From Streptomyces sp. MNU76 (lineage in GTDB: Bacteria; Actinomycetota; Actinomycetes; Streptomycetales; Streptomycetaceae): DNA of 64,000 nucleotides. Within the stretch, counting starts at the first letter, position 1. The number at the start of each line of letters is the position of its first letter. Of the stretch, positions 1 to 64,000 are shown piece after piece. The stretch spans positions 248,001 through 312,000 of the forward strand of contig NZ_JAJKLK010000007.1 of NCBI RefSeq assembly GCF_020982545.1, written 5' to 3'. Under the pieces are notes generated by a model, which was not told the origin of the DNA, ran no database searches, and saw nothing but the letters and a program-made list of their open reading frames with translations. Position numbers and translations under genes: made by a program.

Positions 1-219
1 GGCGTTCGCGCCTTCCTGGATGGCCGTCGCGATCTTCTTCATGCTGTCGGTGCCCTCGCCCGCCGCGAGCACCTGGCGCACCAGGATCCCGGCGACGACG
101 AGTGCTGCCAGGGCCACGACGCCGATCACCATGACGATGATCCGGTTGTCGTCGGTGAGCACCGCGGCTGCGAAGTTCGCGGTGTGGTCAAACCTTTGAG
201 GGGTAGAAAGCCCCGCCAT
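1..219 (-). CDS. hppA: Membrane-bound pyrophosphatase HppA, N-terminal part (runs off the window)
   Basis: The visible 73 residues start at an ATG whose complement lies at 217-219, with an AGGAGG-like site just upstream. They contain one hydrophobic segment (about residues 27-44) and then a run ending TAIQEGANA, typical of the first cytoplasmic stretch of proton- or sodium-pumping inorganic pyrophosphatases. The family hydrolyses PPi and moves H+ or Na+ across the membrane. The position downstream of bldG and its anti-sigma gene matches SCO3547-SCO3549 of S. coelicolor. The catalytic region lies outside the window, so the ion specificity cannot be read. Confidence 0.85.
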   Translation of the reverse strand, partial: MAGLSTPQRFDHTANFAAAVLTDDNRIIVMVIGVVALAALVVAGILVRQVLAAGEGTDSMKKIATAIQEGANA

Positions 220-261
220 TCGTCCTCCTTGACGCTTGGGCTGAGCTCAAGATGTGGACGG

Positions 262-290
262 ATTCTAGGGAGGTGAACCTGATCAAAACA
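262..290 (-). promoter_or_regulatory. Candidate hppA promoter
   Basis: On the minus strand TAGAAT (262-267) lies 17 bases downstream of TGTTTT (285-290), about 45 bases before the hppA start. The -10 match is good and the -35 match is weak. The whole 220-538 interval is AT-rich for this genome and holds no credible gene. Confidence 0.35.
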
Positions 291-482
291 GTGCGCGGGA
301 AACGGAATTGGCCTTCACATGCTCTTCAGCAAATGATCCGGACCCAACCACGCTACTCGAAAGAAGTAACGCCTCAAAGGCATTGACACTTGATCAATTA
401 TCACGCGAATGATCGTGAATCCCTTCACGAATTCCGGTGTTCCGATGAACAATGATCGGAATAAATTGCCGGAAAAACACGA

Positions 483-505
483 AGGGCCCTGCTCAGCAGG
501 GCCCT
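483..505 (-). terminator. Terminator of the bldG operon
   Basis: This is a perfect inverted repeat with 11-base arms (483-493 and 495-505). On the minus strand it is followed by a T-rich stretch (about 468-480). It lies 34 bases after the stop of the anti-sigma gene and before the hppA promoter region. Confidence 0.75.
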
Positions 506-538
506 CGCGGTACTACTTGAAACTGGGAGGATGCACGG

Positions 539-970
539 TCAGAGCACGACCGCGACCGACGGTGTCGTCGGCCAGGTCATGCGGATCAGGCCGCCGTTCT
601 CGCCGGCGGACACCTCCACGTCGTCGACGAGGCCGCTGATGACCGCGAGGCCCATGTCGTCCTCCTCGACTTCGGCGTCCGCCTCCCCGGCACCCGATGA
701 CCGGTCACCGGGGACGGCGTGCGGCGCCTCGTCGCCCACCTCGATGGAGAACTGCTTCTCCTCCTCGATCAGCGACACCCGCACCGGCGCCGAGATACCG
801 CTGCTCTGATGCAGTCCGACGGCACGGGTGCACGCCTCGCCGACGGCCAGCCTGACCTCGTCGAGGACGGCCTCGTCCACTCCGGCCCTGCGCGCCACCG
901 CTGCCGCCACCAGTCGGGCGGTCCTGACGTGCTCGGGCAGCGCGCTGAAGCGGAGTTCAACGGTGGCCAT
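539..970 (-). CDS. Anti-sigma factor, HATPase_c_2 family (BldG partner, SCO3548 orthologue)
   Basis: A 143-residue protein with the RsbW/SpoIIAB fold. The N-terminal half carries the helix ending GEACTRAV, at the position of the ATP-binding N box, and DDMGLAVISGLVDD (about residues 104-117) is the G1-type loop. In kinase-type anti-sigma factors the N box reads EAxTNAV; here the Mg-coordinating Asn is replaced by Arg. A central Asp/Glu/Gly-rich segment is extra. It is transcribed after bldG with a spacing of 107 bases, and in S. coelicolor the product of this gene binds BldG. The start is the ATG at 970, which is followed by the conserved first strand. Role: sequesters a sigma factor until BldG removes it. 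Confidence 0.88.
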   Translation of the reverse strand: MATVELRFSALPEHVRTARLVAAAVARRAGVDEAVLDEVRLAVGEACTRAVGLHQSSGISAPVRVSLIEEEKQFSIEVGDEAPHAVPGDRSSGAGEADAEVEEDDMGLAVISGLVDDVEVSAGENGGLIRMTWPTTPSVAVVL

Positions 971-1077
971 GCATCCCCCTCGGAACTACGGGCGTGCTGT
1001 CGGAAGGCCGGGCCGCACGGGCCCGGTCCTCCTCACTTGTCTGTGGCCGTCCGGGCACGGGGCCCGGACGGACGTGA

Positions 1078-1419
1078 TCAGTCAGTGGCCGCCACCGCTT
1101 CGTCGACCGAGGTGTGGATGGGGAACACCTTGGTCAGACCGGTGATGCGGAAGATCTTCAAAATCCGCTCCTGGTTGCACACCAGGCGCAGCGAGCCCTC
1201 ATGGGCCCGTACTCGCTTCAGGCCGCCCACCAGTACGCCGAGCCCGGTGGAGTCGAGGAAGTCGACGCCCTCCATGTCGACGACGAGGTGAAAACTCCCG
1301 TCGTTGACCAGCTCGACCAGCTGCTCACGCAGCTTGGGCGCGGTATAAACGTCGATTTCGCCACCGACCTCGACGACCGTACGATCGCCGACGGTACGGG
1401 TCGACAGGGACAGGTCCAC
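1078..1419 (-). CDS. bldG: Anti-sigma factor antagonist BldG
   Basis: A 113-residue STAS-domain protein starting at GTG 1419, with GGAGGA placed six bases upstream. The phosphorylation loop reads [13 protein letters not shown], and the Ser at residue 57 is the conserved phosphosite of SpoIIAA/RsbV proteins. In S. coelicolor BldG is needed for aerial mycelium and antibiotic production, and it acts by binding anti-sigma factors when unphosphorylated. It heads a two-gene operon with the anti-sigma gene. The promoters should lie between 1420 and about 1550, where the divergent helicase gene also begins. Confidence 0.97.
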
Positions 1420-1502
1420 GGATCCTCCAGCACCTTGCTATCGAGCGTTCGCCCCTCGGGACACCTCGGCTTGAAAGCCCCCGGGACGGTTCGCCAGCCG
1501 CG

Positions 1503-3977
1503 ATGGCATTCAATCACTTACCGGCAGGCGTGCACGACGCCTTGGCCCCATTGTCCGTCACGCCGGTGACACACTCGATGCCGATGGCCAAGAATCACCG
1601 ATCCGATCGAACCCCGACGGACACCGCCTCCAGCCCCTCGCCGAGCACGGTCCTGGACCGGCTCGCCTCGGGGCCGAGCCGGGCTTCGCGCATCACTCAT
1701 ACGGAGCATGTGCCCCCACGTGCGGGTCGCCATGCCGTCTGGCCCGACCGGATCCGGCCGGAAGTGGTCGCCGCCGTACAGACCGCCGGAATCGAACATC
1801 CCTGGGCCCACCAGGCACGCGTCGCCGAGCACGCGCTGGACGGCGAATCGGTCGTGGTCGCCACCGGCACCGCCTCCGGCAAGTCGCTGGCCTACCTCGT
1901 CCCGGTCCTCTCCCGCCTCCTGGACGGCTCCGAGGCCCCCAACGGCCGTGGCGCGACCACGCTCTACCTGGCCCCCACCAAGGCCCTCGCGGCGGATCAG
2001 TGCCGAGCCGTGAAGGAACTTTCACAACCTCTCGGAAACGCCGTACGCCCCGCCGTGTACGACGGCGACACCCCCGTCGAGGAACGCGAGTGGGTCCGCC
2101 AGTACGCCAACTACGTCCTCACCAACCCCGACATGCTGCACCGGGGCATCCTCCCCTCCCACCCCCGCTGGTCCTCCTTCCTGCGCGCCCTGAAGTACGT
2201 CGTCATCGACGAGTGCCACACCTACCGGGGCGTCTTCGGCTCCCATGTCGCCCAGGTGCTCCGGCGCCTGCGCCGCCTGTGCGCCCGCTACGGCGCCGAG
2301 CCCGTCTTCCTCCTCGCCTCCGCCACCGCCGCAGAGCCCTCGGTCGCCGCCCACCGCCTCACCGGCGTCCCGGTCACCGAGGTCGCGGACGACGCCTCAC
2401 CCCGAGGTGAACTGGTGTTCGCCCTCTGGGAACCCCCGCTCACCGAGCTGCACGGCGAGAAGGGCGCGCCGGTACGCCGCACGGCAACCGCCGAGACCGC
2501 CGACCTGCTCACCGACCTCACCGTCCAGGGCGTCCGCTCGGTCGCCTTCGTCCGCTCCCGGCGCGGCGCGGAGCTGATCTCCGTGATCGCCCAGGAACGC
2601 CTCGCCGAGGTGGACCGCTCCCTCTCCCGCCGCGTCGCCGCATACCGCGGCGGCTACCTCCCCGAGGAACGCCGCGCCCTCGAACGCGCCCTCCACTCCG
2701 GCGAGCTCCTCGGCCTCGCCGCCACCACCGCCCTCGAACTCGGCGTCGACATCTCCGGCCTCGACGCCGTCCTCATCGCCGGCTACCCCGGCACCCGCGC
2801 CTCCCTGTGGCAGCAGGCCGGGCGCGCCGGACGCTCCGGCCAGGGCGCCCTCGCCGTCCTGATCGCCCGCGACGACCCGCTGGACACCTTCCTGGTCCAC
2901 CACCCCGAGGCCCTGTTCGACCGACCGGTGGAATCGACCGTCCTCGACCCCGACAACCCGTACGTCCTCGCCCCCCACCTCTGCGCCGCAGCCGCGGAAC
3001 TGCCCCTCACCGACGAGGACCTCGTCCTGTTCGGCCCCGCCTGCGAGGACCTCCTGCCGCAGCTGGAGGCGGCGAAACTGCTCCGCCGCCGGGCCAAGGC
3101 CTGGCACTGGACCCGCCGCGAACGGGCCGCCGACCTGGCCGACATCCGGGGCCAGGGCGGTCGCCCCGTCCAGGTCGTCGAGACCGGCACCGGCCGGCTC
3201 CTCGGCACGGTCGACGCGGGCGCCGCCCACACCACCGTCCACGAGGGCGCGGTCCATCTGCACCAGGGCCGCACCTACCTGGTCCGCGAACTGGACCTGG
3301 AGGACTCCGTCGCCCTCGTCCAACAAGCCGACCCGCCCTATTCGACGGTCGCCCGCGACACCACCGCCATCTCCGTCCTGGAGACCGACACCGAAGTCCC
3401 TTGGGGCGACGGCCGCTTGTGCTACGGCTCCGTCGAAGTCACCAACCAGGTCGTCTCGTTCCTCCGTCGCCGCCTCATCACCGGCGAGGTGCTCGGCGAA
3501 TCCAGACTCGACCTCCCTCCTCGTACGCTGCGCACCCGCGCCGTCTGGTGGACCGTCACCGAGGACCAGCTCGACGCGGCCCGGATCAACCCCGAGATCC
3601 TCGGCGGCGCCCTGCACGCCGCCGAGCACGCCTCGATCGGCATGCTTCCCCTCTTCGCGACCTGCGACCGCTGGGACATCGGCGGTGTCTCGGTCCCGCT
3701 CCACCCGGACACCCTGCTCCCGACGGTCTTCGTCTACGACGGCCATCCCGGCGGCGCCGGGTTCGCCGAGCGCGCCTTCCACACGGCCCGTGCCTGGCTC
3801 ACCGCCACCCGCCAGGCCATCGCCTCCTGCGAGTGCGACGCCGGCTGCCCTTCCTGCATCCAGTCCCCCAAGTGCGGCAACGGCAACGAACCGCTGCACA
3901 AACGGGGCGCCGTACGCCTCCTGACCGAGCTGCTGCGCACCGCGCCGGGGGCTCCGCCGGAGGGCCGGGTGCCTTAG
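1503..3977 (+). CDS. DEAD/DEAH-box helicase with C-terminal DUF1998 zinc site (MrfA/YprA/Hrq1-like)
   Basis: An 824-residue SF2 helicase. Walker A GTASGKS is at about 122-128 and motif II DECH at about 236-239. The RecA2 signature QQAGRAGR lies mid-protein. The C-terminal DUF1998 region ends in a Cys cluster, CECDAGCPSC plus a following CG pair. That order matches Bacillus MrfA, a mitomycin-damage repair helicase, and yeast Hrq1, so a 3'-5' DNA helicase with a role in crosslink repair is likely. The start is uncertain: ATG 1503 lacks a clear ribosome binding site, and an in-frame ATG lies at residue 28. It is divergent from bldG with overlapping upstream DNA. Confidence 0.9.
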   Translation: MAFNHLPAGVHDALAPLSVTPVTHSMPMAKNHRSDRTPTDTASSPSPSTVLDRLASGPSRASRITHTEHVPPRAGRHAVWPDRIRPEVVAAVQTAGIEHPWAHQARVAEHALDGESVVVATGTASGKSLAYLVPVLSRLLDGSEAPNGRGATTLYLAPTKALAADQCRAVKELSQPLGNAVRPAVYDGDTPVEEREWVRQYANYVLTNPDMLHRGILPSHPRWSSFLRALKYVVIDECHTYRGVFGSHVAQVLRRLRRLCARYGAEPVFLLASATAAEPSVAAHRLTGVPVTEVADDASPRGELVFALWEPPLTELHGEKGAPVRRTATAETADLLTDLTVQGVRSVAFVRSRRGAELISVIAQERLAEVDRSLSRRVAAYRGGYLPEERRALERALHSGELLGLAATTALELGVDISGLDAVLIAGYPGTRASLWQQAGRAGRSGQGALAVLIARDDPLDTFLVHHPEALFDRPVESTVLDPDNPYVLAPHLCAAAAELPLTDEDLVLFGPACEDLLPQLEAAKLLRRRAKAWHWTRRERAADLADIRGQGGRPVQVVETGTGRLLGTVDAGAAHTTVHEGAVHLHQGRTYLVRELDLEDSVALVQQADPPYSTVARDTTAISVLETDTEVPWGDGRLCYGSVEVTNQVVSFLRRRLITGEVLGESRLDLPPRTLRTRAVWWTVTEDQLDAARINPEILGGALHAAEHASIGMLPLFATCDRWDIGGVSVPLHPDTLLPTVFVYDGHPGGAGFAERAFHTARAWLTATRQAIASCECDAGCPSCIQSPKCGNGNEPLHKRGAVRLLTELLRTAPGAPPEGRVP

Positions 3978-4019
3978 TGCTCGGGGGTGCCCACCCAGGA
4001 AGCCGGGGTGCTGAGCGCC

Positions 4020-4514
4020 TCAGAGCTCGGGGGCGTCGGGGATCGGGCGGCTACCGGTCGTGTGTGGCTGGTCGCGCGGTTCCACGCGCCCATCGAGGGG
4101 CGCACCCGCGGGACCGTCCAGCGCGTTCGGTGGCCCCGCACGTGCCCTGGACTCGGCGGTGAGTGGGCCCATCGCCGAGGCGGCCGTGACGTCCGAGATC
4201 TCTCCCTGGAGCTCACAGCGCACCAGTCGGCTGCCCTGGGCCTCCGCCACCCGTTCCGCGGTCGTGCAGGCCCCCTCGGCGCCCTTGGTCCAGTGGTCTG
4301 CCGCCGCGAGGGCCGCGAGGTCGGCCGCCCCCTCCACCTGATGCCGGATCACCACGGCCTGGCCGAAGGCGAGTACGGCACCGAACACCGCGCACAGCAC
4401 CGCGATCGCCCCCACCGCCCAGACGGTCGCGGACCCTCTGTCCGAGCGAGCCCGCCGCTCCGGGACCGGACGGACGCCCCCGAACCGTCGGCCGAACCAC
4501 GACAACGCGCTCAC
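4020..4514 (-). CDS. TadE/TadG-like pseudopilin, last gene of the tad operon
   Basis: A 164-residue protein with a positively charged start, DRGSATVWAVGAIAVLCAVFG as the membrane helix (about 25-47) and then QVEGAADLAALAAAD. The last is the hallmark of Rv3654c-type and TadG-like secreted proteins, whose helix resembles prepilin leaders. The C-terminal third is Pro/Arg-rich and poorly conserved. It overlaps the upstream TadE gene by four bases (ATGA), so the two are translationally coupled. Probable role: minor component or assembly factor of the Flp-type pilus. Confidence 0.8.
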   Translation of the reverse strand: MSALSWFGRRFGGVRPVPERRARSDRGSATVWAVGAIAVLCAVFGAVLAFGQAVVIRHQVEGAADLAALAAADHWTKGAEGACTTAERVAEAQGSRLVRCELQGEISDVTAASAMGPLTAESRARAGPPNALDGPAGAPLDGRVEPRDQPHTTGSRPIPDAPEL

Positions 4515-4900
4515 CCGCCCGTCTCCCCCACCGTCTCCTCCGCGAGCGCCACGGCCGCGTGGCTGAGGTCGAGGCCCAGTCCGTCCGGCCCCGGCGCGCG
4601 GGCCGAGACCACGACGCGTACGAGATCACCCTCGCGGCCCACGCGCACCTCCGCCCCGTCCGGCGCCGTCTTCCGCGCCGTCGCCTCGACCGCCCCCGGC
4701 GGGTCCTGCCGGGCCGCTGCCCGGGCCCCGGCCCGGGCGGCGTCCACGACCTGGATCTGTGCGCAGGCGGCGAGCAGGGCCCACACGAGCGCTGTCGCGA
4801 ACAGCAGCATCACGGGCAGGGCCATGGCCGCCTCCGCCGTCACGAACCCGCCGTCGGCGCCCAGCGCCGCGCGAAGCCGACGCGGCTCACGCCCCGTCAT
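4511..4900 (-). CDS. TadE family pilus assembly protein
   Basis: A 129-residue protein. After a basic start, GFVTAEAAMALPVMLLF (about 19-35) is the prepilin-like segment of TadE, with Glu at the position expected for processing and pseudopilin assembly. A long hydrophobic helix follows, then QVVDAARAGARAAARQ and a beta-rich exported domain. It sits between the DUF4244 pilin, which it overlaps by 14 bases, and the TadG-like gene. The equivalent in M. tuberculosis is Rv3655c. Confidence 0.85.
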   Translation of the reverse strand: MTGREPRRLRAALGADGGFVTAEAAMALPVMLLFATALVWALLAACAQIQVVDAARAGARAAARQDPPGAVEATARKTAPDGAEVRVGREGDLVRVVVSARAPGPDGLGLDLSHAAVALAEETVGETGG

Positions 4901-5156
4901 TGAGGGCCCGCCCGACGATCTGCTGCAGCTCCGCCTGGACCTGTCCGCTGGTCACCACCTTGTACAGCACCGCGGCGAAGGCCACGGCCGCGATGATCCC
5001 CACCGCGTACTCGGAGGTCACCATCCCCGCGTCCCTCCGCGTCGCGCGCACCCGGCACAGCACGGCCGGCACCACCCGTACCCGCACCGTTTCCCGCACC
5101 GCTTCCACAGCCCGCATCACCTGCACTGCCTGTACTGCCTGTACTGCCTTGCGCAT
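4887..5156 (-). CDS. DUF4244 Flp-like pilin
   Basis: An 89-residue protein starting at ATG 5156, with GGGGG six bases upstream. The N-terminus carries tandem repeats of nine bases encoding a VQA-type motif. The core AGMVTSEYAVGIIAAVAFAA has a Gly before the cleavage site and Glu at +5 of the mature end, as in type IV/Flp prepilins, then one membrane helix and a short tail. It is probably the structural pilin of the locus (Rv3656c position). It lies in the same frame as, and is continuous with, the TadC reading frame upstream; no stop codon separates them. Confidence 0.75.
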   Translation of the reverse strand: MRKAVQAVQAVQVMRAVEAVRETVRVRVVPAVLCRVRATRRDAGMVTSEYAVGIIAAVAFAAVLYKVVTSGQVQAELQQIVGRALNDGA

Positions 5157-6080
5157 CTCAACCCCCTTGAGGCTCTGTTCCGTTGACCACTCGTCTGTCT
5201 CGTCCGTCCGCTGATCACCGCGGTTCGTCGTCGCCCGCTTCCGGTCCGCCCGGGCGGCCCCCGCGCAACACCCGCCGGCGTCCACCCCGTCACGGCCCAC
5301 CCCTCCCAACAGCCCGTCCGCCAACCCGATGACCACCGGCAGGACGCCCACCGCGATGAAGGCGGGCAGGAAGCACAGCCCCACCGGTGCGGTGACCATC
5401 ACGGCGGCCCGGCGGGCCCGCTCCGTCGCCGAGCGGCCCCGTTCGGCGCGGGCCTCGGCGGCCAGGCGGGCGACCGGTGAGGCCGCCGGTACCCCTGACT
5501 CGTCGGCGCGCTCCAGCAGCCGCGCCAGGGCTCCGGCGCCGGGCAGCGCCGCCAACGAGCGCCACGCTTCGGCCGGTTCTCCGCCGAGCCGCGCTTCCGC
5601 GGCCCCTCTGGCCAGCCGTTCGCCCACCGGTCCGCCGAGGGCCTCGCCCACGGCCTGCGCGGCCGCCACCGGGCTCGCCCCGGCCGTGATGCAGGCGGCC
5701 AGCAGGTCGGCCGCGAGGGGCAGTTGGCGTGCCGCCGCGGCGAGGTCGTGCTCCTCGCCCGGTTCGCCGCCCGCGCGCCGCGCCCTCCTCAGCCACTGCC
5801 AGGCCCCGGCCCCGGCGGCCAGCCCCAGCAGCAGGCCGACGAGTCCGCCGACGAGCACCCAACCGGCGCAGACCGCGCCGACGACCGGCAGCCATCGCCG
5901 TACAGCCCCCTGCGTCCAGAGGTTCCGCCGGGGCGGCTCGGCCGCCAGGGCGAGCACCGTGGTCAGCCGGGCGCGCAGCCTTCGCCGGTGTCGCGCGGCG
6001 TCGAACGCCCGGACCAGCCACCACAGCCCCACGATCACGGCGACGGTCACCCCCAGCCTGTGGACAAGCTCCCCGCTCAC
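4887..6080 (-). CDS. TadC-like type II/IV secretion F protein, reading frame continuous with the downstream pilin
   Basis: Residues 1 to about 260 form a TadC-type GspF protein: an N-terminal membrane helix, a second helix pair near 65-95, a cytoplasmic helical domain (LPLAADLLAACITAGASP), and a final hydrophobic pair around 225-258. The expected end is just after LADGLLGG. The frame instead continues through about 50 hydrophilic residues into the DUF4244 pilin, giving 397 codons. A TGA in the neighbouring frame at 5290-5292 would end TadC in the usual place if one base were missing from the C-rich run at 5297-5308. TadC and TadB form the inner-membrane platform for pilus assembly. The start overlaps the tadB stop by four bases. 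Confidence 0.75.
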   Translation of the reverse strand: MSGELVHRLGVTVAVIVGLWWLVRAFDAARHRRRLRARLTTVLALAAEPPRRNLWTQGAVRRWLPVVGAVCAGWVLVGGLVGLLLGLAAGAGAWQWLRRARRAGGEPGEEHDLAAAARQLPLAADLLAACITAGASPVAAAQAVGEALGGPVGERLARGAAEARLGGEPAEAWRSLAALPGAGALARLLERADESGVPAASPVARLAAEARAERGRSATERARRAAVMVTAPVGLCFLPAFIAVGVLPVVIGLADGLLGGVGRDGVDAGGCCAGAARADRKRATTNRGDQRTDETDEWSTEQSLKGVEMRKAVQAVQAVQVMRAVEAVRETVRVRVVPAVLCRVRATRRDAGMVTSEYAVGIIAAVAFAAVLYKVVTSGQVQAELQQIVGRALNDGA

Positions 6081-6889
6081 GCCGTCTCAGCTCCCCGCAC
6101 GATCCGCAGCGCCCACCACAGGCCCGCGCCCTCCAGCACGGCACCGACGAGCAGACAGCCCATCCCCGCCGTGCTGTGCAGCACCACGTGCAGGGGATCG
6201 GCGCCGAGCGCGGTCCCCAGCAGCAGGCCCAGCACCGGGAGCCCGGCCAGCATCACAGCCGTCGAGCGCGCGCCGGCCAACTGGGCACGCAGGTCCGCCC
6301 GCTGGTCACGCTCGGCGCGCAGAGCGCCCTCCAGCCGGTCGAGCCCGGCGGCCAGGCCCGCGCCTCGGTCGACGGCCACCCGCCAGCACGCGGCGAGCCC
6401 CGACAGCCCCTCGGCACCGGGCTGCCGCGCCGCGTCCACCAGGGCACCCGGCACGTCCCCGCCGAAGCGGGCCGCCGCCAGCACCACGGCATGGGACTCG
6501 CCCAGTCCGGCGGAGTCCCGCGCGGCCAGCGTCAACGCCTCGCCCGGCTGCCGCCCGGCCCGCACCTCCCCCGCGAGCGACGCGCACAGCGCGACCACGG
6601 CGTCGCACCGCCGCTCCCGGACCCGGCGTTCCTCCGCCGCCCGCCGCACCCGCCTCAGCAACGGCACCCCGGCCGCTCCCGCGACGACCGGCAGCACCGA
6701 CGCCCCGAGCACCGCGATCACCAGCCCGGCCACCGGCGCCCACCACTCGGCCCCCAGCGTCCGCACCCGGCCGACGACCCGTTTCCATCGCGGCGGCCCC
6801 ACCGCCGCGCCACCCGGCAACAACGACCGCGCCCGCCGCACCCGCGCGCCCTGCCCTCGTCCGACATCCAGGCCGCGGCCCCGGCACAC
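6077..6889 (-). CDS. TadB-like type II secretion F protein
   Basis: A 270-residue protein with a basic N-terminus, a hydrophobic pair at about 55-75, the GspF helical domain (LCASLAGEVRAGRQPGEAL) and a C-terminal hydrophobic pair (LAGLPVLGLLLGTALG and LLVGAVLEGAG). The GTG start at 6889 overlaps the tadA stop. It pairs with TadC as the polytopic platform on which the TadA ATPase acts. A start further into the gene is possible, because the first 40 residues are Arg/Gly-rich and not conserved in the family. Confidence 0.82.
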   Translation of the reverse strand: MCRGRGLDVGRGQGARVRRARSLLPGGAAVGPPRWKRVVGRVRTLGAEWWAPVAGLVIAVLGASVLPVVAGAAGVPLLRRVRRAAEERRVRERRCDAVVALCASLAGEVRAGRQPGEALTLAARDSAGLGESHAVVLAAARFGGDVPGALVDAARQPGAEGLSGLAACWRVAVDRGAGLAAGLDRLEGALRAERDQRADLRAQLAGARSTAVMLAGLPVLGLLLGTALGADPLHVVLHSTAGMGCLLVGAVLEGAGLWWALRIVRGAETA

Positions 6890-6890
6890 A

Positions 6891-8192
6891 TCACGGCCAC
6901 CACCCCGAGATCTCCCCGAGCCCCGTCACCGCCGCCCACTCCTTCCAGAAGGCCGCCAGCCCGGCCGTAGGTCTCATCCATCCGCCCGCCGTCCGGGCCT
7001 CCCATCCCGCCGGAGATCTCGTCCCCCGGCCGTGCGCCCCGCCCCGAAGCAGCCCCCGCAGCCGCTCCCAGCCCCGCTCGTGCACGAACGCCGCCTCGCC
7101 CCAGCGGAGGGCCGGCACGGTCACCACCAGCCCCGAACCGTCCCGCTCCAGCACATGCACCTCGTCGATCCGCCGTCGGCCGTCCCGGTCCCGTACGAGA
7201 TGCAGGACCACCGACAACGCGGCCGCCAGCTGGCTGTGCAGTGCGGCGCGGTCCAACCCCGCGGCCGTGCCGAGGGCCTCCAGACGGGCCGGCACCTGCC
7301 CCGCGGCATTGGCGTGGAGCGTTCCGCTGCCGCCCTCGTGGCCCGTGTTCAGGGCGGCCAGCAGGGCCACCACCTCCGGCCCCCGCACCTCGCCGACCAC
7401 CAGCCGGTCCGGGCGCATGCGCAGCGCCTGTCGCACCAGGTCCCGGAGCTCGACGAGGCCCACGCCCTCCTGGTTCGCCGGTCTCCCCTCCAGCCGCACC
7501 ACATGAGGATGGTCGGGCCGCAGCTCCGCCGAGTCCTCGGCCAGCACGATCCGCTCGCCGGGGTCGACCAGCCCGAGCAGCGCGCTCAGCAGGGTGGTCT
7601 TCCCGGTCCCCGTCCCGCCGCTGATGACGTACGACAACCGGGAGCGGATCAGCGCCCGCAGGACCCGGTCGCCGCCGGGCGGCACCGTGCCCGCCGCCAC
7701 CAGTTCGGCGAGGGTGAAGGCGCGCGGCCGGACGACCCGCAGGGACAGACAGGTGGAACCGACGGCCACCGGCGGGAGCACCGCGTGCAGCCGGGTGCCG
7801 TCCGGGAGCCGGGCGTCCACCCACGGTCGGGCGTCGTCCAGCCGGCGTCCGGCGACGGCCGCCAGGCGCTGCGCGAGGCGTCGTACGGCCGCCGCGTCCG
7901 GGAAGGAGATCCCGGTGAGCTCCAGACCGCCGCCCCGGTCCACCCAGACCCGGTCCGGGGCCGACACCAGCACGTCGGTGACCGAGGGATCGGCGAGCAG
8001 CGGCTCCAGCGGCCCGCTCCCCACCAGCTCCGACCGCAGCCGCTCGGCCGCCCCGAGCACCTCGGCGTCCCCGAGCACCCGCCCCCGCTCGCGCAGCGCC
8101 TGCGCCACGCGCGCGGGCGTCGGCTCGGCCCCGCTCTCGACGAGCCACTGCCGTACGCCGTCCAGCAGACCGTCGTCGGGCGTCCTGTTCAC
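6891..8192 (-). CDS. TadA/CpaF pilus-assembly ATPase
   Basis: A 433-residue secretion ATPase of the GspE/CpaF type. The N-terminal domain ends near residue 175. Walker A GGTGTGKTT is at about 192-200, the Asp box region is ERIVLAEDSAELRPDHPHVV, and the Walker B region is PDRLVVGEVRGPEVV with the family histidine box following. It hydrolyses ATP to drive pilin polymerisation. It overlaps the CpaE/Ssd gene by four bases and tadB by the TGATG junction. The M. tuberculosis counterpart is Rv3659c. Confidence 0.92.
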   Translation of the reverse strand: MNRTPDDGLLDGVRQWLVESGAEPTPARVAQALRERGRVLGDAEVLGAAERLRSELVGSGPLEPLLADPSVTDVLVSAPDRVWVDRGGGLELTGISFPDAAAVRRLAQRLAAVAGRRLDDARPWVDARLPDGTRLHAVLPPVAVGSTCLSLRVVRPRAFTLAELVAAGTVPPGGDRVLRALIRSRLSYVISGGTGTGKTTLLSALLGLVDPGERIVLAEDSAELRPDHPHVVRLEGRPANQEGVGLVELRDLVRQALRMRPDRLVVGEVRGPEVVALLAALNTGHEGGSGTLHANAAGQVPARLEALGTAAGLDRAALHSQLAAALSVVLHLVRDRDGRRRIDEVHVLERDGSGLVVTVPALRWGEAAFVHERGWERLRGLLRGGAHGRGTRSPAGWEARTAGGWMRPTAGLAAFWKEWAAVTGLGEISGWWP

Positions 8193-9280
8193 GCCGCCTC
8201 ACCCCGGACCGCCGCGCGCTCCCAGAAGCCCTCGCAGAAGCGCGCGAGCGGTCCGCGTGGCGCACCCGGGGGTCCGCCGCCGTCGGACAGCCCGGCCTCG
8301 GTGGGTACTTCGCCCGCGAGGGGCAGCCGGAGGAGGCGGGCAACCTCGTGGTCGTCGAGGCCGGGGGCGTACGGGCCGCGGACCGCGACGCGCAGGTCGC
8401 GCAGGACCATGCCGAAGGCGGAGGCGACCCGGGAGGCGGCGGCGACGGCGCGCAGTTCGGCGGGGACGACCAGGAGCCCCATGTCCAGTTGGGCGAGCGT
8501 TTCGGCGACACCTTCGTCGATGCGGCGCGGCAGGTCGACGACGACCGCACCGCCGCGCCGTCGGCCCGCGGCGAGCACCGCGCGCACGGCCTGGGGCGGA
8601 ATGGCCACGGCGTCGCCCCGGTCCCAGCTGAGGACGCGCAGGGCGTGCACTTCGGGCAGCGACTCCTCCAGCGCGCCGCCGCCGACCCGTCCGCGTGAGG
8701 CGGCGAAGGCCGGCCAGCGCAGTCCGTCGGCGCTCTCGCCGCCGAGGAGCACGTCCAGACCCCCGCCGAGCGGATCGGCGTCCACGAGGAGGGTGCGGGT
8801 GCCCCGGCGCGCGGAGGTGACGGCGAGGGCGCAGGCCAGCGTGGACGCCCCGGCGCCGCCCCGGCCGCCGACGACGCCGACGGTGAGCGCCGGCCTGCCG
8901 ACGCCTTCCGCCACGTCGGCGATGCGGTCGACGAGCCACTGCTCGCCGTCGGGCAGCATGAGCACGTGGTCGGCGCCGATCTCCACGGCCCGCTGCCAGA
9001 CCCCGGAGTCGTCCTGGTCCTTGCCGACGAGCACCACTCCTCGTCTGCGTGCGGCCCCGCGCAGCCGCCGTGCCGCGTCGTTCCCGACGAGCACCAGCGG
9101 CGCCGTCTCCCATCGGCCCCGGCCTTCCGGCACTCCGTGGTGGACCTCCGGCCGGGCGCCCGCGGCCGCGCACAGGCGCAGCAGGTCGTCCAGCAGTTCC
9201 ACGTCCTCGGTGACGATCAACGGCATGCCCTGCCGCCCCTCGGCGGCGGACGGTCGGTCGTCGGTGATGGCTCCCGCCAC
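8189..9280 (-). CDS. ssd: CpaE/TadZ-like septum-site-determining protein (Ssd)
   Basis: A 363-residue MinD/ParA-superfamily protein. A receiver-like N-terminal domain (about 20-135) precedes a deviant P-loop, VGGRGGAGASTLA (about 154-166), then LLVDADPLGGGLDVLLGG. The Lys of the usual Walker A is absent, as in the Ssd/CpaE subgroup. Such proteins localise the Tad machinery, and overproduction of the mycobacterial orthologue Rv3660c blocks septation. It is the first gene of the tad operon; the leader extends from 9281 towards the 6C RNA gene. Confidence 0.87.
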   Translation of the reverse strand: MAGAITDDRPSAAEGRQGMPLIVTEDVELLDDLLRLCAAAGARPEVHHGVPEGRGRWETAPLVLVGNDAARRLRGAARRRGVVLVGKDQDDSGVWQRAVEIGADHVLMLPDGEQWLVDRIADVAEGVGRPALTVGVVGGRGGAGASTLACALAVTSARRGTRTLLVDADPLGGGLDVLLGGESADGLRWPAFAASRGRVGGGALEESLPEVHALRVLSWDRGDAVAIPPQAVRAVLAAGRRRGGAVVVDLPRRIDEGVAETLAQLDMGLLVVPAELRAVAAASRVASAFGMVLRDLRVAVRGPYAPGLDDHEVARLLRLPLAGEVPTEAGLSDGGGPPGAPRGPLARFCEGFWERAAVRGEAA

Positions 9281-9659
9281 GATCTCCAGCCCCCTTCGCT
9301 GCGTGAACGCGTTCGCCCGGTGTTCCGGACGACGTGTTCAACTCCTGTGTGAAGCACCGGAGATCGGCCGCCGCGGAGGCGGTCGACGGAATCCGGCCCT
9401 ACGCATCCGCGAAACGGAACCGGCCTCGAACTCGCCGCCGTCGGGACGCGCTGGAATCACGGTGCGACGGCCTCGGAAATCATGTGGATCTTGGTCGAAA
9501 ACTGTGGACAACTCGGCCCTTGTGAATATCGCCGTCACCCGAACAGGCGACTCCCGTGCGACTTCCACAGCGCAGCCTGACGACTACAGAAGGTGACGGA
9601 TCCTGTGTCGGGGCAGAGGAAAGTCCACGAGGGCTTGAGAGTGCCTCGCGGGCCGGGAA
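9281..9659. other. Intergenic leader of the tad operon
   Basis: There is no coding sequence here. TGTGGACAA at 9503-9511 is a consensus Streptomyces DnaA box on the minus strand (TTGTCCACA). A GAGGAAAGTCC string at 9617-9627 resembles part of RNase P RNA, but nothing else of that RNA is present. Confidence 0.5.
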
Positions 9660-9775
9660 GAAGAGAGGAAACGCATCCGGACATGCGACGACCCCCACCG
9701 GGGGGGAGAGTGGGGGTCGTCTCCACGGCCGACTCGGGGGGGGAGGAGCCGGACCGCGTTAGCACGGTCGCGAAC
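9660..9775 (-). ncRNA. 6C small RNA (B11/6C family)
   Basis: Read on the minus strand this holds two stem-loops whose loops each carry six or more consecutive Cs. The first has a 7-bp stem enclosing eight Cs (9736-9743). The second has an 11-bp perfect stem, 9688-9698 with 9710-9720, enclosing seven Cs (9700-9706). A third small hairpin (9672-9676 with 9683-9687) followed by a T-rich run (9660-9671) looks like the terminator. This is the 6C RNA architecture. The context is also diagnostic: in M. tuberculosis B11 lies between ssd (Rv3660c) and the HAD phosphatase Rv3661, as here. The family is linked to sporulation in Streptomyces and to growth in mycobacteria, and acts as a trans-acting regulator through the C-rich loops. 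The ends are approximate. Confidence 0.82.
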
Positions 9776-9800
9776 GATCCGTGACTTCCATGGTGTACCC

Positions 9801-9812
9801 GAGAGGCCTCTC
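9801..9812. repeat. 12-bp palindrome upstream of the HAD gene
   Basis: GAGAGGCCTCTC is a perfect palindrome lying between the 6C RNA and the divergent phosphatase gene. It may be an operator or part of a structured leader; nothing more can be said from sequence. Confidence 0.3.
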
Positions 9813-9856
9813 AGGCAAACCCACGCGCCCCACACTAGCCCGAATGGCGGGCGCCT

Positions 9857-10681
9857 ATGCTCGGCCCCGTGGAAAACCACTCCTTGCCCCGCACAGCGGC
9901 CTTCTTTGACCTGGACAAGACGGTCATTGCGAAGTCGAGCACGCTCACGTTCAGCAAGTCGTTCTACCAAGGCGGCCTGATCAACCGCAGGGCCGCCCTG
10001 CGAACGGCGTACACCCAGTTCGTGTTCCTCGCGGGCGGCGCCGACCACGACCAGATGGAACGGATGCGGAAGTATCTGTCCGCGCTGTGCCGGGGCTGGA
10101 ACGTCCAACAGGTGAAGGACATCGTCGCCGAGACCCTGCACGACCTGATCGACCCGATCATCTACGACGAGGCCGCCTCCCTCATCGAGGAGCACCACGT
10201 CGCGGGGCGGGACGTCGTCATCGTCTCCACCTCGGGCGCCGAGGTCGTCGAGCCCATCGGCGAGCTCCTCGGCGCGGACCGGGTGGTGGCGACCCGTATG
10301 GTCGTCGGCGACGACGGCTGCTTCACCGGCGAGGTGGAGTACTACGCCTACGGCCCGACGAAGGCGGAGGCGATCCGGGAGCTGGCCGTGTCCGAGGAGT
10401 ACGACCTCGCGCACTGCTACGCCTACAGCGACTCGGCGACGGACCTGCCGATGCTGGAGGCCGTGGGCCACCCGCACGCGGTGAACCCGGACCGGACGCT
10501 GCGCAAGGAGGCCCTCGCGCGCGGGTGGCCCATCCTCGACTTCCACCGCCCGGTGCGGCTCAAGCAGCGCCTGGCCGTACGGCCGCGGCCCGCCCTTCTC
10601 GCGGCGGCCGCCATAGGCGCCGCGGCGGCCACCGCCGGGCTGGTCTGGTACGCGAGCCGGCGCCGCGTGGCGACCGCCTGA
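9857..10681 (+). CDS. HAD-superfamily IB phosphatase with C-terminal membrane anchor
   Basis: A 274-residue protein. Motif I is FFDLDKTVI (Asp 18 and Asp 20), and motif II lies in DVVIVSTSG. The conserved Lys is in the YGPTKAEA region and motif III is YSDSATDLPML. This is the SerB-like HAD-IB pattern. A hydrophobic helix near residues 245-262 followed by Arg residues suggests a C-terminal anchor facing the cytoplasm. It hydrolyses a phosphomonoester; the substrate is unknown. The start is uncertain: ATG 9857 and GTG 9869 are both in frame and neither has a good ribosome binding site. It is the orthologue of Rv3661 in the same gene order. Confidence 0.85.
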   Translation: MLGPVENHSLPRTAAFFDLDKTVIAKSSTLTFSKSFYQGGLINRRAALRTAYTQFVFLAGGADHDQMERMRKYLSALCRGWNVQQVKDIVAETLHDLIDPIIYDEAASLIEEHHVAGRDVVIVSTSGAEVVEPIGELLGADRVVATRMVVGDDGCFTGEVEYYAYGPTKAEAIRELAVSEEYDLAHCYAYSDSATDLPMLEAVGHPHAVNPDRTLRKEALARGWPILDFHRPVRLKQRLAVRPRPALLAAAAIGAAAATAGLVWYASRRRVATA

Positions 10682-11050
10682 TCCGCTCTCCGCGCCCCGG
10701 CAGCGGATTCACCCTCTTTGAACCCAAAAGTAAAGAAGCGCAGCGAGGGGTTCCGCTTGCCCGGGTTCTGGAGTAGAAAGGATTCAAGGCCCGCGAGACC
10801 AAAGGACGTCCGAGAGGATCACCTTTAACAACTCATTTTGGCCCCACGGACCGAGCATGAACACCAGGCACCCACGCGACGTCGACCCGTCGATTACGGG
10901 CCAGCCGCACCAGGTCACGGGCTGAGTTCCCGGCCTGATGGGCACATATCGAGGACGCTTGGTAACCAGGTGGACATGCCAGCGGCGGTACGAATTCTCG
11001 TACCGCCGCAACCCTTTTCCGGGGGTTCTCCGTCGCCTGTTCGCGGCTTT
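10682..11050. other. Intergenic region with a bidirectional terminator
   Basis: No credible gene is present. A perfect 12-base inverted repeat with a four-base loop (10982-10993 and 10998-11009) lies about 40 bases beyond the stop of the minus-strand Fic-like gene, and can serve convergent transcription from both sides. Confidence 0.6.
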
Positions 11051-11884
11051 CTACGCCGCCCCGCGTTGCAGCGCCTCGCACACGGCTGTCGACTCCCTGG
11101 CGCCCAGCTCGATCGCCCTGCCGCAGTGGGCGATCCAGGCGGCCATGCCCTCCGGGGTGCCGGAGGCGTAGCCGTCGAGGGCGGCCAGATAGGCGGCGCG
11201 GCCCAGCTCCGCGTGGCCGACCTCCGCCGGGCAGACCGACTTGGGGTCGAGGCCGCTGCCGATCAGCACGATCCGCTCGGCCGCGCGCGCGACGAGGCCG
11301 TTGTGGAATCCGAAGGGCCGCAGGGCGAGCAGTTCTCCGTGGACGACGGCGGCCGTCACCAGCGCCGGGGCCGAACTGCCCTGGATGATCAGCTCGGAGA
11401 GCCCGTCGAGCCGGCCCGCGACCTCCGCCGGTCCCGGCAGGGGCAGCTCGACCAGGGGCTCCTCGACGGGCTCGCCGTCCTGTCGTGGGCGCCCCACGCG
11501 CGCGTCGTCGCTCCCGGCCGCGACCAGGTGCAGCCGGGCCAGCACCCGCAGGGGCGACTGCCGCCAGATCGACAGCAGCTGCCCCGCCTCGGCGGTGAGC
11601 CGTAGCGCGGCACCCACGGCGCGGGCCTCGTCGTCACCGTCCTGGCCGCTGAAGTCCGTACGGCGGCGCACCTCTTCGAGGGCCCAGTCGGCGCCGGACA
11701 GCGCCGCCGAGCCACGCGCGCCCCGCAGGGCGGCCTCGGAAGTAACCGCGTTGCTGCGACGGCGCATGACGCGGTGGCCGTAGACCCGGTCCACGGACTT
11801 GCGCACGGACTCCACGGATTCGGCCACACCGGGAAGCTCTCCCAGGGCCGCGAGCGGATCGGCGGCCGCACCTGTCGTACTCAT
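11051..11884 (-). CDS. Fic-domain-like protein without the catalytic histidine (Rv3662c family)
   Basis: A 277-residue, mostly helical protein often labelled oxidoreductase in related genomes without support. Near residue 200 RPFGFHNGLVAR aligns with the Fic motif HPFxxGNGRxxR. The Pro-Phe, Asn-Gly and last Arg are kept, but the catalytic His is Arg, and the Gly before Asn and the Arg after Gly are changed. The preceding ALVTAAVVHGELLAL helix also fits a Fic fold. AMP transfer by the usual mechanism is therefore unlikely; a binding or regulatory role is inferred. It follows the HAD gene as in M. tuberculosis, and converges with it across a terminator. Confidence 0.65.
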   Translation of the reverse strand: MSTTGAAADPLAALGELPGVAESVESVRKSVDRVYGHRVMRRRSNAVTSEAALRGARGSAALSGADWALEEVRRRTDFSGQDGDDEARAVGAALRLTAEAGQLLSIWRQSPLRVLARLHLVAAGSDDARVGRPRQDGEPVEEPLVELPLPGPAEVAGRLDGLSELIIQGSSAPALVTAAVVHGELLALRPFGFHNGLVARAAERIVLIGSGLDPKSVCPAEVGHAELGRAAYLAALDGYASGTPEGMAAWIAHCGRAIELGARESTAVCEALQRGAA

Positions 11885-11983
11885 GAGTACGACCCTACGC
11901 GCACCTGCGACCGACCCCTCGAAGGAGTGGTCTTCCCGACCGCGCGAACACCCTGGGCGGCCACCGCACTACCGTTAGTGAAC

Positions 11984-12964
11984 ATGAAAATTGCTTTCGT
12001 CGGGAAGGGCGGGAGTGGCAAGACCACGCTGTCCTCCCTGTTCATCCGCCACCTCGCCGTCTCAGGGGTCCCCGTCGTAGCCGTCGACGCGGACATCAAC
12101 CAGCACCTCGGCGCCGCCCTCGGCCTCGACGAGTCGGAGGCCGCCGAACTGCCCGCGATGGGCGAGCGGCTGGCACTGATCAAGAACCATCTGCGGGGCT
12201 CCAACCCGCGGATCACCTCCGCCGAGACGATGATCAAGACGACCCCGCCGGGCGACGGCTCGCGTCTGGTGCGGATCTGCGACCCCAACGCGATCTACGA
12301 CGCCTGCGCCCGTCCGGTGGAACTCGACGGCGGGGCCGTCCGTTTGATGGTCACCGGCCCCTTCACCGACGCCGACCTGGGGGTCGCCTGCTACCACTCC
12401 AAGACGGGAGCGGTGGAGCTGTTCCTGAACCACCTGGTGGACGGCCGCGACGAGTACGTGGTGGTCGACATGACAGCCGGTTCGGACTCCTTCGCATCCG
12501 GCATGTTCACCCGTTTCGACATGACGTTCCTCGTCGCCGAACCGACGCGGAGGGGGGTCTCCGTCTATCGCCAGTACAAGGAGTACGCCGCCGACTACGG
12601 CGTCGCCCTGAAGGTCGTCGGGAACAAGGTGCACGGCGAGGACGACCTCGACTTCCTCCGCGCCGAGGTCGGGGACGACCTGCTGGTCGCCTTCGGCCAC
12701 TCGGACTGGGTGCGCGCCCTGGAGAAGGGCCGCCCGCCTCGCTTCGAGCATCTGGAGGAGGCCAACCGCCGCTCCCTGCGCACCCTGCACGAGGCGGCCG
12801 ACGTCACGTACGAGCTGCGCGACTGGGAGCGCTACACCCGTCAGATGGAGCACTTCCACCTGAAGAACGCCACCAGTTGGGGCAACGAGAGGACCGGGGC
12901 CGATCTGGCCGCGCAGATCGACCCCGGGTTCGTGCTCGGCGAACAGGTCGCCGCCGCCGTGTGA
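11984..12964 (+). CDS. CooC/MinD-like P-loop ATPase
   Basis: About 326 residues starting at ATG 11984 (GTG 11978 is also in frame). The N-terminus IAFVGKGGSGKTTLSSLF is a deviant Walker A of the SIMIBI class with the signature Lys, followed by VVAVDADINQHLG, and YVVVDMTAGSD as Walker B. CooC-type proteins couple ATP hydrolysis to metal insertion or cofactor maturation, but no partner enzyme lies next to it, so the client is unknown. A TACCGT hexamer lies close upstream of the start. It converges on the lipoprotein gene with only seven bases between stops. Confidence 0.8.
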   Translation: MKIAFVGKGGSGKTTLSSLFIRHLAVSGVPVVAVDADINQHLGAALGLDESEAAELPAMGERLALIKNHLRGSNPRITSAETMIKTTPPGDGSRLVRICDPNAIYDACARPVELDGGAVRLMVTGPFTDADLGVACYHSKTGAVELFLNHLVDGRDEYVVVDMTAGSDSFASGMFTRFDMTFLVAEPTRRGVSVYRQYKEYAADYGVALKVVGNKVHGEDDLDFLRAEVGDDLLVAFGHSDWVRALEKGRPPRFEHLEEANRRSLRTLHEAADVTYELRDWERYTRQMEHFHLKNATSWGNERTGADLAAQIDPGFVLGEQVAAAV

Positions 12965-12971
12965 ACGCCCG

Positions 12972-14276
12972 CTACTGCTTGGCCGCGGGTGCTCCCGGAA
13001 CCCCCTTCGGGGCCGGTGCCGCTCCTGCGGAGAGGAAGGACGTCCAGCCGTCCTTCGGGGACTGACCGACGCCCAGGCCGCGCAGTCTGTCCAGGACCTT
13101 CGGGTCCTGGGCGTCGAGCCAGTCGGCGAGTTGCCGGAAGGAGACACAGCGCACCTCGGGCTTGCCGCAGACCGCCTCGACGGTCTCCTCGACCGCGCGC
13201 ATGTAGACGCCGCCGTTCCAGGACTCGAAGTGGTTGCCGATGATCAGGGGCGCGCGGTTGCTCCGATAGGCGCGCTCGAAGCCCGCGAGCAGCCCGTCAC
13301 GGAACTGGTCGCCCCACTCCTCCCGCCGGGCGGGTGCACCCGCCCGGGCGCCGGACTGGTTGACGTAGAAGTTGTAGTCCATGGTCAGGGTCTCGAAGTT
13401 CCGCCCCGGGACGGGGACGAGTTGCAGCGACAGGTCCCACAGCCCGTCCTTCTTCTCGGGCCAGACCTGGTTCCGGACGCCGCTGGTGTCGTAGCGGAAG
13501 CCCAGTTCCCGGGCGGCCCGCATGAAGTTGGTCTGCCCTTCGAGGCAGGGCGTGCGGGCGCCGATCAGTTCCTTGTCGTAGTCGAAGGGCAGGGGTTCGG
13601 CCCGCTCCGTGCCGGTGTTGGTCTTCCATGCCTTCACGAACGACTTGGCCTGGGCCACCTCCCTCTTCCACTCCTCGACCGACCACTCGCCGACCCCGCC
13701 GTCGGGACCGCAGAAGTGGCCGTTGAAATGGGTGCCGATCTCGTTGCCCTCCAGCCACGCGCCGCGCAGCTGGTCCACGGTGTCCTTGATCCCGCGGACG
13801 TCGTTGAACCCGATGTCGGAACGGCCCGGTGAGTGCTGGGGCGGCCGGTACAGGTCCCGCTTCTCCTCCGGCAGCATGTACACGCCGCTCAGGAAGTACG
13901 TCATGGTCGCGTCGTTGGCCCGGGCGACCTTGCGGAAGTGCGAGAAGAGCCGTTGGCTGTCCTCCCCCGCGCCGTCCCAGGAGAAGACGACGAACTGCGG
14001 GGGCCGCTGACCGGGCTTCAACCGCTGTGGCCTGGGCAGGTGCGGCTGCGCACCGGTGTACGCGGTGGAGCCGTCGCCGATCAGCCGGACCGCGGTCTTG
14101 GGCGGCGCCGGGGCACCCCCCTTCGTGGGCCCGCCCGGCCGGCCCTCCTGCTCCGTTCTCTTCGCGCCGGGGGAACCGGCGGTCGACGTCGGCTCACCGA
14201 TCCCGCATCCGGCGAGCGCCGCGGCGACGGTCGCGGCGAGCGTGACTCCGGCGGCGATCCTCTGGGTGACGGCCAT
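12972..14276 (-). CDS. Polysaccharide deacetylase-like lipoprotein
   Basis: A 434-residue exported protein. The N-terminus has a hydrophobic signal ending in the lipobox LAGC (Cys 24), then a Ser/Gly/Pro linker. The body resembles a NodB-type fold. FVVFSWDGAGED (about 93-104) sits where the TFDDG motif belongs, and EIGTHFNGHFCG keeps the His-x3-His metal pair. The family removes acetyl groups from cell-wall or capsular polysaccharides, but motif I is atypical, so activity is inferred. It is divergent from the SulP gene across a 260-base AT-rich control region. Confidence 0.8.
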   Translation of the reverse strand: MAVTQRIAAGVTLAATVAAALAGCGIGEPTSTAGSPGAKRTEQEGRPGGPTKGGAPAPPKTAVRLIGDGSTAYTGAQPHLPRPQRLKPGQRPPQFVVFSWDGAGEDSQRLFSHFRKVARANDATMTYFLSGVYMLPEEKRDLYRPPQHSPGRSDIGFNDVRGIKDTVDQLRGAWLEGNEIGTHFNGHFCGPDGGVGEWSVEEWKREVAQAKSFVKAWKTNTGTERAEPLPFDYDKELIGARTPCLEGQTNFMRAARELGFRYDTSGVRNQVWPEKKDGLWDLSLQLVPVPGRNFETLTMDYNFYVNQSGARAGAPARREEWGDQFRDGLLAGFERAYRSNRAPLIIGNHFESWNGGVYMRAVEETVEAVCGKPEVRCVSFRQLADWLDAQDPKVLDRLRGLGVGQSPKDGWTSFLSAGAAPAPKGVPGAPAAKQ

Positions 14277-14370
14277 GTCCCGCCCACCTTCCTTCGCTCT
14301 GGGGCAGAGCGGCCAAAGTCACACAGAGTTCCGATCATGATTAATACGACAAGCCGATGAAATGCTCCAT

Positions 14371-14442
14371 TCACCCCTATGGGTGATCAAATGACCTATT
14401 TGCGGCTTATGTTCTTGCGCAGCCTTTACCCTGCATTACGAT
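14371..14442 (+). promoter_or_regulatory. Candidate promoter and operator for the SulP-carbonic anhydrase gene
   Basis: TTGCGC (14415-14420) and TACGAT (14437-14442) are spaced by 16 bases, about 95 bases before the gene. Upstream, TCACCC and GGGTGA (14371-14376 and 14381-14386) form a dyad with a four-base gap that could be an operator. The surrounding 14277-14536 interval is AT-rich and non-coding. Confidence 0.4.
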
Positions 14443-14536
14443 TCGTTTACTGAGCGTTGAGAAATCCCGCCACTGTACGCCGTGTCCACGGCCGCGAACC
14501 GACGCGACCGCGCAGCCCCGGAGGAGACGGGAGAAC

Positions 14537-16909
14537 ATGTCCGCCTGCGTTCCCACCCCCACCACCGACCCGGACTCGAACCGGACGGAGCGTGACCACC
14601 GACCGCACAGCCCGCCGGAGGGCCCGCGTCGCCGGTTCCACGTCTCGGCCGCCGATCTGTCCGCCTCCATCGCGGTCTTCCTGATCGCCCTCCCCCTGTC
14701 CCTGGGCATCGCCCTCGCCACGGGCGCACCGCTCCAGGCCGGCCTCGTGGCGGCCGCAGTCGGCGGCCTCGTGGCCGGACGCCTCGGCGGATCCCCCCTC
14801 CAGGTCAGCGGCCCCGCGGCCGGTCTCACGGTGGTCACCGCCGACCTCATCCACCAGTACGGCTGGCGCACCACCTGCGCCCTCACCGTCCTCGCGGGCA
14901 TCGCCCAACTGGGCCTGGCCCACCTGCGCGTGGCCCGCTCGGCGCTCGCCGTCAGCCCCGCGATCGTGCACGGCATGCTCGCCGGCATCGGCGTCACCAT
15001 CGCGGTCGCGCAGCTCCACATCGTGCTCGGCGGCACCCCGCAGAGCTCCGTCAGCGCCAACCTCGGGGCCCTGCCCGCCCAGTTGGCGGACCTGCACCCC
15101 GCCGCGGTCTCCGTGAGCGTCCTCACCCTCGCCCTGCTGCTCGCCTGGCCCCGCCTCCCCGGCTCCGTCGGGCGGCAACTGCGCACGATCCCGGCGGCCC
15201 TCGTCGCCGTCGCCGGCGCCACGGCCGCCTCCGCGCTCGCCGCGTTGAGCCTGCCCAAGGTCGACCTGCCGTCCTGGCGCAGCCACGCCCTGGCCGGCGT
15301 GCCCGACGGACCGGTGCTCGGCCTCGTCGCGGCCATCCTCACCACCACACTCGTGTGCAGCGTGCAGTCCCTGCTCGGCGCCGTCGCCATGGACAAACTG
15401 GCGGCCGGCCGGACCGACGTACGGCGCTCCGACCTCGACCGCGAACTGCGCGGCCAGGGCGCGGCCAACGTCGTCTCCGGCGTCCTCGGCGGCCTGCCGA
15501 TCGCCGGCGTCGCCGTCCGCAGCACGGCCAATGTCCGGGCCGGCGCCACCAGCCGGAACTCCACGATGCTGCACGGCGTCTGGGTGATGGCGGCCACCCT
15601 GCTCCTGGTGCCCGTCCTGGAGCTGATCCCCCTCGCCTCACTCGCCGCGCTGGTGATGGCCGTCGGAATCCAGATGGTGTCCCTGCACCACATCCGCACG
15701 GTCACCCGCCACCGCGAGGTGCTGGTCTACGCCGTCACCACCCTCGGCGTCGTCGTCTTCGGTGTCCTGGAGGGCGTCGCGCTCGGTATCGCCGTGGCCG
15801 TCGGCGTCGCCCTGCACCGCCTCACGCGCACCCGCATCACCCACGACCAGCGGGACGGCGTCCATCACGTCCATGTGCGCGGCCAGTTGACGTTCCTCGC
15901 GGTGCCCCGACTCAGCCGCGCCCTGCACCAGGTCCCCGCGGGCGCCGCCACCGTGGTGGAGCTGGACGGCTCGTTCATGGACCACGCGGCGTACGAGTCG
16001 CTGCAGGACTGGCAGCACGCGCACCACGCGCGGGGCGGCTCCGTGGAGATCACCGGCCGGGCCGGCACCCGGATCGCCGAGCCCGCGAGCAGCACGGCGG
16101 GTTGCCGCTGCCGGCCCTGGACGCCCTGGCGCAACCACCAGTGCGAGGCGCCGGTCACCCCGACAGCGGGAACACCGCTCGAGGAGGCGGCCGAAGGCCC
16201 GAACGGCCATCAACTGGCGCGCGGCATCAGCGCGTTCCAGCGCAACACCGCCCCCCTGGTCCGCGGGGAGCTGGCCCGGCTGGCGCGCGAGGGTCAGCAG
16301 CCCTCGCAGCTCTTCCTGACCTGTGCGGATTCCCGGCTCGTCACGTCGATGATCACCTCCAGCGGTCCCGGCGACCTCTTCGTCGTCCGCAATGTCGGCA
16401 ACCTCGTGCCGCCGCCCGGCGAGGAGAGCGGCGACGACTCGGTGGCGGCGGCCATCGAGTACGCGGTGGACGTGCTGAAGGTACGGTCCATCACGGTCTG
16501 CGGGCACTCCGGCTGCGGCGCGATGCAGGCCCTGCTCAAGACCGATCCGCACGGCGCCCAGACCCCGCTCAAGCGCTGGCTGCGGCACGGCCGGCCCAGC
16601 CTGGAGCGCGCGACCGACAAGAACCGCCCCTGGGCCCGGCTCGCGGGCCGCGAACCCGCCGACGCCATCGAGCAGCTGTGCCTGACCAACATCATCCAGC
16701 AGCTGGAGCACCTGAGAGCCCACGACTCCGTCACCCGCGCCCTGCGTGAGGGGGCGCTCGAACTGCACGGGATGTACTTCCACGTGGGTGAGGCACAGGC
16801 CTACCTGCTCACGGAAGCGGCACCGGAGAGCGGAGTCTTCGATCAGGTCACCGGCGCGGCAGACCCGGCCGAGCCCAACGGGACGGTCCTGTACGACACT
16901 CGCGCGTGA
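14537..16909 (+). CDS. SulP-family anion transporter fused to beta-carbonic anhydrase
   Basis: A 790-residue protein in three parts. Residues about 35-430 are a SulP transporter with 10 or more membrane helices, including the family stretch LGIALATGAPLQAGL and LQVSGPAAGL. Residues about 440-535 are a STAS-like domain. Residues about 555-790 are a beta-carbonic anhydrase with zinc ligands in LTCADSRL and VCGHSGCGAM. SulP proteins carry bicarbonate or sulfate and carbonic anhydrase interconverts CO2 and bicarbonate, so the fusion probably supplies bicarbonate at the membrane. The start is the ATG at 14537, which follows a GGAG-like sequence. It is transcribed alone, ahead of acsA. Confidence 0.9.
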   Translation: MSACVPTPTTDPDSNRTERDHRPHSPPEGPRRRFHVSAADLSASIAVFLIALPLSLGIALATGAPLQAGLVAAAVGGLVAGRLGGSPLQVSGPAAGLTVVTADLIHQYGWRTTCALTVLAGIAQLGLAHLRVARSALAVSPAIVHGMLAGIGVTIAVAQLHIVLGGTPQSSVSANLGALPAQLADLHPAAVSVSVLTLALLLAWPRLPGSVGRQLRTIPAALVAVAGATAASALAALSLPKVDLPSWRSHALAGVPDGPVLGLVAAILTTTLVCSVQSLLGAVAMDKLAAGRTDVRRSDLDRELRGQGAANVVSGVLGGLPIAGVAVRSTANVRAGATSRNSTMLHGVWVMAATLLLVPVLELIPLASLAALVMAVGIQMVSLHHIRTVTRHREVLVYAVTTLGVVVFGVLEGVALGIAVAVGVALHRLTRTRITHDQRDGVHHVHVRGQLTFLAVPRLSRALHQVPAGAATVVELDGSFMDHAAYESLQDWQHAHHARGGSVEITGRAGTRIAEPASSTAGCRCRPWTPWRNHQCEAPVTPTAGTPLEEAAEGPNGHQLARGISAFQRNTAPLVRGELARLAREGQQPSQLFLTCADSRLVTSMITSSGPGDLFVVRNVGNLVPPPGEESGDDSVAAAIEYAVDVLKVRSITVCGHSGCGAMQALLKTDPHGAQTPLKRWLRHGRPSLERATDKNRPWARLAGREPADAIEQLCLTNIIQQLEHLRAHDSVTRALREGALELHGMYFHVGEAQAYLLTEAAPESGVFDQVTGAADPAEPNGTVLYDTRA

Positions 16910-17081
16910 ACCGATGTCCGTCGGGGTCCGTGGGAACGGGTGGCGTCCTGGCCGCACGGCCACCCGCCCACAGGTCTAAACCAATCTGACGAAGGCCCTT
17001 GTCATCGAGGGTCCGGGTCTGATGAGCTGTGGCCTGGGACACAACGGTCGCCCCCCGGCAAAGCACCGCAAGGGAGATGTC

Positions 17082-19040
17082 GTGAGCAACGAAAGCCTGG
17101 CCAACCTCTTGAAGGAGGAGCGACGCTTCGCGCCGCCCGCTGACCTGGCCGAGAACGCCAACGTCACGGCCGAGGCGTACGAACGGGCCAAGGCTGACAG
17201 GCTCGGCTTCTGGGCGGCTCAGGCCCGGCGGCTGACCTGGGCCAAGGAGCCGACCCAGACGCTGAACTGGTCGAACCCGCCGTTCGCCAAGTGGTTCGAG
17301 GACGGCGAGCTCAACGTCGCGTACAACTGCGTCGACCGGCATGTCGAGGCCGGCAACGGCGACCGGGTCGCCATCCACTTCGAGGGCGAACCGGGTGACA
17401 GCCGGGCCCTCACCTACGCCGAGCTCAAGGACGAGGTGAGCAAGGCGGCCAACGCCCTGCTGGAGCTGGGCGTCCAGGCGGGCGACCGGGTCGCGGTCTA
17501 CATGCCGATGATCCCGGAGACTGCCGTGGCGATGCTCGCCTGCGCCCGGATCGGCGCCGCGCACTCCGTCGTGTTCGGCGGCTTCTCGGCGGACGCGCTC
17601 GCGACCCGCATCCAGGACGCCGACGCGAAGGTGGTCATCACCGCCGACGGCGGCTACCGGCGCGGCAAGCCGTCCGCGCTGAAGCCCGCCGTGGACGACG
17701 CGGCCGACCGCGCCGGCAATGTCGAGCACGTCCTCGTCGTCCGCCGCACCGGCCAGGACGTCGCGTGGAACGACTCCCGTGACGTGTGGTGGCACGAGAT
17801 CGTCGACCGGCAGAGCAGCGAGCACACGCCGCAGCCGTTCGGCGCCGAGCACCCGCTGTTCATTCTGTACACGTCCGGCACGACGGGTAAGCCCAAGGGC
17901 ATCCTGCACACCTCCGGCGGCTACCTCACGCAGACGTCGTACACCCACCACGCCGTCTTCGACCTCAAGCCGGAGACGGACGTGTACTGGTGCACGGCCG
18001 ACGTCGGCTGGGTCACCGGCCACTCGTACATCGTCTACGGGCCCCTGGCGAACGGCGCGACGCAGGTCATGTACGAGGGCACGCCGGACACCCCGCACCA
18101 GGGGCGGTTCTGGGAGATCGTGCAGAAGTACGGGGTGACGATCCTCTACACGGCGCCCACGGCCATCCGTACGTTCATGAAGTGGGGCGACGACATCCCC
18201 GCGAAGTTCGACCTGTCCTCGCTGCGCGTCCTCGGCTCCGTCGGCGAGCCCATCAACCCCGAGGCGTGGATCTGGTACCGCAAGCACATCGGGGCCGACG
18301 CGACGCCGATCGTGGACACCTGGTGGCAGACCGAGACCGGCGCGATGATGATCTCGCCGCTGCCGGGCGTGACGTCGACCAAGCCGGGATCCGCGCAGAC
18401 ACCGCTGCCGGGCATCTCCGCGACGGTCGTCGACGACGAGGCGAACGAGGTGCCCGACGGCGGCGGTGGCTATCTCGTCCTCACCGAGCCGTGGCCGTCC
18501 ATGCTGCGCACCATCTGGGGTGACGACCAGCGGTTCCTCGACACGTACTGGTCGCGGTTCGAGGGCAAGTACTTCGCCGGTGACGGGGCGAAGAAGGACG
18601 ACGACGGGGACATCTGGCTCCTCGGCCGCGTCGACGACGTGATGCTCGTGTCCGGCCACAACATCTCGACGACCGAGGTGGAGTCCGCGCTCGTCTCGCA
18701 CCCGTCCGTGGCCGAGGCCGCCGTGGTCGGCGCGGCCGACGAGACCACCGGTCAGGCGATCGTGGCGTTCGTGATCCTGCGCGGGACGGCGAACGCAGAG
18801 GACGAGAGCCTCGTCGCCGACCTCCGCAACCACGTCGGCGCCACCCTCGGCCCGATCGCCAAGCCGAAGCGGATCCTGCCGGTGCAGGAGCTGCCGAAGA
18901 CCCGCTCCGGGAAGATCATGCGGCGACTGCTGCGTGACGTGGCGGAGAACCGTCAGCTCGGCGACGTCACGACGCTGACCGACTCCACGGTCATGGACCT
19001 CATCCAGGCCAAGCTGCCGGCGGCGCCCAGCGAGGACTGA
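17082..19040 (+). CDS. acsA: Acetyl-CoA synthetase
   Basis: About 652 residues from GTG 17082, with AAGGGAG nine bases upstream; an in-frame ATG at 17022 lacks such a site. The AMP-forming motif [11 protein letters not shown] and the A8 hinge region are present, and [10 protein letters not shown] near the end holds the Lys that is acetylated to switch the enzyme off. It converts acetate, ATP and CoA to acetyl-CoA. The position, one gene before nhaA and five before marP, matches SCO3563 and Rv3667. A hairpin just after the stop ends transcription. Confidence 0.96.
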
Positions 19041-19058
19041 CACGTCACATACGGCCTC

Positions 19059-19095
19059 AAGGGGCACCCGGCCGCAAGCGCGCCTGGTGCCCCTT
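19059..19095 (+). terminator. acsA terminator hairpin
   Basis: Ten-base perfect arms at 19059-19068 and 19086-19095 lie 18 bases after the acsA stop. Confidence 0.7.
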
Positions 19096-19106
19096 AGCTA
19101 AGCTAA
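19094..19106. promoter_or_regulatory. Palindrome upstream of nhaA, possible operator
   Basis: TTAGCTAAGCTAA is a perfect dyad around A19100, about 70 bases before the nhaA start, and is AT-rich for this genome. It is a plausible binding site for a dimeric regulator of nhaA. Confidence 0.35.
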
Positions 19107-19173
19107 AGAACAGGTGTGCCGGGAAGTCTGGTCGGCGAGTGTTCCGTGCTGTCCACCGACCGGAGGTCCCACT

Positions 19174-20577
19174 GTGGCCGCGTCCCGTACCACCCCCACC
19201 CGCAAGGTCCTCGGCCGGCTCTCCCTGCCGGAACGGACCTTCGTGGCGGACGCGCTGCGCACGGAGACCGTCGGCGGTGTGCTGCTGCTCCTGGCCGCAG
19301 TCACCGCGCTGGTCTGGGTCAACGTCCCCGCGCTGCGCGACAGCTACGAGAGCGTGAGCCAGTTCCACTTCGGCCCCGAGGCCCTCGGCCTCGACCTGTC
19401 CGTGGCGCACTGGGCGGCTGACGGGCTCCTCGCGATCTTCTTCTTCGTCGCCGGCATCGAACTCAAGCGCGAACTGGTCGCCGGTGACCTCAAGGACCCC
19501 AGGACGGCCGCACTGCCCGTGGTGGCCGCGCTGTGCGGCATGGCCGCACCGGCGCTCGTCTACACACTCACCAACCTCTCCGGCGGCGGCTCGCTGGCCG
19601 GTTGGGCGGTGCCCACGGCCACCGACATCGCCTTCGCGCTGGCCGTGCTCGCCGTCATCGGCACGTCCCTGCCGAACGCACTGCGGGCCTTCCTGCTCAC
19701 CCTCGCCGTCGTCGACGACCTGTTCGCGATCCTGATCATCGCGGTGTTCTTCACGGACGGCCTGAACTTCGCCGCGCTCGGCGGCGCCGTCGCCGCGCTC
19801 GCCGTCTTCTGGCTGCTGCTGAACAAGGGCGTACGCGGGTGGTACGTGTACGTCCCGCTCGCGCTCGTCGTCTGGGCGCTGATGTACAACAGCGGCGTGC
19901 ACGCCACGATCGCCGGGGTCGCGATGGGTCTGATGCTGCGCTGCAGCCGACGCGAAGGGGAGGAACACTCCCCCGGCGAGCACATCGAGCATCTGGTGCG
20001 CCCCCTGTCGGCCGGTCTGGCGGTGCCGCTGTTCGCCCTGTTCAGCGCGGGTGTCGCGGTGTCGGGCGACGCGCTGGCGAAGGTGTTCACGCAGCCGGAG
20101 ACGCTCGGGGTGGTGCTCGGGCTGGTGGTAGGCAAGGCGGTCGGGATCTTCGGCGGGACCTGGCTGACCGCCCGCTTCACCCGGGCCTCGCTCTCCGACG
20201 ACCTGTCCTGGCCGGACGTCTTCGCGGTCTCCTCCCTCGCCGGGATCGGCTTCACCGTGTCGCTGCTCATCGGTGAACTGGCCTTCGAGGGCGACCAGGT
20301 GCTCACCGACGGCGTCAAGGCCGCCGTCCTCATCGGTTCGCTCGTCGCGGCGGTCCTGGCGACCGTCCTGCTGAAGCTGCGGAACGCCAAGTACCAGGCA
20401 CTGTGGGCCGCCGAGGAGCGCGATGACGACCTCGACGGCATCCCCGACATCTACGAACAGGACGACCCTGCGTACCACCTGCGCATGGCGGAGATCTACG
20501 AACGCAAGGCCGCGGAACATCGCAGGCTTGCCGAAGTGGCGGGCGGGGCAGGCGTCGGCGACGACGGTCCGGCATGA
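19174..20577 (+). CDS. nhaA: Na+/H+ antiporter NhaA
   Basis: About 467 residues from GTG 19174, with CGGAGG eight bases upstream. There are twelve predicted helices. PTATDIAFALAVLAVIG and LAVVDDLFAILIIAVFF carry the paired Asp residues needed for Na+/H+ exchange. The C-terminal tail is hydrophilic and longer than in enterobacterial NhaA, ending in an Arg/Ala-rich cytoplasmic stretch. It exports sodium in exchange for protons and supports growth at alkaline pH and high salt. Confidence 0.95.
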   Translation: MAASRTTPTRKVLGRLSLPERTFVADALRTETVGGVLLLLAAVTALVWVNVPALRDSYESVSQFHFGPEALGLDLSVAHWAADGLLAIFFFVAGIELKRELVAGDLKDPRTAALPVVAALCGMAAPALVYTLTNLSGGGSLAGWAVPTATDIAFALAVLAVIGTSLPNALRAFLLTLAVVDDLFAILIIAVFFTDGLNFAALGGAVAALAVFWLLLNKGVRGWYVYVPLALVVWALMYNSGVHATIAGVAMGLMLRCSRREGEEHSPGEHIEHLVRPLSAGLAVPLFALFSAGVAVSGDALAKVFTQPETLGVVLGLVVGKAVGIFGGTWLTARFTRASLSDDLSWPDVFAVSSLAGIGFTVSLLIGELAFEGDQVLTDGVKAAVLIGSLVAAVLATVLLKLRNAKYQALWAAEERDDDLDGIPDIYEQDDPAYHLRMAEIYERKAAEHRRLAEVAGGAGVGDDGPA

Positions 20578-20628
20578 TCTGACAGGACCGTAGACAGGAC
20601 CGTACAAACGCATATGAGGGAGACCCCG

Positions 20629-21108
20629 ATGAGCGCACCCGACGGCAGCCCGGTCGGAGCCGAACGCAGCGTCGGCCAGTTGGTCGCCTCGGCGACGGCC
20701 GAGATGTCCGCGCTGGTGCACGACGAGATCGCGCTGGCCAAGGCCCAGCTCAGGCAGGACGTCAAGCGAGGCGCGATCGGAGGTGGGTTGTTCACCCTGG
20801 CCGGCGCGGTGCTGGTCTTCTCCCTGCCGATGCTGAGTTTCGCCCTGGCGTACGGCATCCACACCTGGACCGACTGGAACCTCGCGCTCTGCTTCCTGCT
20901 GTCGTTCCTGGCGAACGTGGTGGTCGCGATCGTGCTGGGGCTCGTCGGTGCCGTCTTCTCCAAGAAGGCCAAGAAGAGCCAGGGCCCGCAGAAGGTCGCC
21001 GCGTCCATGAAGGAGACGGCGGGCGTGCTGCAGAACGCCAAGCCGCACCCCCGTCGGACCGCCCCGGCGGACGGAGCCGTCGAGGCTGTGGCACGCTCGA
21101 CGTCATGA
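20629..21108 (+). CDS. Phage-holin-superfamily membrane protein (Phage_holin_3_6; Rv3669-like)
   Basis: About 159 residues from ATG 20629, with GAGGGAGA placed five bases before it. An N-terminal amphipathic segment (SVGQLVASATAEMSALVHDE, about 13-32) is followed by two membrane helices around 55-105 and a basic tail. Despite the family name this is a housekeeping protein of actinobacteria with no phage genes nearby. It is coupled to the epoxide hydrolase gene by a four-base overlap, as in M. tuberculosis. Confidence 0.82.
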   Translation: MSAPDGSPVGAERSVGQLVASATAEMSALVHDEIALAKAQLRQDVKRGAIGGGLFTLAGAVLVFSLPMLSFALAYGIHTWTDWNLALCFLLSFLANVVVAIVLGLVGAVFSKKAKKSQGPQKVAASMKETAGVLQNAKPHPRRTAPADGAVEAVARSTS

Positions 21109-22067
21109 CCGACCCCGCGACCACCCCGGCCGCCCCCTGGAATCAGCCCGCGTCTCCCGTACGACTCGACGTGCCCGGCGCCAAGGAGCTGATCCACCGG
21201 GACGTGGCCGCCAACGGCGCGCGCTTCCACATCGCCGAGGTGGGCGACGGACCGCTGGTGCTGCTGCTGCACGGCTTCCCGCAGTTCTGGTGGACCTGGC
21301 GGCACCAGATGGTCTCCCTCGCCGAGGCCGGGTTCCGGGCCGTGGCCATGGACCTGCGCGGAGTCGGCGGCAGCGACCGCACCCCCCGGGGTTACGACCC
21401 GGCGAACCTCGCCCTCGACATCACCGGCGTCGTCCGGTCCCTCGGCGAGCCCGACGCCGCGCTGGTCGGCCACGACCTGGGCGGCTATCTGGCGTGGACG
21501 GCGGCCGTGATGCGCCCCAAGCTCGTACGGCGGCTCGCGGTCTCCTCGATGCCGCACCCGCGGCGCTGGCGCTCGGCCATGCTCTCCGACGTCAAGCAGA
21601 CCTCCGCGGGCTCCTACATCTGGGGCTTCCAGCGGCCCTGGATCCCCGAGCGGCAGCTCACCGCCGACGACGGCGCCCTGGTCGGCCGGCTCATCCGTGA
21701 CTGGTCGGGGCCGAAGCTGCCCGACGACGAGGCCGTGGAGGCGTATCAGCGGGCGATGTGCATCCCGTCGACCGCGCACTGCTCGATCGAGCCGTACCGG
21801 TGGATGGTGCGGTCCATGGCCCGCCCGGACGGCATCCAGTTCAACCGCCGGATGAAGCGACCGGTCCGGGTGCCCACCCTCCATCTGCACGGTTCGCTGG
21901 ACCCGGTGATGCGCACGCGCAGTGCGGCCGGATCCGGGGAGTACGTCGAAGCGCCGTACCGTTGGCGGCTGTTCGACGGTCTGGGACACTTCCCGCACGA
22001 GGAGGACCCGGTGGCGTTCTCCACCGAGCTCATCAACTGGCTGAAGGACCCCGAGCCCGACCGGTGA
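21105..22067 (+). CDS. Alpha/beta hydrolase, epoxide hydrolase type (EphE-like)
   Basis: A 320-residue protein. HGFPQFWWTWRHQM is the oxyanion-hole segment with HGFP, and VGHDLGGYLAW is the nucleophile elbow with Asp as nucleophile. GHFPHEE near residue 301 supplies the catalytic His. An Asp elbow and HGFP mark epoxide hydrolases and dehalogenases rather than esterases. Gene order (holin-like protein, this gene, marP) equals that of Rv3669-Rv3671c, where the enzyme is EphE. The natural substrate is unknown. Confidence 0.88.
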   Translation: MTDPATTPAAPWNQPASPVRLDVPGAKELIHRDVAANGARFHIAEVGDGPLVLLLHGFPQFWWTWRHQMVSLAEAGFRAVAMDLRGVGGSDRTPRGYDPANLALDITGVVRSLGEPDAALVGHDLGGYLAWTAAVMRPKLVRRLAVSSMPHPRRWRSAMLSDVKQTSAGSYIWGFQRPWIPERQLTADDGALVGRLIRDWSGPKLPDDEAVEAYQRAMCIPSTAHCSIEPYRWMVRSMARPDGIQFNRRMKRPVRVPTLHLHGSLDPVMRTRSAAGSGEYVEAPYRWRLFDGLGHFPHEEDPVAFSTELINWLKDPEPDR

Positions 22068-22208
22068 GTCGGCCAGGTCGCCCGCTATCCGAACGTGAAC
22101 ACCCGAACGTGAACACCTGTTCCACGAACAGCCACTTGCCCGGCGCATAGGCCAATTGGGGGGCGTGGGGGCGGTTATCGACCTTGGGGCGGGGGCACAC
22201 GTCGGGGT

Positions 22209-22388
22209 ATGGGCTGGACGCACGACTACAGTGACGCAGCACGCAACCGCCGCTCGGCCTCGGGCCTGAGCTCGCACCAGAGGGGCGGCCCGCAACTGCA
22301 GGGCACCGATCCCCGACTGGGCATTCCGCGCATCCTGCGCCGCCGGGCCCGCTGGGTCTCGGCCCGCCTGCGCCATCCCCGTCCCTGA
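22209..22388 (+). CDS. Small basic protein of 59 residues, unknown
   Basis: ATG 22209 to TGA 22386-22388 encodes a 59-residue Arg-rich protein beginning MGWTHDYSD and ending in a run of Arg and Pro. It fills the gap between the hydrolase and the convergent marP gene. Codon positions follow the high-GC third-base pattern of Streptomyces genes. No family is recognised. The ribosome binding site is weak (GTCGGGG directly upstream), so it may not be translated. Confidence 0.45.
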   Translation: MGWTHDYSDAARNRRSASGLSSHQRGGPQLQGTDPRLGIPRILRRRARWVSARLRHPRP

Positions 22389-22456
22389 CCTGTACGGGCG
22401 ATCCCGACCGGGGCGACCCGCACAGGACCTCACACCACCACCGGCCCCGCCCGGCC

Positions 22457-23656
22457 TCAGAGCGCGCAGCTGTCGCTGTCCACCTGCTGGTTGGCCGTAC
22501 GGCCCTTGGCGATGTCCTCCTCCACCTCGTCCGCGGTGAGGGCGTAGCCCGTCTGCGAGTCGTCGAGGGACTTCGCGAAGACCACGCCGTAGACCTTGCC
22601 GTCGGTCGTGAGCAGCGGACCGCCGGAGTTGCCCTGGCGGACGGTCGCGTAGAGCGAGTAGACGTCACGGTGGACGGTGCCGCGCTTGTAGATGTCGGCG
22701 CCGTTGGCGGTGATGCGACCGCGCACGCGCGCGGGGCGGATGTCGTACGCGCCGTTCTCCGGGAAGCCCGCGACGATCGCGTCGTCGCTGCTGACGGCGT
22801 CCTTGGTGGTGAACTGCAGCGCGGGCGCCTTGAGGCCGGGCACGTCCAGGACGGCGATGTCGCGCTCCCAGTCGTAGAGGACGACCTTGGCGTCGTACTT
22901 GCGGCCCTCGCCGCCGATCTGGACGGTGGGTTCGTCGACTCCGCCGACCACGTGCGCGTTGGTCATCACCCGGCGCTCGCCGAAGACGAAGCCGGTGCCC
23001 TCCAGGACCTTGCCGCAACTCTGGGCGGTGCCCATGACCTTGACGATGGATCGCTTGGCGCGCTGGGCGGCCGGGCTGTTCGCGAGCGCGGGGTCGGGGG
23101 GCTGGACCTCGGTGATCGGCTCGTTCGAGAACGGGCTGAAGACCTGTGGGAAGCCGTTCTGTGTGAGGACGGAGGAGAAGTCCGCGAACCAGGTGTCCGC
23201 CTGGGCGGGCAGGGCACCGGCCACGCCCTGGAGCACCTTGGAGTTGCGGACCTCCTTGCCGAGCGTGGGCAGGGTCGTCCCGGCGAGTGCGGAACCGATC
23301 AGCCAGGCGACCAGGAGCATCGCGACGACGTTGACGAGGGCGCCGCCGGTGGCGTCCAGGGCGCGGGCCGGGGACCAGGTGATGTAGCGGCGCAGCTTGT
23401 TGCCGAGGTGGGTGGTCAGGGCCTGGCCGACGGAGGCGCAGACGATCACGATGACCACCGCGACGACCGCGGCGGCCGTGCTGACCTCGGAGTTGTCGGT
23501 CATCCAGTCCCAGATGAAGGGCAGGGCGTACACCGCGACGAGACCGCCGCCGAGGAAGCCGATCACTGAGAGGATGCCGACGACGAAGCCCTGTCGATAG
23601 CCCACGATCGCGAACCAGACGGCGGCGACCAGCAACAGGATGTCCAGCACGTTCAC
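22457..23656 (-). CDS. marP: MarP-type membrane serine protease
   Basis: A 399-residue protein. The first 160 residues carry four membrane helices of the CvpA type. The C-terminal half is a chymotrypsin-like protease with His in MTNAHVVGG, Asp in ERDIAVLDV and Ser in RQGNSGGPLL. The mycobacterial orthologue Rv3671c is a periplasmic protease needed for acid tolerance and activates a peptidoglycan hydrolase. It is transcribed away from nth and crp, with the NUDIX gene upstream on the same strand. Confidence 0.93.
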   Translation of the reverse strand: MNVLDILLLVAAVWFAIVGYRQGFVVGILSVIGFLGGGLVAVYALPFIWDWMTDNSEVSTAAAVVAVVIVIVCASVGQALTTHLGNKLRRYITWSPARALDATGGALVNVVAMLLVAWLIGSALAGTTLPTLGKEVRNSKVLQGVAGALPAQADTWFADFSSVLTQNGFPQVFSPFSNEPITEVQPPDPALANSPAAQRAKRSIVKVMGTAQSCGKVLEGTGFVFGERRVMTNAHVVGGVDEPTVQIGGEGRKYDAKVVLYDWERDIAVLDVPGLKAPALQFTTKDAVSSDDAIVAGFPENGAYDIRPARVRGRITANGADIYKRGTVHRDVYSLYATVRQGNSGGPLLTTDGKVYGVVFAKSLDDSQTGYALTADEVEEDIAKGRTANQQVDSDSCAL

Positions 23657-23776
23657 CGCTTCAAGCCTCGCCTCGTCACTACGCGATCACTACAGGCCGA
23701 CCAGGGGGACCGGTCCGCCGCGCGGCGACAGGGGGACGCGACAGGCCCCAGAAGACGCAGCACGGCAGACACCCTG

Positions 23777-24523
23777 TCATGAGCGCCAGTCGAGCGGGAC
23801 CTGCTTCTCGCGGTCCCAGGGGCGCTCCCAGCCCGAGTAGTGCAGCAGACGGTCGATCACTCCGGCCGTGAAACCCCACACCAGGGCTGATTCGACCAGA
23901 AATGCCGGGCCTGCGTAGCCACGGGGGTGCACGGCGGTGGCTCTGTTGGCGGGATCCGTGAGATCCGCCACGGGAACGGTGAAGACGCGGGCCGTCTCGT
24001 TCGGATCGACGACCCGGACCGGGGTGGGGCGGCACCACCAGCCCAGGACGGGGGTCACCACGAAGCCGCTGACCGGGATGTAGAGCTTGGGCAGCACACC
24101 GAAGAGCTGGACGCCGGCGGGGTCGAGACCGGTCTCTTCCTCGGCCTCCCGCAGGGCGGCCCGCAGCGGGCCGTCGGTCCCCGGGTCGCCGTCCTCGGGG
24201 TCGAGGGCACCGCCCGGGAAGGACGGCTGGCCCGCGTGCGATCTGAGCGAACCGGCGCGCTCCATGAGCAGCAGCTCGGGTCCGTCCGGGCCGTCGCCGA
24301 ACAGGATCAGGACCGCCGACTGTCGCCCCGAGCCGTTCTCCGGCGGGAGGAAGCGGCTGAGCTGCAGCGGTTCGACCGTCTCGGCGGCGCGCACCACCGG
24401 GTCCAGCCAGGGGGGCAGGCCCGCCTTGTCCAGGGCGACGGGCCCGGCCCACGCGGGGTGCCGCCCCGTCTGGTGCCCGTTGTCGGTGTCCGTGCCGCCG
24501 TCCGTCCGGCTCGCGCGTGTCAT
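23777..24523 (-). CDS. NUDIX hydrolase, CoA pyrophosphatase type
   Basis: About 248 residues from ATG 24523, preceded by GGGGGTGG; a longer frame from 24661 adds an unconserved Pro/Arg-rich leader. The NUDIX box reads GGALDPEDGD then LREAEEETGL (the RExxEExG core), and RAGSLRSHAGQPSFPGG is the CoA-NUDIX (UPF0035) signature with its HxGxxxFPG pattern. It probably cleaves CoA or acyl-CoA derivatives into phosphopantetheine products. It lies between marP and nth, as Rv3672c does. Confidence 0.88.
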   Translation of the reverse strand: MTRASRTDGGTDTDNGHQTGRHPAWAGPVALDKAGLPPWLDPVVRAAETVEPLQLSRFLPPENGSGRQSAVLILFGDGPDGPELLLMERAGSLRSHAGQPSFPGGALDPEDGDPGTDGPLRAALREAEEETGLDPAGVQLFGVLPKLYIPVSGFVVTPVLGWWCRPTPVRVVDPNETARVFTVPVADLTDPANRATAVHPRGYAGPAFLVESALVWGFTAGVIDRLLHYSGWERPWDREKQVPLDWRS

Positions 24524-24797
24524 AGCCACCCCCGTCGTTCTTCCGGTCCCAACGCCCGGAGGGCCGCTGATCGTTCCACTTGGGCCGCGCATCCCACTTG
24601 TGGGTGGCGGAAGGCGGGGTGGGGAGAGCGCGGTCCGGAGGGGGCGCGGAACGGCGCGCATGGTGCAGGGGTGTGGGCGCCGGCGCGCGTGCCCGAGGGG
24701 CCGGGTGTGGTGACGCGCGTGGCTGAGATGTCGGGTGTGGTGGTGTGGGCGCCGATGATGCCACCGGCGGGCATGGCCGGGCGCTCGGTGTGGGCCG

Positions 24798-25925
24798 TCA
24801 TCCGGCGGCTCCGAGCGGCGGGGCCGGGATGCCGCCCGCCTCCAGGTAGGACTGCGGGGGCTTGAGGCGCTGCCCCGGGAAGCCGCCCTTCTCGTACTTC
24901 AGGAGCTTCCTGGCCTTCTCGGGGTCGGTCTCCCCCTCACCGAACGCCGGGCAGAGCGGAGCGATGGGGCAGGCGCCGCAGGCCGGTTTGCGGGCGTGGC
25001 AGATGCGACGGCCGTGGAAGATCACGTGGTGCGACAGCATCGTCCACTCGCTCTTCGGGAAGAGCGCGCCGATGGCCGCCTCGATCTTGTCCGGGTCGGT
25101 CGCCTCGGTCCAGCGCCAGCGCCGTACGAGCCGTTGGAAGTGGGTGTCGACGGTGATGCCGGGTCGGCCGAACGCGTTGCCCAGCACGACGAAGGCGGTC
25201 TTGCGGCCGACGCCCGGCAGCTTGACCAGGTCTTCGAGACGGCCGGGGACCTCACCGCCGTGGTTCTCCACCAGGGCCTTGGACAGCCCCATCACCGACT
25301 TCGTCTTGGCCCGGAAGAACCCGCAGGGCCGCAGGATCTCCTCGACCTCCTGCGGGTCGGCCGCGGCCAGGTCCTCGGGGGTGGGGTACTTCGCGAACAG
25401 TGCCGGTGTCGTCTGGTTGACCCGCAGGTCGGTCGTCTGGGCGGACAGGACCGTCGCCACGATCAGCTGGAAGGAGTTCTCGAAGTCCAACTCGGGGTGC
25501 GCGTACGGGTACACCTCGGCGAGTTCGCGGTTGATGCGGCGGGCACGGCGGACGAGGGCGGTCCGAGACTCGGGCTTGGCCGCCGAGGCCTTTCTCCGAG
25601 CCGGGGCGGCTCCCTGCGCCGGGGCCGCTCCCTGCGCCGGGGCGGCCTTCTTCACCGCCGCCTTCTTCACCGCCGCCGCCTTCCGGGCGGTGGCCCTCTT
25701 CACCGGGGCCGGCTTGCCCACCGGGGCGGGTTGGCCCGCCGGGGCTGCTTTCGCCGGGGCCGTGGTCTCTCGGGCGGAGTTCTCCGCCGCTGATGGATCG
25801 GACACCTTCGTCGCCTTTGCCGTTTTGTTCGCTCCCGTGGGGCCCTGTTCGCCCACAGCGGAATCGCGCCGTACAACCACGCGTCCAGCCCCCTCGGCCT
25901 GCGCTCTCACCGGCGATTTGGACAC
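24798..25925 (-). CDS. nth: Endonuclease III with an Ala/Lys/Pro-rich N-terminal tail
   Basis: A 375-residue protein; typical Nth has about 215-250 residues. The first 120 are a low-complexity basic tail with repeated [10 protein letters not shown] and AQGAAP units, similar to histone-H1-like tails. The catalytic domain follows: the helix-hairpin-helix LPGVGRKTA, the catalytic Asp in VDTHFQRL, and the iron-sulfur cluster with C-x6-C-x2-C-x5-C spacing starting at CHARKPAC. It removes oxidised pyrimidines and nicks abasic sites. The GTG start at 25925 is the longest choice; internal GTG codons could shorten the tail. It is divergent from crp. Confidence 0.93.
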
Positions 25926-26027
25926 CCGGCCAGCCTAAAGCCCGGCACCGACATCCGCCCCGGGCCCAGAAGATCGGCCCCCAATTGGACCCCTGACGCT
26001 TACCCCGGGACATGTGTGCGGCATCCT

Positions 26028-26041
26028 TGTGACAGATCACA
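26028..26041. promoter_or_regulatory. Crp-binding site upstream of crp
   Basis: TGTGACAGATCACA is a near-perfect dyad containing GTG-N6-CAC, the core reported for Streptomyces Crp, about 90 bases before the crp start. It suggests autoregulation. Confidence 0.6.
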
Positions 26042-26131
26042 CTGTTTGGACCGTCCGGCAAGATGGGGAACACGGTCCCCTGGTAGTACGGGGAGCAAGA
26101 TCCCCTGAGCAGGTCGACAAGGAGAGAACTC

Positions 26132-26806
26132 GTGGACGACGTTCTGCGGCGCGCCCCGCTCTTCGCGGCGCTCGATGACGAGCAGGCCGCGGAGCTCCGC
26201 GCCTCCATGAGTGAGGTGACCCTCGCGCGCGGTGACGCTCTCTTCCACGAGGGTGACCCGGGAGACCGCCTCTACGTGGTCACCGAGGGCAAGGTGAAGC
26301 TGCACCGCGCCTCGCCCGACGGCCGCGAGAACATGCTGGCCGTGCTCGGCCCCGGTGAGCTGATCGGCGAGCTGTCGCTGTTCGACCCGGGTCCGCGGAC
26401 GGCGACGGCCACCGCGCTGACCGAGGTCAAGCTGCTGGGCCTCGGCCACGGCGACCTCCAGCCCTGGCTGAACGCGCGGCCCGAGGTGGCGGCGGCGCTG
26501 CTGCGCGCGGTCGCCCGGCGACTGCGCAAGACCAACGACCAGATGTCCGACCTGGTGTTCTCGGACGTGCCCGGGCGGGTCGCTCGCGCGCTGCTGGACC
26601 TCTCCCGCCGGTTCGGCGTGCAGTCGGAGGAAGGCATCCATGTGGTGCACGACCTCACGCAGGAGGAGCTGGCGCAGCTCGTGGGCGCGTCCCGCGAGAC
26701 GGTGAACAAGGCGCTGGCGGACTTCGCGCAGCGCGGATGGCTGCGCCTGGAGGCTCGCGCGGTGATCCTGCTGGACGTGGAGCGACTGGCCAAGCGCTCT
26801 CGCTGA
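26132..26806 (+). CDS. crp: Crp/Fnr family regulator Crp
   Basis: 224 residues from GTG 26132, with AAGGAGAG eight bases upstream. A cyclic-nucleotide-binding domain (about 1-115) contains GELIGELSLFDPGPRTATATA, the phosphate-binding cassette. A long dimerisation helix and a winged helix-turn-helix follow (LTQEELAQLVGASRETVNKAL, about 174-194). In S. coelicolor Crp controls germination and antibiotic production, and it binds cAMP. The length and sequence match SCO3571, and the mycobacterial counterpart is Rv3676. Confidence 0.96.
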   Translation: MDDVLRRAPLFAALDDEQAAELRASMSEVTLARGDALFHEGDPGDRLYVVTEGKVKLHRASPDGRENMLAVLGPGELIGELSLFDPGPRTATATALTEVKLLGLGHGDLQPWLNARPEVAAALLRAVARRLRKTNDQMSDLVFSDVPGRVARALLDLSRRFGVQSEEGIHVVHDLTQEELAQLVGASRETVNKALADFAQRGWLRLEARAVILLDVERLAKRSR

Positions 26807-26820
26807 CGCGGGGCTCGACT

Positions 26821-26908
26821 TTCGATCGGGTTTTCACTTCGATCGGGCTTTCACGGGCCGGGCGGCGCCGTTCGTCTTTCGTTCGATCGGGTTCGTCTTT
26901 CGATGGGG
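26821..26908. repeat. TTCGATCGGG direct repeats after crp
   Basis: TTCGATCGGG occurs at 26821-26830, 26838-26847 and 26882-26891, and a one-base variant (TTCGATGGGG) at 26899-26908. They lie in the non-coding gap of 26807-27088 between crp and the convergent MBL gene. Function unknown. Confidence 0.6.
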
Positions 26909-27088
26909 TTCGTCTCGTTCTCGGGGCGGGCCCCATCGTTCCGTGGCGCCCTGGACGGGCCTGGAAGGGGCCTCTGGGGCCCGAGAGGGACCTGAGGTCG
27001 GGTGGCCACCCCGGGCGTCCGGGAAGCCCGGAGACGGACACCCAGGCGCAAAGACGGTCAGGGTCGACCTCGGACCGACTCGAAGCGG

Positions 27089-27919
27089 TCAGATCAGGCC
27101 GTGTTCGGTCAGGTACTCCAGCTGTGCCCGTACCGAGAGGTCCGCGGCGGGCCACAGGGAGCGGTCGACGTCCGCGTAGACGTGGGCGACGACGTCGCCG
27201 GGAGTGCGGTAGCCGTTCTCGACGGCCGTCTCCACCTGGGCCAGCCGGTGGGCGCGGTGGGCCAGATAGAACTCGACGGCACCCTGGGCGTCCTCCAGGA
27301 CGGGGCCGTGACCGGGGAGGACGGTGTGGACGCCGTCGTCGACCGTGAGGGACCTGAGGCGGCGCAGCGAGTCGAGATATTCGCCGAGACGGCCGTCGGG
27401 GTGGGCCACGACCGTCGTACCGCGGCCCAGGACGGTGTCACCGGTCAGGACGGCCCGGTCCGCCGGGATGTGGAAGCAGAGCGAGTCGGCGGTGTGGCCG
27501 GGGGTGGGGACGACCCGGAGCTCCAGGCCGCCGACCGAGACGACGTCGCCCGCGCCCAGTCCTTCGTCGCCGAGCCGCAACGCCGGGTCCAGGGCCCGTA
27601 CGTTCGTGCCGGTCAGCTCGGCGAAGCGGGCGGCGCCTTCCGCGTGGTCCGGGTGCCCGTGCGTGAGCAGGGTCAGCGCGACACGACGGCCGGCCTTCTC
27701 CGCCGCGGCGACGACGTTGCGCAGATGAGCGTCGTCCAGGGGCCCGGGGTCGATCACGACAGCAAGGTCGGAGTCCGGTTCGGAGACGACCCAGGTGTTG
27801 GTGCCGTCCAGCGTCATCACGGAGGCGTTCGGCGCGAGCACGTTGACGGCGCGGGCGGTGGCCGGGCCGGACAGGACACCGCCCCTGGGCTGTCCGGGAA
27901 GGGCTGCTGCGTCGGTCAT
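27089..27919 (-). CDS. MBL-fold metallo-hydrolase (Rv3677c-like, LACTB2/RNase-type subgroup)
   Basis: About 276 residues from ATG 27919, with GGAAGG upstream. LTHGHPDHAEG holds the HxHxDH metal motif, VPTPGHTADSL the second metal His and VLTGDTVLG the bridging Asp. The C-terminal HRAHRLAQVE region and winged-helix-like tail resemble the LACTB2-like subgroup. It is a zinc hydrolase acting on an unknown substrate, possibly RNA or an ester. The upstream 378 bases on the same strand are filled by a repeat array that separates it from the NUDIX gene. Confidence 0.85.
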   Translation of the reverse strand: MTDAAALPGQPRGGVLSGPATARAVNVLAPNASVMTLDGTNTWVVSEPDSDLAVVIDPGPLDDAHLRNVVAAAEKAGRRVALTLLTHGHPDHAEGAARFAELTGTNVRALDPALRLGDEGLGAGDVVSVGGLELRVVPTPGHTADSLCFHIPADRAVLTGDTVLGRGTTVVAHPDGRLGEYLDSLRRLRSLTVDDGVHTVLPGHGPVLEDAQGAVEFYLAHRAHRLAQVETAVENGYRTPGDVVAHVYADVDRSLWPAADLSVRAQLEYLTEHGLI

Positions 27920-28069
27920 ACGGAGGTGCCTTCCAGCGGGAGGGGAGAAGTAGGACGGTGCCGCGAGCGGGCCCGGACGGCGCCCCGACCCCCACACGGC
28001 GGTACGAGGCACGCGGCCACGGACTCGGACCGAACACTCGACGGCCCCCGGCGTGCTGCGACTCGCCCG

Positions 28070-28290
28070 GTGCGCACTGCCACCCGCCGCGGCAACGCTG
28101 CCGCCCAACCCGGGAGCGCTATCGCTTGGTCAGGCAACGCTGTCGCCCGCCCCGCCGACGCTGTCGCCCGACCTGGAAGGGCTGCCACCCGCCCGCCGAC
28201 GCCGCCACCCGACGCGGAAGGACCGCCACCCGCCCCGCCAGCGCCGCCATCCCGCCCGGAAGGGCTGCCGTCCTGCCCCGAACGGCCGTC
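28070..28290. repeat. Degenerate 21-bp tandem repeat array between the NUDIX and MBL genes
   Basis: About ten imperfect units of 19-24 bases, each with a core like GGGTGGCGGC or GGGCGACAGC on the minus strand. Read as protein they give seven-residue units such as RVAVLPR and RVAASAG. An ORF overlapping the NUDIX stop by ATGA covers 28119-28302, and another starts at 28188 in a different frame. Neither matches a known family, so this is treated as non-coding expanded repeat DNA within 27920-28297. Confidence 0.6.
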
Positions 28291-28297
28291 GTCGCCG

Positions 28298-29167
28298 TCA
28301 TGTCGGGTCTCCGGCGGCCGGAACGCGCTTGGTGAACTCGTCGTGGCCCGGCCAGGAGAGGATCGCGTCGTCGTTCTCCAGGCGGGCCCGGGCGAGGACG
28401 GGTGTCAGGTCGCGGGCAGGGGCGGCGGCGAGCGCGGCGGCGGCCGAGTCGTACTGCGCGAGCCGGCGCAGGGTCGCGATGGTCGGAGGCATCATCATCA
28501 GCTCGCCCTTGTCGTAGCCGTCCGCCGCGTCCCGGGGCCGGATCCACACCGTGCGGTCGGCCTCCGTGGAGGCGTTGCGGGTGCGCTGCCCCTGCGGAAG
28601 GGCGGCCACGAAGAACCAGGTGTCGTAGCGCCGGGCCTCGAACTCCGGGGTGATCCAGCGCGCCCAGGCGCCGAGGAGATCGGAGCGCAGGACCAGTCCC
28701 CGGCGCTCCAGGAACTCGGCGAAGGACAGCTCCCGGGCGGCCACCGCGGCCCGGTCCGCCTCCCAGTCGTCGCCCGTGGTGTCGTCGATCACGGTGTCGG
28801 GGCTCGGCCCGGCGAGCAGGACGCCGGCCTCCTCGTACGTCTCCCGGACGGCCGCGCAGACGATCGCCTGGGCGTCGGTCTCGTCGACGCCGAGGCGGGA
28901 CGCCCACCACGCGTGCGTGGGGCCCGCCCAGCGGATGTGGTGGTCGTCGTCGCGTGGGTCCACTCCGCCGCCCGGATACGCGTACGCGCCTCCGGCGAAG
29001 GCCATGGAGGCGCGTCTGCGCAGCATGTGCACGACCGGGGTGTCGGCCGTGTCCTTGAGCAGCATGACGGTGGCGGCCCGCCGGGGGGTCACCGGTGTCA
29101 GCGTGCCGGCCGCGAGTGCGCGGATGCGGTCCGGCCACTCGGCGGGATACCACTGCCCGTTTGCCAT
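28298..29167 (-). CDS. NUDIX hydrolase
   Basis: A 289-residue protein. GAYAYPGGGVDPRDDD followed by AAVRETYEEAGVLL forms the NUDIX box, with a longer than usual insertion between the Gly-rich start and the REXXEEXG core, as in NUDT19-like proteins that act on CoA derivatives. TAG-type -10 sequence TAGCCT (complement of 29174-29179) lies six bases before the ATG, so the mRNA may be leaderless. It lies downstream of ridA and DUF4177 on the same strand, after a 61-base gap. Confidence 0.85.
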   Translation of the reverse strand: MANGQWYPAEWPDRIRALAAGTLTPVTPRRAATVMLLKDTADTPVVHMLRRRASMAFAGGAYAYPGGGVDPRDDDHHIRWAGPTHAWWASRLGVDETDAQAIVCAAVRETYEEAGVLLAGPSPDTVIDDTTGDDWEADRAAVAARELSFAEFLERRGLVLRSDLLGAWARWITPEFEARRYDTWFFVAALPQGQRTRNASTEADRTVWIRPRDAADGYDKGELMMMPPTIATLRRLAQYDSAAAALAAAPARDLTPVLARARLENDDAILSWPGHDEFTKRVPAAGDPT

Positions 29168-29228
29168 GGGCGGAGGCTAACTCGTCACGGGCTGATGTTC
29201 GAGTGAGCCTCCGCGAACCCGGCGGGCT

Positions 29229-29696
29229 CTAGGCCTCGGCCAGCTCCACCTGGAGCTCCACCTCGACCGGCGCGTCCAGCGGCAGGACCGCCACACCGAC
29301 CGCGCTGCGCGCGTGGACACCCTTGTCGCCGAAGACGGCGCCCAGGAGTTCGCTCGCGCCGTTCAGTACGGCGGGCTGGCCCGTGAAGTCGGAAGCCGAG
29401 GCCACGAAGCCGACGACCTTCACCACACGCGCGACCCGGTCCAGGTCGCCCGCCACGGACTTGACGGCGGCCAGGGCGTTCAGCGCGCAGGTACGGGCGA
29501 GCTCCTTGGCCTCCTCGGGGGTGACCTCGGCGCCGACCTTGCCGGTGACGGGCAGCTTGCCCTCCACCATGGGCAGCTGCCCGGCGGTGTAGACGTACAC
29601 CCCGCTGCGCACGGCCGGCTGGTACGCCGCGAGCGGCGGGACGACCTCGGGCAGCCTCAGCCCGAGTTCCGCGAGCTTCGCTTCGACGGCGCTCAC
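29229..29696 (-). CDS. RidA family protein
   Basis: 155 residues from GTG 29696, overlapping the DUF4177 stop (GTGA). It has the YjgF/RidA fold with QLPMVEGKLPVTGKVG and the conserved CALNALAAVKSVAGDLDRV helix. The position of the canonical active-site Arg (RxxV near residue 125) reads HARSAVGVAVLPL. RidA proteins hydrolyse reactive enamine/imine intermediates; this longer actinobacterial branch (Rv3678c) has no proven substrate. Confidence 0.85.
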   Translation of the reverse strand: MSAVEAKLAELGLRLPEVVPPLAAYQPAVRSGVYVYTAGQLPMVEGKLPVTGKVGAEVTPEEAKELARTCALNALAAVKSVAGDLDRVARVVKVVGFVASASDFTGQPAVLNGASELLGAVFGDKGVHARSAVGVAVLPLDAPVEVELQVELAEA

Positions 29697-29851
29697 GGCT
29701 TGGGCCGCTTCAGGTAGGCCACCAGCTGCTCGGGGTTGTTCGGCCCGGGCACGACCTGGACGAGCTCCCAGCCGTCCTCGCCCCAGGTGTCCAGAATCTG
29801 CTTCGTGGCATGGACGAGCAGCGGCACGGTTGCGTATTCCCACTTGGTCAT
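29693..29851 (-). CDS. DUF4177 small protein
   Basis: A 52-residue protein from ATG 29851, starting MTKWEYATVPLLVHATKQ and containing GEDGWELVQVV, the DUF4177 hallmark. TAAAGT (complement of 29859-29864) lies seven bases before the start, so a leaderless mRNA is likely. It is coupled to ridA by the stop/start overlap and divergent from the ArsA pair. Function unknown. Confidence 0.8.
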   Translation of the reverse strand: MTKWEYATVPLLVHATKQILDTWGEDGWELVQVVPGPNNPEQLVAYLKRPKP

Positions 29852-29950
29852 GTGGCCGACTTTATCCGCTGCCCGGCCGCCGCCCGGCACGGGTTCCGCC
29901 GCCGTCCGGGCACGGGGCGCGCGGGGGCCGACAGACGGGAGGGGCGCAAG

Positions 29951-29959
29951 TTGTCCACA
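29951..29959 (+). promoter_or_regulatory. DnaA box upstream of the ArsA gene
   Basis: TTGTCCACA, the Streptomyces DnaA-box consensus, lies 43 bases before the gene start. Whether DnaA acts here is unknown. Confidence 0.4.
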
Positions 29960-30002
29960 GCCTCCCGCGTATGCCGCGCGCGGACTGGTTAGGCTCGAAT
30001 AC

Positions 30003-30980
30003 GTGAGCAGGCTCCAGGTCGTCAGCGGCAAGGGCGGGACCGGAAAGACCACGGTCGCCGCCGCACTCGCGCTCGCCCTCGCGACCGAGGGGAAGCGCAC
30101 CCTTCTGGTCGAGGTCGAGGGCAGACAGGGCATCGCACAGCTCTTCGAGGCGGAGGCACTGCCGTACGAGGAGCGGAAGATCGCGGTGGCTCCCGGGGGC
30201 GGGGAGGTGTACGCACTGGCCATCGACCCCGAACTGGCCCTGTTGGACTACCTCCAGATGTTCTACAAGCTCGGCGGGGCGGGCCGGGCCCTGAAGAAGC
30301 TCGGCGCCATCGACTTCGCGACCACGATCGCGCCCGGCCTCAGGGATGTCCTCCTGACGGGCAAGGCCTGCGAGGCGGTGCGGCGCAAGGAGAAGAGCGG
30401 GCGGTTCACGTACGACTACGTGGTGATGGACGCGCCGCCCACCGGCCGCATCACCCGCTTCCTGAACGTCAACGACGAGGTGGCGGGCCTCGCGAAGATC
30501 GGCCCGATACACAATCAGGCCCAGGCCGTCATGCGGGTCCTGAAGTCCTCCGAGACGGCCGTGCACCTGGTGACGCTGTTGGAGGAGATGCCCGTCCAGG
30601 AGACGGCGGACGGCATCGCCGAGCTGCGGGCCGCGAGGCTGCCGGTGGGGCGGATCATCGTCAACATGGTGCGGCCCGAGGTGCTGGACGCGGGCGAGCT
30701 GGAGTTCGCGCGCGCGGTGCCGCGTACGGCCGTCGCCAAGTCCCTGTCCACGGCGGGCCTGGGCGGCGCACGGCGCGGCGGCAACGCCGAACGGCTGGTG
30801 GAGCCGCTGCTCGCGCAGGCCGAGGAGTACGCCGAGCGGTACACCCTGGAGCACGAGCAGCGGGGTGCCCTCGGCGAACTGGACCTGCCGCTGCACGAAC
30901 TGCCGCTGCTCGCCGAGGGAATGGACCTCGCGGGCCTGTACGAACTCGCCACGGAACTGCGTCAGCAAGGGATCTCATGA
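30003..30980 (+). CDS. ArsA-type ATPase, first of a pair (Rv3679-like)
   Basis: 325 residues from GTG 30003. VVSGKGGTGKTTVAAALALA is the P-loop with the signature Lys, and the switch and Walker B region is YDYVVMDAPPTGRI. Related to Get3/ArsA, which use ATP to bind and release clients; the two mycobacterial homologues Rv3679 and Rv3680 act together as a complex. TAGGCT at 29990-29995, seven bases before GTG, suggests a leaderless transcript. It overlaps the next gene by four bases. Confidence 0.88.
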   Translation: MSRLQVVSGKGGTGKTTVAAALALALATEGKRTLLVEVEGRQGIAQLFEAEALPYEERKIAVAPGGGEVYALAIDPELALLDYLQMFYKLGGAGRALKKLGAIDFATTIAPGLRDVLLTGKACEAVRRKEKSGRFTYDYVVMDAPPTGRITRFLNVNDEVAGLAKIGPIHNQAQAVMRVLKSSETAVHLVTLLEEMPVQETADGIAELRAARLPVGRIIVNMVRPEVLDAGELEFARAVPRTAVAKSLSTAGLGGARRGGNAERLVEPLLAQAEEYAERYTLEHEQRGALGELDLPLHELPLLAEGMDLAGLYELATELRQQGIS

Positions 30981-32356
30981 CTCCGGACCCGGCCGCCGAG
31001 CGCGACGCGGCGCACGACCAGGACAGCGACAATGCCCCCGCCCACGCCCCGTCCCAGGCGCCGGACGGGCATCGCGTGATCAGCCCGACCCGGCCCCTGG
31101 CCGTCGATCACCTGCTGGACGACCCAGGGACCCGCATCGTGGTCTGCTGCGGCGCCGGCGGTGTGGGCAAGACGACCACGGCGGCGGCTCTCGGGCTGCG
31201 GGCCGCCGAGCGCGGCCGCAAGGTGGTCGTGCTGACCATCGACCCCGCCCGGCGGCTCGCCCAGTCCATGGGCATCGACTCGCTGGACAACACCCCGCGC
31301 CGGGTGAAGGGCATCGACGGGGACGGCGAACTGCACGCCATGATGCTCGACATGAAGCGCACGTTCGACGAGATCGTCGAGGCGCACGCGGACCCCGAGC
31401 GGGCCTCCGCGATCCTGAACAACCCCTTCTACCAGTCGCTCTCGGCGGGCTTCGCGGGCACGCAGGAGTACATGGCGATGGAGAAGCTGGGCCAGTTGCG
31501 GGCCCGGGACGAGTGGGACCTGATCGTCGTCGACACCCCGCCGTCCCGCTCGGCGCTGGACTTCCTGGACGCGCCGAAGCGGCTGGGTTCGTTCCTCGAC
31601 GGCAAGCTGATCCGGGTGCTGCTGGCGCCCGCGAAGGTCGGCGGGCGGGCGGGGATGAAGTTCCTGAACGTCGGCATGTCGATGATGACAGGCGTCCTGG
31701 GCAAGCTGCTCGGCGGTCAACTGCTCAAGGACGTCCAGACGTTCGTGGCCGCGATGGACTCCATGTTCGGCGGCTTCCGTACCCGCGCGGACGCCACGTA
31801 CAAGCTGCTCCAGGCACCGGGCACGGCCTTCCTGGTGGTGGCGGCGCCGGAGCGGGACGCGCTGCGTGAGGCGGCGTACTTCGTGGAGCGACTGGCGGCC
31901 GAGGACATGCCGTTGGCCGGTCTGGTGCTCAACCGCGTCCATGGCAGCGGCGCGGCTCAGCTGTCCGCCGAGCGCGCGCTCGCCGCCGCGGAAAATCTTG
32001 ACGAGCCCCGCATTGTGGATCAGATGGACGGGAAAGCAGTTCGTAACTCTCCCGACACGTACGACAGTTCAGCCAGTTCAGAATCTTCCGCAACGACCGG
32101 TCCGCAGGACGGCTCCCCCGCCCCGGACCTGACGGTGGAACAACTCACGGCGGGCCTGCTCAGGCTGCACGCCGAGCGGATGCGTCTGCTCACGCGCGAG
32201 CAGCGCACGCGTGACCGCTTCACCGCGCTGCATCCCGAGGTGGCCGTGGCCGAGGTGGCCGCGCTGCCCGGTGATGTCCACGACCTGGCGGGGCTGCGGG
32301 ACATCGGGGACCGACTCGCGGCCATACGGCCGGAGCTGCCCACCACCGACAACTGA
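30977..32356 (+). CDS. ArsA-type ATPase, second of a pair (Rv3680-like)
   Basis: A 459-residue protein. The N-terminal 50 residues are acidic and Ala/Pro-rich. P-loop VVCCGAGGVGKTTTAAALGL (about 55-74), VLTIDPARRLAQS and DLIVVDTPPSRSALDFLDAP as Walker B are all intact. A Ser/Thr-rich insertion near residue 355-375 separates the ATPase core from a C-terminal helical part. It forms an operon with the first ArsA gene. The wblA gene converges from the other side, the same arrangement as Rv3679-Rv3680-whiB4. Confidence 0.88.
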   Translation: MTPDPAAERDAAHDQDSDNAPAHAPSQAPDGHRVISPTRPLAVDHLLDDPGTRIVVCCGAGGVGKTTTAAALGLRAAERGRKVVVLTIDPARRLAQSMGIDSLDNTPRRVKGIDGDGELHAMMLDMKRTFDEIVEAHADPERASAILNNPFYQSLSAGFAGTQEYMAMEKLGQLRARDEWDLIVVDTPPSRSALDFLDAPKRLGSFLDGKLIRVLLAPAKVGGRAGMKFLNVGMSMMTGVLGKLLGGQLLKDVQTFVAAMDSMFGGFRTRADATYKLLQAPGTAFLVVAAPERDALREAAYFVERLAAEDMPLAGLVLNRVHGSGAAQLSAERALAAAENLDEPRIVDQMDGKAVRNSPDTYDSSASSESSATTGPQDGSPAPDLTVEQLTAGLLRLHAERMRLLTREQRTRDRFTALHPEVAVAEVAALPGDVHDLAGLRDIGDRLAAIRPELPTTDN

Positions 32357-32570
32357 CCGGCCGACCCATCGACAACCGACCGGCTGGTCCACTGGCCCAC
32401 CAGCAACCGACCGGCCGAACTGCTGAACTGACGTGACGGAAGGCCGAGGAGCCGTCCGCGGCCCCAAGGCCGATCCACGTCTCGGGGCACCCGAGAGCCG
32501 GCACACCTGCCCGACGCGCCGACACCTCAAGGGCGCCCTCGACCGACGTGGCCCGGAAGGGGCCTCGTCC

Positions 32571-32909
32571 TCAGCTCACCGCCGCGTAGTTCTCGTACAT
32601 CTCGTCATCGTCGAGCGGCAGAATGCCCGCGCCACGCTCGTACTCCGTGCGCGCGGTCTCCAGCAGCCTGCGCCACGACGTGACGGTCGGTCGCCTGCGC
32701 AGCAGTGCGCGGCGCTCTCGCTCCGTCATTCCTCCCCACACGCCGAACTCGACGCGGTTGTCCAACGCGTCCGCCAGGCACTCCGTCCGCACCGGGCATC
32801 CGGTGCACACCGCCTTGGCCCTGTTCTGCGCTGCTCCTTGAACGAACAGTTCATCCGGATCGGTAGTGCGGCAGGCAGCCTGCGCACTCCAGTCGGTTAC
32901 CCAGCCCAT
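32571..32909 (-). CDS. wblA: WhiB-like regulator WblA
   Basis: 112 residues from ATG 32909. Four Cys residues (13, 35, 38, 44), with the last three as C-x2-C-x5-C, hold a [4Fe-4S] cluster; GVWGG (about 56-60) and a basic C-terminal helix follow. WblA is needed for sporulation and represses antibiotic production in several streptomycetes. Its mycobacterial counterpart is WhiB4, a redox sensor. A longer frame back to 32966 exists, but the 112-residue form matches known WblA. Confidence 0.95.
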   Translation of the reverse strand: MGWVTDWSAQAACRTTDPDELFVQGAAQNRAKAVCTGCPVRTECLADALDNRVEFGVWGGMTERERRALLRRRPTVTSWRRLLETARTEYERGAGILPLDDDEMYENYAAVS

Positions 32910-33463
32910 ACCGGCGCCGTCCTCTCCCGAATCGAGGCTCCCCCACGGCGGCAGCGGCATATTCACCGCCGCCAGTTGAGGACGTTACGGAAGGTGGGCA
33001 CAGCGCAACACCCCCTTCGGGCCCAATCTTGAATGGCCCGAACGGACTATGCGTAAGCGGCAGATCACCCGCGGGAGTGACCTGAGGACATACATGACTA
33101 TCCCGTCAGAACGGGACAGTTGACATGCGTCACAACGGACACCGAATGACACACGAGGTGGATTCGGACACGGCACCGGAAAAAAATCGGAAGAACGTCA
33201 GAACGATTCGGGCTCGCTGGACGTACTTGATACAAGGGCCTACGGCTGTGACAGTTGAGAGCAGCTTAGGCCAAGGCCTGCGCGCGTGTCCGGCAAAATG
33301 AGAACGTAGACAGCCGTTCATGTTTCCTTCACGCCCCGACGCCCACCGCGTCCCGGGCCCCAGGCCGCGGGCCCGGACCCCGGATGTCACGATCCGGCAC
33401 CCGTACCCCTCCGGACCCACCTGCTCCTTCGGAACGGTCATCGGTACGGATTAGGCTGCCCTC
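32910..33463. promoter_or_regulatory. Shared upstream region of wblA and the PBP gene
   Basis: This 554-base non-coding region is AT-richer than its neighbours. It holds a dyad TCCCGT-N4-ACGGGA (33103-33118), an AGTGAC string near 33076 that resembles half of a BldD site, and TAGGCT (33452-33457), a leaderless -10 element for the PBP gene. WblA probably has a long 5' leader or distant promoters here. Confidence 0.5.
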
Positions 33464-35776
33464 ATGCCAAACAAGCGCTCGGGTGGTGGTCTGTCCCCCA
33501 CACAGCAGGCCGCCAAGTTCCTAGGTGTCAGCGTGCTCGCCGGCGCCGTCATGGCGGGCATCGCCCTGCCCGCCGTCGGCGCCCTGGGGCTCGCGGCCAA
33601 GGGTTCCGTCGAGGGGTTCGACGAACTCCCCGCCAACCTCAAGCAGCCGCCGCTGAGCCAGCGCACCACGATCCTCGACAGCAAGGGCGACTCGATCGCC
33701 ACGGTGTACAGCCGCGACCGTACGGTGGTCGATCTCAAGGAGATCTCGCCGTACATGCAGCAGGCGATCATCGCGATCGAGGACGCCCGGTTCTACCAGC
33801 ACGGCGCGATCGACCTCAAGGGTGTCCTGCGCGCGCTCAACCGGAACGCGCAGGACGGCGGTGTCACCCAGGGCGCGTCCACGCTGACGCAGCAGCTGGT
33901 GAAGAACGTGGCGGTGGAGGAGGCCGGTGACGACCCGACGCTGGTCGCCCAGGCCACCCAGCAGACCCTCGGCCGGAAGATCAACGAGCTGAAGAAGGCG
34001 ATCCAGCTCGAGGAGGAACTGAGCAAGAAGAAGATCCTCGAGAACTACCTGAACATCACGTTCTTCGGCCAGCAGGCCTACGGCGTCGAGGCCGCCTCCC
34101 AACGGTACTTCTCCAAGTCCGCCAAGGACCTGGACGTCGAGGAGGCCGCACTCCTCGCCGGCATCGTGCAGTCGCCCAGCCGGTACGACCCGGTGAACGA
34201 CCCGCAGGAGGCCACCAAGCGGCGCAACACGGTGCTGCAGCGCATGGCCGATGTCGGCGACATCTCCCAGGCGGACGCGGACAAGGCCAAGGCGAAGCCG
34301 CTCGGCCTCGACATCAGCAAGCCGAAGAACGGCTGCATCACCGCCGTCAAGGGCGCGGGCTTCTTCTGCGACTACGTCCGCAAGATCTTCCTGAACGACC
34401 CGATCTTCGGCAAGACGAAGGAAGAGCGGGTCAAGATCTGGAACCAGGGCGGTCTGACGATCCGGACGACGATGGACCCGAAGGCCCAGAAGTCGGTCCA
34501 GGCCTCCGTCAAGGCCCACGTCCGGCAGAAGGACGAGGTGGCCACCGCCGCCACCATCGTGGAGCCGGGCACGGGCAAGATCCTCGCCATGGGCCAGTCC
34601 AGGCCGTACGGCCTGGACACCAAGAAGAACGAGACGTCGATCAACCTCTCGGTCGACGAGTCGATGGGTGGCGGAGCGGGCTACCAGCCCGGTTCGACGT
34701 TCAAGCCGATCGTCGCCGCGGCGGCCATAGAGGACGGCATGTCCCCGGGGAAGATCTACCCCGCGCCGTACCGGATGGCGTACCCGAGTCCGATCTCCAC
34801 CTGCGGCGGCGGCACCTGGCGCAACGGCACCGGCACCAGCGCCGCGAAGCTCGAGAACGAGAGCGCGAGCGAGGTCGGCCCGTACTCGATGGAGAAGGCG
34901 ACCGCACTGTCGGTCAACACCTACTTCGTGCAGATGATCGCGGACATCGGCATCTGCCCGGTGACGAAGATGGCCAAGAAGATGGGCATCGAGCGGGCCG
35001 ACGGCCGCAAGATGGACCAGGCTCCGTCGATCGCGCTCGGCACGCAGGAGATGTCCCCGCTGACCATGGCGAACGGGTACGCCACCTTCGCCGCCCGCGG
35101 CATGTACTGCACGCCGGTCGCCATCGAGTCCATCACCCAGCGGGTCGGCGAGAAGTCGAAGTCGCTGGAGGTCCCGAAGTCGACGTGTTCGCGCGCCATG
35201 TCCGAGAAGACCGCCGACACGATCAGCACCCTGCTGGAGGGCGTGGTCGAGGACGGTACGGGCCGGGAGGCCGGCCTCGGCCCCAGCCGCCCCAGCGCCG
35301 GTAAGACCGGTACGACGGACTTCCGTTACGCGGCCTGGTTCGTGGGCTACACCCCGAACATGGCCGGTGCGGTCTGGGTCGGTGACCCCGCGCACAAGCG
35401 CCGCATGGTGAACATCACCATCGGCGGCGAATGGCACGGCAAGGTCTTCGGTGGCCGGGTTCCCGGTCCGATCTGGCGCGACATGATGTCCGGCGCGCTG
35501 GCGGGCGAGCCGAGCCCCGACTTCAACCGCGTCTACATCCCCGACGAGCGGCCGGACCGCGACCGTGGGGACGACGACGACAACGGGAACGGAAACGGGA
35601 ACGGCGACGACAACAGAAACGGTGACGACGGCGGCGGCTTCATCGGCGGCAACGACGGCGGCACCAGCTTCCCGACCCCGGACTTCACCATCCCGGAGAA
35701 CTGGTTCGAGGGCCAGACGAACGGCGGGAACGGCGGGAACAACGGGAACGGCAACGGCGGCGGCGGGGTTGGGTGA
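33464..35776 (+). CDS. Class A penicillin-binding protein (PonA2-like)
   Basis: A 770-residue bifunctional enzyme. A short cytoplasmic start and one membrane helix (about 18-46) precede a GT51 transglycosylase domain (IEDARFYQHGAIDLKG, STLTQQLVKN). The transpeptidase domain has GSTFKP (SxxK), SVN and KTGT motifs. The last 70 residues are an Asp, Asn and Gly-rich tail with a FTIPENWFEG-like patch. It polymerises and crosslinks peptidoglycan. The order ArsA pair, whiB-like, PBP equals Rv3679-Rv3682. Confidence 0.95.
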   Translation: MPNKRSGGGLSPTQQAAKFLGVSVLAGAVMAGIALPAVGALGLAAKGSVEGFDELPANLKQPPLSQRTTILDSKGDSIATVYSRDRTVVDLKEISPYMQQAIIAIEDARFYQHGAIDLKGVLRALNRNAQDGGVTQGASTLTQQLVKNVAVEEAGDDPTLVAQATQQTLGRKINELKKAIQLEEELSKKKILENYLNITFFGQQAYGVEAASQRYFSKSAKDLDVEEAALLAGIVQSPSRYDPVNDPQEATKRRNTVLQRMADVGDISQADADKAKAKPLGLDISKPKNGCITAVKGAGFFCDYVRKIFLNDPIFGKTKEERVKIWNQGGLTIRTTMDPKAQKSVQASVKAHVRQKDEVATAATIVEPGTGKILAMGQSRPYGLDTKKNETSINLSVDESMGGGAGYQPGSTFKPIVAAAAIEDGMSPGKIYPAPYRMAYPSPISTCGGGTWRNGTGTSAAKLENESASEVGPYSMEKATALSVNTYFVQMIADIGICPVTKMAKKMGIERADGRKMDQAPSIALGTQEMSPLTMANGYATFAARGMYCTPVAIESITQRVGEKSKSLEVPKSTCSRAMSEKTADTISTLLEGVVEDGTGREAGLGPSRPSAGKTGTTDFRYAAWFVGYTPNMAGAVWVGDPAHKRRMVNITIGGEWHGKVFGGRVPGPIWRDMMSGALAGEPSPDFNRVYIPDERPDRDRGDDDDNGNGNGNGDDNRNGDDGGGFIGGNDGGTSFPTPDFTIPENWFEGQTNGGNGGNNGNGNGGGGVG

Positions 35777-36181
35777 CGAACGGCCGGGCGAACGGCCGGG
35801 CGGACCGGAGCACGGCCGGGGTCCGGGAGGCGGTTCGCTGACCTTCGTGGACCGGTGACGGCCGGCCGGTGGAGCCGGGCCGGTGGGGCGCCCTGGAGGG
35901 GGCGCCCCACCGCCGAGTGGGAGGGCCGGGGGCCGGGGGTCGCGTGGCGCCGGGCGGGCATCGGGCTGCCGGAGCCGGTGAGCTTGGCGGGCGCCGGAAG
36001 GGCGGGGCGGAGTCGGAAGTCGACCGGGAGCCGGGGAGCCCTGGCTGGCCGGCCGGCAGCCGACCGGGGAGCCGGAAAGCCTGGCTGACCGGGTGCCGGA
36101 GCCGACCAGGAGCCGAGGAGCGTGGCTGGCCGGAGGCCGGCAGCCGACCGGGGCCCAGGGAGCCTGCCGGAGCCGGGAGCG
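35777..36181. repeat. Repeat-rich intergenic region after the PBP gene
   Basis: 405 bases without a credible gene, rich in GGAGCCGG, GACCGGG and GCCTGGCTG words that recur at 10-40 base intervals, mainly in 35950-36180. It separates convergent PBP and yqeY genes. No hairpin with a clear terminator tail was identified. Confidence 0.5.
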
Positions 36182-36649
36182 TCAGCCGCCTGCGAGCTGC
36201 TGCTTGACGATGGCGGCGACTCGGCCGCCCTCGGCGAGCCCGGCCACCTTCGGGTTGACGATCTTCATGACCTGGCCCATCGCGCGCGGCCCCTCGGCAC
36301 CGGCGGCCCGCACCTCCTCGACGGCCTGCACGACGATCTGCCGCAGCTCCTCGTCGGAGAGCTGCTTGGGCAGGTACTCGGCGAGGAGCTCGCCCTCCGC
36401 CTTCTCCCGCTCGGCCGACTCGGTACGACCGCCCTGGGCGAAGGCTTCCGCGGCCTCGCGGCGCTTCTTCGCCTCCTTGGTGATCACCTTGAGCACCTCG
36501 TCGTCGGAGAGCTCACGCTTCTCCTTGCCCGCGACCTCTTCCTTGGTGATCGCGGTGAGCGTCAGCCGGAGCGTCGAGGAGCGGAGCTCGTCGCGCTCCT
36601 TGATGGCGGCGTTGAGGTCTTCCTGCAGCTTCGACTTGAGCGTGGTCAT
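36182..36649 (-). CDS. GatB/YqeY domain protein
   Basis: 155 residues from ATG 36649. MTTLKSKLQEDLNAAIKERD begins the YqeY domain, with LRLTLTAITKEEVAGK, and a C-terminal tRNA-binding-like helical part (YLPKQLSDEELRQIV and GPRAMGQVMKIVNPKVAG). It is related to the C-terminal domain of amidotransferase subunit B and may bind tRNA. It is divergent from the phosphoesterase gene, with DnaA boxes between them. Confidence 0.9.
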   Translation of the reverse strand: MTTLKSKLQEDLNAAIKERDELRSSTLRLTLTAITKEEVAGKEKRELSDDEVLKVITKEAKKRREAAEAFAQGGRTESAEREKAEGELLAEYLPKQLSDEELRQIVVQAVEEVRAAGAEGPRAMGQVMKIVNPKVAGLAEGGRVAAIVKQQLAGG

Positions 36650-36733
36650 GGCGTCGATTGTCGCAGGTGTGGCGTGCGGAGCGCGCCTTGATTTCGCTGG
36701 TGTGTGCGGATCGGTTGCGCGGGCCGGAGTCGG

Positions 36734-36795
36734 TTGTCCACAGGGCGAGTTGATGACCGGTGACGATCGGCGGTGGTGAGCGCGGGTTGTCCACA
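36734..36795 (+). promoter_or_regulatory. Two DnaA boxes between yqeY and the phosphoesterase gene
   Basis: TTGTCCACA occurs at 36734-36742 and 36787-36795, both on the plus strand and 53 bases apart. The second lies 41 bases before the phosphoesterase start. Confidence 0.5.
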
Positions 36796-36836
36796 GGCGG
36801 GCGCTCGGGCTCGGCGAGGTCTGACACGATGGACGC

Positions 36837-37769
36837 ATGCGAGCGCGATACGGAGTACCTCTGGGGATCGCGGCGGTCGGTGCCGCCGGTGTGGTGTACG
36901 CGGCGGGTTTCGAGGCCCGCTCCTTCCGGCTGCGGCGGGTGACGGTGCCGGTGCTGCCACCGGGCATGCGGCCGCTGCGCATACTCCAGGTGTCCGACAT
37001 CCACATGGTGAGCGGACAGCGCAAGAAGCAGCGCTGGCTGCGGTCCCTGGCCGGGCTGCGTCCCGACTTCGTGATCAACACCGGGGACAACCTCTCCGAC
37101 CCCGAGGGCGTCCCCGAAGTGCTGGACGCGCTGGGCCCGCTGATGGAGTTCCCCGGCGCGTACGTCTTCGGCTCCAACGACTACTACGGCCCCAAGCTGC
37201 GCAACCCCGCGCGCTACCTCCTGGAGAAGGTCCAGGGCCGGCACGGTCTGAACGGCAACAAGCCGGTGGTGGGCGCCATCCACAACCCGTGGGAGGACCT
37301 GCGGGACGGCTTCGACGGGGCCGGCTGGCTCAACCTCACCAACAACCGCGGCACGCTGAAGATCGAGGGCATGGCGGTCGAGCTGACCGGACTGGACGAC
37401 CCGCACATCAAGCGGGACCGGTACGCGCGGGTGGCCGGCGGTCCGTCGGACTTCGCCGACCTCTCCCTGGGCGTCGTCCACGCCCCCTACCTCCGCAGCC
37501 TCGACGCCTTCACCGCCGACGGATACCCCCTCATCCTCGCCGGCCACACCCACGGCGGACAGCTCTGCGTCCCCTTCTACGGCGCCCTCGTCACCAACTG
37601 CGATCTCGACACGGAACGCGTCAAGGGGCTCTCCACGCACACGGCCGACGGCCGCACCGCCTACATGCATGTCTCCGCCGGCTGCGGCACGAACCGCTAC
37701 ACCCCGGTGCGGTTCGCGTGCCCGCCGGAGGCTTCCCTGCTGACGCTGGTGGGACGGGAGGAGGCGTAG
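36837..37769 (+). CDS. Membrane-anchored metallophosphoesterase
   Basis: A 310-residue protein with a signal-anchor helix (about 7-25). Calcineurin-like motifs are QVSDIHMV (DxH), NTGDN (GDxx), FGSNDYYG (GNH/D variant), VVHAP and LAGHTHGGQL. YkoQ/YaeI-like enzymes of this group hydrolyse phosphoesters outside or at the membrane; the substrate is unknown. CACGAT ends six bases before the ATG, so a leaderless transcript is possible. Confidence 0.88.
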   Translation: MRARYGVPLGIAAVGAAGVVYAAGFEARSFRLRRVTVPVLPPGMRPLRILQVSDIHMVSGQRKKQRWLRSLAGLRPDFVINTGDNLSDPEGVPEVLDALGPLMEFPGAYVFGSNDYYGPKLRNPARYLLEKVQGRHGLNGNKPVVGAIHNPWEDLRDGFDGAGWLNLTNNRGTLKIEGMAVELTGLDDPHIKRDRYARVAGGPSDFADLSLGVVHAPYLRSLDAFTADGYPLILAGHTHGGQLCVPFYGALVTNCDLDTERVKGLSTHTADGRTAYMHVSAGCGTNRYTPVRFACPPEASLLTLVGREEA

Positions 37770-38015
37770 GACTGGCGGGTCAGGGCCTGGGCCTGGATCG
37801 AGGCAGGGCCCGCTCGACGGGGCCTGGCTGGGCTGGGCCGTGGCGAGGACCTTCGACAATGCCTGGCGGCTGGGGCCGACAGCGCTCGAGTTGGGACCGC
37901 CTCGCGGCGAGGCATGTCGGCCGCGCCCGGCGTGGACGGGCCCCCGCCCCTGTACACCCACCCGTACGGATCACCCTAAATAGCCCCTTCCGTCCGGTCG
38001 GCTTAGCGTGAGCGC

Positions 38016-38849
38016 ATGACCGCACCGATACCCAGGGACATCCCCGATCTGCCCGCGATCTCGGGCATCCCCGCCCCGGTGACATCCGTCGTGCCCGCGA
38101 CGGCGGTGGTGGCACCGGCACGACGCCCACTGGCGGGGACGTACCGCGCCCTGGTCGCACTGGCGGCGGCAGCGGCCGTGGTGACCGAGATGGTGCTGGG
38201 CAGCCCGCTGCGCGCGTTCAGCCATTTCGCGGTCCAGAGCGCGGTCCTGGTGGCGCTGGTCTTCGCCGTCTCGGCCCGCCGCGCGTGGTCGGCCCGCCGC
38301 CCCCTGCCGTCCGCGGTGACGGGCGGCACGGTTCTCTACGCCGTGATCACGGCGTCGGTGTATCACCTGCTCCTGACGAACGGCCCGGCGACCTTCTCGA
38401 TGACCACGTCGCCGACGGGCACCCTGGTCACGCCCACAGGCTGGCTCGCCGTGACGGACGTCGCCTTCCACACGGTGATCCCCCTCGCGGTGGTGGCGGA
38501 CTGGCTGTTGCTGACGCGCCCGTCCCCACCCCGGCTGATCAACGCGGCGGCCTGGCTGCTCTACCCGCTGGCCTATCTGGCGTCCACGCTCGGCCGTGCG
38601 GCCCTGGTGACCACCGACTGGCCGGCCCCGTACCTCTACCCGTTCCTGGACGTCGACCGCCACGGCTACAAGGGCGTCCTCGGCAACGCCCTCCTCCTGG
38701 GTCTCGCCTTCTGCGCCGCCGCCCTCCTGATCGTCGTGGTCGACCACCTCCGCCCCGACCCGGTGCACCCCCGCCGAGGGCGCCCCGACCGCCCTGACCG
38801 GCACCCCGAAAACCGGATTTCGTCTCCGGCCACCGGTGGGCTAAAGTAA
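38016..38849 (+). CDS. Pr6Pr family membrane protein (FAR-17a/AIG1-like)
   Basis: 277 residues. After a Pro/Ala-rich start there are six hydrophobic helices (about 43-60, 70-88, 100-118, 145-165, 172-195, 225-245) with the family pattern LLYPLAYLASTLGR and LYPFLDVDRHGY. The tail is basic. Function unknown; some relatives are predicted lipid hydrolases. TAGCGT at 38004-38009, six bases before ATG, suggests a leaderless mRNA. It ends 30 bases before a tRNA gene. Confidence 0.82.
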   Translation: MTAPIPRDIPDLPAISGIPAPVTSVVPATAVVAPARRPLAGTYRALVALAAAAAVVTEMVLGSPLRAFSHFAVQSAVLVALVFAVSARRAWSARRPLPSAVTGGTVLYAVITASVYHLLLTNGPATFSMTTSPTGTLVTPTGWLAVTDVAFHTVIPLAVVADWLLLTRPSPPRLINAAAWLLYPLAYLASTLGRAALVTTDWPAPYLYPFLDVDRHGYKGVLGNALLLGLAFCAAALLIVVVDHLRPDPVHPRRGRPDRPDRHPENRISSPATGGLK

Positions 38850-38878
38850 ACGACGTCGCCGCGACAAGCAGCGACAAT

Positions 38879-38952
38879 CGGGGTGTAGCGCAGCTTGGCA
38901 GCGCGCTTCGTTCGGGACGAAGAGGTCGTGGGTTCAAATCCCGCCACCCCGA
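38879..38952 (+). tRNA. tRNA-Pro (anticodon CGG)
   Basis: A 74-base cloverleaf: acceptor arms 38879-38885 and 38945-38951, anticodon stem CTTCG/CGAAG around the loop TTCGGGA, and T-loop GGTTCAAATCC. CCA is not encoded. The 3' half of this gene is a common attachment site for integrative elements, and an integrase remnant lies next to it. Confidence 0.95.
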
Positions 38953-38969
38953 CAGCTGGATAGCAGTTC

Positions 38970-39002
38970 AGAGGGCCCTTACCGAATCGGTAAGGGCCCT
39001 CT
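38970..39002 (+). terminator. Terminator after tRNA-Pro
   Basis: Perfect 14-base arms at 38970-38983 and 38989-39002 around a five-base loop, 18 bases beyond the tRNA. Confidence 0.85.
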
Positions 39003-39063
39003 GGCGTTGCTGCGTGTCTAACTGCGTGACTATCGATTCTGAGTGCGTGCCGAGGGACTACGG

Positions 39064-39610
39064 CTACTGCGGCACGGCTCCAAAGATGCCGTCCATGACG
39101 ACGGCGCCAGTCTGGATCACAGGCCGGATCTGCTTACGGTAGACCTCCTCAGTGACAGCCGTCCCGGAGTGCCCGACGAGCCGCGAGATCTCTTCCAGCG
39201 GGACGCCCCGGTCGGAGAGCAGTGACACGAAGCTGTGCCGGAGCTCCCGAGGCGTCCACTCGTCGGCGTTGACCCCGTCGACGTCCTTGAGCGCCTGACG
39301 GAAGGCGCGGCGGACGTTGGCCGCGTCGAGCGGCTTGCCGACAGTCGAGGAGAAGACGAGTCCGTGTTCCTCTTCTCGTCAGCGGCGAGCCGGTCCCAGC
39401 CCTGATCTTCGAATTGCTGCCAGAGGGCTTCGACGCAGCGCGCCGGCAGGGCGAGCGTGCGCCGGGACTTCCGGGTCTTGGTGCCCCCGGTCCGCCGGAC
39501 CGAGCGCCACACGGCGATGTGCGGAGGCTGCGGCGGGTCGAGGTCGGGGCGTCCTTTCAGGAAGACGTGATCCCAGGTGAGGGCTAGGCCCAAGGCTACG
39601 AGCACGCCCA
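39064..39610 (-). pseudogene. Tyrosine recombinase (integrase) remnant, frameshifted
   Basis: The minus-strand frame reads LALTWDHVFLKGRPDLDPPQ, then RTGGTKTRKSRRTLALPARC and ALWQQFEDQGWDRLAADEKR, the middle of an actinobacterial phage-type integrase. At about 39372 the frame is lost. The neighbouring frame continues it with PRELRHSFVSLLSDRGVPLE, LVGHSG and VYRKQ, giving the catalytic R, HxxR, H and Tyr region, and ends at TAG 39064-39066. The N-terminal half is missing. It lies immediately downstream of tRNA-Pro, as expected for an element integrated there and since decayed. Confidence 0.85.
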
Positions 39611-39639
39611 GCGTTGGATCGACAACAACCTCGGCCGAC

Positions 39640-40290
39640 TCACCACGAGAAAACGGCCAACGAACTCGCCGACGCGGTCCTGGCGACCGAGAACGGTGAG
39701 ACCGGCAGCACCCGTTACGGGTATCTGGGCAGTTAGTTATCAGCGCTCCTCCGAAACCCCGTCCGGGGCGGTCCTCATGAGCGTCCGGCTCTACTCCCCG
39801 GGCGAGGGCCGATTCCTGAGCACCGACCCGGTGCAGGGCTGCAGCTGCAGGGCGTACGACTACGTCTGCGGAGACCCGCTGAACAGCCGGGACCTGTCCG
39901 GTACGGCGAAGACCAAGTGCACTACGGTCTCCCGGACGTACCGGATGTACGAGGCCGGGGTGAAGATCGGCACCATATCCATGCAGGCCGAGTTCTGCGT
40001 GCGGAGCGGAAAGATCAGGTCCTCGCGCGCCTGGTCCAGTGACGACACGGCCGGCTTCGCCGCCGGAATGGGCTACCAGTCCACTTCCACGGTCCGGCCC
40101 GCAACATCCGCACGAACGACAAGCACCAGTGGGGCGCGTCGGGCATGGCCCAGATCTGGGCTCGCCGCCAGGGCAACCTGCCCCGCAATTCCGCAACGCC
40201 CATGGCCCGTTGCACGAGGACCCGGCAGCCTCTTCACCCTTCAAGGGGGCCTGTCGCCGCATCGCCGTCCAGGTCTGCCTCTGACGCAGC
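39640..40290 (+). pseudogene. RHS polymorphic toxin tip, broken
   Basis: One frame reads GETGSTRYGYLG then hits TAG at about 39734; the next frame continues QRSSETPSGAVLMSVRLYSP and EGRFLSTDPVQG, then AYDYVCGDPLNSRDLSG. Together these are the conserved end of an RHS/YD-repeat core, split by a four-base excess. After it comes a variable tip (AKTKCTTVSRTYRMYEAG and EFCVRSGKIRSS) that matches no toxin I know, and a further frame loss near 40100. The long repeat region upstream is absent. It is the relic of a contact-dependent or secreted toxin gene. Confidence 0.75.
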
Positions 40291-40457
40291 CCTCTGCCGC
40301 TCGCTTCACCGCTTGGGCGACCTGTGCTCATCCACCTCACCGGCCAGCGAATGCGCGTGGTGGTGGGACCGCTTCGTGACACCGGTCCCACCACCACGCC
40401 AACCGGGCCAAGGGCCAGCAGCCGCTGATCCACTGTGCTGCCGTCACCGGGAGCCGG

Positions 40458-40745
40458 TCATGATCCGAGGATCGTGCGCTTCTGTTCTTCGAACTCGGCT
40501 TCCGTGAGCACGCCTTGGTTCTTGAGCTCGCCGAGTTGCTTGAGTTGTTCGATCTTGTTGGTCATGTCGGGGCCCGCCGGAGCCGCGGGCGGTTCGGCCT
40601 GGTAGGCCGGTTGCGGTGAGGGCGCCTCGTAACTCTGCTGCGCCGCCCATCGTCCCTGCTGTCGGCGGGTCACCCGGTTCGACACGGCGGTGGCCGTTCC
40701 GGCCACGACGGCGGTGCGCGCGACCCCGCGGATGAGACCTGGCAT
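40458..40745 (-). CDS. SHOCT-domain protein
   Basis: 95 residues from ATG 40745, with AAGGGA upstream. An N-terminal Gly/Ala-rich hydrophobic stretch (RGVARTAVVAGTATAVSN) precedes a Pro/Gln linker and a C-terminal SHOCT domain (IEQLKQLGELKNQGVLTEAE then FEEQKRTIL). SHOCT domains are short oligomerisation or membrane-associated modules. It lies 32 bases after the DUF6325 gene on the same strand, and the two genes often pair in actinomycetes. Confidence 0.85.
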   Translation of the reverse strand: MPGLIRGVARTAVVAGTATAVSNRVTRRQQGRWAAQQSYEAPSPQPAYQAEPPAAPAGPDMTNKIEQLKQLGELKNQGVLTEAEFEEQKRTILGS

Positions 40746-40777
40746 GGCTGTGTCCCTTCTGCCCTGGTGAGGTCCGC

Positions 40778-41230
40778 CTAGTGAGCGGCCTCGGTCGCGT
40801 CGAGGGCGGCGACGAGGGCGGGCACCGGGATCCGCCCGGAAGCGACCATCCGGGCCCCGCCGCGGCGCAGGGCTGCGGCGAACGGTGCGGCCCACAGGTT
40901 CTCGTAGACCAGGATGCCGGCGGAACTGCCGGGCTCCAGCGCGGTGGCCGCCTCTTCGATGTCGTCCTGGCCCAAGAGCCCTGACGACACGCCCTCGAAG
41001 ACGGCCAGGTCGAGTTCGCCGTCGCCGGTGAGGTCGGCGATCTCCATACCGGTCACCGATCCGTCGTCGCCCTTCCGGACGAACATCAGGTCCAGGATCC
41101 GGATGAGGCCGCGGTCCACGAGATCGACGAGGATGGGGAAGCCCTCGCCCGTCATCCGGCTACCGGGGAACTCGACGACCAGGTAGTCGATCGGGCCCCC
41201 TTCGCCCATTTCTTCGGATTCGTCGCTCAC
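40778..41230 (-). CDS. DUF6325 protein
   Basis: 150 residues from GTG 41230. It has IDYLVVEFPGSRMTGEGF, then IRILDLMFVRKGDDGSV, and a C-terminal ALEPGSSAGILVYENLWAAP stretch, the pattern of the DUF6325/DUF1269-like family seen beside SHOCT proteins. No membrane helix is evident. Function unknown. Confidence 0.8.
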   Translation of the reverse strand: MSDESEEMGEGGPIDYLVVEFPGSRMTGEGFPILVDLVDRGLIRILDLMFVRKGDDGSVTGMEIADLTGDGELDLAVFEGVSSGLLGQDDIEEAATALEPGSSAGILVYENLWAAPFAAALRRGGARMVASGRIPVPALVAALDATEAAH

Positions 41231-41389
41231 GGCGTCACCTCTGGTGCTCGTGGCTTCCCCCCTGTAACACCCCCCTTCCACTCCTCCAATTGCAGCATCG
41301 GGCCGTGCCCGTCGCACCTCGGTACGCCGGTCACCCGCCTGGGTTCGCCCCGGTCGCGCGTTGCGCTCCGCACGGATCTGCTGGTGGCC

Positions 41390-42727
41390 ATGAGTGAAGG
41401 TGGTGACGAAGAGCTCTCGGCCCGGGAGCGCAGTGAGCTGGACGAGCTGCGGCAGCGGGTGAATGCGCTGGAGAGTGCCGGACCGCCCCGGGCGGCGCGG
41501 CATCACCCCTTCCGCTCGCTCGGCTCGGTCCTGCTGATCCTCCTCGCCGCGCTGCTGTCGCTGCTGTCCGTCGTCGCGGTGTGGGCGAACAGCATCGTGC
41601 AGGACACGGACCGCTACGTCGCCACCGTCGGACCGCTGGCGAGCGATCCCGATGTGCAGAAGGCGGTCACCAACCGGGTCACCGCCGCCGTGCTGGCACA
41701 GATCGACGTGGACGCGCTGGTCAAGGAGCTGACGGACGCGGCTGCGCAGCAGGGGGTCCCGCCGCGGGTGGCCGAGTTGCTGGGCGATCTGGACGGCCCC
41801 ATCGAGAACGGACTCAAGCAGCTGGTCAACGGCGCCGTGGAGCGGGTGGTCACCAGCAGCGCCTTCGAGACGGTCTGGGTGAACGCCAACCGCCGGGCAC
41901 ACTCGGCGTTGGACAAGGCCCTGACGGGCCAGTCCGACAGCACGGTCAAGCTGGAGAACAACCAGGTCGTCATCGACCTGGGGCCGATTGTCGCCAACGT
42001 CAAGGACCAGCTGGTCGACACCGGTTTCTCCGCTGCCTCGAAGATCCCAGCAGTCCACACGGACTTCGTGGTGTTCGCGTCGGAGGACGTCGGCGAGATC
42101 AAGAGCTACGTGAGAGTTCTGGAGATCCTCGGCGGCTGGCTGCCCGTCATCGCGCTGCTGATCGCGGCCGCCGGGGTGTACGTGGCGTTCAACCGTCGCC
42201 ACGCGTTGATCGGGGCCGCACTGGCCGTCTTCGGCGCCATGCTGGTGCTCGGCATCGGCCTCACCGTCGCCCGTGACGTCTATCTCGACCATCTGCCTCC
42301 CGGGGCTTCCCAGGCCGCCGCGGGCTCCGTGTACGACGCGCTGGTCAAGTTCCTGCGGGCCGGCGTGCGGGCGCTCGCCGCGGTCGCCCTCTTCACCGCC
42401 GCCGGCGCCTTCCTGTGCGGCCCGTCGCGGATCGCCGTTCTCACGCGCACCGGCTGCCGGAGAGGCATCGGCGGTCTGCGCGACGTGGCGGCATCGGCGG
42501 GACTTCGCCTCGGTGCGGTCGGGCGGTTCGTCCATCGCTTCAAGCGCTGGATCGGGGCGGCCATCCTCGTGATCGCGGCCGTCGTCCTGTTCACCTGGAG
42601 CTACCCGACCACGGCGGTCGTGGTGTGGACCGCGGTGATCACCCTGGTGGGCTTCGCGATCCGTGAGTTCCTGGATGCTCCCTCCACACCGCCCGCCGAC
42701 TCACGGACTGAAGCCGCCGCACGTTGA
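41390..42727 (+). CDS. Large membrane protein, unknown
   Basis: 445 residues from ATG 41390 (GTG 41384 is also in frame; neither has a strong ribosome binding site). A coiled-coil-like start (RERSELDELRQRVNALES) precedes a helix near 45-70, a 180-residue exported segment rich in Val and Asp, then four helices (about 245-265, 270-295, 318-340, 385-425). The arrangement resembles actinobacterial integral membrane proteins without an assigned role. It is divergent from the DUF6325/SHOCT pair. Confidence 0.78.
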   Translation: MSEGGDEELSARERSELDELRQRVNALESAGPPRAARHHPFRSLGSVLLILLAALLSLLSVVAVWANSIVQDTDRYVATVGPLASDPDVQKAVTNRVTAAVLAQIDVDALVKELTDAAAQQGVPPRVAELLGDLDGPIENGLKQLVNGAVERVVTSSAFETVWVNANRRAHSALDKALTGQSDSTVKLENNQVVIDLGPIVANVKDQLVDTGFSAASKIPAVHTDFVVFASEDVGEIKSYVRVLEILGGWLPVIALLIAAAGVYVAFNRRHALIGAALAVFGAMLVLGIGLTVARDVYLDHLPPGASQAAAGSVYDALVKFLRAGVRALAAVALFTAAGAFLCGPSRIAVLTRTGCRRGIGGLRDVAASAGLRLGAVGRFVHRFKRWIGAAILVIAAVVLFTWSYPTTAVVVWTAVITLVGFAIREFLDAPSTPPADSRTEAAAR

Positions 42728-42783
42728 CGCCCGCCCCGGCCGGTTCGTGCACGGCCGCTCGGTGCGGCCCGTCGTACATGTTC

Positions 42784-43021
42784 GACGTGGCGCTGGGACT
42801 GGGTACTGTCCCGGCTCCAGGTCGTCGACATCGGGAAGGACGAGGCCCGCCAGGCGCGTCGACTCCTGGCCGACGCCAAGCCGCACGGCCACAAGTACGC
42901 GATCGACGCCGTGCTCGCCGTCATCGCGCGACAGCAGAAGGGGCAGGTCTCCGTCTTCACCTCGGACGTCGACGACCTGGAGAAGCTGGTCCCGGACACG
43001 ATCGTCGTCAAGAAGGTGTGA
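42784..43021 (+). pseudogene. PIN-domain (VapC-like) C-terminal fragment
   Basis: The frame ending at TGA 43019-43021 reads RWDWVLSRLQVVDIGKDEAR, then HGHKYAIDAVLAVIA and VFTSDVDDLEKLV, the C-terminal half of a PIN-domain ribonuclease with two of its acidic metal ligands. No start codon or N-terminal half with the first Asp is present, and no VapB-like antitoxin adjoins. It is a decayed toxin gene. Confidence 0.7.
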
Positions 43022-43215
43022 CCCGACTGCGGCTGGTCTTCCCGGCCGGTGCCGAGCTCGCGGCCCAGGTCGCGGCCCTCGCGGCGGCGGAGCAGAACTG
43101 CTGCGCGTTCTTCGACTTCACCTTGCGCCTGATTCCCGATGCCCTCCAGCTGGATGTCCGCGCGCCACAGAGCACGGCCGGCATGCCGGCCGACCTGTTC
43201 GGAGTGACCGCATGA
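43018..43215 (+). CDS. Small Cys-pair protein (possible regulator fragment)
   Basis: 65 residues from GTG 43018, overlapping the PIN stop by GTGA. The sequence AEQNCCAFFDFTLRLIPDAL resembles the C-terminal extension of some actinobacterial metal-responsive regulators that carry a vicinal Cys pair. It lacks any DNA-binding domain, so it is probably a truncated gene. It overlaps the next small gene by four bases. Confidence 0.5.
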   Translation: MTRLRLVFPAGAELAAQVAALAAAEQNCCAFFDFTLRLIPDALQLDVRAPQSTAGMPADLFGVTA

Positions 43216-43430
43216 CCTCCTCCTCCGGACCGTCACGCGGCTGGGGTGTCGTCGGCGCCGGTACGGCCGCGATGGCCGCCTGCGCGGTGTGCTGTGCGGG
43301 CCCCGTCCTCGGCGGCGTTGGCTTGGCCTCCGCGTTCGGGGCAATGTGGCTTCCCGTCCTCGCGGTGCTGGCCGTGGCCTCTGGTCTCGGTGTGCTCACG
43401 GTCCGCCGTCGGCGCCGGACGGCAGCCTGA
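43212..43430 (+). CDS. Small membrane protein with a CC pair (MerT-like fragment)
   Basis: 72 residues from ATG 43212. Two hydrophobic helices (about 12-38 and 42-62) with ACAVCCAGPVLGG in the first, then an Arg-rich end. The vicinal Cys pair in the first helix recalls mercuric transporters such as MerT, but the protein is shorter. Together with the preceding Cys-pair ORF it suggests the remains of a metal-response pair. Confidence 0.55.
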   Translation: MTSSSGPSRGWGVVGAGTAAMAACAVCCAGPVLGGVGLASAFGAMWLPVLAVLAVASGLGVLTVRRRRRTAA

Positions 43431-43588
43431 CACGACCCCGGCCCGCACCGACCTCGGAATGCCCGCTATCGGCCCGAGCTCGGACCGGACCGAGACAGCG
43501 AAGACCGGGCGCTGAGCCGCCGAGCCGTCAGGGCGGGGCAGCCCTGGGTCCGGCGCCTGTGAGGATGGAGCAGGGCTTGAGACCACGC

Positions 43589-44896
43589 TCACGTGGAGTG
43601 ATCTCGGAGGGTCATGGGCAGGGACGCCAGGCCTCGGGTCAGGCGGGTGTGGCGCCAAGGGAGGGTTTCGGTGGGCGTCGCCAGGGCGGCTTGGGGGTAG
43701 CGGGTGATGACGGCGTGGAGGGCGAGTTCGGCTTCGGCTCGGGCCAAGGGGGCTCCCAGGCAGCGATGGATGCCGTGGCCGAAGGCCAGGTGACCGGTGG
43801 CACTGCGGGTGAGGTCCAGGCGGTCGGGGTCGGGGAAGCGGTCGGGGTCGCGGTTGGCGGCGCCGGGTGCGATGAGGACCGGCACGCCTTCGGGGATCTC
43901 GGTGCCGCCGAGCGTGAGCGCCTCGGTGCTGAAGCGGAACGTCGCGATCCCGACCGGCGAGTCGTAGCGCAGCAACTCGTCCAGCGCACCGCCGAGGAGC
44001 TGCGGTTCGGCCCTCAGGCGCGCGAGCGACTCCGGGTGCCGTAGGAGGGCCAGGGCGGCGTTGCCGATGAAGTTGGTGGTGGTCTCGTGGCCGGCCACCA
44101 GCAGGAGTACGGCGAGCGATACGAGTTCGTCCTCGGACAGGCGGTCCTGGCCGTCGCGTACGGCGATGAGGTCGTCGAGCAGGCTGTCGCCGGGTGCGGC
44201 GCGCTTGGCGGCGACGAGGGCGGTCATGTAGTCGCCGACGGCGTGGGAGGCGGCGTCGATCCGCTGCGGGTCTCCGGCGGCGAACAGGTCGCCCGACCAA
44301 GTGCGTACGGAGGCGCGGTCGGACTCGGGCACCCCGAGCAGCTCGCAGATGACCGTGACGGGGAGCGGCATCGCGAGGTCGGCGATCAGGTCCACCGTTC
44401 CGTGGGCCGGCCAGGCGTCGAGCAACTCGTCGACCAGGGAGGAGATGGAGGGGCGCAGCCGCGCCACCGCCCCCGTGGTGAACGCCTTCGTCACCAGCGC
44501 CCGTAGCCGGGCGTGCTCCGGAGGGTCGGTGGCGAGCATGTTCCGGGATACGGCCGGATGGAGATCGCGCTGCGACGGCCGGCCTGCGAAGAACCTCGCG
44601 GTGTCCTTCGAGAGGCGGGGGTCGGTGAAGGCCTCGCGGGCCTCGGCGTAGCCCGTGACCACGTAGCTGTGGCGGCCTCCTCCCCCTGAACCGGTGGGCA
44701 CCTGGTGTACCGGTGCCGCGTCGCGGAGGCGGGCGTAGGTCGGGTAGGGGTCGGCGAAGAAGGTGGGGTCCTGCAGGGGGTCGGTGGCCGAGGGCCGCGA
44801 TGGGGTCGGGTGAGGCGGGGTTGGGTGGGACGGGCTGGACTTGTGGGGCGCGTGGGGCGGGTGGGGCGGGTGGGGCGGGTGGGGCGGGTTGGTCAC
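43589..44896 (-). CDS. Cytochrome P450
   Basis: A 435-residue P450. I-helix AGHETT (about 268-273), ExxR in DELLRY (Glu 307, Arg 310) and the heme loop FGHGIHRCLG (Cys 379) are intact. It is close to the CYP105/107-like bacterial class, which hydroxylates small molecules with ferredoxin partners; none is adjacent. The first 38 residues are a His/Pro-rich stretch made by tandem GGTGGGGCG repeats. The GTG start overlaps a TGA (GTGA) that would end the upstream DUF6545 gene, so this is the last gene of the XRE-ImmA operon. Confidence 0.93.
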   Translation of the reverse strand: MTNPPHPPHPPHPPHAPHKSSPSHPTPPHPTPSRPSATDPLQDPTFFADPYPTYARLRDAAPVHQVPTGSGGGGRHSYVVTGYAEAREAFTDPRLSKDTARFFAGRPSQRDLHPAVSRNMLATDPPEHARLRALVTKAFTTGAVARLRPSISSLVDELLDAWPAHGTVDLIADLAMPLPVTVICELLGVPESDRASVRTWSGDLFAAGDPQRIDAASHAVGDYMTALVAAKRAAPGDSLLDDLIAVRDGQDRLSEDELVSLAVLLLVAGHETTTNFIGNAALALLRHPESLARLRAEPQLLGGALDELLRYDSPVGIATFRFSTEALTLGGTEIPEGVPVLIAPGAANRDPDRFPDPDRLDLTRSATGHLAFGHGIHRCLGAPLARAEAELALHAVITRYPQAALATPTETLPWRHTRLTRGLASLPMTLRDHST

Positions 44897-46115
44897 GTTC
44901 GGGGTCCGTTCCGGACGGGGTCAGGGGTTCGGTGGTGGGGGTGGGGGTTTCGTTCTGGGTGTATGCGTGGGCTACCAGCAGCAGCCATTCGGTCTCGGCT
45001 CGGAGGTCGCCCGGTCGGGTTCCGGTCATCAACTGGATGCCGGTCATCGATGGGGGGCCGGTCACCGATCGGGTGCCGGTTCGCTTCGCTTGGACGGCCG
45101 CGCGGAGGATCGCGGCCTCCACGATCGCGTCGCCTTCCGTGGTGCCCGTCAGGCCGCGTGCGGCGACGGTTCGTTCGGCGCTCTCCCGGACGCGCGACGA
45201 GCGGTGGGGGCGGAGGGCGAGTACGCCGTCGTTGATCTCGATCACCCGGCGGTGGAGGAGGAAGTCGGGGTCGTCCGTCTGCTGCGAGCCCTCCGAGGCC
45301 AGGACGACTTCGGGGGTCGTGTCGGTGATGTCCTTCCAGAGGGGGGCCAGCGCGGCGAACGACCTCGTCTCCCAGCGACGGCGCAGGAACTGGCTGAAGG
45401 GCCAGACGACCGCCGGGAGCGTGAGCCCCAGGGTGATGAGGAGTACGGCCAGCGCCGGGGCCGTCACGCTGAACACGCAGCGGACGGGGCTGATGGGCGT
45501 CGAGCACCGGACGCCGTGCGGCAGGAGGTTCAGTTCGAGACCGATGGAGACCAGGCCGAACACCTTGTAGGCCGCGTACAGCAGCGCGAAGACGCAGCCG
45601 ACGGCGGTGATGCGCAGTCCGACGCGCTGGCTCCTGCGGCGGGAGTGGCCGGCCACCTTCCAGGTCTGCTTGCCGAAGTCCTTCGCGGTGACGCTGAGGT
45701 AGGTGATGTAGATCAGTACGTAGAGCGCGTACAACTGGGGCGAGTCGCCGTTCAGCCGGCTGGCGGTGAACAGCACCGTCATGCCGGTCACGGAGATGCC
45801 GAGGAAGAGCACGCGCCGTCGGATGCTCCGCCGGGCCTCGTCGGGTTCCAGATCGAGTTGGAGCATGAACGCGAGGACGGCGGTCGCGGCGGCCAGTGTG
45901 AAGGAGTTGCTGAGCAGCCGCCCGCCGTCGGGGACGACGCTTTCGACGGCGTTCTCCACGACGGACACGTACGAGCCGAAGGCGCAGGCGAAGGAGACGA
46001 GCAGCGCGGCCATGGCCCAGGTGCCGGTCGGCCGGTGGCCGCCGCGGCCCCGGACCCAGTAGCCGGCGGCGAGCAGCAGCACGAGGGCCACGCCTGCGAA
46101 CAAGAGGTCGATCAT
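44893..46115 (-). CDS. MAB_1171c/DUF6545-family membrane protein, 3' end disrupted
   Basis: About 407 residues if it ends at 44893. Seven membrane helices occupy residues 1-260 (including YWVRGRG, ALYVLIYITYLSVTAKDFGK, ALAVLLITLGLTLPAVVWPF), then a cytoplasmic half with FAALAPLWKDITDTTPEVV and LHRRVIEINDGVLALRPH, all family hallmarks. As given, the frame has no stop here and runs on to 43233 through the whole P450 gene. One missing base in the G-rich run at 44932-44948 would restore the TGA at 44893-44895 that overlaps the P450 start. It overlaps the ImmA gene by four bases. Role unknown; possibly a sensor or carrier that works with the protease and regulator. Confidence 0.75.
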
Positions 46116-46639
46116 CGGCGCCGACGGCCCTTTCTGGTGGGTTTGGCGAACAGGGCCTCCCAGCGTTCGGCGCCCTTCTCGGGCTCGCGGGGAGGTAACT
46201 CACGTCCGCGGTAGATGTGCTGTCGGATGACGGTGGCCATCGTCTCGGCCTCGCGCTCGTCGTCCGTGGAGTAGCTCGTGCGTCCGTTCATCCGCTGGAC
46301 GAGGGTGGGGTTGAAGCCGAGGGCGCGGAAGGCTTCGGGGTCCAGCTCCAGCGTGCCCGGGTGGTCGCAGATGATGTGGCTGACCTCGTGCGCGAGGATG
46401 TGGTTCTGGTGCAGGGCGGACGTTCCCTCCTCGTAGAAGAGGAGGTCCGCGTCAGGTGTCTCCAGGCGGATCCCGCAGGGGGCGTCGATCGCGCCGAGGG
46501 TGCTCAGGGGTCTGAGGATGATCGGACGGCCGCGCTTCTCCGCCACGGCGTCGCAGAGGTCCCGGGTGTTGAAGCGGTGGGGGAGGTGAAGCGCGTCCAC
46601 GCGTTCCTCGCACGCGCGGCGTAACCGCTCAAGGTCCAT
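46112..46639 (-). CDS. ImmA/IrrE-family metallopeptidase
   Basis: 175 residues from ATG 46639. ILAHEVSHIICDHPG contains HExxH with a downstream Glu in DDEREAETMATVI, the zinc-protease pattern of ImmA and IrrE. In Bacillus ICEs and Deinococcus such proteases cleave a partner XRE repressor and switch on its targets. The XRE gene lies upstream on the same strand, 712 bases away, and the membrane protein and P450 genes follow with overlaps. Confidence 0.88.
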   Translation of the reverse strand: MDLERLRRACEERVDALHLPHRFNTRDLCDAVAEKRGRPIILRPLSTLGAIDAPCGIRLETPDADLLFYEEGTSALHQNHILAHEVSHIICDHPGTLELDPEAFRALGFNPTLVQRMNGRTSYSTDDEREAETMATVIRQHIYRGRELPPREPEKGAERWEALFAKPTRKGRRRR

Positions 46640-47351
46640 GTCCGGTCCTGACGTTGCTCGGGTCTGGCCGCTGACGGCGTGCCCCCGTAAGGCCGGAGTG
46701 CGATCCGGGATCCCCGGCACCGAATCGTTCGAAAGCTTAGGCGAACGCGTAGGCCGGTCCAAGTGAATCTCCGGGCTGTGGCCGAATGGCCGGATCTCGC
46801 GTTCGGGGATCAGGGGGTGGTGTCGCGATCGACGCCGCAGGCGGGGTCGACGCCAGCGCCGGCACCAGGCGCTGGCCGACTGCTGCGGGCCGCCGGGGCC
46901 GGGTGGCGGTGAGGTGAGGTGGGGTGAGGTGGGTTGGGGTGAGGTGGGGTGCGAGGGCGGGAACGTGGTGGGTCAGTCGGGCAGGGACGGAGGGCAGGGC
47001 CCTGGGCGAGGCCAGGGTTGGAGAAGGAGCAGGAGCAGGAGAAGGAGCAAGGACCGAGCGGGGGAGGGGCAGGAACCAGACCCGGGGCCGGAGCTTGGGC
47101 TGAGGCGGGGGCTCGGGGCTGGGGCTCCGGGCTCGGGGCTCGGGGCTCGGGGATATCTGCGGCGGAGGAAAGATCAGCGGCAGAGGCTGGTCACCCCGAC
47201 CGTGGGCGAGCCGGCCACCCGCCGGTCGCGAGTCCACTGGCCATCAGCCACTGACCGCCGATCGGATCACCTCCGCTTGCCGATCTCCGCATGTACCCGT
47301 CGGTCGTCGATCGCCGGCCCCGCAGTACCGAGCCCCCCAGGGGCGCAGTCC
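46640..47351. other. Gap in the XRE-ImmA operon, G-rich low-complexity DNA
   Basis: 712 bases without a supported gene. It holds runs of GGTGAGGTGGGGT (about 46905-46955), AGGAGCAGGAG (about 47027-47055) and repeated GGGCTCGGG (about 47109-47155). Open frames across it are low-complexity and lack conservation features. A promoter for immA could lie here. Confidence 0.5.
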
Positions 47352-47807
47352 CTAATTGTCCAGGTCGAGGTCGGGCGGCGGTATGTCGCCCGGGAGGCCC
47401 TCCAGGATGCGGGCCTGTTCGATCACCGCTGTGACCATTTGGAGGGTCTCCGCGCTCAAGCCGTTGGCTCGTAGGGCGACCGTGCGGACGTTCTGGTCCC
47501 GCATGGCGGCCAGGACGGCGATCTCCGCTCGGGTGCGTTCGGCGGCCTTCTCGTCGACGAAGTAGCCCGCGGACACGCCGAAGAAGTCGGCCAGAGCCTT
47601 GATCGTGTGTCTCGTGGGGTTCTTCTTCGTGCCGGTGCGCAGTTGCTGGATGGCACTCGCGGTGAGCCCCTTGCCCTCCTCCCCGGAAGCCTCTCGGATC
47701 CCTTCCGCGACCTCGGCGTACGTGTAGGGCCCGCGACCCGCAGGGTGGACCTCCTGGAAGAGGTGGTCCAGCAACTGCGCGAAGGTGCGCGGCTCGTCGT
47801 CTGTCAC
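47352..47807 (-). CDS. XRE-family transcriptional regulator
   Basis: 151 residues from GTG 47807. The helix-turn-helix spans YTYAEVAEGIREAS, then LTASAIQQLRTGTKKNPTRH and TIKALADFFGVSAGYF, a Cro/CI-type fold with longer N-terminal part. The C-terminal half (KAAERTRAEIAVLAAMRDQN, LSAETLQMVTAVIEQARILE) is a helical oligomerisation region. It is the likely substrate of the ImmA-like protease. A 14-bp palindrome lies 75 bases upstream, overlapping a candidate -10. Confidence 0.9.
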   Translation of the reverse strand: MTDDEPRTFAQLLDHLFQEVHPAGRGPYTYAEVAEGIREASGEEGKGLTASAIQQLRTGTKKNPTRHTIKALADFFGVSAGYFVDEKAAERTRAEIAVLAAMRDQNVRTVALRANGLSAETLQMVTAVIEQARILEGLPGDIPPPDLDLDN

Positions 47808-47881
47808 GTCCGGTTCGTCCTGTCCTGATCGCCGCTGCGTCCACTCTGGTATGCGTGAGCGCGGACCTTGGTGGCTTCTCA

Positions 47882-47895
47882 TCAACTTTAGTTGA
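47882..47895. promoter_or_regulatory. Putative XRE operator between divergent genes
   Basis: TCAACTTTAGTTGA is a perfect palindrome. On the minus strand it contains TAAAGT, a possible -10 of the XRE gene; on the plus strand its right end overlaps TTGACG (47892-47897), a -35-like hexamer pointing to the STAND gene. The rest of 47808-48437 shows no gene. Confidence 0.55.
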
Positions 47896-48437
47896 CGATC
47901 GCCCACAACTACGGTGTACGTTCTACGGGGGTCACTCACACCAGAGTGTTCCATGGGTCCGATCGGCTGTCTTCGGCGCGGGCCATGAGAACTCCCAGCC
48001 GGTGGCCGGGTTCCGCGGGGGTGGGCCCGGCCACCTTGGAGCCGTTCCGCTTCCTCATCCTGAGTCACTTCTCCGTGACGCGCTTCGGCGCCCGGGGCGC
48101 CTCGTTCGGCACCGGTCCCTCCCCACGTGGGGACCGGTGCCGAACGGTGCGGGGTGTCGATCCACGCTTGGGGACGTGGACCGAGGGGGTGGCCAGGGGG
48201 CGTCGCCCAGGGTGGCCGGAAGCGTGCGGCATGATGGATCGGATTTGCGGGCGCTACGCCGGTGGCCCCTGCGGGGCGTGCACCGGCGTGGGCGGCTTGG
48301 GCCAGATCCTGCCAGTCGGGGCTGGTGGAAGAGGAGGGCCCTGGTGTCCGGTGACGGAATTTCCGCAGGTCAGACCAGCAAGCCGAGTTTTCCGGTCCGG
48401 ATGTCCACGTAGCGGGGGAAGGTAAGGGGTAGATGCC

Positions 48438-51400
48438 TTGAGTCACGACTCAGAGGCACGCACGGCCTTCGCGGAACGTCTCGCGCTGCTGTACAAGGAA
48501 GCGGGCAACCCTCCCCTCAAGAGCGTCTCCGAGTCGGTCGTCCGGCTGCAGCGGGTCGACGAGCGCGGGCGCCCCGTGCGGGTCTCGGCCCAGCGCATCA
48601 GTGACTGGCGACGGGCCCGGAACGTGCCCGCGCAGTTCGCCGCCCTCGCCGCCGTCCTGCACGTGCTGATCCCCGAGGCACGACGGGCGCGGCCCGTTCC
48701 GGTCTCCAAGGGGCTGTACGACATGGCCCAGTGGCAGCGGCTCTGGGAGCGGGCCCTGGCCGATCCCGCCGGGGAGCGCCCCGCGGACTCCGCGTCCGGC
48801 GCCGCCACCGCCGCGTCGGGTGCCGTCTCGGACGAGCAGCCTCCCGGCGACGGCACATCCCTCCCCGGTGGTGTCTGCCCCTACCGAGGGCTGGCCTCGT
48901 ACCGGCAGCAGGACGCCCGTTGGTTCTTCGGGCGGGAGCGGAGCACCGACGCGCTCGTGGAGCAGTTGCGCGCGGCGGGGCGCACCGGCGGTCTGGTCAT
49001 GCTCGTGGGTGCCTCGGGCGCCGGGAAGTCCTCCCTGCTCAACGCCGGACTCGTGCCCGCCGTGCGCGGCGGGGCCCTGGAGTCGGACGGTGACAGCGGC
49101 AACGGCCGGGGGAACGCGGGCGTGGGCTCGGGCCTCGGGAGCACAGGCTCCACCGGTGGGCGGAGGGCCGGTGAGGTGCTCCAGCTCGTACCGGGGGCCG
49201 ATCCGGTCGGGGAGTTGACCCGTCACATACCGGAGCTGGCGCAGGTCGTGTCCGCCGCCTACGAGCCCGGTACGCCGATGTTCGCCGAGGCGGTACGGGA
49301 GGCGGTCGCGGCGTGGGCACGGCGACGCGGGACCGAGACCCGCGACGGCGAGACCAGGGACAGCAACGACATCACCGGCCACGGCACCAGCAGCGGCAGC
49401 GGCAACACCGGCACCGGCGAACGCCCCCACCCCCACCTCCGCCCCGTCCTGATCGTCGACCAGTTCGAGGAAACCTTCACGCTCTCCTCCGACGAGGCGG
49501 ACCGGCGGACGTTCGTGCAGGTGCTCAGTGCGGCCTGCTCGCCCGGGGAGGAGGGCCGGGCGGCGCCCGTGGTCGTGGTGCTGGGCGTACGGGCCGACTT
49601 CTACGAACAGTGCCTCGGCCATCCGGAGCTGGCCGACGCCCTTCAGCACCGGCACATGGTGCTGGGGCCGTTGACCACGGCGGAACTGCGGGAGGCGGTG
49701 ACCGGCCCGGCCAAGGCCGTGGGGCTGGAGCTGGAACCGGGGCTGGCCGAGCTGATCGTGCGCGAGGTGAGCGCGGACGGGCCGCGCGGGGCGCACGACG
49801 CGGGCGTGCTGCCCCTGCTGTCGCACGCCCTGCTCGTGACGTGGCAGCGGCGTAAGGCGGGCCGGTTGACGCTGGCCGGTTACCGGGCGGCCGGCGGTAT
49901 CCAGGGCGCGGTGGCGGCCACCGCCGAGCGGGCCTGGTCGGGGCTGGACCCGGCGGCCCGCGCGGCGGCTCGGCTGCTGTTGCTGCGGCTGGTCCGGCTG
50001 GGCGAGGACACCCAGGCCACCCGGCGCCGGGGCACCCGGCGGCAGCTCGCGGACGGCTCGGCGGACCCGGCGAAGACCGAGGAGTCGCTGGAGGCGATGG
50101 CCCGCGCCCGGCTGCTGACGCTGGACGCGGAGACCGTGGAGATCACCCATGAGGCGCTGCTGCACGCCTGGCCGCGCCTGCGGGGGTGGATCGACGAGGG
50201 CCGCAACGACCATCTGCTGCGGCAGCGGCTGGAGGAGGACGGCCGCGCCTGGGAGGACTCCGGGCGGGATTCCTCGCTGCTCTACCGGGGCTCGCGCCTC
50301 GAACAGGCGCACACCTGGGCGCAGTCCACCAGCAGCGCCGGAAGCACAGGGGACGCAAGGGGCACAGGGAACACAGGCGGTGTCGGCGGCACAGGCCATG
50401 CCGGCGGCAAGGAGCGGAGCGGCGGGGGCAGGCGCGCCGGGGACCCCGGCGACATCCGCGACACCAGCGACACCGGGGGCGCCGGGGGCGCCGGGGGCGC
50501 CTTCCTGACCCGTAGCGCGGTGGAGTTCCTGGCCGCCTCGGTCCGGCTGCGTCGGCGTACCGTCCGGATCCGGCGGAGTGCCGTGGCAGCGCTGGTGGCG
50601 TTCGCCCTGGTCGCCGTCGGCTCGGCGGTGGTCGCCTGGCAGCAGCGCAACGACGCGGTGTTCGAACAGGTGGTCGCCCAGGCCGATCGGGTCCAGTTCT
50701 CCGATCCGTCGCTGTCGGCCCAGCTCGACCTGGTGGCGCACGAGCTGCGGCCCGACGACGAGGGCACCGGCAACCGGCTCGTCTCGATCGTCAACGCGCC
50801 CCTCGCCACCCCTCTCCTCGGCCACGGCGGTGCCGTCTACCTCACCTCCTTCAGCCCCGACGGGAAGTACCTGGCCACCGCCAGCTACGACCGGTCCGTA
50901 CGGCTGTGGGACGTGGCGGACCCGTCCCGGCCCAAGGCCCTGGCCAAGCCCTTGACCGGGCACACCAGCTGGGTGAGCAGCGCGGTCTTCGCGCCGGACG
51001 GCCGTACGCTGGCCAGCGCCGGCGACGACGGCACGATCCGTATGTGGGACGTGCGGGACCCGCGTGCGCCGCGCGCGCTCGGCGCACCACTGACCGGACA
51101 CGACGGCACGATCTTCCTGATCGTCTTCAGCCCGGACGGGAAGACCCTGGCGTCCGTGGGCGAGGACCACACCGTACGGCTGTGGGACGTGAGCGATCCG
51201 GCGCACGCGAAGGAGATCGGCGCGCCCCTCACCGGGCACAGTGCTCCCGTACGCGCCGTGGCGTTCGGCCCGGACGGGAAGACCCTGGCGACCGGGGGCG
51301 ACGACAACACGATCCGGCTGTGGGACGTGGCCGATCCGCGTGCTTCGCGCGCGCTGGGCACCGTGCTCAAGGGTCATACGAGTCTGGTGCACTCGCTGGC

Positions 51401-52787
51401 CTTCGGTCCCGACGGGCGGACGCTGGCCAGCGGCAGTTCGGACAACACCGTCCGGCTCTGGGACGTGGCCGAGCCACGGCGGGCGAGCGCGCTCGGCGCG
51501 CCGCTCACCGGGCACACCGGTCCCATCTGGTCCGTGGCCTTCAGCCCGGACGGCAGGACGCTCGCCGCCGCCAGCGCGGACAGTACGGCGAGTCTGTGGA
51601 ACGTGGAGGACCCCGCGTACCCGTCGCAGGTCGGCGAGCCGCTGGCCGGGGCGAGCGGGGAGATGTTCGCCCTGGGATTCAGCCCGGACGGCCGGACCCT
51701 CGCCACCGGGAGCGGCGACAGCAAGGTCCGGCTGTGGGCGCTGCCGACCTCGGACATGGTCGGCCGCAACGGCGTGTTCCGGCCGGACGGTCGGGTGCTG
51801 GCCACCGCCGGGCGCGACGGCCGGATCCGGTTGTGGAACGTGGCGGAGCCGGGGCGGCCCGTGCTGCTGGGGAAGGCGTTCACGCTCAAGGACAGCGGCA
51901 ACCGTTCCCTGTCGTTCTCCCCGGACGGACGCACCCTCTCGATCGTGGCCGGGAACCGGGCGCTGTATCTGTGGGACGTCGGCGACCCGGCCCGGCCGGT
52001 GCTGCGGGGGTCGCCGCTCCCGCTGCGGATCCGGTACACGGACGCGCAGGCCCACAGCCCGGACGGGCGGGTCCTGGCCACCTCCTACGGTGACCACGAC
52101 GTGCAGTTGTGGGACGTCGGCGACCCGTCGCACGTGGTCCCGCTCGGCAAGCCCCTCACCGGACACAAGGGTTACATCCTCGCCCTGGTCTTCAGCCCGG
52201 ACGGCAGGACCCTCGCCAGCGGCAGCGCGGACGGCACGATTCGGCTGTGGGACGTGGCGGACCCGGCGCGGTCCACACGGCTCGACGGACCTTTGACCGC
52301 CCACCGCGGCGCGGTCAGCGATCTCGTCTACAGCCCGGACGGCAGGACGCTGGCCAGTGGCGGTGGCGACGACAAGGTCCGGCTCTGGGACGTCTCCGAC
52401 CCCCGCGAGGCGACGCACCTGGGCGCGCCGCTCGCTGGCCACACCGAGGCGATCGTCTCGCTGACCTTCAGCCCGGACGGGCGGACCCTGGCCAGCGGTG
52501 GCAACGACAGCACCGTCCACCTCTGGGACGTCTCCCACCCCGCCGACGCCTCCCCCATCGGCCGGGCGATGAGCCCCAACGCCAAGACGGGCCAGTTCCT
52601 GTCCTTCAGCCCGAAGAGCGACATGCTCGGGGTCTCCAGCGGCGCCGACACCGTACGGCTGTGGAATCTGGACGTCGACGACGCCGTACGGCACATCTGC
52701 TCGTCGACTCGCGGGGTGCTCACGCGGGAGAAGTGGGACGAGTACCTGCCTCGGCTGTCGTACGAGCCACCGTGCGAGGGTTCCTGA
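48438..52787 (+). CDS. HTH-STAND NTPase with 14 WD40 repeats
   Basis: 1449 residues, likely TTG start at 48438 with AAGGGG upstream. Domains: an N-terminal helical DNA-binding-like region (about 5-85); CPYRGLASYRQQDARWFFGR (about 147-166), which opens the nSTAND1 NTPase; Walker A LVGASGAGKSS (about 189-199); Walker B PVLIVDQFEE; a winged-helix part ending LLHAWPRLRGW; a Gly-rich linker; one membrane helix (AALVAFALVAVGSAVVAW, near 715); and 14 WD40 units each with FSPDGRTLA and RLWDV, enough for two seven-blade propellers. STAND proteins are signal-triggered oligomeric switches, some of them antiviral. Here the trigger and output are unknown. It is divergent from the XRE operon. Confidence 0.9.
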   Translation: MSHDSEARTAFAERLALLYKEAGNPPLKSVSESVVRLQRVDERGRPVRVSAQRISDWRRARNVPAQFAALAAVLHVLIPEARRARPVPVSKGLYDMAQWQRLWERALADPAGERPADSASGAATAASGAVSDEQPPGDGTSLPGGVCPYRGLASYRQQDARWFFGRERSTDALVEQLRAAGRTGGLVMLVGASGAGKSSLLNAGLVPAVRGGALESDGDSGNGRGNAGVGSGLGSTGSTGGRRAGEVLQLVPGADPVGELTRHIPELAQVVSAAYEPGTPMFAEAVREAVAAWARRRGTETRDGETRDSNDITGHGTSSGSGNTGTGERPHPHLRPVLIVDQFEETFTLSSDEADRRTFVQVLSAACSPGEEGRAAPVVVVLGVRADFYEQCLGHPELADALQHRHMVLGPLTTAELREAVTGPAKAVGLELEPGLAELIVREVSADGPRGAHDAGVLPLLSHALLVTWQRRKAGRLTLAGYRAAGGIQGAVAATAERAWSGLDPAARAAARLLLLRLVRLGEDTQATRRRGTRRQLADGSADPAKTEESLEAMARARLLTLDAETVEITHEALLHAWPRLRGWIDEGRNDHLLRQRLEEDGRAWEDSGRDSSLLYRGSRLEQAHTWAQSTSSAGSTGDARGTGNTGGVGGTGHAGGKERSGGGRRAGDPGDIRDTSDTGGAGGAGGAFLTRSAVEFLAASVRLRRRTVRIRRSAVAALVAFALVAVGSAVVAWQQRNDAVFEQVVAQADRVQFSDPSLSAQLDLVAHELRPDDEGTGNRLVSIVNAPLATPLLGHGGAVYLTSFSPDGKYLATASYDRSVRLWDVADPSRPKALAKPLTGHTSWVSSAVFAPDGRTLASAGDDGTIRMWDVRDPRAPRALGAPLTGHDGTIFLIVFSPDGKTLASVGEDHTVRLWDVSDPAHAKEIGAPLTGHSAPVRAVAFGPDGKTLATGGDDNTIRLWDVADPRASRALGTVLKGHTSLVHSLAFGPDGRTLASGSSDNTVRLWDVAEPRRASALGAPLTGHTGPIWSVAFSPDGRTLAAASADSTASLWNVEDPAYPSQVGEPLAGASGEMFALGFSPDGRTLATGSGDSKVRLWALPTSDMVGRNGVFRPDGRVLATAGRDGRIRLWNVAEPGRPVLLGKAFTLKDSGNRSLSFSPDGRTLSIVAGNRALYLWDVGDPARPVLRGSPLPLRIRYTDAQAHSPDGRVLATSYGDHDVQLWDVGDPSHVVPLGKPLTGHKGYILALVFSPDGRTLASGSADGTIRLWDVADPARSTRLDGPLTAHRGAVSDLVYSPDGRTLASGGGDDKVRLWDVSDPREATHLGAPLAGHTEAIVSLTFSPDGRTLASGGNDSTVHLWDVSHPADASPIGRAMSPNAKTGQFLSFSPKSDMLGVSSGADTVRLWNLDVDDAVRHICSSTRGVLTREKWDEYLPRLSYEPPCEGS

Positions 52788-52958
52788 ACCGCCTCTGAGC
52801 AGCTCTTTTCCCGGTTCTCGCCGGTCCCGTCCGGCCTACTGGGCGGGGCCGGGGAGGGTGGAGGGGTCTGTGTGGCCGAGTGATCCCGATCACAACTTGT
52901 CAACGCTATCGACCAGTCGGGTCCCGTCCCGCGAACAGCCTTGTTAGCCTTGGCCATA

Positions 52959-52997
52959 GCCCGGTCGCTGGTGCATCCCCGTCGCCAGCGACCGGGC
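52959..52997 (+). terminator. Strong hairpin, terminator or part of a small RNA
   Basis: 13-base perfect arms (52959-52971 and 52985-52997) enclose a 13-base loop and are followed by CTTTC. It lies 170 bases after the STAND gene stop, at the end of an AT-rich 50-base stretch (52890-52960) that has promoter-like TTGT words. Confidence 0.6.
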
Positions 52998-53058
52998 CCT
53001 TTCATGCCCGGGGCCTTCACCCTCCGCGCGCTCTCCCCGCTCTCCCCCTCCGCCCGTC

Positions 53059-53805
53059 TCAGCCGTTCCATGCCTCGTCGTACGGGTCCTGCGGCGCCTT
53101 GACCGGCTTGGTCGTCGTGACCTGGAGGTAGGGGACGGCGGTGCCGTTGAGGGGGTCCTCGGTCCGTTTCGGTGTGTAGGTGCCGGTGACCTCGATCCAG
53201 GTGTCGGGCTGGAGGACGGCGGGGAGCTCGCCGGTGAGGGCGATCTTGACGGGCTGGGCGTCCGCGGCACAGCAGTTGAGGGCCATGCGGACCAGATACG
53301 GCCGGCCGGAGTCGTCGAAGGCCAGGAAGCCCGTGACCTTGAGCGTGCGGCCCGCGAGGGCCCGGCCCTTGTCGTAGACCGCGCGGCCCGCGTAGTCGGC
53401 GACGCTCAGGCGGAGGGTGCCGTCGGCGGGGAGCGTCGGATAGCCCCAGGGCTGCTCCTGGAGTGCCGTGCCGGTGCGCATCGCGGTGTAGGAACCGGCT
53501 GCGGGCGGGGCGACCAGGACGAGGGCGAGGAGCGGGAGGACGAGGAGCCAGGAGACCCTGGGTTCGCGGTGGGCGTGCGGTTCGGTCCCCTGGGTGTGCG
53601 GTTCGTTGGCCTGTGGCCCCTGGCGTCGCGCCCGGCGTTCGTACCAGAGCGTGGCGACGGCGGCGGCGATCAGGACGATGCCCGCGCCGATGAGGAGAGG
53701 GCGCAGGCCGGCCTTGACGTAGCGGAGGTAGAGGTCGGTGAAGCCGGCGTGGAGCAGGGCTCCGCCGGTGAGGAACAGGACGACGGTCTGGGCCTGGCGG
53801 TTCAC
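53059..53805 (-). CDS. TIGR03943 family membrane protein
   Basis: 248 residues from GTG 53805, overlapping the permease stop (GTGA). Two N-terminal helices (about 5-25 and 34-52), a third near 84-104, then an exported domain with SVADYAGRAVYDKGRALAGR, LVRMALNCCAADAQPV and WIEVTGTY. Pairs of this protein with a DUF318-type permease (Bacillus YcgQ and YcgR) form a two-component export or uptake unit. Given the neighbours, a metal role is plausible. Confidence 0.87.
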   Translation of the reverse strand: MNRQAQTVVLFLTGGALLHAGFTDLYLRYVKAGLRPLLIGAGIVLIAAAVATLWYERRARRQGPQANEPHTQGTEPHAHREPRVSWLLVLPLLALVLVAPPAAGSYTAMRTGTALQEQPWGYPTLPADGTLRLSVADYAGRAVYDKGRALAGRTLKVTGFLAFDDSGRPYLVRMALNCCAADAQPVKIALTGELPAVLQPDTWIEVTGTYTPKRTEDPLNGTAVPYLQVTTTKPVKAPQDPYDEAWNG

Positions 53806-54785
53806 AGCAGCACCGCCCCGACCAGGGCCGACACCAGGATCGCGAGGACGAAGGTGGCGGGGGCGAAGCGGAGCGCGAACGCGCGGCCGAAGGTGGCGGT
53901 CTGCATGGCGAAGAGTTTCAGGTCGATCATCGGGCCGACGACCAGGAAGGCCAGCCGGGAGGTCAGGGAGAACTGGGTCAGGGAGGCCGCGACGAACGCG
54001 TCCGCCTCCGAGCAGATCGACAGCAGCACGGCCAGGACGGCGAGGGCGAGGATCGCGATCGCCGGGTTGTCGGCGGCGGCGTTCAGCCAGCTCGCCGGGA
54101 CGACGGCCTTGAGCGTGGCCGCCGCCATCGCACCGACGACCAGGAACCCGCCCGCGTGCATCACGTCGTGCCGCACCGAGCCCCAGAAGGCCGCGCCCTT
54201 GCTCTGCCCCTCGTAGGACGGCCGCTCCGGCGGGCGCATCCACTCGCCGCGGCCCACCCGCTGCCACAGCCAGCCCATCGCGCACGCCACCAGCAGGCTC
54301 GCCACGAGCCTGGCCAGCACCATCTCGGGGTTCCCCGGGAACGCCACGGCGGTCGCGGTCAGCACGATCGGGTTGATCGCGGGGGCGGAGAGGAGGAAGG
54401 CGAGCGCCGCCGCGGGCGTCACGCCCCGGCGTACGAGGGCGCCCGCGACCGGCACCGAGGCGCACTCGCAACCCGGCAGCACCACCCCGGCCACGCCCGC
54501 CGCCGGGACCGCCAGGGTGGGCCGCTTCGGCAGCGCGCGGACGAAGAACGACGCCGGCACGAACACCGCGATGGCCGCCGACAGCAGCACCCCGATGACC
54601 AGGAACGGCAGGGCCTGCACGACCACCGCGACGAACACGGTCATCCAGCTCTGGGTCACGGGCGCGGACAGCAGGCCCCGCAGGGGGGCCTGTGCCACCA
54701 CCGCGAGGACCAGCAGCATGGTGAGCAGGAGGGGCGGGTCGAGATGCCGGCCGCGGTGGGGGGCTTCTTCCTTGGTTGTGGCCAC
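53802..54785 (-). CDS. Permease, DUF318/YraQ-YcgR family
   Basis: 327 residues from GTG 54785, with GGAGGT upstream; the frame is open back to 54917 but that part lies in the control region. About eight membrane helices, with VLPGCECASVPVAGALVRRG and FLLSAPAINPIVLTATAVAF as the two family repeats, including a C-x-C pair. It forms an operon with the TIGR03943 gene and is divergent from the L32/CobW genes. Confidence 0.88.
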   Translation of the reverse strand: MATTKEEAPHRGRHLDPPLLLTMLLVLAVVAQAPLRGLLSAPVTQSWMTVFVAVVVQALPFLVIGVLLSAAIAVFVPASFFVRALPKRPTLAVPAAGVAGVVLPGCECASVPVAGALVRRGVTPAAALAFLLSAPAINPIVLTATAVAFPGNPEMVLARLVASLLVACAMGWLWQRVGRGEWMRPPERPSYEGQSKGAAFWGSVRHDVMHAGGFLVVGAMAAATLKAVVPASWLNAAADNPAIAILALAVLAVLLSICSEADAFVAASLTQFSLTSRLAFLVVGPMIDLKLFAMQTATFGRAFALRFAPATFVLAILVSALVGAVLL

Positions 54786-54892
54786 GGGGGACGGTACCTC
54801 CGTAGGGAACGGCTGCACTGAGCGGGCCTGTTCGACCCTTTCCTCCCATACGGCGCCCGGCCCTCGGTTGCTCACGGCCTCCGGACCGCATT

Positions 54893-54918
54893 TTTTAGTA
54901 ATGGGATCCATTTTCATG
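54893..54918. promoter_or_regulatory. Zur-like site between the permease and L32/CobW units
   Basis: The minus strand carries TGAAAATGG (54909-54917 complement), a strong half-site for the Streptomyces Zur consensus TGAAAATnATTTTCA. The second half (CCATTAC) is imperfect. The stretch is AT-rich in a 70% GC setting and lies 38 bases before the L32 gene. This is inferred from the site and the zinc-type gene content. Confidence 0.5.
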
Positions 54919-54955
54919 TAGCGTTCCGGTCCATCACCCTGTGGAGGAGGACCCC

Positions 54956-55126
54956 ATGGCCGTACCCAAGCGGAAGATGTCCCGCAGCAACACCCGCCAC
55001 CGTCGCGCCCAGTGGAAGGCGAGCACGCCCCAGCTGGTGCCGTTCACGGTCGACGGCACCACCCACCTCGTACCGCAGCGGCTGCTGAAGGCGTACGAGC
55101 GCGGGCTGCTCCACCCCGAGGGCTGA
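54956..55126 (+). CDS. rpmF: Ribosomal protein L32, Cys-free paralogue
   Basis: 56 residues from ATG 54956, with GGAGGAGG upstream. [20 protein letters not shown] is the L32 start. The C-terminal half, where zinc-binding L32 has two CxxC pairs, contains no Cys at all. Cys-free paralogues replace zinc ribosomal proteins during zinc shortage in many bacteria. It is followed four bases later by the CobW GTPase gene. Confidence 0.92.
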
Positions 55127-55130
55127 GGCC

Positions 55131-56282
55131 GTGACGACGCTCCGGGAGCGGCTGCCCGTCACCGTCCTGTCCGGGTTCCTCGGCGCCGGCAAGACCACCC
55201 TGCTCAACCATGTCCTCGGCAACCGCGAGGGACTCCGCGTCGCGGTCATCGTCAACGACATGAGCGAGGTCAACATCGACGCCGCGCTCGTGCGCGGGGG
55301 CGAGGCGGCGCTGTCCCGCACCGAGGAGCGGCTCGTCGAGATGACCAACGGGTGCATCTGCTGCACCCTGCGCGACGATCTGCTGGAGGAGGTGGACCGG
55401 CTGGCGCGGGAGGGTCGTTTCGACTATCTGCTGATCGAGAGCTCCGGGATCAGCGAACCCATGCCCGTCGCGGCGACGTTCGCCTTCGCGCGCGACGACG
55501 GGGCCACGCTCGGGGATCTCGCCCGGCTCGACACCATGGTCACGGTCGTCGACGCGGTGAACTTCCTGCCGGAGCTCGCGGGCGGCGACGAACTGGTGGC
55601 GCGGGGGCTCGACCAGTACGAGGACGACGAGCGCACCGTGAGCGATCTGCTCATGGACCAGGTGGAGTTCGCCGACGTGATCGTCCTCAACAAGACCGAC
55701 CTGGTGGACACGGCGACCGCCGAGCGGCTCGCGGCGACCCTGGCGCGGCTCAATCCGGCGGCGCGGATCGTGCCGGTCAGCCATGGGCGGGTCCGGGTCC
55801 AGGAGGTGCTCGGCACGCGGGCGTTCGATCTCGAACGGGCTCAGCAGGCGCCGGGGTGGGTGCGGGAGCTGAACGGGGAGCATGTGCCGGAGACCGAGGA
55901 GTACGGCATCTCGTCGACCGTCTTCCGCGCCGAACGGCCCTTCCATCCCGGGCGGTTGTGGGACTTCGTGACCGAGGGGCTGGACAGCGGCGCGTTCGGG
56001 CAGGTGCTGCGGTCCAAGGGGTTCTTCACGCTCGCCGGGCGGGCGGGGGTCGTCGGGCTGTGGTCGCAGGCCGGGTCGGTGGCCCGCTTCGAACCGACGG
56101 CCGCGCAGGATGACGAGGCCCCGTTCGCGCAGGAGTTGGTGTTCATCGGGACGAGGTTGCGGGGGGACGCCCTGCGGACGGCTCTCGCCGGGTGTCTGGT
56201 GACGGAGGGCGAGGTGCGGTCCGGGGTGGCCTTCGACGACCCGTTTCCGGCATGGGAGACGCATGGGGTGGCTTGCGGGTGA
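55131..56282 (+). CDS. CobW/ZNG1-type metallochaperone GTPase
   Basis: 383 residues from GTG 55131. [17 protein letters not shown] is Walker [12 protein letters not shown] has the CxCC metal motif, SSGISEP is the switch region and LNKTDLVD the guanine-specificity motif. The C-terminal CobW_C domain ends near residue 375. These GTPases deliver zinc to client enzymes under zinc limitation (ZagA, ZNG1). It is in an operon with the Cys-free L32, which supports a zinc role over cobalt. Confidence 0.92.
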
Positions 56283-56340
56283 GGGCACCTACGGGGGTGT
56301 GGTCGCGGTTGTGGGGCGGCTGCGGGTGAGTGGGGGCTGG

Positions 56341-56435
56341 TCGCGCAGTTCCCCGCGCCCCTGAAAGATCGGCCCCTGCGTGCCTGAAAGCAAGGGGCGC
56401 AGCCCCGGCTTTTCGGGGCGCGGGGAACTGCGCGA
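56341..56435. repeat. Dispersed hairpin repeat (long form)
   Basis: Perfect 21-base arms (56341-56361 and 56415-56435), both containing CAGTTCCCCGCGCC or its complement, enclose a second GC-rich inverted segment. The same arm recurs at 60331-60351. It is a common type of intergenic repeat in Streptomyces, here after the CobW gene and probably acting as terminator. Confidence 0.75.
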
Positions 56436-56496
56436 GAAGCACCCACCCACCCGCAGACGGCACTCGCCCCGGACCTACTCCCCGCCCGTCTCCCCA

Positions 56497-58587
56497 TCAA
56501 CTCCGCCAACCCCGTCGCGTCGCCGCAAGGACCACACGGTCCTCGGCCCGCAGGACGTACGTCGGCGGCAGGTCCCAGATCAGCCCCGAACCCGGCAGCG
56601 GCCCCGGGCCCCGCTCCGCTCCCGGCTCCCCGGACGCCGCCGTGTCGAGGGCCAGCACCCGCCACGCTCCCGCCCGGAACGCCTCCGCGACCGTCCGCCC
56701 CTCCAGGTGCCGGTGCCCTCGGACCTCCACGGCGGCGAAGAGGAGCACACGGCGCTCGACGGGGATCGCGCCCAGGATCTGGCGCCCCATCATCGCGCCC
56801 GCGAACGCGGGCGCGGCCAGGTGCGTGACGCTGCGGCTACGAGTGAGGGCGCCGGGGTGCGCGGCGCGCAGGGTGCGGTAGACGGCCGTCGCGAAGTCGT
56901 CGTCGTAGAGGCGCAGGACGACACGCAGGTCGGGGCGTACGGAACGGGCGTACAGGCCGGCTTCGAGGTTCGTCGTGTCGGAGCTGGTGACGGCGAGGAG
57001 GGCGTGGGCTCGGTGGATCTTGGCGGCCTCCAGGACGCCCTCCTGGGTCACGTCGCCCAGGACGACCGGCACCCGTAACCGGCGGGCCTCGGCGAGACCG
57101 CGTGCCTCGGGGTCCTCCTCGACGCAGACCACCGGAATGTGGAGCTCGCGCAGCCGGGCGAGCACGCGGGTGCCGATCTTGCCGAGGCCGAGGAGGACGA
57201 CGTGTCCGGACAGGCCGCGCGGCGGCTTGCGCAGGGCGGTGCCGCTGCGGAACGTGCCGAGCGCCTCCAGCACGGCGGCCAGGAGCACGGGCAGGAGGAG
57301 CAAGCCCATGAGGCCGGAGAGGAGTTGGAGGATCTGGCGGGAGTCGCTCTGGTCGGTCGCGGGGTCGGCGATCCCGAAGAGGTCGAGCAGGGTCGCGTAC
57401 GTCGCCTGGAGCGGATGCTCCCCGGTGATCACCATCTGGGCCACGGCGAGGGCGAACACGCACCCGATCATCCCAGCGAGGGACCACCGCAGCCGCCGCG
57501 AGAGCAGAGAGCCGACGGCGCCGAGCGGACCGCCGCCGGACCGGCCGGGCGGCAGCGCGGGCCCCGTGTAGCGCACGGTGTCGAGCACGACGGTGCCGCG
57601 CCCGGTGGCCGCCGCCACCGCCCGCTCGTCGGGCAGGAGTTGGGGTCCGCGTTCCCCACTGCCCTCGGAACCCTCGGTTCCCGCGGGGTCGTTGGTGGTG
57701 GCCGACAGCAGCGCGAGGGTGCAGAGGCCACCCGAGCCCCGTCCTCCCGAGCCCTGCCCGCCCTGGCCCTGGCCGCCCTGACCCTGGCTTCCCGGGCCCT
57801 GGCCCGCGTGACCCGGCGGGCGTTCCACGGCCCTCAGCATCAGCCCGTCCGTCTGGACGACCTTGCTGGTCCCGGCCACGGCGGTCGCGGCCAGCGCGGG
57901 CGCGGCCGTGTCGGCGTCGGACAGGACGGTCGTCGAGGCGCCGAAGCCGTCGACCCCGTCGGCGGCGGTGCCTCCCGTCGCCAACGCCGATGCCTGGTCG
58001 AGGAGTTCCTCGATGTGCTGGCCCAACCGGCGGTTGTAGAGCCTGAGGACGAGCCGCAGGCGCGGGTTGAGGCGGCGGGCGGTGAGGGCCGCGCGGATGT
58101 TGGTCTCGTCGTCGTCGTACACCAGGGCCAGCGCGGCGGCCCGCTCCACCCCGGCCTCGGCGAGCACCGCCTCGGTGGCCTCGGCGGCCTCCAGCACCCG
58201 CTCGCCGCCGTCCCGCGGGCTGTTCCTGCCGCCGCCGGTGCGGTCGCCGACCGTGCCGGTCCGGTCGCCGGTACTGCCCCCGGCACGGTCGCCGGTCCGG
58301 TCGCCGGTGGGTGGATCGCCGTTGCCCGCCGCCCTGTTGACGGCCGCCGTCACCCGGTCGAAGAGCGCGGCGGCGGTGCGGGCGCGCCCGACGACCGGCC
58401 GCTGGGCGATCCGCGCGGTGGGCGGCACGACGAGGGTCACCTGCTCCCGGTACACGGTGCGCAGTTCGGCGGCGAGCCGGTGCGCCAGCCCGTCGTCCCC
58501 GCAGACGACCATGTGCGCGCCGGGGTCGGCGGGACCCGGCTGCCGGCCGGGGCCGGTACGGCTGTTGGCTTGCGAAGGGCTCCCCAC
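56497..58587 (-). CDS. Tandem RCK/TrkA_N protein without a K+-channel filter
   Basis: 696 residues from GTG 58587. An N-terminal Rossmann domain (AHMVVCGDDGLAHRLAAEL) with a repeat-rich insert (GDRTGDRAGGSTGDRTG) is followed by ARLNPRLRLVLRLYN-type NAD-binding strands. Two membrane helices around 385-410 and 440-465 flank ATYATLLDLFGIADPAT, which lacks a TxGYG filter. A second RCK (VVLLGLGKIGTRVLARLREL) and a RCK_C-like end follow. The arrangement resembles CASTOR-type channels, but ion conduction is not supported by the pore sequence. Confidence 0.82.
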   Translation of the reverse strand: MGSPSQANSRTGPGRQPGPADPGAHMVVCGDDGLAHRLAAELRTVYREQVTLVVPPTARIAQRPVVGRARTAAALFDRVTAAVNRAAGNGDPPTGDRTGDRAGGSTGDRTGTVGDRTGGGRNSPRDGGERVLEAAEATEAVLAEAGVERAAALALVYDDDETNIRAALTARRLNPRLRLVLRLYNRRLGQHIEELLDQASALATGGTAADGVDGFGASTTVLSDADTAAPALAATAVAGTSKVVQTDGLMLRAVERPPGHAGQGPGSQGQGGQGQGGQGSGGRGSGGLCTLALLSATTNDPAGTEGSEGSGERGPQLLPDERAVAAATGRGTVVLDTVRYTGPALPPGRSGGGPLGAVGSLLSRRLRWSLAGMIGCVFALAVAQMVITGEHPLQATYATLLDLFGIADPATDQSDSRQILQLLSGLMGLLLLPVLLAAVLEALGTFRSGTALRKPPRGLSGHVVLLGLGKIGTRVLARLRELHIPVVCVEEDPEARGLAEARRLRVPVVLGDVTQEGVLEAAKIHRAHALLAVTSSDTTNLEAGLYARSVRPDLRVVLRLYDDDFATAVYRTLRAAHPGALTRSRSVTHLAAPAFAGAMMGRQILGAIPVERRVLLFAAVEVRGHRHLEGRTVAEAFRAGAWRVLALDTAASGEPGAERGPGPLPGSGLIWDLPPTYVLRAEDRVVLAATRRGWRS

Positions 58588-58729
58588 GAGGCAGAAGACT
58601 GCCTCATCGACGCGGCCGGTTCCCCAGTGATCCGGATCACAGTTGCCGGTGTGAGTGCCACGGCGGGTGGAAAAACGTACTCAAGGGGGACGGGATGACG
58701 GCGGTGTCCGGATGCGAGGATGGGGCGCC

Positions 58730-59395
58730 ATGACCGCAGGGTGGGCTACGCGCACGACACGCGCCGCGATGTTCGCGGCCGTCTGCGTGCTGCTCGCCGC
58801 CCTGGGCCACGTGTTGATGTCGGGGGCTCAGGTCCCCTGGTGGGCCCTGGCCGTCGGAGCCGTCGCGACCGGTGCGGCCGGCTGGTGCCTGGCCGGACGT
58901 GAGCGCGGCCTCCCGCTGATCACGTCCGTGGTGGTCGCCGCGCAGACGGCCCTTCACTGGGGCTTCGAGCTGGCGCGGCCGTCGGGTTCGGCGGAGGCGG
59001 GCGCGGTGTCCGTCGACGCCATGGACATGGGCTCCGCCCACATGAGTCACACCGTCCACATGGGCCCGAACGCTCACATGGACCATGTGGACCCCACCGG
59101 TCACCTCCTGGACGGCGCATACACGTCCTCCTCCGGCATGTTCGCCGCGCACCTGCTCGCCGCGCTGCTGTGCGGTCTGTGGCTGGCCCACGGCGAGCGC
59201 GCCGCGTTCGCGCTGTTGCGGGCCGTGGCCGGCCGGCTGGCCGCACCGCTGCGGCTGGTGCTCGCGCTGCCCGTCGCGGTGGAGCGGCCTCGTCTGCGGG
59301 TACGGCGCGGCCGTACGGACCGCTCGCCTCGTCGACTCCTTCTCGTCCACGCGATCACCTCTCGGGGTCCGCCCGCCGGGACCGCTGTCAGCTGA
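58730..59395 (+). CDS. Met/His-rich membrane protein, possible copper protein
   Basis: 221 residues from ATG 58730. Helices at about 12-30, 38-55, 62-78 and 135-160. Between them, DAMDMGSAHMSHTVHMGPN and AHMDHVDPTGH form a Met/His stretch typical of copper-binding loops. The C-terminus is basic. It lies 250 bases before an ECF sigma gene on the same strand. Related proteins in Streptomyces are annotated only as integral membrane proteins. Confidence 0.72.
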   Translation: MTAGWATRTTRAAMFAAVCVLLAALGHVLMSGAQVPWWALAVGAVATGAAGWCLAGRERGLPLITSVVVAAQTALHWGFELARPSGSAEAGAVSVDAMDMGSAHMSHTVHMGPNAHMDHVDPTGHLLDGAYTSSSGMFAAHLLAALLCGLWLAHGERAAFALLRAVAGRLAAPLRLVLALPVAVERPRLRVRRGRTDRSPRRLLLVHAITSRGPPAGTAVS

Positions 59396-59644
59396 CGACA
59401 GCCGGTGCCCCGGGGCAGCCACCACGGCTCGCTCCCGGGCTACGGCCGTACGCCGCCCACGCGCGTGCCGTACGGCCGGCTTCCCTCCCCACCGGACCAC
59501 CGAACGCGTTCCCACGTGTCGCGCACGTCCGCACGCATCCGTACGCCTGCCTGCCCACCCGCGGTGCCGGCGTGCCCGTGTGCCCGTGCTCGCGTGCCCG
59601 TGTCGATGGATGGTCCGGGTCCCGGACGACCCGAAGGACATCAG

Positions 59645-60286
59645 GTGATCCCCCTTACTCCCCCGCCCGCGTCGATCCCGCGCGCCTCCCGGTCCGCGAC
59701 CGACGAGTCCATAACCGCCTGGGCGCTCGCCGCGCGCGGCGGGGACCCGGAGGCCGTCGAACGGTTCGTCGGCGCGCTCCACCGTGACGTCCGGCGCTTC
59801 GTCGCCCACCTCTGCGCGGACCCGCAGGCGGTGGACGACCTCGCGCAGGACACGTTCCTGCGCGCGCTCGGCAGCCTGCACCGGTTCGAGGGCCGCTGCT
59901 CCGCCCGTACGTGGCTGCTGTCCATCGCCCGCCGGGCGGTGACCGACAGCTTCCGGTACGCGGCGGCCCGGCCCCGGCTGTCCGACGTACCGGACTGGCG
60001 GCTGGCCGTCGAGCACGCCCAGCCGCGCGGGCTGCCCGGCTTCGACGACGGGATCGCGCTCGCCGATCTGCTGGGCGCACTGCCCGAGGAACGGCGTGAG
60101 GCGTTCGTCCTCACCCAGATGCTGGGGCTGTCCTACGAGGACGCGGCGGAGCTGACCGGGTGCCCCGTCGGGACGGTGCGGTCACGGGTGTCGCGGGCGC
60201 GGAGCACGCTCGTGCGGTTGCTGGTGGCAGCGGAGGGATGTCGGGAGGAGGGGCGGGAGGGCGAGCGCGTGCTGGTGGCGGCCTGA
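59645..60286 (+). CDS. ECF RNA polymerase sigma factor (SigC-like)
   Basis: 213 residues from GTG 59645, with AAGGAC upstream. Region 2 contains RDVRRFVAHLCADPQAVDDL then AQDTFLRALGSLHRFEG, and region 4 LPEERREAFVLTQMLGLSYE plus AAELTGCPVGTVRSRVSRAR. No anti-sigma gene adjoins. It resembles the mycobacterial SigC group, which responds to copper limitation; with the Met/His-rich protein upstream this suggests metal-linked control. A frame open back to 59405 is not supported by a start site. Confidence 0.9.
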   Translation: MIPLTPPPASIPRASRSATDESITAWALAARGGDPEAVERFVGALHRDVRRFVAHLCADPQAVDDLAQDTFLRALGSLHRFEGRCSARTWLLSIARRAVTDSFRYAAARPRLSDVPDWRLAVEHAQPRGLPGFDDGIALADLLGALPEERREAFVLTQMLGLSYEDAAELTGCPVGTVRSRVSRARSTLVRLLVAAEGCREEGREGERVLVAA

Positions 60287-60330
60287 GGGGGTTCTGCGTC
60301 GTCGTTCGTCCGCGGGTTCGGTGGGAGTTC

Positions 60331-60366
60331 TCGCGCAGTTCCCCGCGCCCCTTACGGGGCGCGGGG
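60331..60366. repeat. Dispersed hairpin repeat (short form), terminator
   Basis: Positions 60331-60351 repeat the 21-base arm found at 56341-56361. CCCCGCGCCCC (60341-60351) pairs with 60356-60366 around a four-base loop. It lies between the convergent sigma factor and peptidase genes, with only 12 bases to the peptidase stop. Confidence 0.75.
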
Positions 60367-60378
60367 GTGTTGGTGGCC

Positions 60379-62208
60379 TCAGGCACGGCCTCCCAAGTGG
60401 CGTTGCGCGAAGTCGAGTTCCAGGCGGAGTTGCTTGATGCGTTCGTCGACGACCAGGGAGCCGTGGCCGGCGTCGTAGCGGTAGACCTCGTGGACGGCGG
60501 AGCGGGCGGCGAGGCGGTCGACGTAGTTGTCGATCTGGCGGATGGGGCAGCGGGGGTCGTTGACGCCGGCGGAGATGTAGACCGGGGCCTTCACCGCGTC
60601 GACGTAGGTCAGCGGGGACGAGGCCTCGAAGCGCTCGGGGACCTCCTCGGGCGTGCCGCCGAGGAGCGTGCGGTCCATCGCCTTGAGCGCCTCCATCTCG
60701 TCGTGGTAGGCGGTCACGTAGTCCGCGACGGGGACCGCGGCGATGCCGAGCGTCCAGGCCTCGGGCTCGGTGCCGAGACCCAGGAGGGTGAGGTACCCGC
60801 CCCAGGAGCCGCCGGTGAGGACGAGCCGGTCGGGGTCGGCGAAGCCGGAGCCCACCGCCCACTCCCGCACGGCCGCGATGTCCTCCAGCTCGATCAGGCC
60901 GACCCGGTGCTTGAGGGCGTCGGTCCAGGCGCGGCCGTACCCGGTGGAGCCGCGGTAGTTGATGCGGATCACCGCGTACCCGTGGTCGAGCCAGGCGGCC
61001 GGGCCCGCGGCGAAGGCGTCGCTGTCGTGCCAGGTCGGGCCGCCGTGGATGTCGAAGACCGTCGGGTACGGGCCGGACACGCCCTCGGGGCGCTGGACGA
61101 GGGCGTGGACGCGCCCCCCGGGTGTGTCCACCCAGACGTCCTCCACCGGCACCGAACCGGGCGACTTCAGGCCCGGCGGGTCGAGGACCACCTCGCCGGT
61201 CGTGGAGCGGACGACCGGCGGTTCGGCGGCCGAGGACCACAGGTACTCGATACTGCCGTCGGGGCGGGCCGTGGCCCCCGACACGGTCCCTCGCGGGGTG
61301 TCCACCCGCTCCAGGGCGCGGGTCGCCAGGTCGTAGCGGAACAGCTCGCTGCGGGCCTCGAAGCTGTGGGCGACCAGCAGCGCGGAGCCGTCCGGATACC
61401 ACTCGGCGCTCAGGTCGCCCTCCAGCCGGTCGGCGAGGCCGAGGTCGGTCTCCTCGCCGGAGACCACGTCCCAGACGAGCGGCTCCCAACGGCCGCCCCG
61501 CTGATGGCCGATGAGCAGCCGGGTGTCGCCGACGACGGGTGCGAACCCCAGCACCTCCAGGCCCAGCTCGATGGTGCCGCCCTTGGTGTCGTCGAGCTCG
61601 GCGACCGGCGTGCCGTCCGGCCGGACCACGCGCAGCGCCGAGTGCATCGCGTCGCCGTGCTCGGTGTGCTCGATCGCGATCAGCGAGCCGTCGTGCGAGA
61701 GGTCGCCCACGCCGGCCGACTCACGGTGGCGGTAGATCTCGACGAGGGCCTCGCCCTGCCGGGACAGGTGGATCGTGGAGCCGTCCTCGTCGGTGGAGCG
61801 GCCGACGACCGCCGTCCGGCCGTCCCGGCCGAGGGCCAGGCCCGCCGGATACGACGGCTCCAGGCCCGGGGCGCCCTCCTCGTCCGGGCCGCCCTGGAAC
61901 GGCTGGCGCCGCCAGACGCCGAACTCGTCCCCGTCCTTGTCGTCGAACCACCAGATCCACTCGCCGTCCGGCGAGAGCACACCGTCCGTCGTGCCGTTGG
62001 CCCGGTTCGTGACCTGGCGCTGCTCGCCGGTGGCGCGGTCCCACGCGTACAGCTCGTACGTGCCCGTGGCGTTGGAGACGAACAGCGAGCGGTGCGGCGC
62101 GTCCTCCGCCCAGTCCGGCAGGGACACCCTCGGTGCCCGGAACCTCTTCTCCCAGTCGGGCATGGACCCGTGCTGCTGCTGCGGGGTGGCCCCGTTGCTC
62201 TCAGTCAT
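60379..62208 (-). CDS. S9 family prolyl oligopeptidase/acylaminoacyl peptidase
   Basis: 609 residues from ATG 62208. A beta-propeller (about 40-370) with repeated SPDGEW-like blades precedes the alpha/beta hydrolase domain. Nucleophile GGSWGGYL, Asp in GVNDPRCP and His in DAGHGS form the triad. It cleaves small peptides in the cytoplasm. A DnaA box lies 52 bases upstream at 62260-62268. Confidence 0.93.
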   Translation of the reverse strand: MTESNGATPQQQHGSMPDWEKRFRAPRVSLPDWAEDAPHRSLFVSNATGTYELYAWDRATGEQRQVTNRANGTTDGVLSPDGEWIWWFDDKDGDEFGVWRRQPFQGGPDEEGAPGLEPSYPAGLALGRDGRTAVVGRSTDEDGSTIHLSRQGEALVEIYRHRESAGVGDLSHDGSLIAIEHTEHGDAMHSALRVVRPDGTPVAELDDTKGGTIELGLEVLGFAPVVGDTRLLIGHQRGGRWEPLVWDVVSGEETDLGLADRLEGDLSAEWYPDGSALLVAHSFEARSELFRYDLATRALERVDTPRGTVSGATARPDGSIEYLWSSAAEPPVVRSTTGEVVLDPPGLKSPGSVPVEDVWVDTPGGRVHALVQRPEGVSGPYPTVFDIHGGPTWHDSDAFAAGPAAWLDHGYAVIRINYRGSTGYGRAWTDALKHRVGLIELEDIAAVREWAVGSGFADPDRLVLTGGSWGGYLTLLGLGTEPEAWTLGIAAVPVADYVTAYHDEMEALKAMDRTLLGGTPEEVPERFEASSPLTYVDAVKAPVYISAGVNDPRCPIRQIDNYVDRLAARSAVHEVYRYDAGHGSLVVDERIKQLRLELDFAQRHLGGRA

Positions 62209-62259
62209 GGCCCCATATTGCCCCGACCGCACGACATCGCGCCGACGAGGTCCCCAGCC

Positions 62260-62268
62260 TGTGGACAA
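62260..62268 (-). promoter_or_regulatory. DnaA box upstream of the S9 peptidase
   Basis: TGTGGACAA on the plus strand, TTGTCCACA on the gene strand, 52 bases before the start. Confidence 0.4.
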
Positions 62269-62361
62269 CTTCGGCCGCCGCGGGGTCGGCCGGGCTGATC
62301 ACCCGTGCCCGGGTCGGGGTCGTCCGGGACGATTGTCAGTGCCCGGGTGCAGACTCGCCGC

Positions 62362-62844
62362 ATGACCTCAACGACACGAAGGACGGACACGGGAACGACT
62401 ACGGGGCCCCGGGCGGGGCCGACTACGGCGACCGCTGCGGGGACGACCGCGCGTGCCGATCTGCGCGGGACGGTCGAGCGGTTCTGGGCCACCGCCGAGG
62501 GCCGGGACTGGGTCGCGTTCGCCGAGACGCTGGCCGAGGACGTCGTGTACGAGCTGCCGCAGACGCGGGAGCGGATCCGCGGCCGCGAGCGGTACGTGGA
62601 GTTCAACCGGGAGTACCCCGGTGACTGGCACGCCCGGATCGAACGGATCGTCGCGGAGCCGCCGCGACCGGGGTCGCCGGGGCAGGTCGTCAGCCGGACA
62701 CACGTCACCGTGGGGCTGGAGGAAATGTACGCGATCTCCTTCTTCACGGTGGACGAGGACGGCCGGATTGCCGCGATCACGGACTTCTGGCCCGAACCGT
62801 ACGAGCCTCCGGCCGGGCGTGAGCACCTCGTCGAGCGGTACTGA
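62362..62844 (+). CDS. SnoaL-like/NTF2-fold protein
   Basis: 160 residues from ATG 62362. A Thr-rich unstructured start (about 1-30) precedes the cystatin-like alpha+beta fold: VERFWATAEGRDWVAFAETL, EDVVYELPQTRERIRGRERY, YAISFFTVDEDGRIAAITDF. Such domains are often enzymes or binding proteins for small ligands; the substrate is unknown. It is divergent from the peptidase and 74 bases ahead of SURF1. Confidence 0.85.
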   Translation: MTSTTRRTDTGTTTGPRAGPTTATAAGTTARADLRGTVERFWATAEGRDWVAFAETLAEDVVYELPQTRERIRGRERYVEFNREYPGDWHARIERIVAEPPRPGSPGQVVSRTHVTVGLEEMYAISFFTVDEDGRIAAITDFWPEPYEPPAGREHLVERY

Positions 62845-62918
62845 GGGGGCGTCGCGGCGGGCTCGGCGGGGCGACCCCGGGGCCGGGGGCCCCGCGCGGG
62901 CACCGTACGGTGGAAGGC

Positions 62919-63836
62919 GTGTACCGGTTCCTGCTGACGCCCCGATGGTGGGGGATCAACGTCTTCGTGCTGCTCGCCATCCCGTTCTGCGTGTTCATGG
63001 GGTCGTGGCAGCTGAGCCGGTTCGAGGACCGGATGCAGGACCATCGCGCGGCGACCGAGCGGATCGACCCGGCGGACCGGGCCCCGGCACGCCCGCTGGA
63101 GTCGTTGCTGCCGGTGGACAAGGAGACCTCGGGCGAACTGGCCACCGTGAGCGGGCGGTACGGCGAGCAGCTCCTCGTGCCCAACCGTGAGCTGGACGGC
63201 CGGACCGGGTTCTACGTGCTGACTCTGCTGCGCACCGACGAGGGCAAAGCCCTGCCGGTGGTACGGGGCTGGCTGCCCGGCGCGGCGGACGCCGACCGGG
63301 CCCCGGCGGCCCCCTCCGGCGAGGTCACCGTCACCGGGTCGCTCCAGGCCTCCGAGACCCCGGGGTCGAACGGCGTGCCCGTCCAGGGCGGGCTGCCGAC
63401 CGGTCAGACCTCGGCGATCAGCGCGGCGGCGCTGGTGAACCTCGTGCCGGACGACCTGTACGACGCCTGGATCACCCTCGACAAGGGCGACTCGGGCATG
63501 AAGGCCGTCCCCGCGACGGCGCCGCAGGACACCGGGCTCGACCTCAAGGCCTTCCAGAACCTCGGTTACACCGGCGAGTGGTTCGTGTTCGCCGGCTTCG
63601 TCGTGTTCATGTGGTTCCGCCTGATCCGCCGCGAGGTCGAGTTCATCCGCGACACGGAACTGGGGCTGCTGCCCGACACCGCCGAGCCGGACGGAAACGG
63701 AGACGGCCGTAGCGCCGCCGCACCGGACGGTGACGGAGACGGCGACGAGCAGGGCGGCGGCGAAGCGAACCGAGACGGGGCGCACGCCGACCGAGCCGAC
63801 GAGAACAGCTCCCGCGAGGCCGAGCCGGCCCCGTAG
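62919..63836 (+). CDS. SURF1 family protein
   Basis: 305 residues from GTG 62919 (GTG 62910 is also in frame). Two membrane helices (about 9-30 and near 218-236) flank a soluble domain with MGSWQLSRFEDRM and the ending YTGEWFVFAGFVVFMWFRLI. SURF1 helps assemble the aa3-type cytochrome c oxidase. The C-terminal 60 residues are Asp/Gly/Glu-rich and unconserved. TACGGT (62906-62911), seven bases before the chosen start, suggests a leaderless mRNA and favours 62919. Confidence 0.88.
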   Translation: MYRFLLTPRWWGINVFVLLAIPFCVFMGSWQLSRFEDRMQDHRAATERIDPADRAPARPLESLLPVDKETSGELATVSGRYGEQLLVPNRELDGRTGFYVLTLLRTDEGKALPVVRGWLPGAADADRAPAAPSGEVTVTGSLQASETPGSNGVPVQGGLPTGQTSAISAAALVNLVPDDLYDAWITLDKGDSGMKAVPATAPQDTGLDLKAFQNLGYTGEWFVFAGFVVFMWFRLIRREVEFIRDTELGLLPDTAEPDGNGDGRSAAAPDGDGDGDEQGGGEANRDGAHADRADENSSREAEPAP

Positions 63837-63928
63837 GACCGACGGGCTCCGCTGAGAATCGACGGCATCCCACGGCCACGCCGGGGCCCGTGGCCCTGCC
63901 GCCCCCGTCAGGCACCCCGGCAGGCCAG

Positions 63929-64000
63929 TCAGGTCGCTGCCATCAAACCCGTCCGGTAGACCACGCCCGCGCAGGCGTTGCCGATGTTGGCCGAGAAGGT
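63929..64000 (-). CDS. C-terminal end of an unidentified exported protein (runs off the window)
   Basis: The minus-strand frame entering the window reads ANIGNACAGVVYRTGLMAAT and stops at TGA 63929-63931. It has the look of a secreted protein end with a single Cys. No family is recognised from 23 residues. Confidence 0.55.
   Translation of the reverse strand, partial: TFSANIGNACAGVVYRTGLMAAT

What the first reader, a model, noticed from the sequence alone, without database searches (positions are those of the whole stretch)
43589..52787. XRE-ImmA-DUF6545-P450 operon facing a 14-blade STAND NTPase
An XRE regulator, its likely ImmA/IrrE protease, a membrane protein and a P450 overlap or follow each other on one strand. 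A large STAND-WD40 protein with its own HTH-like start is divergent, and one palindrome (47882-47895) sits between the two units. Protease-relieved XRE repressors are established in ICEBs1 and Deinococcus; pairing one with a P450 output and a STAND sensor is not a system I know. The idea that the STAND protein and the P450 arm are one response is inference.
Basis: partly seen in the sequence, partly recalled or inferred. Interest (0 to 1): 0.75.

Follow-up and report, generated by a model that had tools for sequence, protein, structure and literature searches.

The report
Streptomyces receptor, protease, repressor, enzyme cassette
Next to a large sensor gene that probably just happens to lie beside it, this Streptomyces stretch carries one copy of a recurring four-gene bacterial cassette: a likely self-regulating repressor, a protease, a membrane protein predicted to be shaped like our own G-protein-coupled receptors, and a swappable enzyme that may make or destroy the signal.

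Summary
The four minus-strand genes are real and form a conserved unit; the STAND gene does not belong to it. The XRE protein is an EspR homologue over nearly its whole length. The next protein has a predicted IrrE/PprI-like metalloprotease fold with HExxH. The DUF6545 protein is predicted with high confidence as a seven-helix membrane protein of GPCR-like arrangement plus a conserved cytoplasmic domain. The P450 keeps its catalytic motifs. DUF6545 orthologues occur in 28 of 392 Streptomyces genomes and STAND orthologues in 143 of 392; they share a genome in 7 and are adjacent in 3. Conservation breaks between the two blocks near 48036-48080. The palindrome is one site of an operator-like array upstream of the EspR-like gene, found in dozens of loci without STAND. 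More widely, the trio recurs across actinomycetes with different genes behind it, mostly small-molecule enzymes: P450, flavin monooxygenase, amidase, amidohydrolase, phosphatase, reductases. On the membrane-protein tree 16 classes need 17 changes (minimum 15). Best reading: a receptor-gated protease relieves an autoregulated repressor, and the enzyme acts on the sensed molecule. Unit: well supported. Mechanism: inferred. The window's membrane gene lacks the stop codon that its relatives have.

The parts
47352..47807 (-). R: EspR-family XRE regulator, 151 aa
   Evidence: EspR PDB chains 3qf3/3r1f/4ndw, E 3e-24 to 6e-24, query 7-138
47839..47851 (.). weak operator-like site (GTCCACTCTGGTA), under the PWM threshold in the window itself
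   Evidence: sites at the matching place score 9-13 in many relatives; placed in the window by eye
   Evidence: PWM score 21.4, near-fixed distance from R in relatives
47890..47919 (-). bipartite element GTACAY-N17-GTCAACY; only exact match in the own genome
47906..47919 (.). operator-like site A (minus strand GTACACCGTAGTTG), 23 bp from site B
   Evidence: PWM score 18.5
47938..47949 (.). possible fourth site ACACCAGAGTGT
   Evidence: read by eye; not over the PWM threshold; sites near -161/-164 score 8.5-12 in several relatives
46112..46639 (-). I: IrrE/ImmA-like zinc protease with HEVSH, 175 aa
   Evidence: H84 E85 H88 H93 invariant in 47 sequences; IrrE 3dti Z 10.2, rmsd 2.8, 103 residues
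44940..46115 (-). M: DUF6545/MAB_1171c membrane protein, 7 predicted TM helices plus cytoplasmic domain; its frame has no stop here and runs open to 43233
43589..44896 (-). X: cytochrome P450, 435 aa, with a Pro-His repeat extension at its N-terminus
   Evidence: Pfam; FGHGIHRCLG, AGHETT, ELLR motifs; 9-bp tandem repeat 44843-44889
48037..48079 (.). junction between the cassette block and the STAND block
   Evidence: ends of nucleotide matches: cassettes without adjacent STAND (L096, L097) end at 48036; STAND loci without cassette (L195, L196) begin at 48098 and 48080
48438..52787 (+). STAND: nSTAND1 NTPase with 14 WD40 repeats; neighbour, judged NOT part of the system
   Evidence: PF20703 E 4.8e-121; distribution

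Best explanation
Genes R-I-M-X (EspR-like regulator, IrrE-like protease, 7TM protein, enzyme) form one signalling cassette; the STAND gene is an unrelated neighbour. R binds tandem palindromic sites (GTNNACYNNAGTK, 23 bp apart) upstream of its own gene and keeps the cassette low. M is an N-out, C-in seven-helix receptor for a small, probably lipophilic, molecule. Ligand binding acts through its conserved cytoplasmic DUF6545 domain on protease I. I then cleaves or inactivates R, the operon switches on, and X (here a P450) chemically changes the sensed molecule and so sets or ends the signal. Shown here by computation: the unit, its co-inheritance, the element and its position, the predicted folds, and the variable follower gene. 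Inferred: ligand binding, the M-to-I signal, cleavage of R, repression, and that X acts on the ligand.
For: Unit: of 79 M loci (60-genome draw plus own genome) an ImmA-like gene lies within 2.5 kb in 76 and an EspR-like gene within 3.5 kb in 60. Of 27 examined loci with close M orthologues, 23 hold all four genes. Of 80 named loci (best 80 of 340), ImmA-like in 78, EspR-like in 77, P450 in 46. R, I, M, P distances correlate at r 0.84-0.96 over 59 distinct loci. Element: TACAY-N17-GTCAA upstream of R in 43 of 59 distinct R-I-M-P loci, 54 hits in 1.86 Mb of both strands. PWM score >=13 upstream of R in 50 of 60 P450-class loci, 18 of 87 other loci, 11 of 497 control genes. Only exact match in the own genome. 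Protease: HExxH invariant in 47; IrrE fold. Receptor: model pLDDT 90.3, pTM 0.82; the 50 VIA rows shown are GPCRs or GPCR-like designs, Z 14.5-17.5, rmsd 3.4-5.1, 202-233 residues; membrane part less conserved (0.28) than cytoplasmic part (0.39). Enzyme: P450, FAD monooxygenase, amidase, amidohydrolase, PAP2, SDR, AKR, GGT, AMP-ligase, GH1 in the same slot (clusters named from 1-3 scanned members each). Class follows the M tree: 17 changes for 16 classes over 128 labelled rows, shuffled mean 63.4.
Against: No binding, cleavage or expression data. 19 of 79 M loci lack a detectable EspR-like gene, and 30 of 79 have no same-strand follower within 400 bp. 41 of 169 tree rows bore no label and were left out of the count. 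NCBIfam names M a 'putative transporter', and a published knockout of the M. abscessus member was read as a transport gene (passages). Foldseek E-values for M and I are above 0.001, and Z 14-17 is only just above the stated baseline for helical proteins. Not all neighbours are enzymes: TetR, ArsR, thiamine-binding and NsdA-like proteins occur. No strong element lies before I where another gene separates R from I. 16 of 59 R-I-M-P loci lack the bipartite element. In this strain M lacks its stop, so the window copy may be impaired.
Confidence: 0.5

Rival explanations
1. STAND and the operon are one response: the STAND protein senses stress or phage and the shared palindrome couples both promoters.
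For: Divergent neighbours in own, G248 (contig of the S. caniscabiei length) and G350 and in S. tailanensis L217. On one plasmid a WD40-repeat protein is annotated about 1.4 kb beyond the R gene of another P450 cassette (L297; whether it is a STAND protein was not tested).
Against: Adjacent in 3 of 28 cassette genomes; co-occurrence in 7 of 28, not above chance. Separate conserved blocks with a junction near 48036-48080. Element conserved without adjacent STAND. No PADLOC match for the four cassette proteins.
Confidence: 0.04
2. M is a transporter: the cassette exports or imports a compound and the P450 modifies it, with R and I only controlling expression (resistance or self-protection cassette).
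For: NCBIfam name and the M. abscessus knockout study; enzymes that could detoxify.
Against: The 50 structural rows shown are GPCR-like, which does not exclude a transporter. The most conserved part is the cytoplasmic domain, not the membrane part. A protease gene adjoins in 76 of 79.
Confidence: 0.22
3. R and I are a toxin-antitoxin pair (public annotation calls I 'toxin' in two records) that stabilises a cargo enzyme.
For: Label 'toxin' for the gene in the I position on two plasmids ('hypothetical protein' on two others); 11 plasmid records with M homologues.
Against: I has a predicted protease fold and invariant HExxH. M nearly always has I beside it and the follower class goes with the M tree, which addiction does not explain. 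M has no match in the phage records.
Confidence: 0.1
4. The enzyme makes a hormone from a common precursor and M is its receptor (positive feedback, cell-cell signalling), instead of the enzyme ending the signal.
For: Follower class goes with the M tree; one M-R-I locus lies beside a ketosynthase-aminotransferase gene (L127).
Against: Nothing here tells synthesis from breakdown; many partners are hydrolases.
Confidence: 0.3

Closest known systems
ICEBs1 ImmR/ImmA and Deinococcus DdrO/IrrE(PprI)
   Same: XRE regulator gene followed by an HExxH protease of IrrE-like fold; IrrE cleaves DdrO (abstract starts)
   Different: Regulator is EspR-type; a 7TM protein and a swappable enzyme follow; M has no match in the phage records
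EspR of Mycobacterium tuberculosis (PMC3315491, passages read)
   Same: Homology over residues 7-138; EspR autoregulates and binds several sites cooperatively at its own promoter
   Different: Reported EspR motif is TTTGC[TC][GA]; the conserved element here is GTNNACYNNAGTK; EspR was described as a genome-wide nucleoid protein, with no protease partner in the passages read
GPCRs (fold only)
   Same: Seven-helix arrangement over about residues 1-240, Z 14.5-17.5 in the rows shown; N-out/C-in suggested by loop charges in two of three inner loops
   Different: Identity 6-15%; a cytoplasmic DUF6545 helical domain; no G protein known (recalled); homology not shown
BlaR1/MecR1-BlaI signalling (recalled)
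   Same: Membrane sensor that leads to metalloprotease inactivation of an autoregulated repressor
   Different: In BlaR1 sensor and protease are one protein; here they would be two

Membership tests
XRE/ImmA-IrrE protease-relieved repressor systems | XRE regulator gene next to an HExxH protease gene | tested here: met
   both near M in 60 of 79 loci; in the window order R-I
XRE/ImmA-IrrE protease-relieved repressor systems | Protease has IrrE fold and HExxH | tested here: met
   predicted model: 3dti Z 10.2, rmsd 2.8, 103 residues; H84 E85 H88 invariant in 47
XRE/ImmA-IrrE protease-relieved repressor systems | Protease matches the curated Pfam/NCBIfam models | tested here: not met
   no family at E<=0.01; hence filed as a variant by fold and motif, not as a member of the curated family
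XRE/ImmA-IrrE protease-relieved repressor systems | Protease cleaves the regulator and derepresses its genes | not testable with these tools
   needs biochemistry
EspR family | Homology over HTH and C-terminal part | tested here: met
   query 7-138 to EspR, E 3.2e-24
EspR family | Binds TTTGC[TC][GA] sites | tested here: inconclusive
   the conserved element differs; binding itself not tested
GPCR-like 7TM receptors | Seven-helix GPCR arrangement | tested here: met
   predicted model only; Z 14.5-17.5, rmsd 3.4-5.1 in the 50 rows shown; just above the stated helical baseline
GPCR-like 7TM receptors | Ligand-gated signalling | not testable with these tools
   none
MAB_1171c family (NF042915) / DUF6545 | Score over curated cut-off | tested here: met
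   231.5 bits against 100; 115.4 against 24.4
Cytochrome P450 | Heme Cys motif, ExxR, I-helix Thr | tested here: met
STAND-containing defence or signalling system | STAND co-inherited with the operon | tested here: not met
   adjacent in 3 of 28; co-occurrence 7 of 28

The most novel reading that the evidence does not exclude
Actinomycetes carry a large, diversified family of GPCR-like receptors, each paired with a dedicated enzyme that makes or destroys its ligand and signalling by a separate IrrE-type protease to an autoregulated EspR-type repressor: a bacterial hormone or xenobiotic-sensing system readable from the genome, in which the enzyme next door tells the chemistry of the ligand.
Probability: 0.33. 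Interest if true: 0.9.

Novelty: new variant of a known kind. Interest (0 to 1): 0.72.

Why it matters
If true, a family named 'putative transporter' (NF042915; in 49 of 61 Streptomyces genomes) is a receptor family with matched enzymes and a compact promoter reporter. That would give a direct route to unknown signalling or toxic molecules in Streptomyces, and a two-protein relative of membrane-sensor-to-protease signalling. In the held paper library 'MAB_1171c' occurs in 1 paper and 'DUF6545' in none.

Tried and rejected
STAND partnership: tested by distribution, synteny and element conservation, and rejected. Element as a STAND-side operator: rejected, since it sits at a near-fixed distance from R in loci with unrelated upstream genes. 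A wider regulon: in the own genome the cassette site is the only exact match, but G350, G004 and G066 have one further exact match each and G253 two. With one mismatch allowed, the 14 genomes give 104 matches, 13 of them at the cassette, against 60 for the reversed pattern (my sums), so a wider regulon is not excluded; not followed. Phage origin: M has no match in the phage records. Defence: PADLOC gave a HEAT-ARM_XIII match over the WD40 part and a weak PtuA match for STAND, none for the four cassette proteins. Difference between outer and inner halves of the TM helices as a sign of ligand diversification: none seen (0.287 against 0.299). Element before I where another gene separates R and I: one weak hit type only (score 8.7). 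No transporter is among the 50 rows shown by VIA for M, which does not exclude one. Paper searches with combinations of ImmA/IrrE, XRE, P450, EspR, Streptomyces and 7TM gave nothing on this cassette in the titles and abstract starts listed (0 papers; 15 of 29 listed; 20 of 371 listed; 4 of 4); these papers were not read.

Limits: gene calls outside the named families come from my own codon-bias script, and R/I/M/P assignments from HMMs grown from the window proteins. The PWM was built from P450-class loci, so its count there is partly circular; the 87 'other' loci are not used in it, but at least two of the 18 hits among them (L113, L233) belong to the same M subfamily without a P450 seen. Related loci are not independent samples. 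The unnamed loci mix selected orthologues (L095-L114, L120, L121, L211-L214) with loci taken from the list, from which 78 loci plus the window were used (over 150 matches were listed). Of the 28 genomes, 27 loci were examined; G046 was not fetched. The genome search scored at most 4 or 8 candidates in the genomes listed. Two single followers (L132, L158) were not scanned and L162 gave no family. In the tree count one of the 16 classes is a gene order (M-R-I), not a follower type, and the FastTree run warned of long branches.
Full report
WHAT IS THERE. The window lies in a Streptomyces-type genome of 10.5 Mb; its nearest named match is S. caniscabiei (which may leave out the own record). On the minus strand run an XRE regulator (47352-47807), an HExxH protein (46112-46639), a DUF6545 membrane protein (from 46115) and a P450 (43589-44896). 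A divergent nSTAND1-WD40 protein occupies 48438-52787. The P450 keeps the heme, I-helix and ExxR motifs, and the STAND protein a Walker A motif and 14 WD-repeat ends. The XRE protein aligns over residues 7-138 of 151 with EspR of M. tuberculosis (E 3.2e-24). The HExxH protein has no Pfam or NCBIfam hit at E<=0.01.

THE STAND GENE IS A NEIGHBOUR, NOT A PARTNER. Among 392 Streptomyces genomes, orthologues of this DUF6545 protein (E<=1e-60) occur in 28 and orthologues of the STAND N-terminus (E<=1e-20) in 143. Comparing the two lists, 7 genomes hold both (7 of 28 against 136 of 364, Fisher p 0.23). The genes are adjacent in 3 (own, G248, G350), about 10 kb apart in G253 and far apart in G021, G290 and G151. 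Among the 80 named loci the STAND N-terminus lies beside the cassette in L215 (a contig of the same length as the G248 one) and L217; L220 gave only a weak 56-residue match. Matches to cassettes with no STAND gene beside them end at 48036 (L097 from G239, which has no STAND hit; L096 from G253, where STAND is 10 kb off). Matches to STAND loci without a cassette begin at 48098 (L195), 48080 (L196) and 48226 (L197). In L098 and L217, where both adjoin, homology breaks between about 47953 and 48103; in the closest relative L095 it runs through. Of 15 STAND loci fetched, three (L195, L196, L206) share the window's downstream DUF1980/ArsP flank, L209 has window upstream genes, and the other eleven show no other window gene (a weak 47-bit match aside, and L197 is a short contig).

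THE PALINDROME. The 47882-47895 repeat is half of an element, GTACAY-N17-GTCAACY, upstream of the EspR-like gene. TACAY-N17-GTCAA is found there in 43 of 59 distinct R-I-M-P loci, mostly near -130 from the domain start; 54 matches occur in 1.86 Mb of both strands. Both halves fit GTNNACYNNAGTK, are spaced 23 bp, and are often joined by further copies near -161 and -64. Upstream 300 bp with a score of 13 or more: 50 of 60 P450-class R genes, 18 of 87 other R genes, 11 of 497 control genes. In 14 genomes searched, an exact match sits at the cassette in 11 and a 1-mismatch match in 2 more; G121 has neither. In the own genome the cassette site is the only exact match; four of the other genomes have one or two exact matches elsewhere. 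So the element goes with the EspR-like gene, and EspR-type autoregulation is the natural reading. EspR itself autoregulates cooperatively through several sites, but with another motif (PMC3315491, passages).

THE WIDER MODULE. DUF6545/MAB_1171c proteins occur in 49 of 61 Streptomyces genomes, often several per genome; the own genome has six. In a draw of 296 genomes of the phylum, 13 pass the family cut-off and 11 of these are Streptomyces. Of 79 loci, 76 have the protease and 60 the EspR-like gene nearby. Of the 80 best named loci, from 18 genera by record title, 78 and 77 hold them. Of 27 loci with close orthologues of this M, 23 hold all four genes. Behind the membrane gene the follower varies. 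In the 79-locus set: FAD monooxygenase 11, P450 7, amidase 7, PAP2 5, amidohydrolase 4, SDR 3, AKR 2, thiamine-binding 2, eight single cases, and none within 400 bp in 30 (clusters by BLASTP, named from one to three scanned members). In the own genome, separate loci pair with a P450 (window), a FAD monooxygenase (L117), an amidohydrolase (L116) and an amidase fragment (L115); L118 has the trio without a follower and L119 the membrane gene without a protease found. One subfamily has the order M-R-I; in L127 it lies beside a ketosynthase-aminotransferase gene, and a TetR-like gene precedes M in L124. On a 169-row tree of the membrane protein, 16 classes (15 follower types and the M-R-I order) need 17 changes over 128 labelled rows (least possible 15, shuffled mean 63.4; 41 rows unlabelled; FastTree with long-branch warnings). 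The R, I, M and P450 distance matrices correlate at 0.84-0.96. Partner chemistry thus follows the membrane protein.

STRUCTURES. The membrane protein model has pLDDT 90.3 and pTM 0.82. About residues 1-240 align with GPCRs and designed GPCR-like folds at Z 14.5-17.5, rmsd 3.4-5.1, 202-233 residues, in the 50 rows shown; Foldseek E-values are 0.03 or worse. Helical proteins reach about 14 without a clear match, so this supports the arrangement, not homology. Loop charges suggest N-out/C-in: two of the three inner loops are Arg/Lys-rich, the loop between helices 3 and 4 is not. The cytoplasmic part is more conserved (0.388) than the membrane part (0.279), with an almost invariant core RRVIEIxD. 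The protease model (pLDDT 78) matches IrrE 3dti at Z 10.2, rmsd 2.8, 103 residues (Foldseek probability 1.00, E 0.0078), and its HExxH is invariant in 47 sequences.

HOW IT MOST LIKELY WORKS. Resting state: R dimers on the tandem sites hold the operon low. Signal: a small molecule binds M, the cytoplasmic domain activates or releases I, I removes R, the operon switches on, and the enzyme acts on the molecule. The arrows are inferred; the parts, their conservation and their pairing are computed. Synthesis and breakdown of the signal are not separable with these data. A transporter role for M stays the main rival: its only paper in the library, read in passages, treats the M. abscessus member as transport-related.

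CAUTION ON THIS COPY. In the eight relatives checked, the membrane gene ends at a TGA that overlaps the P450 start. The window has one C fewer in the C run just before than its closest relative L095, so its frame stays open to 43233, and the P450 has a Pro-His repeat N-terminus from a 9-bp tandem repeat. A sequencing error and a real change cannot be told apart here.

VERDICT. As a STAND system the finding is refuted; as a modular receptor-protease-repressor-enzyme family that I found undescribed in the searches named, it is interesting. Filed as a new variant of the XRE/IrrE protease kind.

Noticed in passing
48103-48147: Strong hairpin upstream of the STAND gene (48100-48160 folds at -40.7 kcal/mol, z -3.6), conserved in STAND-bearing relatives with and without the cassette (L095, L098, L195, L196, L197); a likely STAND-side element.
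   Followed up: partly
44896-44925: One C fewer than in L095 in a C run; the DUF6545 gene lacks the stop that eight relatives have, and its frame runs open through the P450 region to 43233.
   Followed up: partly
46810-47350: About 510 bp, partly G-rich tandem repeats, between the EspR-like and ImmA-like genes, absent in G248.
   Followed up: no
L106, L111 and relatives: In one subclade a divergent gene sits between R and I; in the two tested (L106, L111) it carries an MmyB-like ligand-binding domain (MLTR_LBD).
   Followed up: partly
L127:3625-7035, L124:9084-9662: M-R-I variant beside a ketosynthase-aminotransferase fusion gene (L127) and with a TetR-like gene before M (L124): possible biosynthetic cluster.
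   Followed up: no
53059-56282: DUF1980, ArsP-type permease, L32-like ribosomal protein and CobW-like GTPase downstream of STAND; reads like a zinc-limitation locus (recalled idea; DUF1980 and ArsP, the other two names by eye).
   Followed up: no
38879-38953: tRNA-Pro(CGG), recalled as an integration site of pSAM2-type elements; 39-41 kb is poorly coding by my gene finder.
   Followed up: no
L296, L297, L298: Plasmid copies carry the module too: with P450 on two Streptomyces plasmids, with a PAP2 phosphatase on a mobilizable Amycolatopsis plasmid.
   Followed up: partly
L297:8659-9876: A WD40-repeat protein is annotated about 1.4 kb beyond the XRE gene of a plasmid P450 cassette; not tested for a STAND domain.
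   Followed up: no
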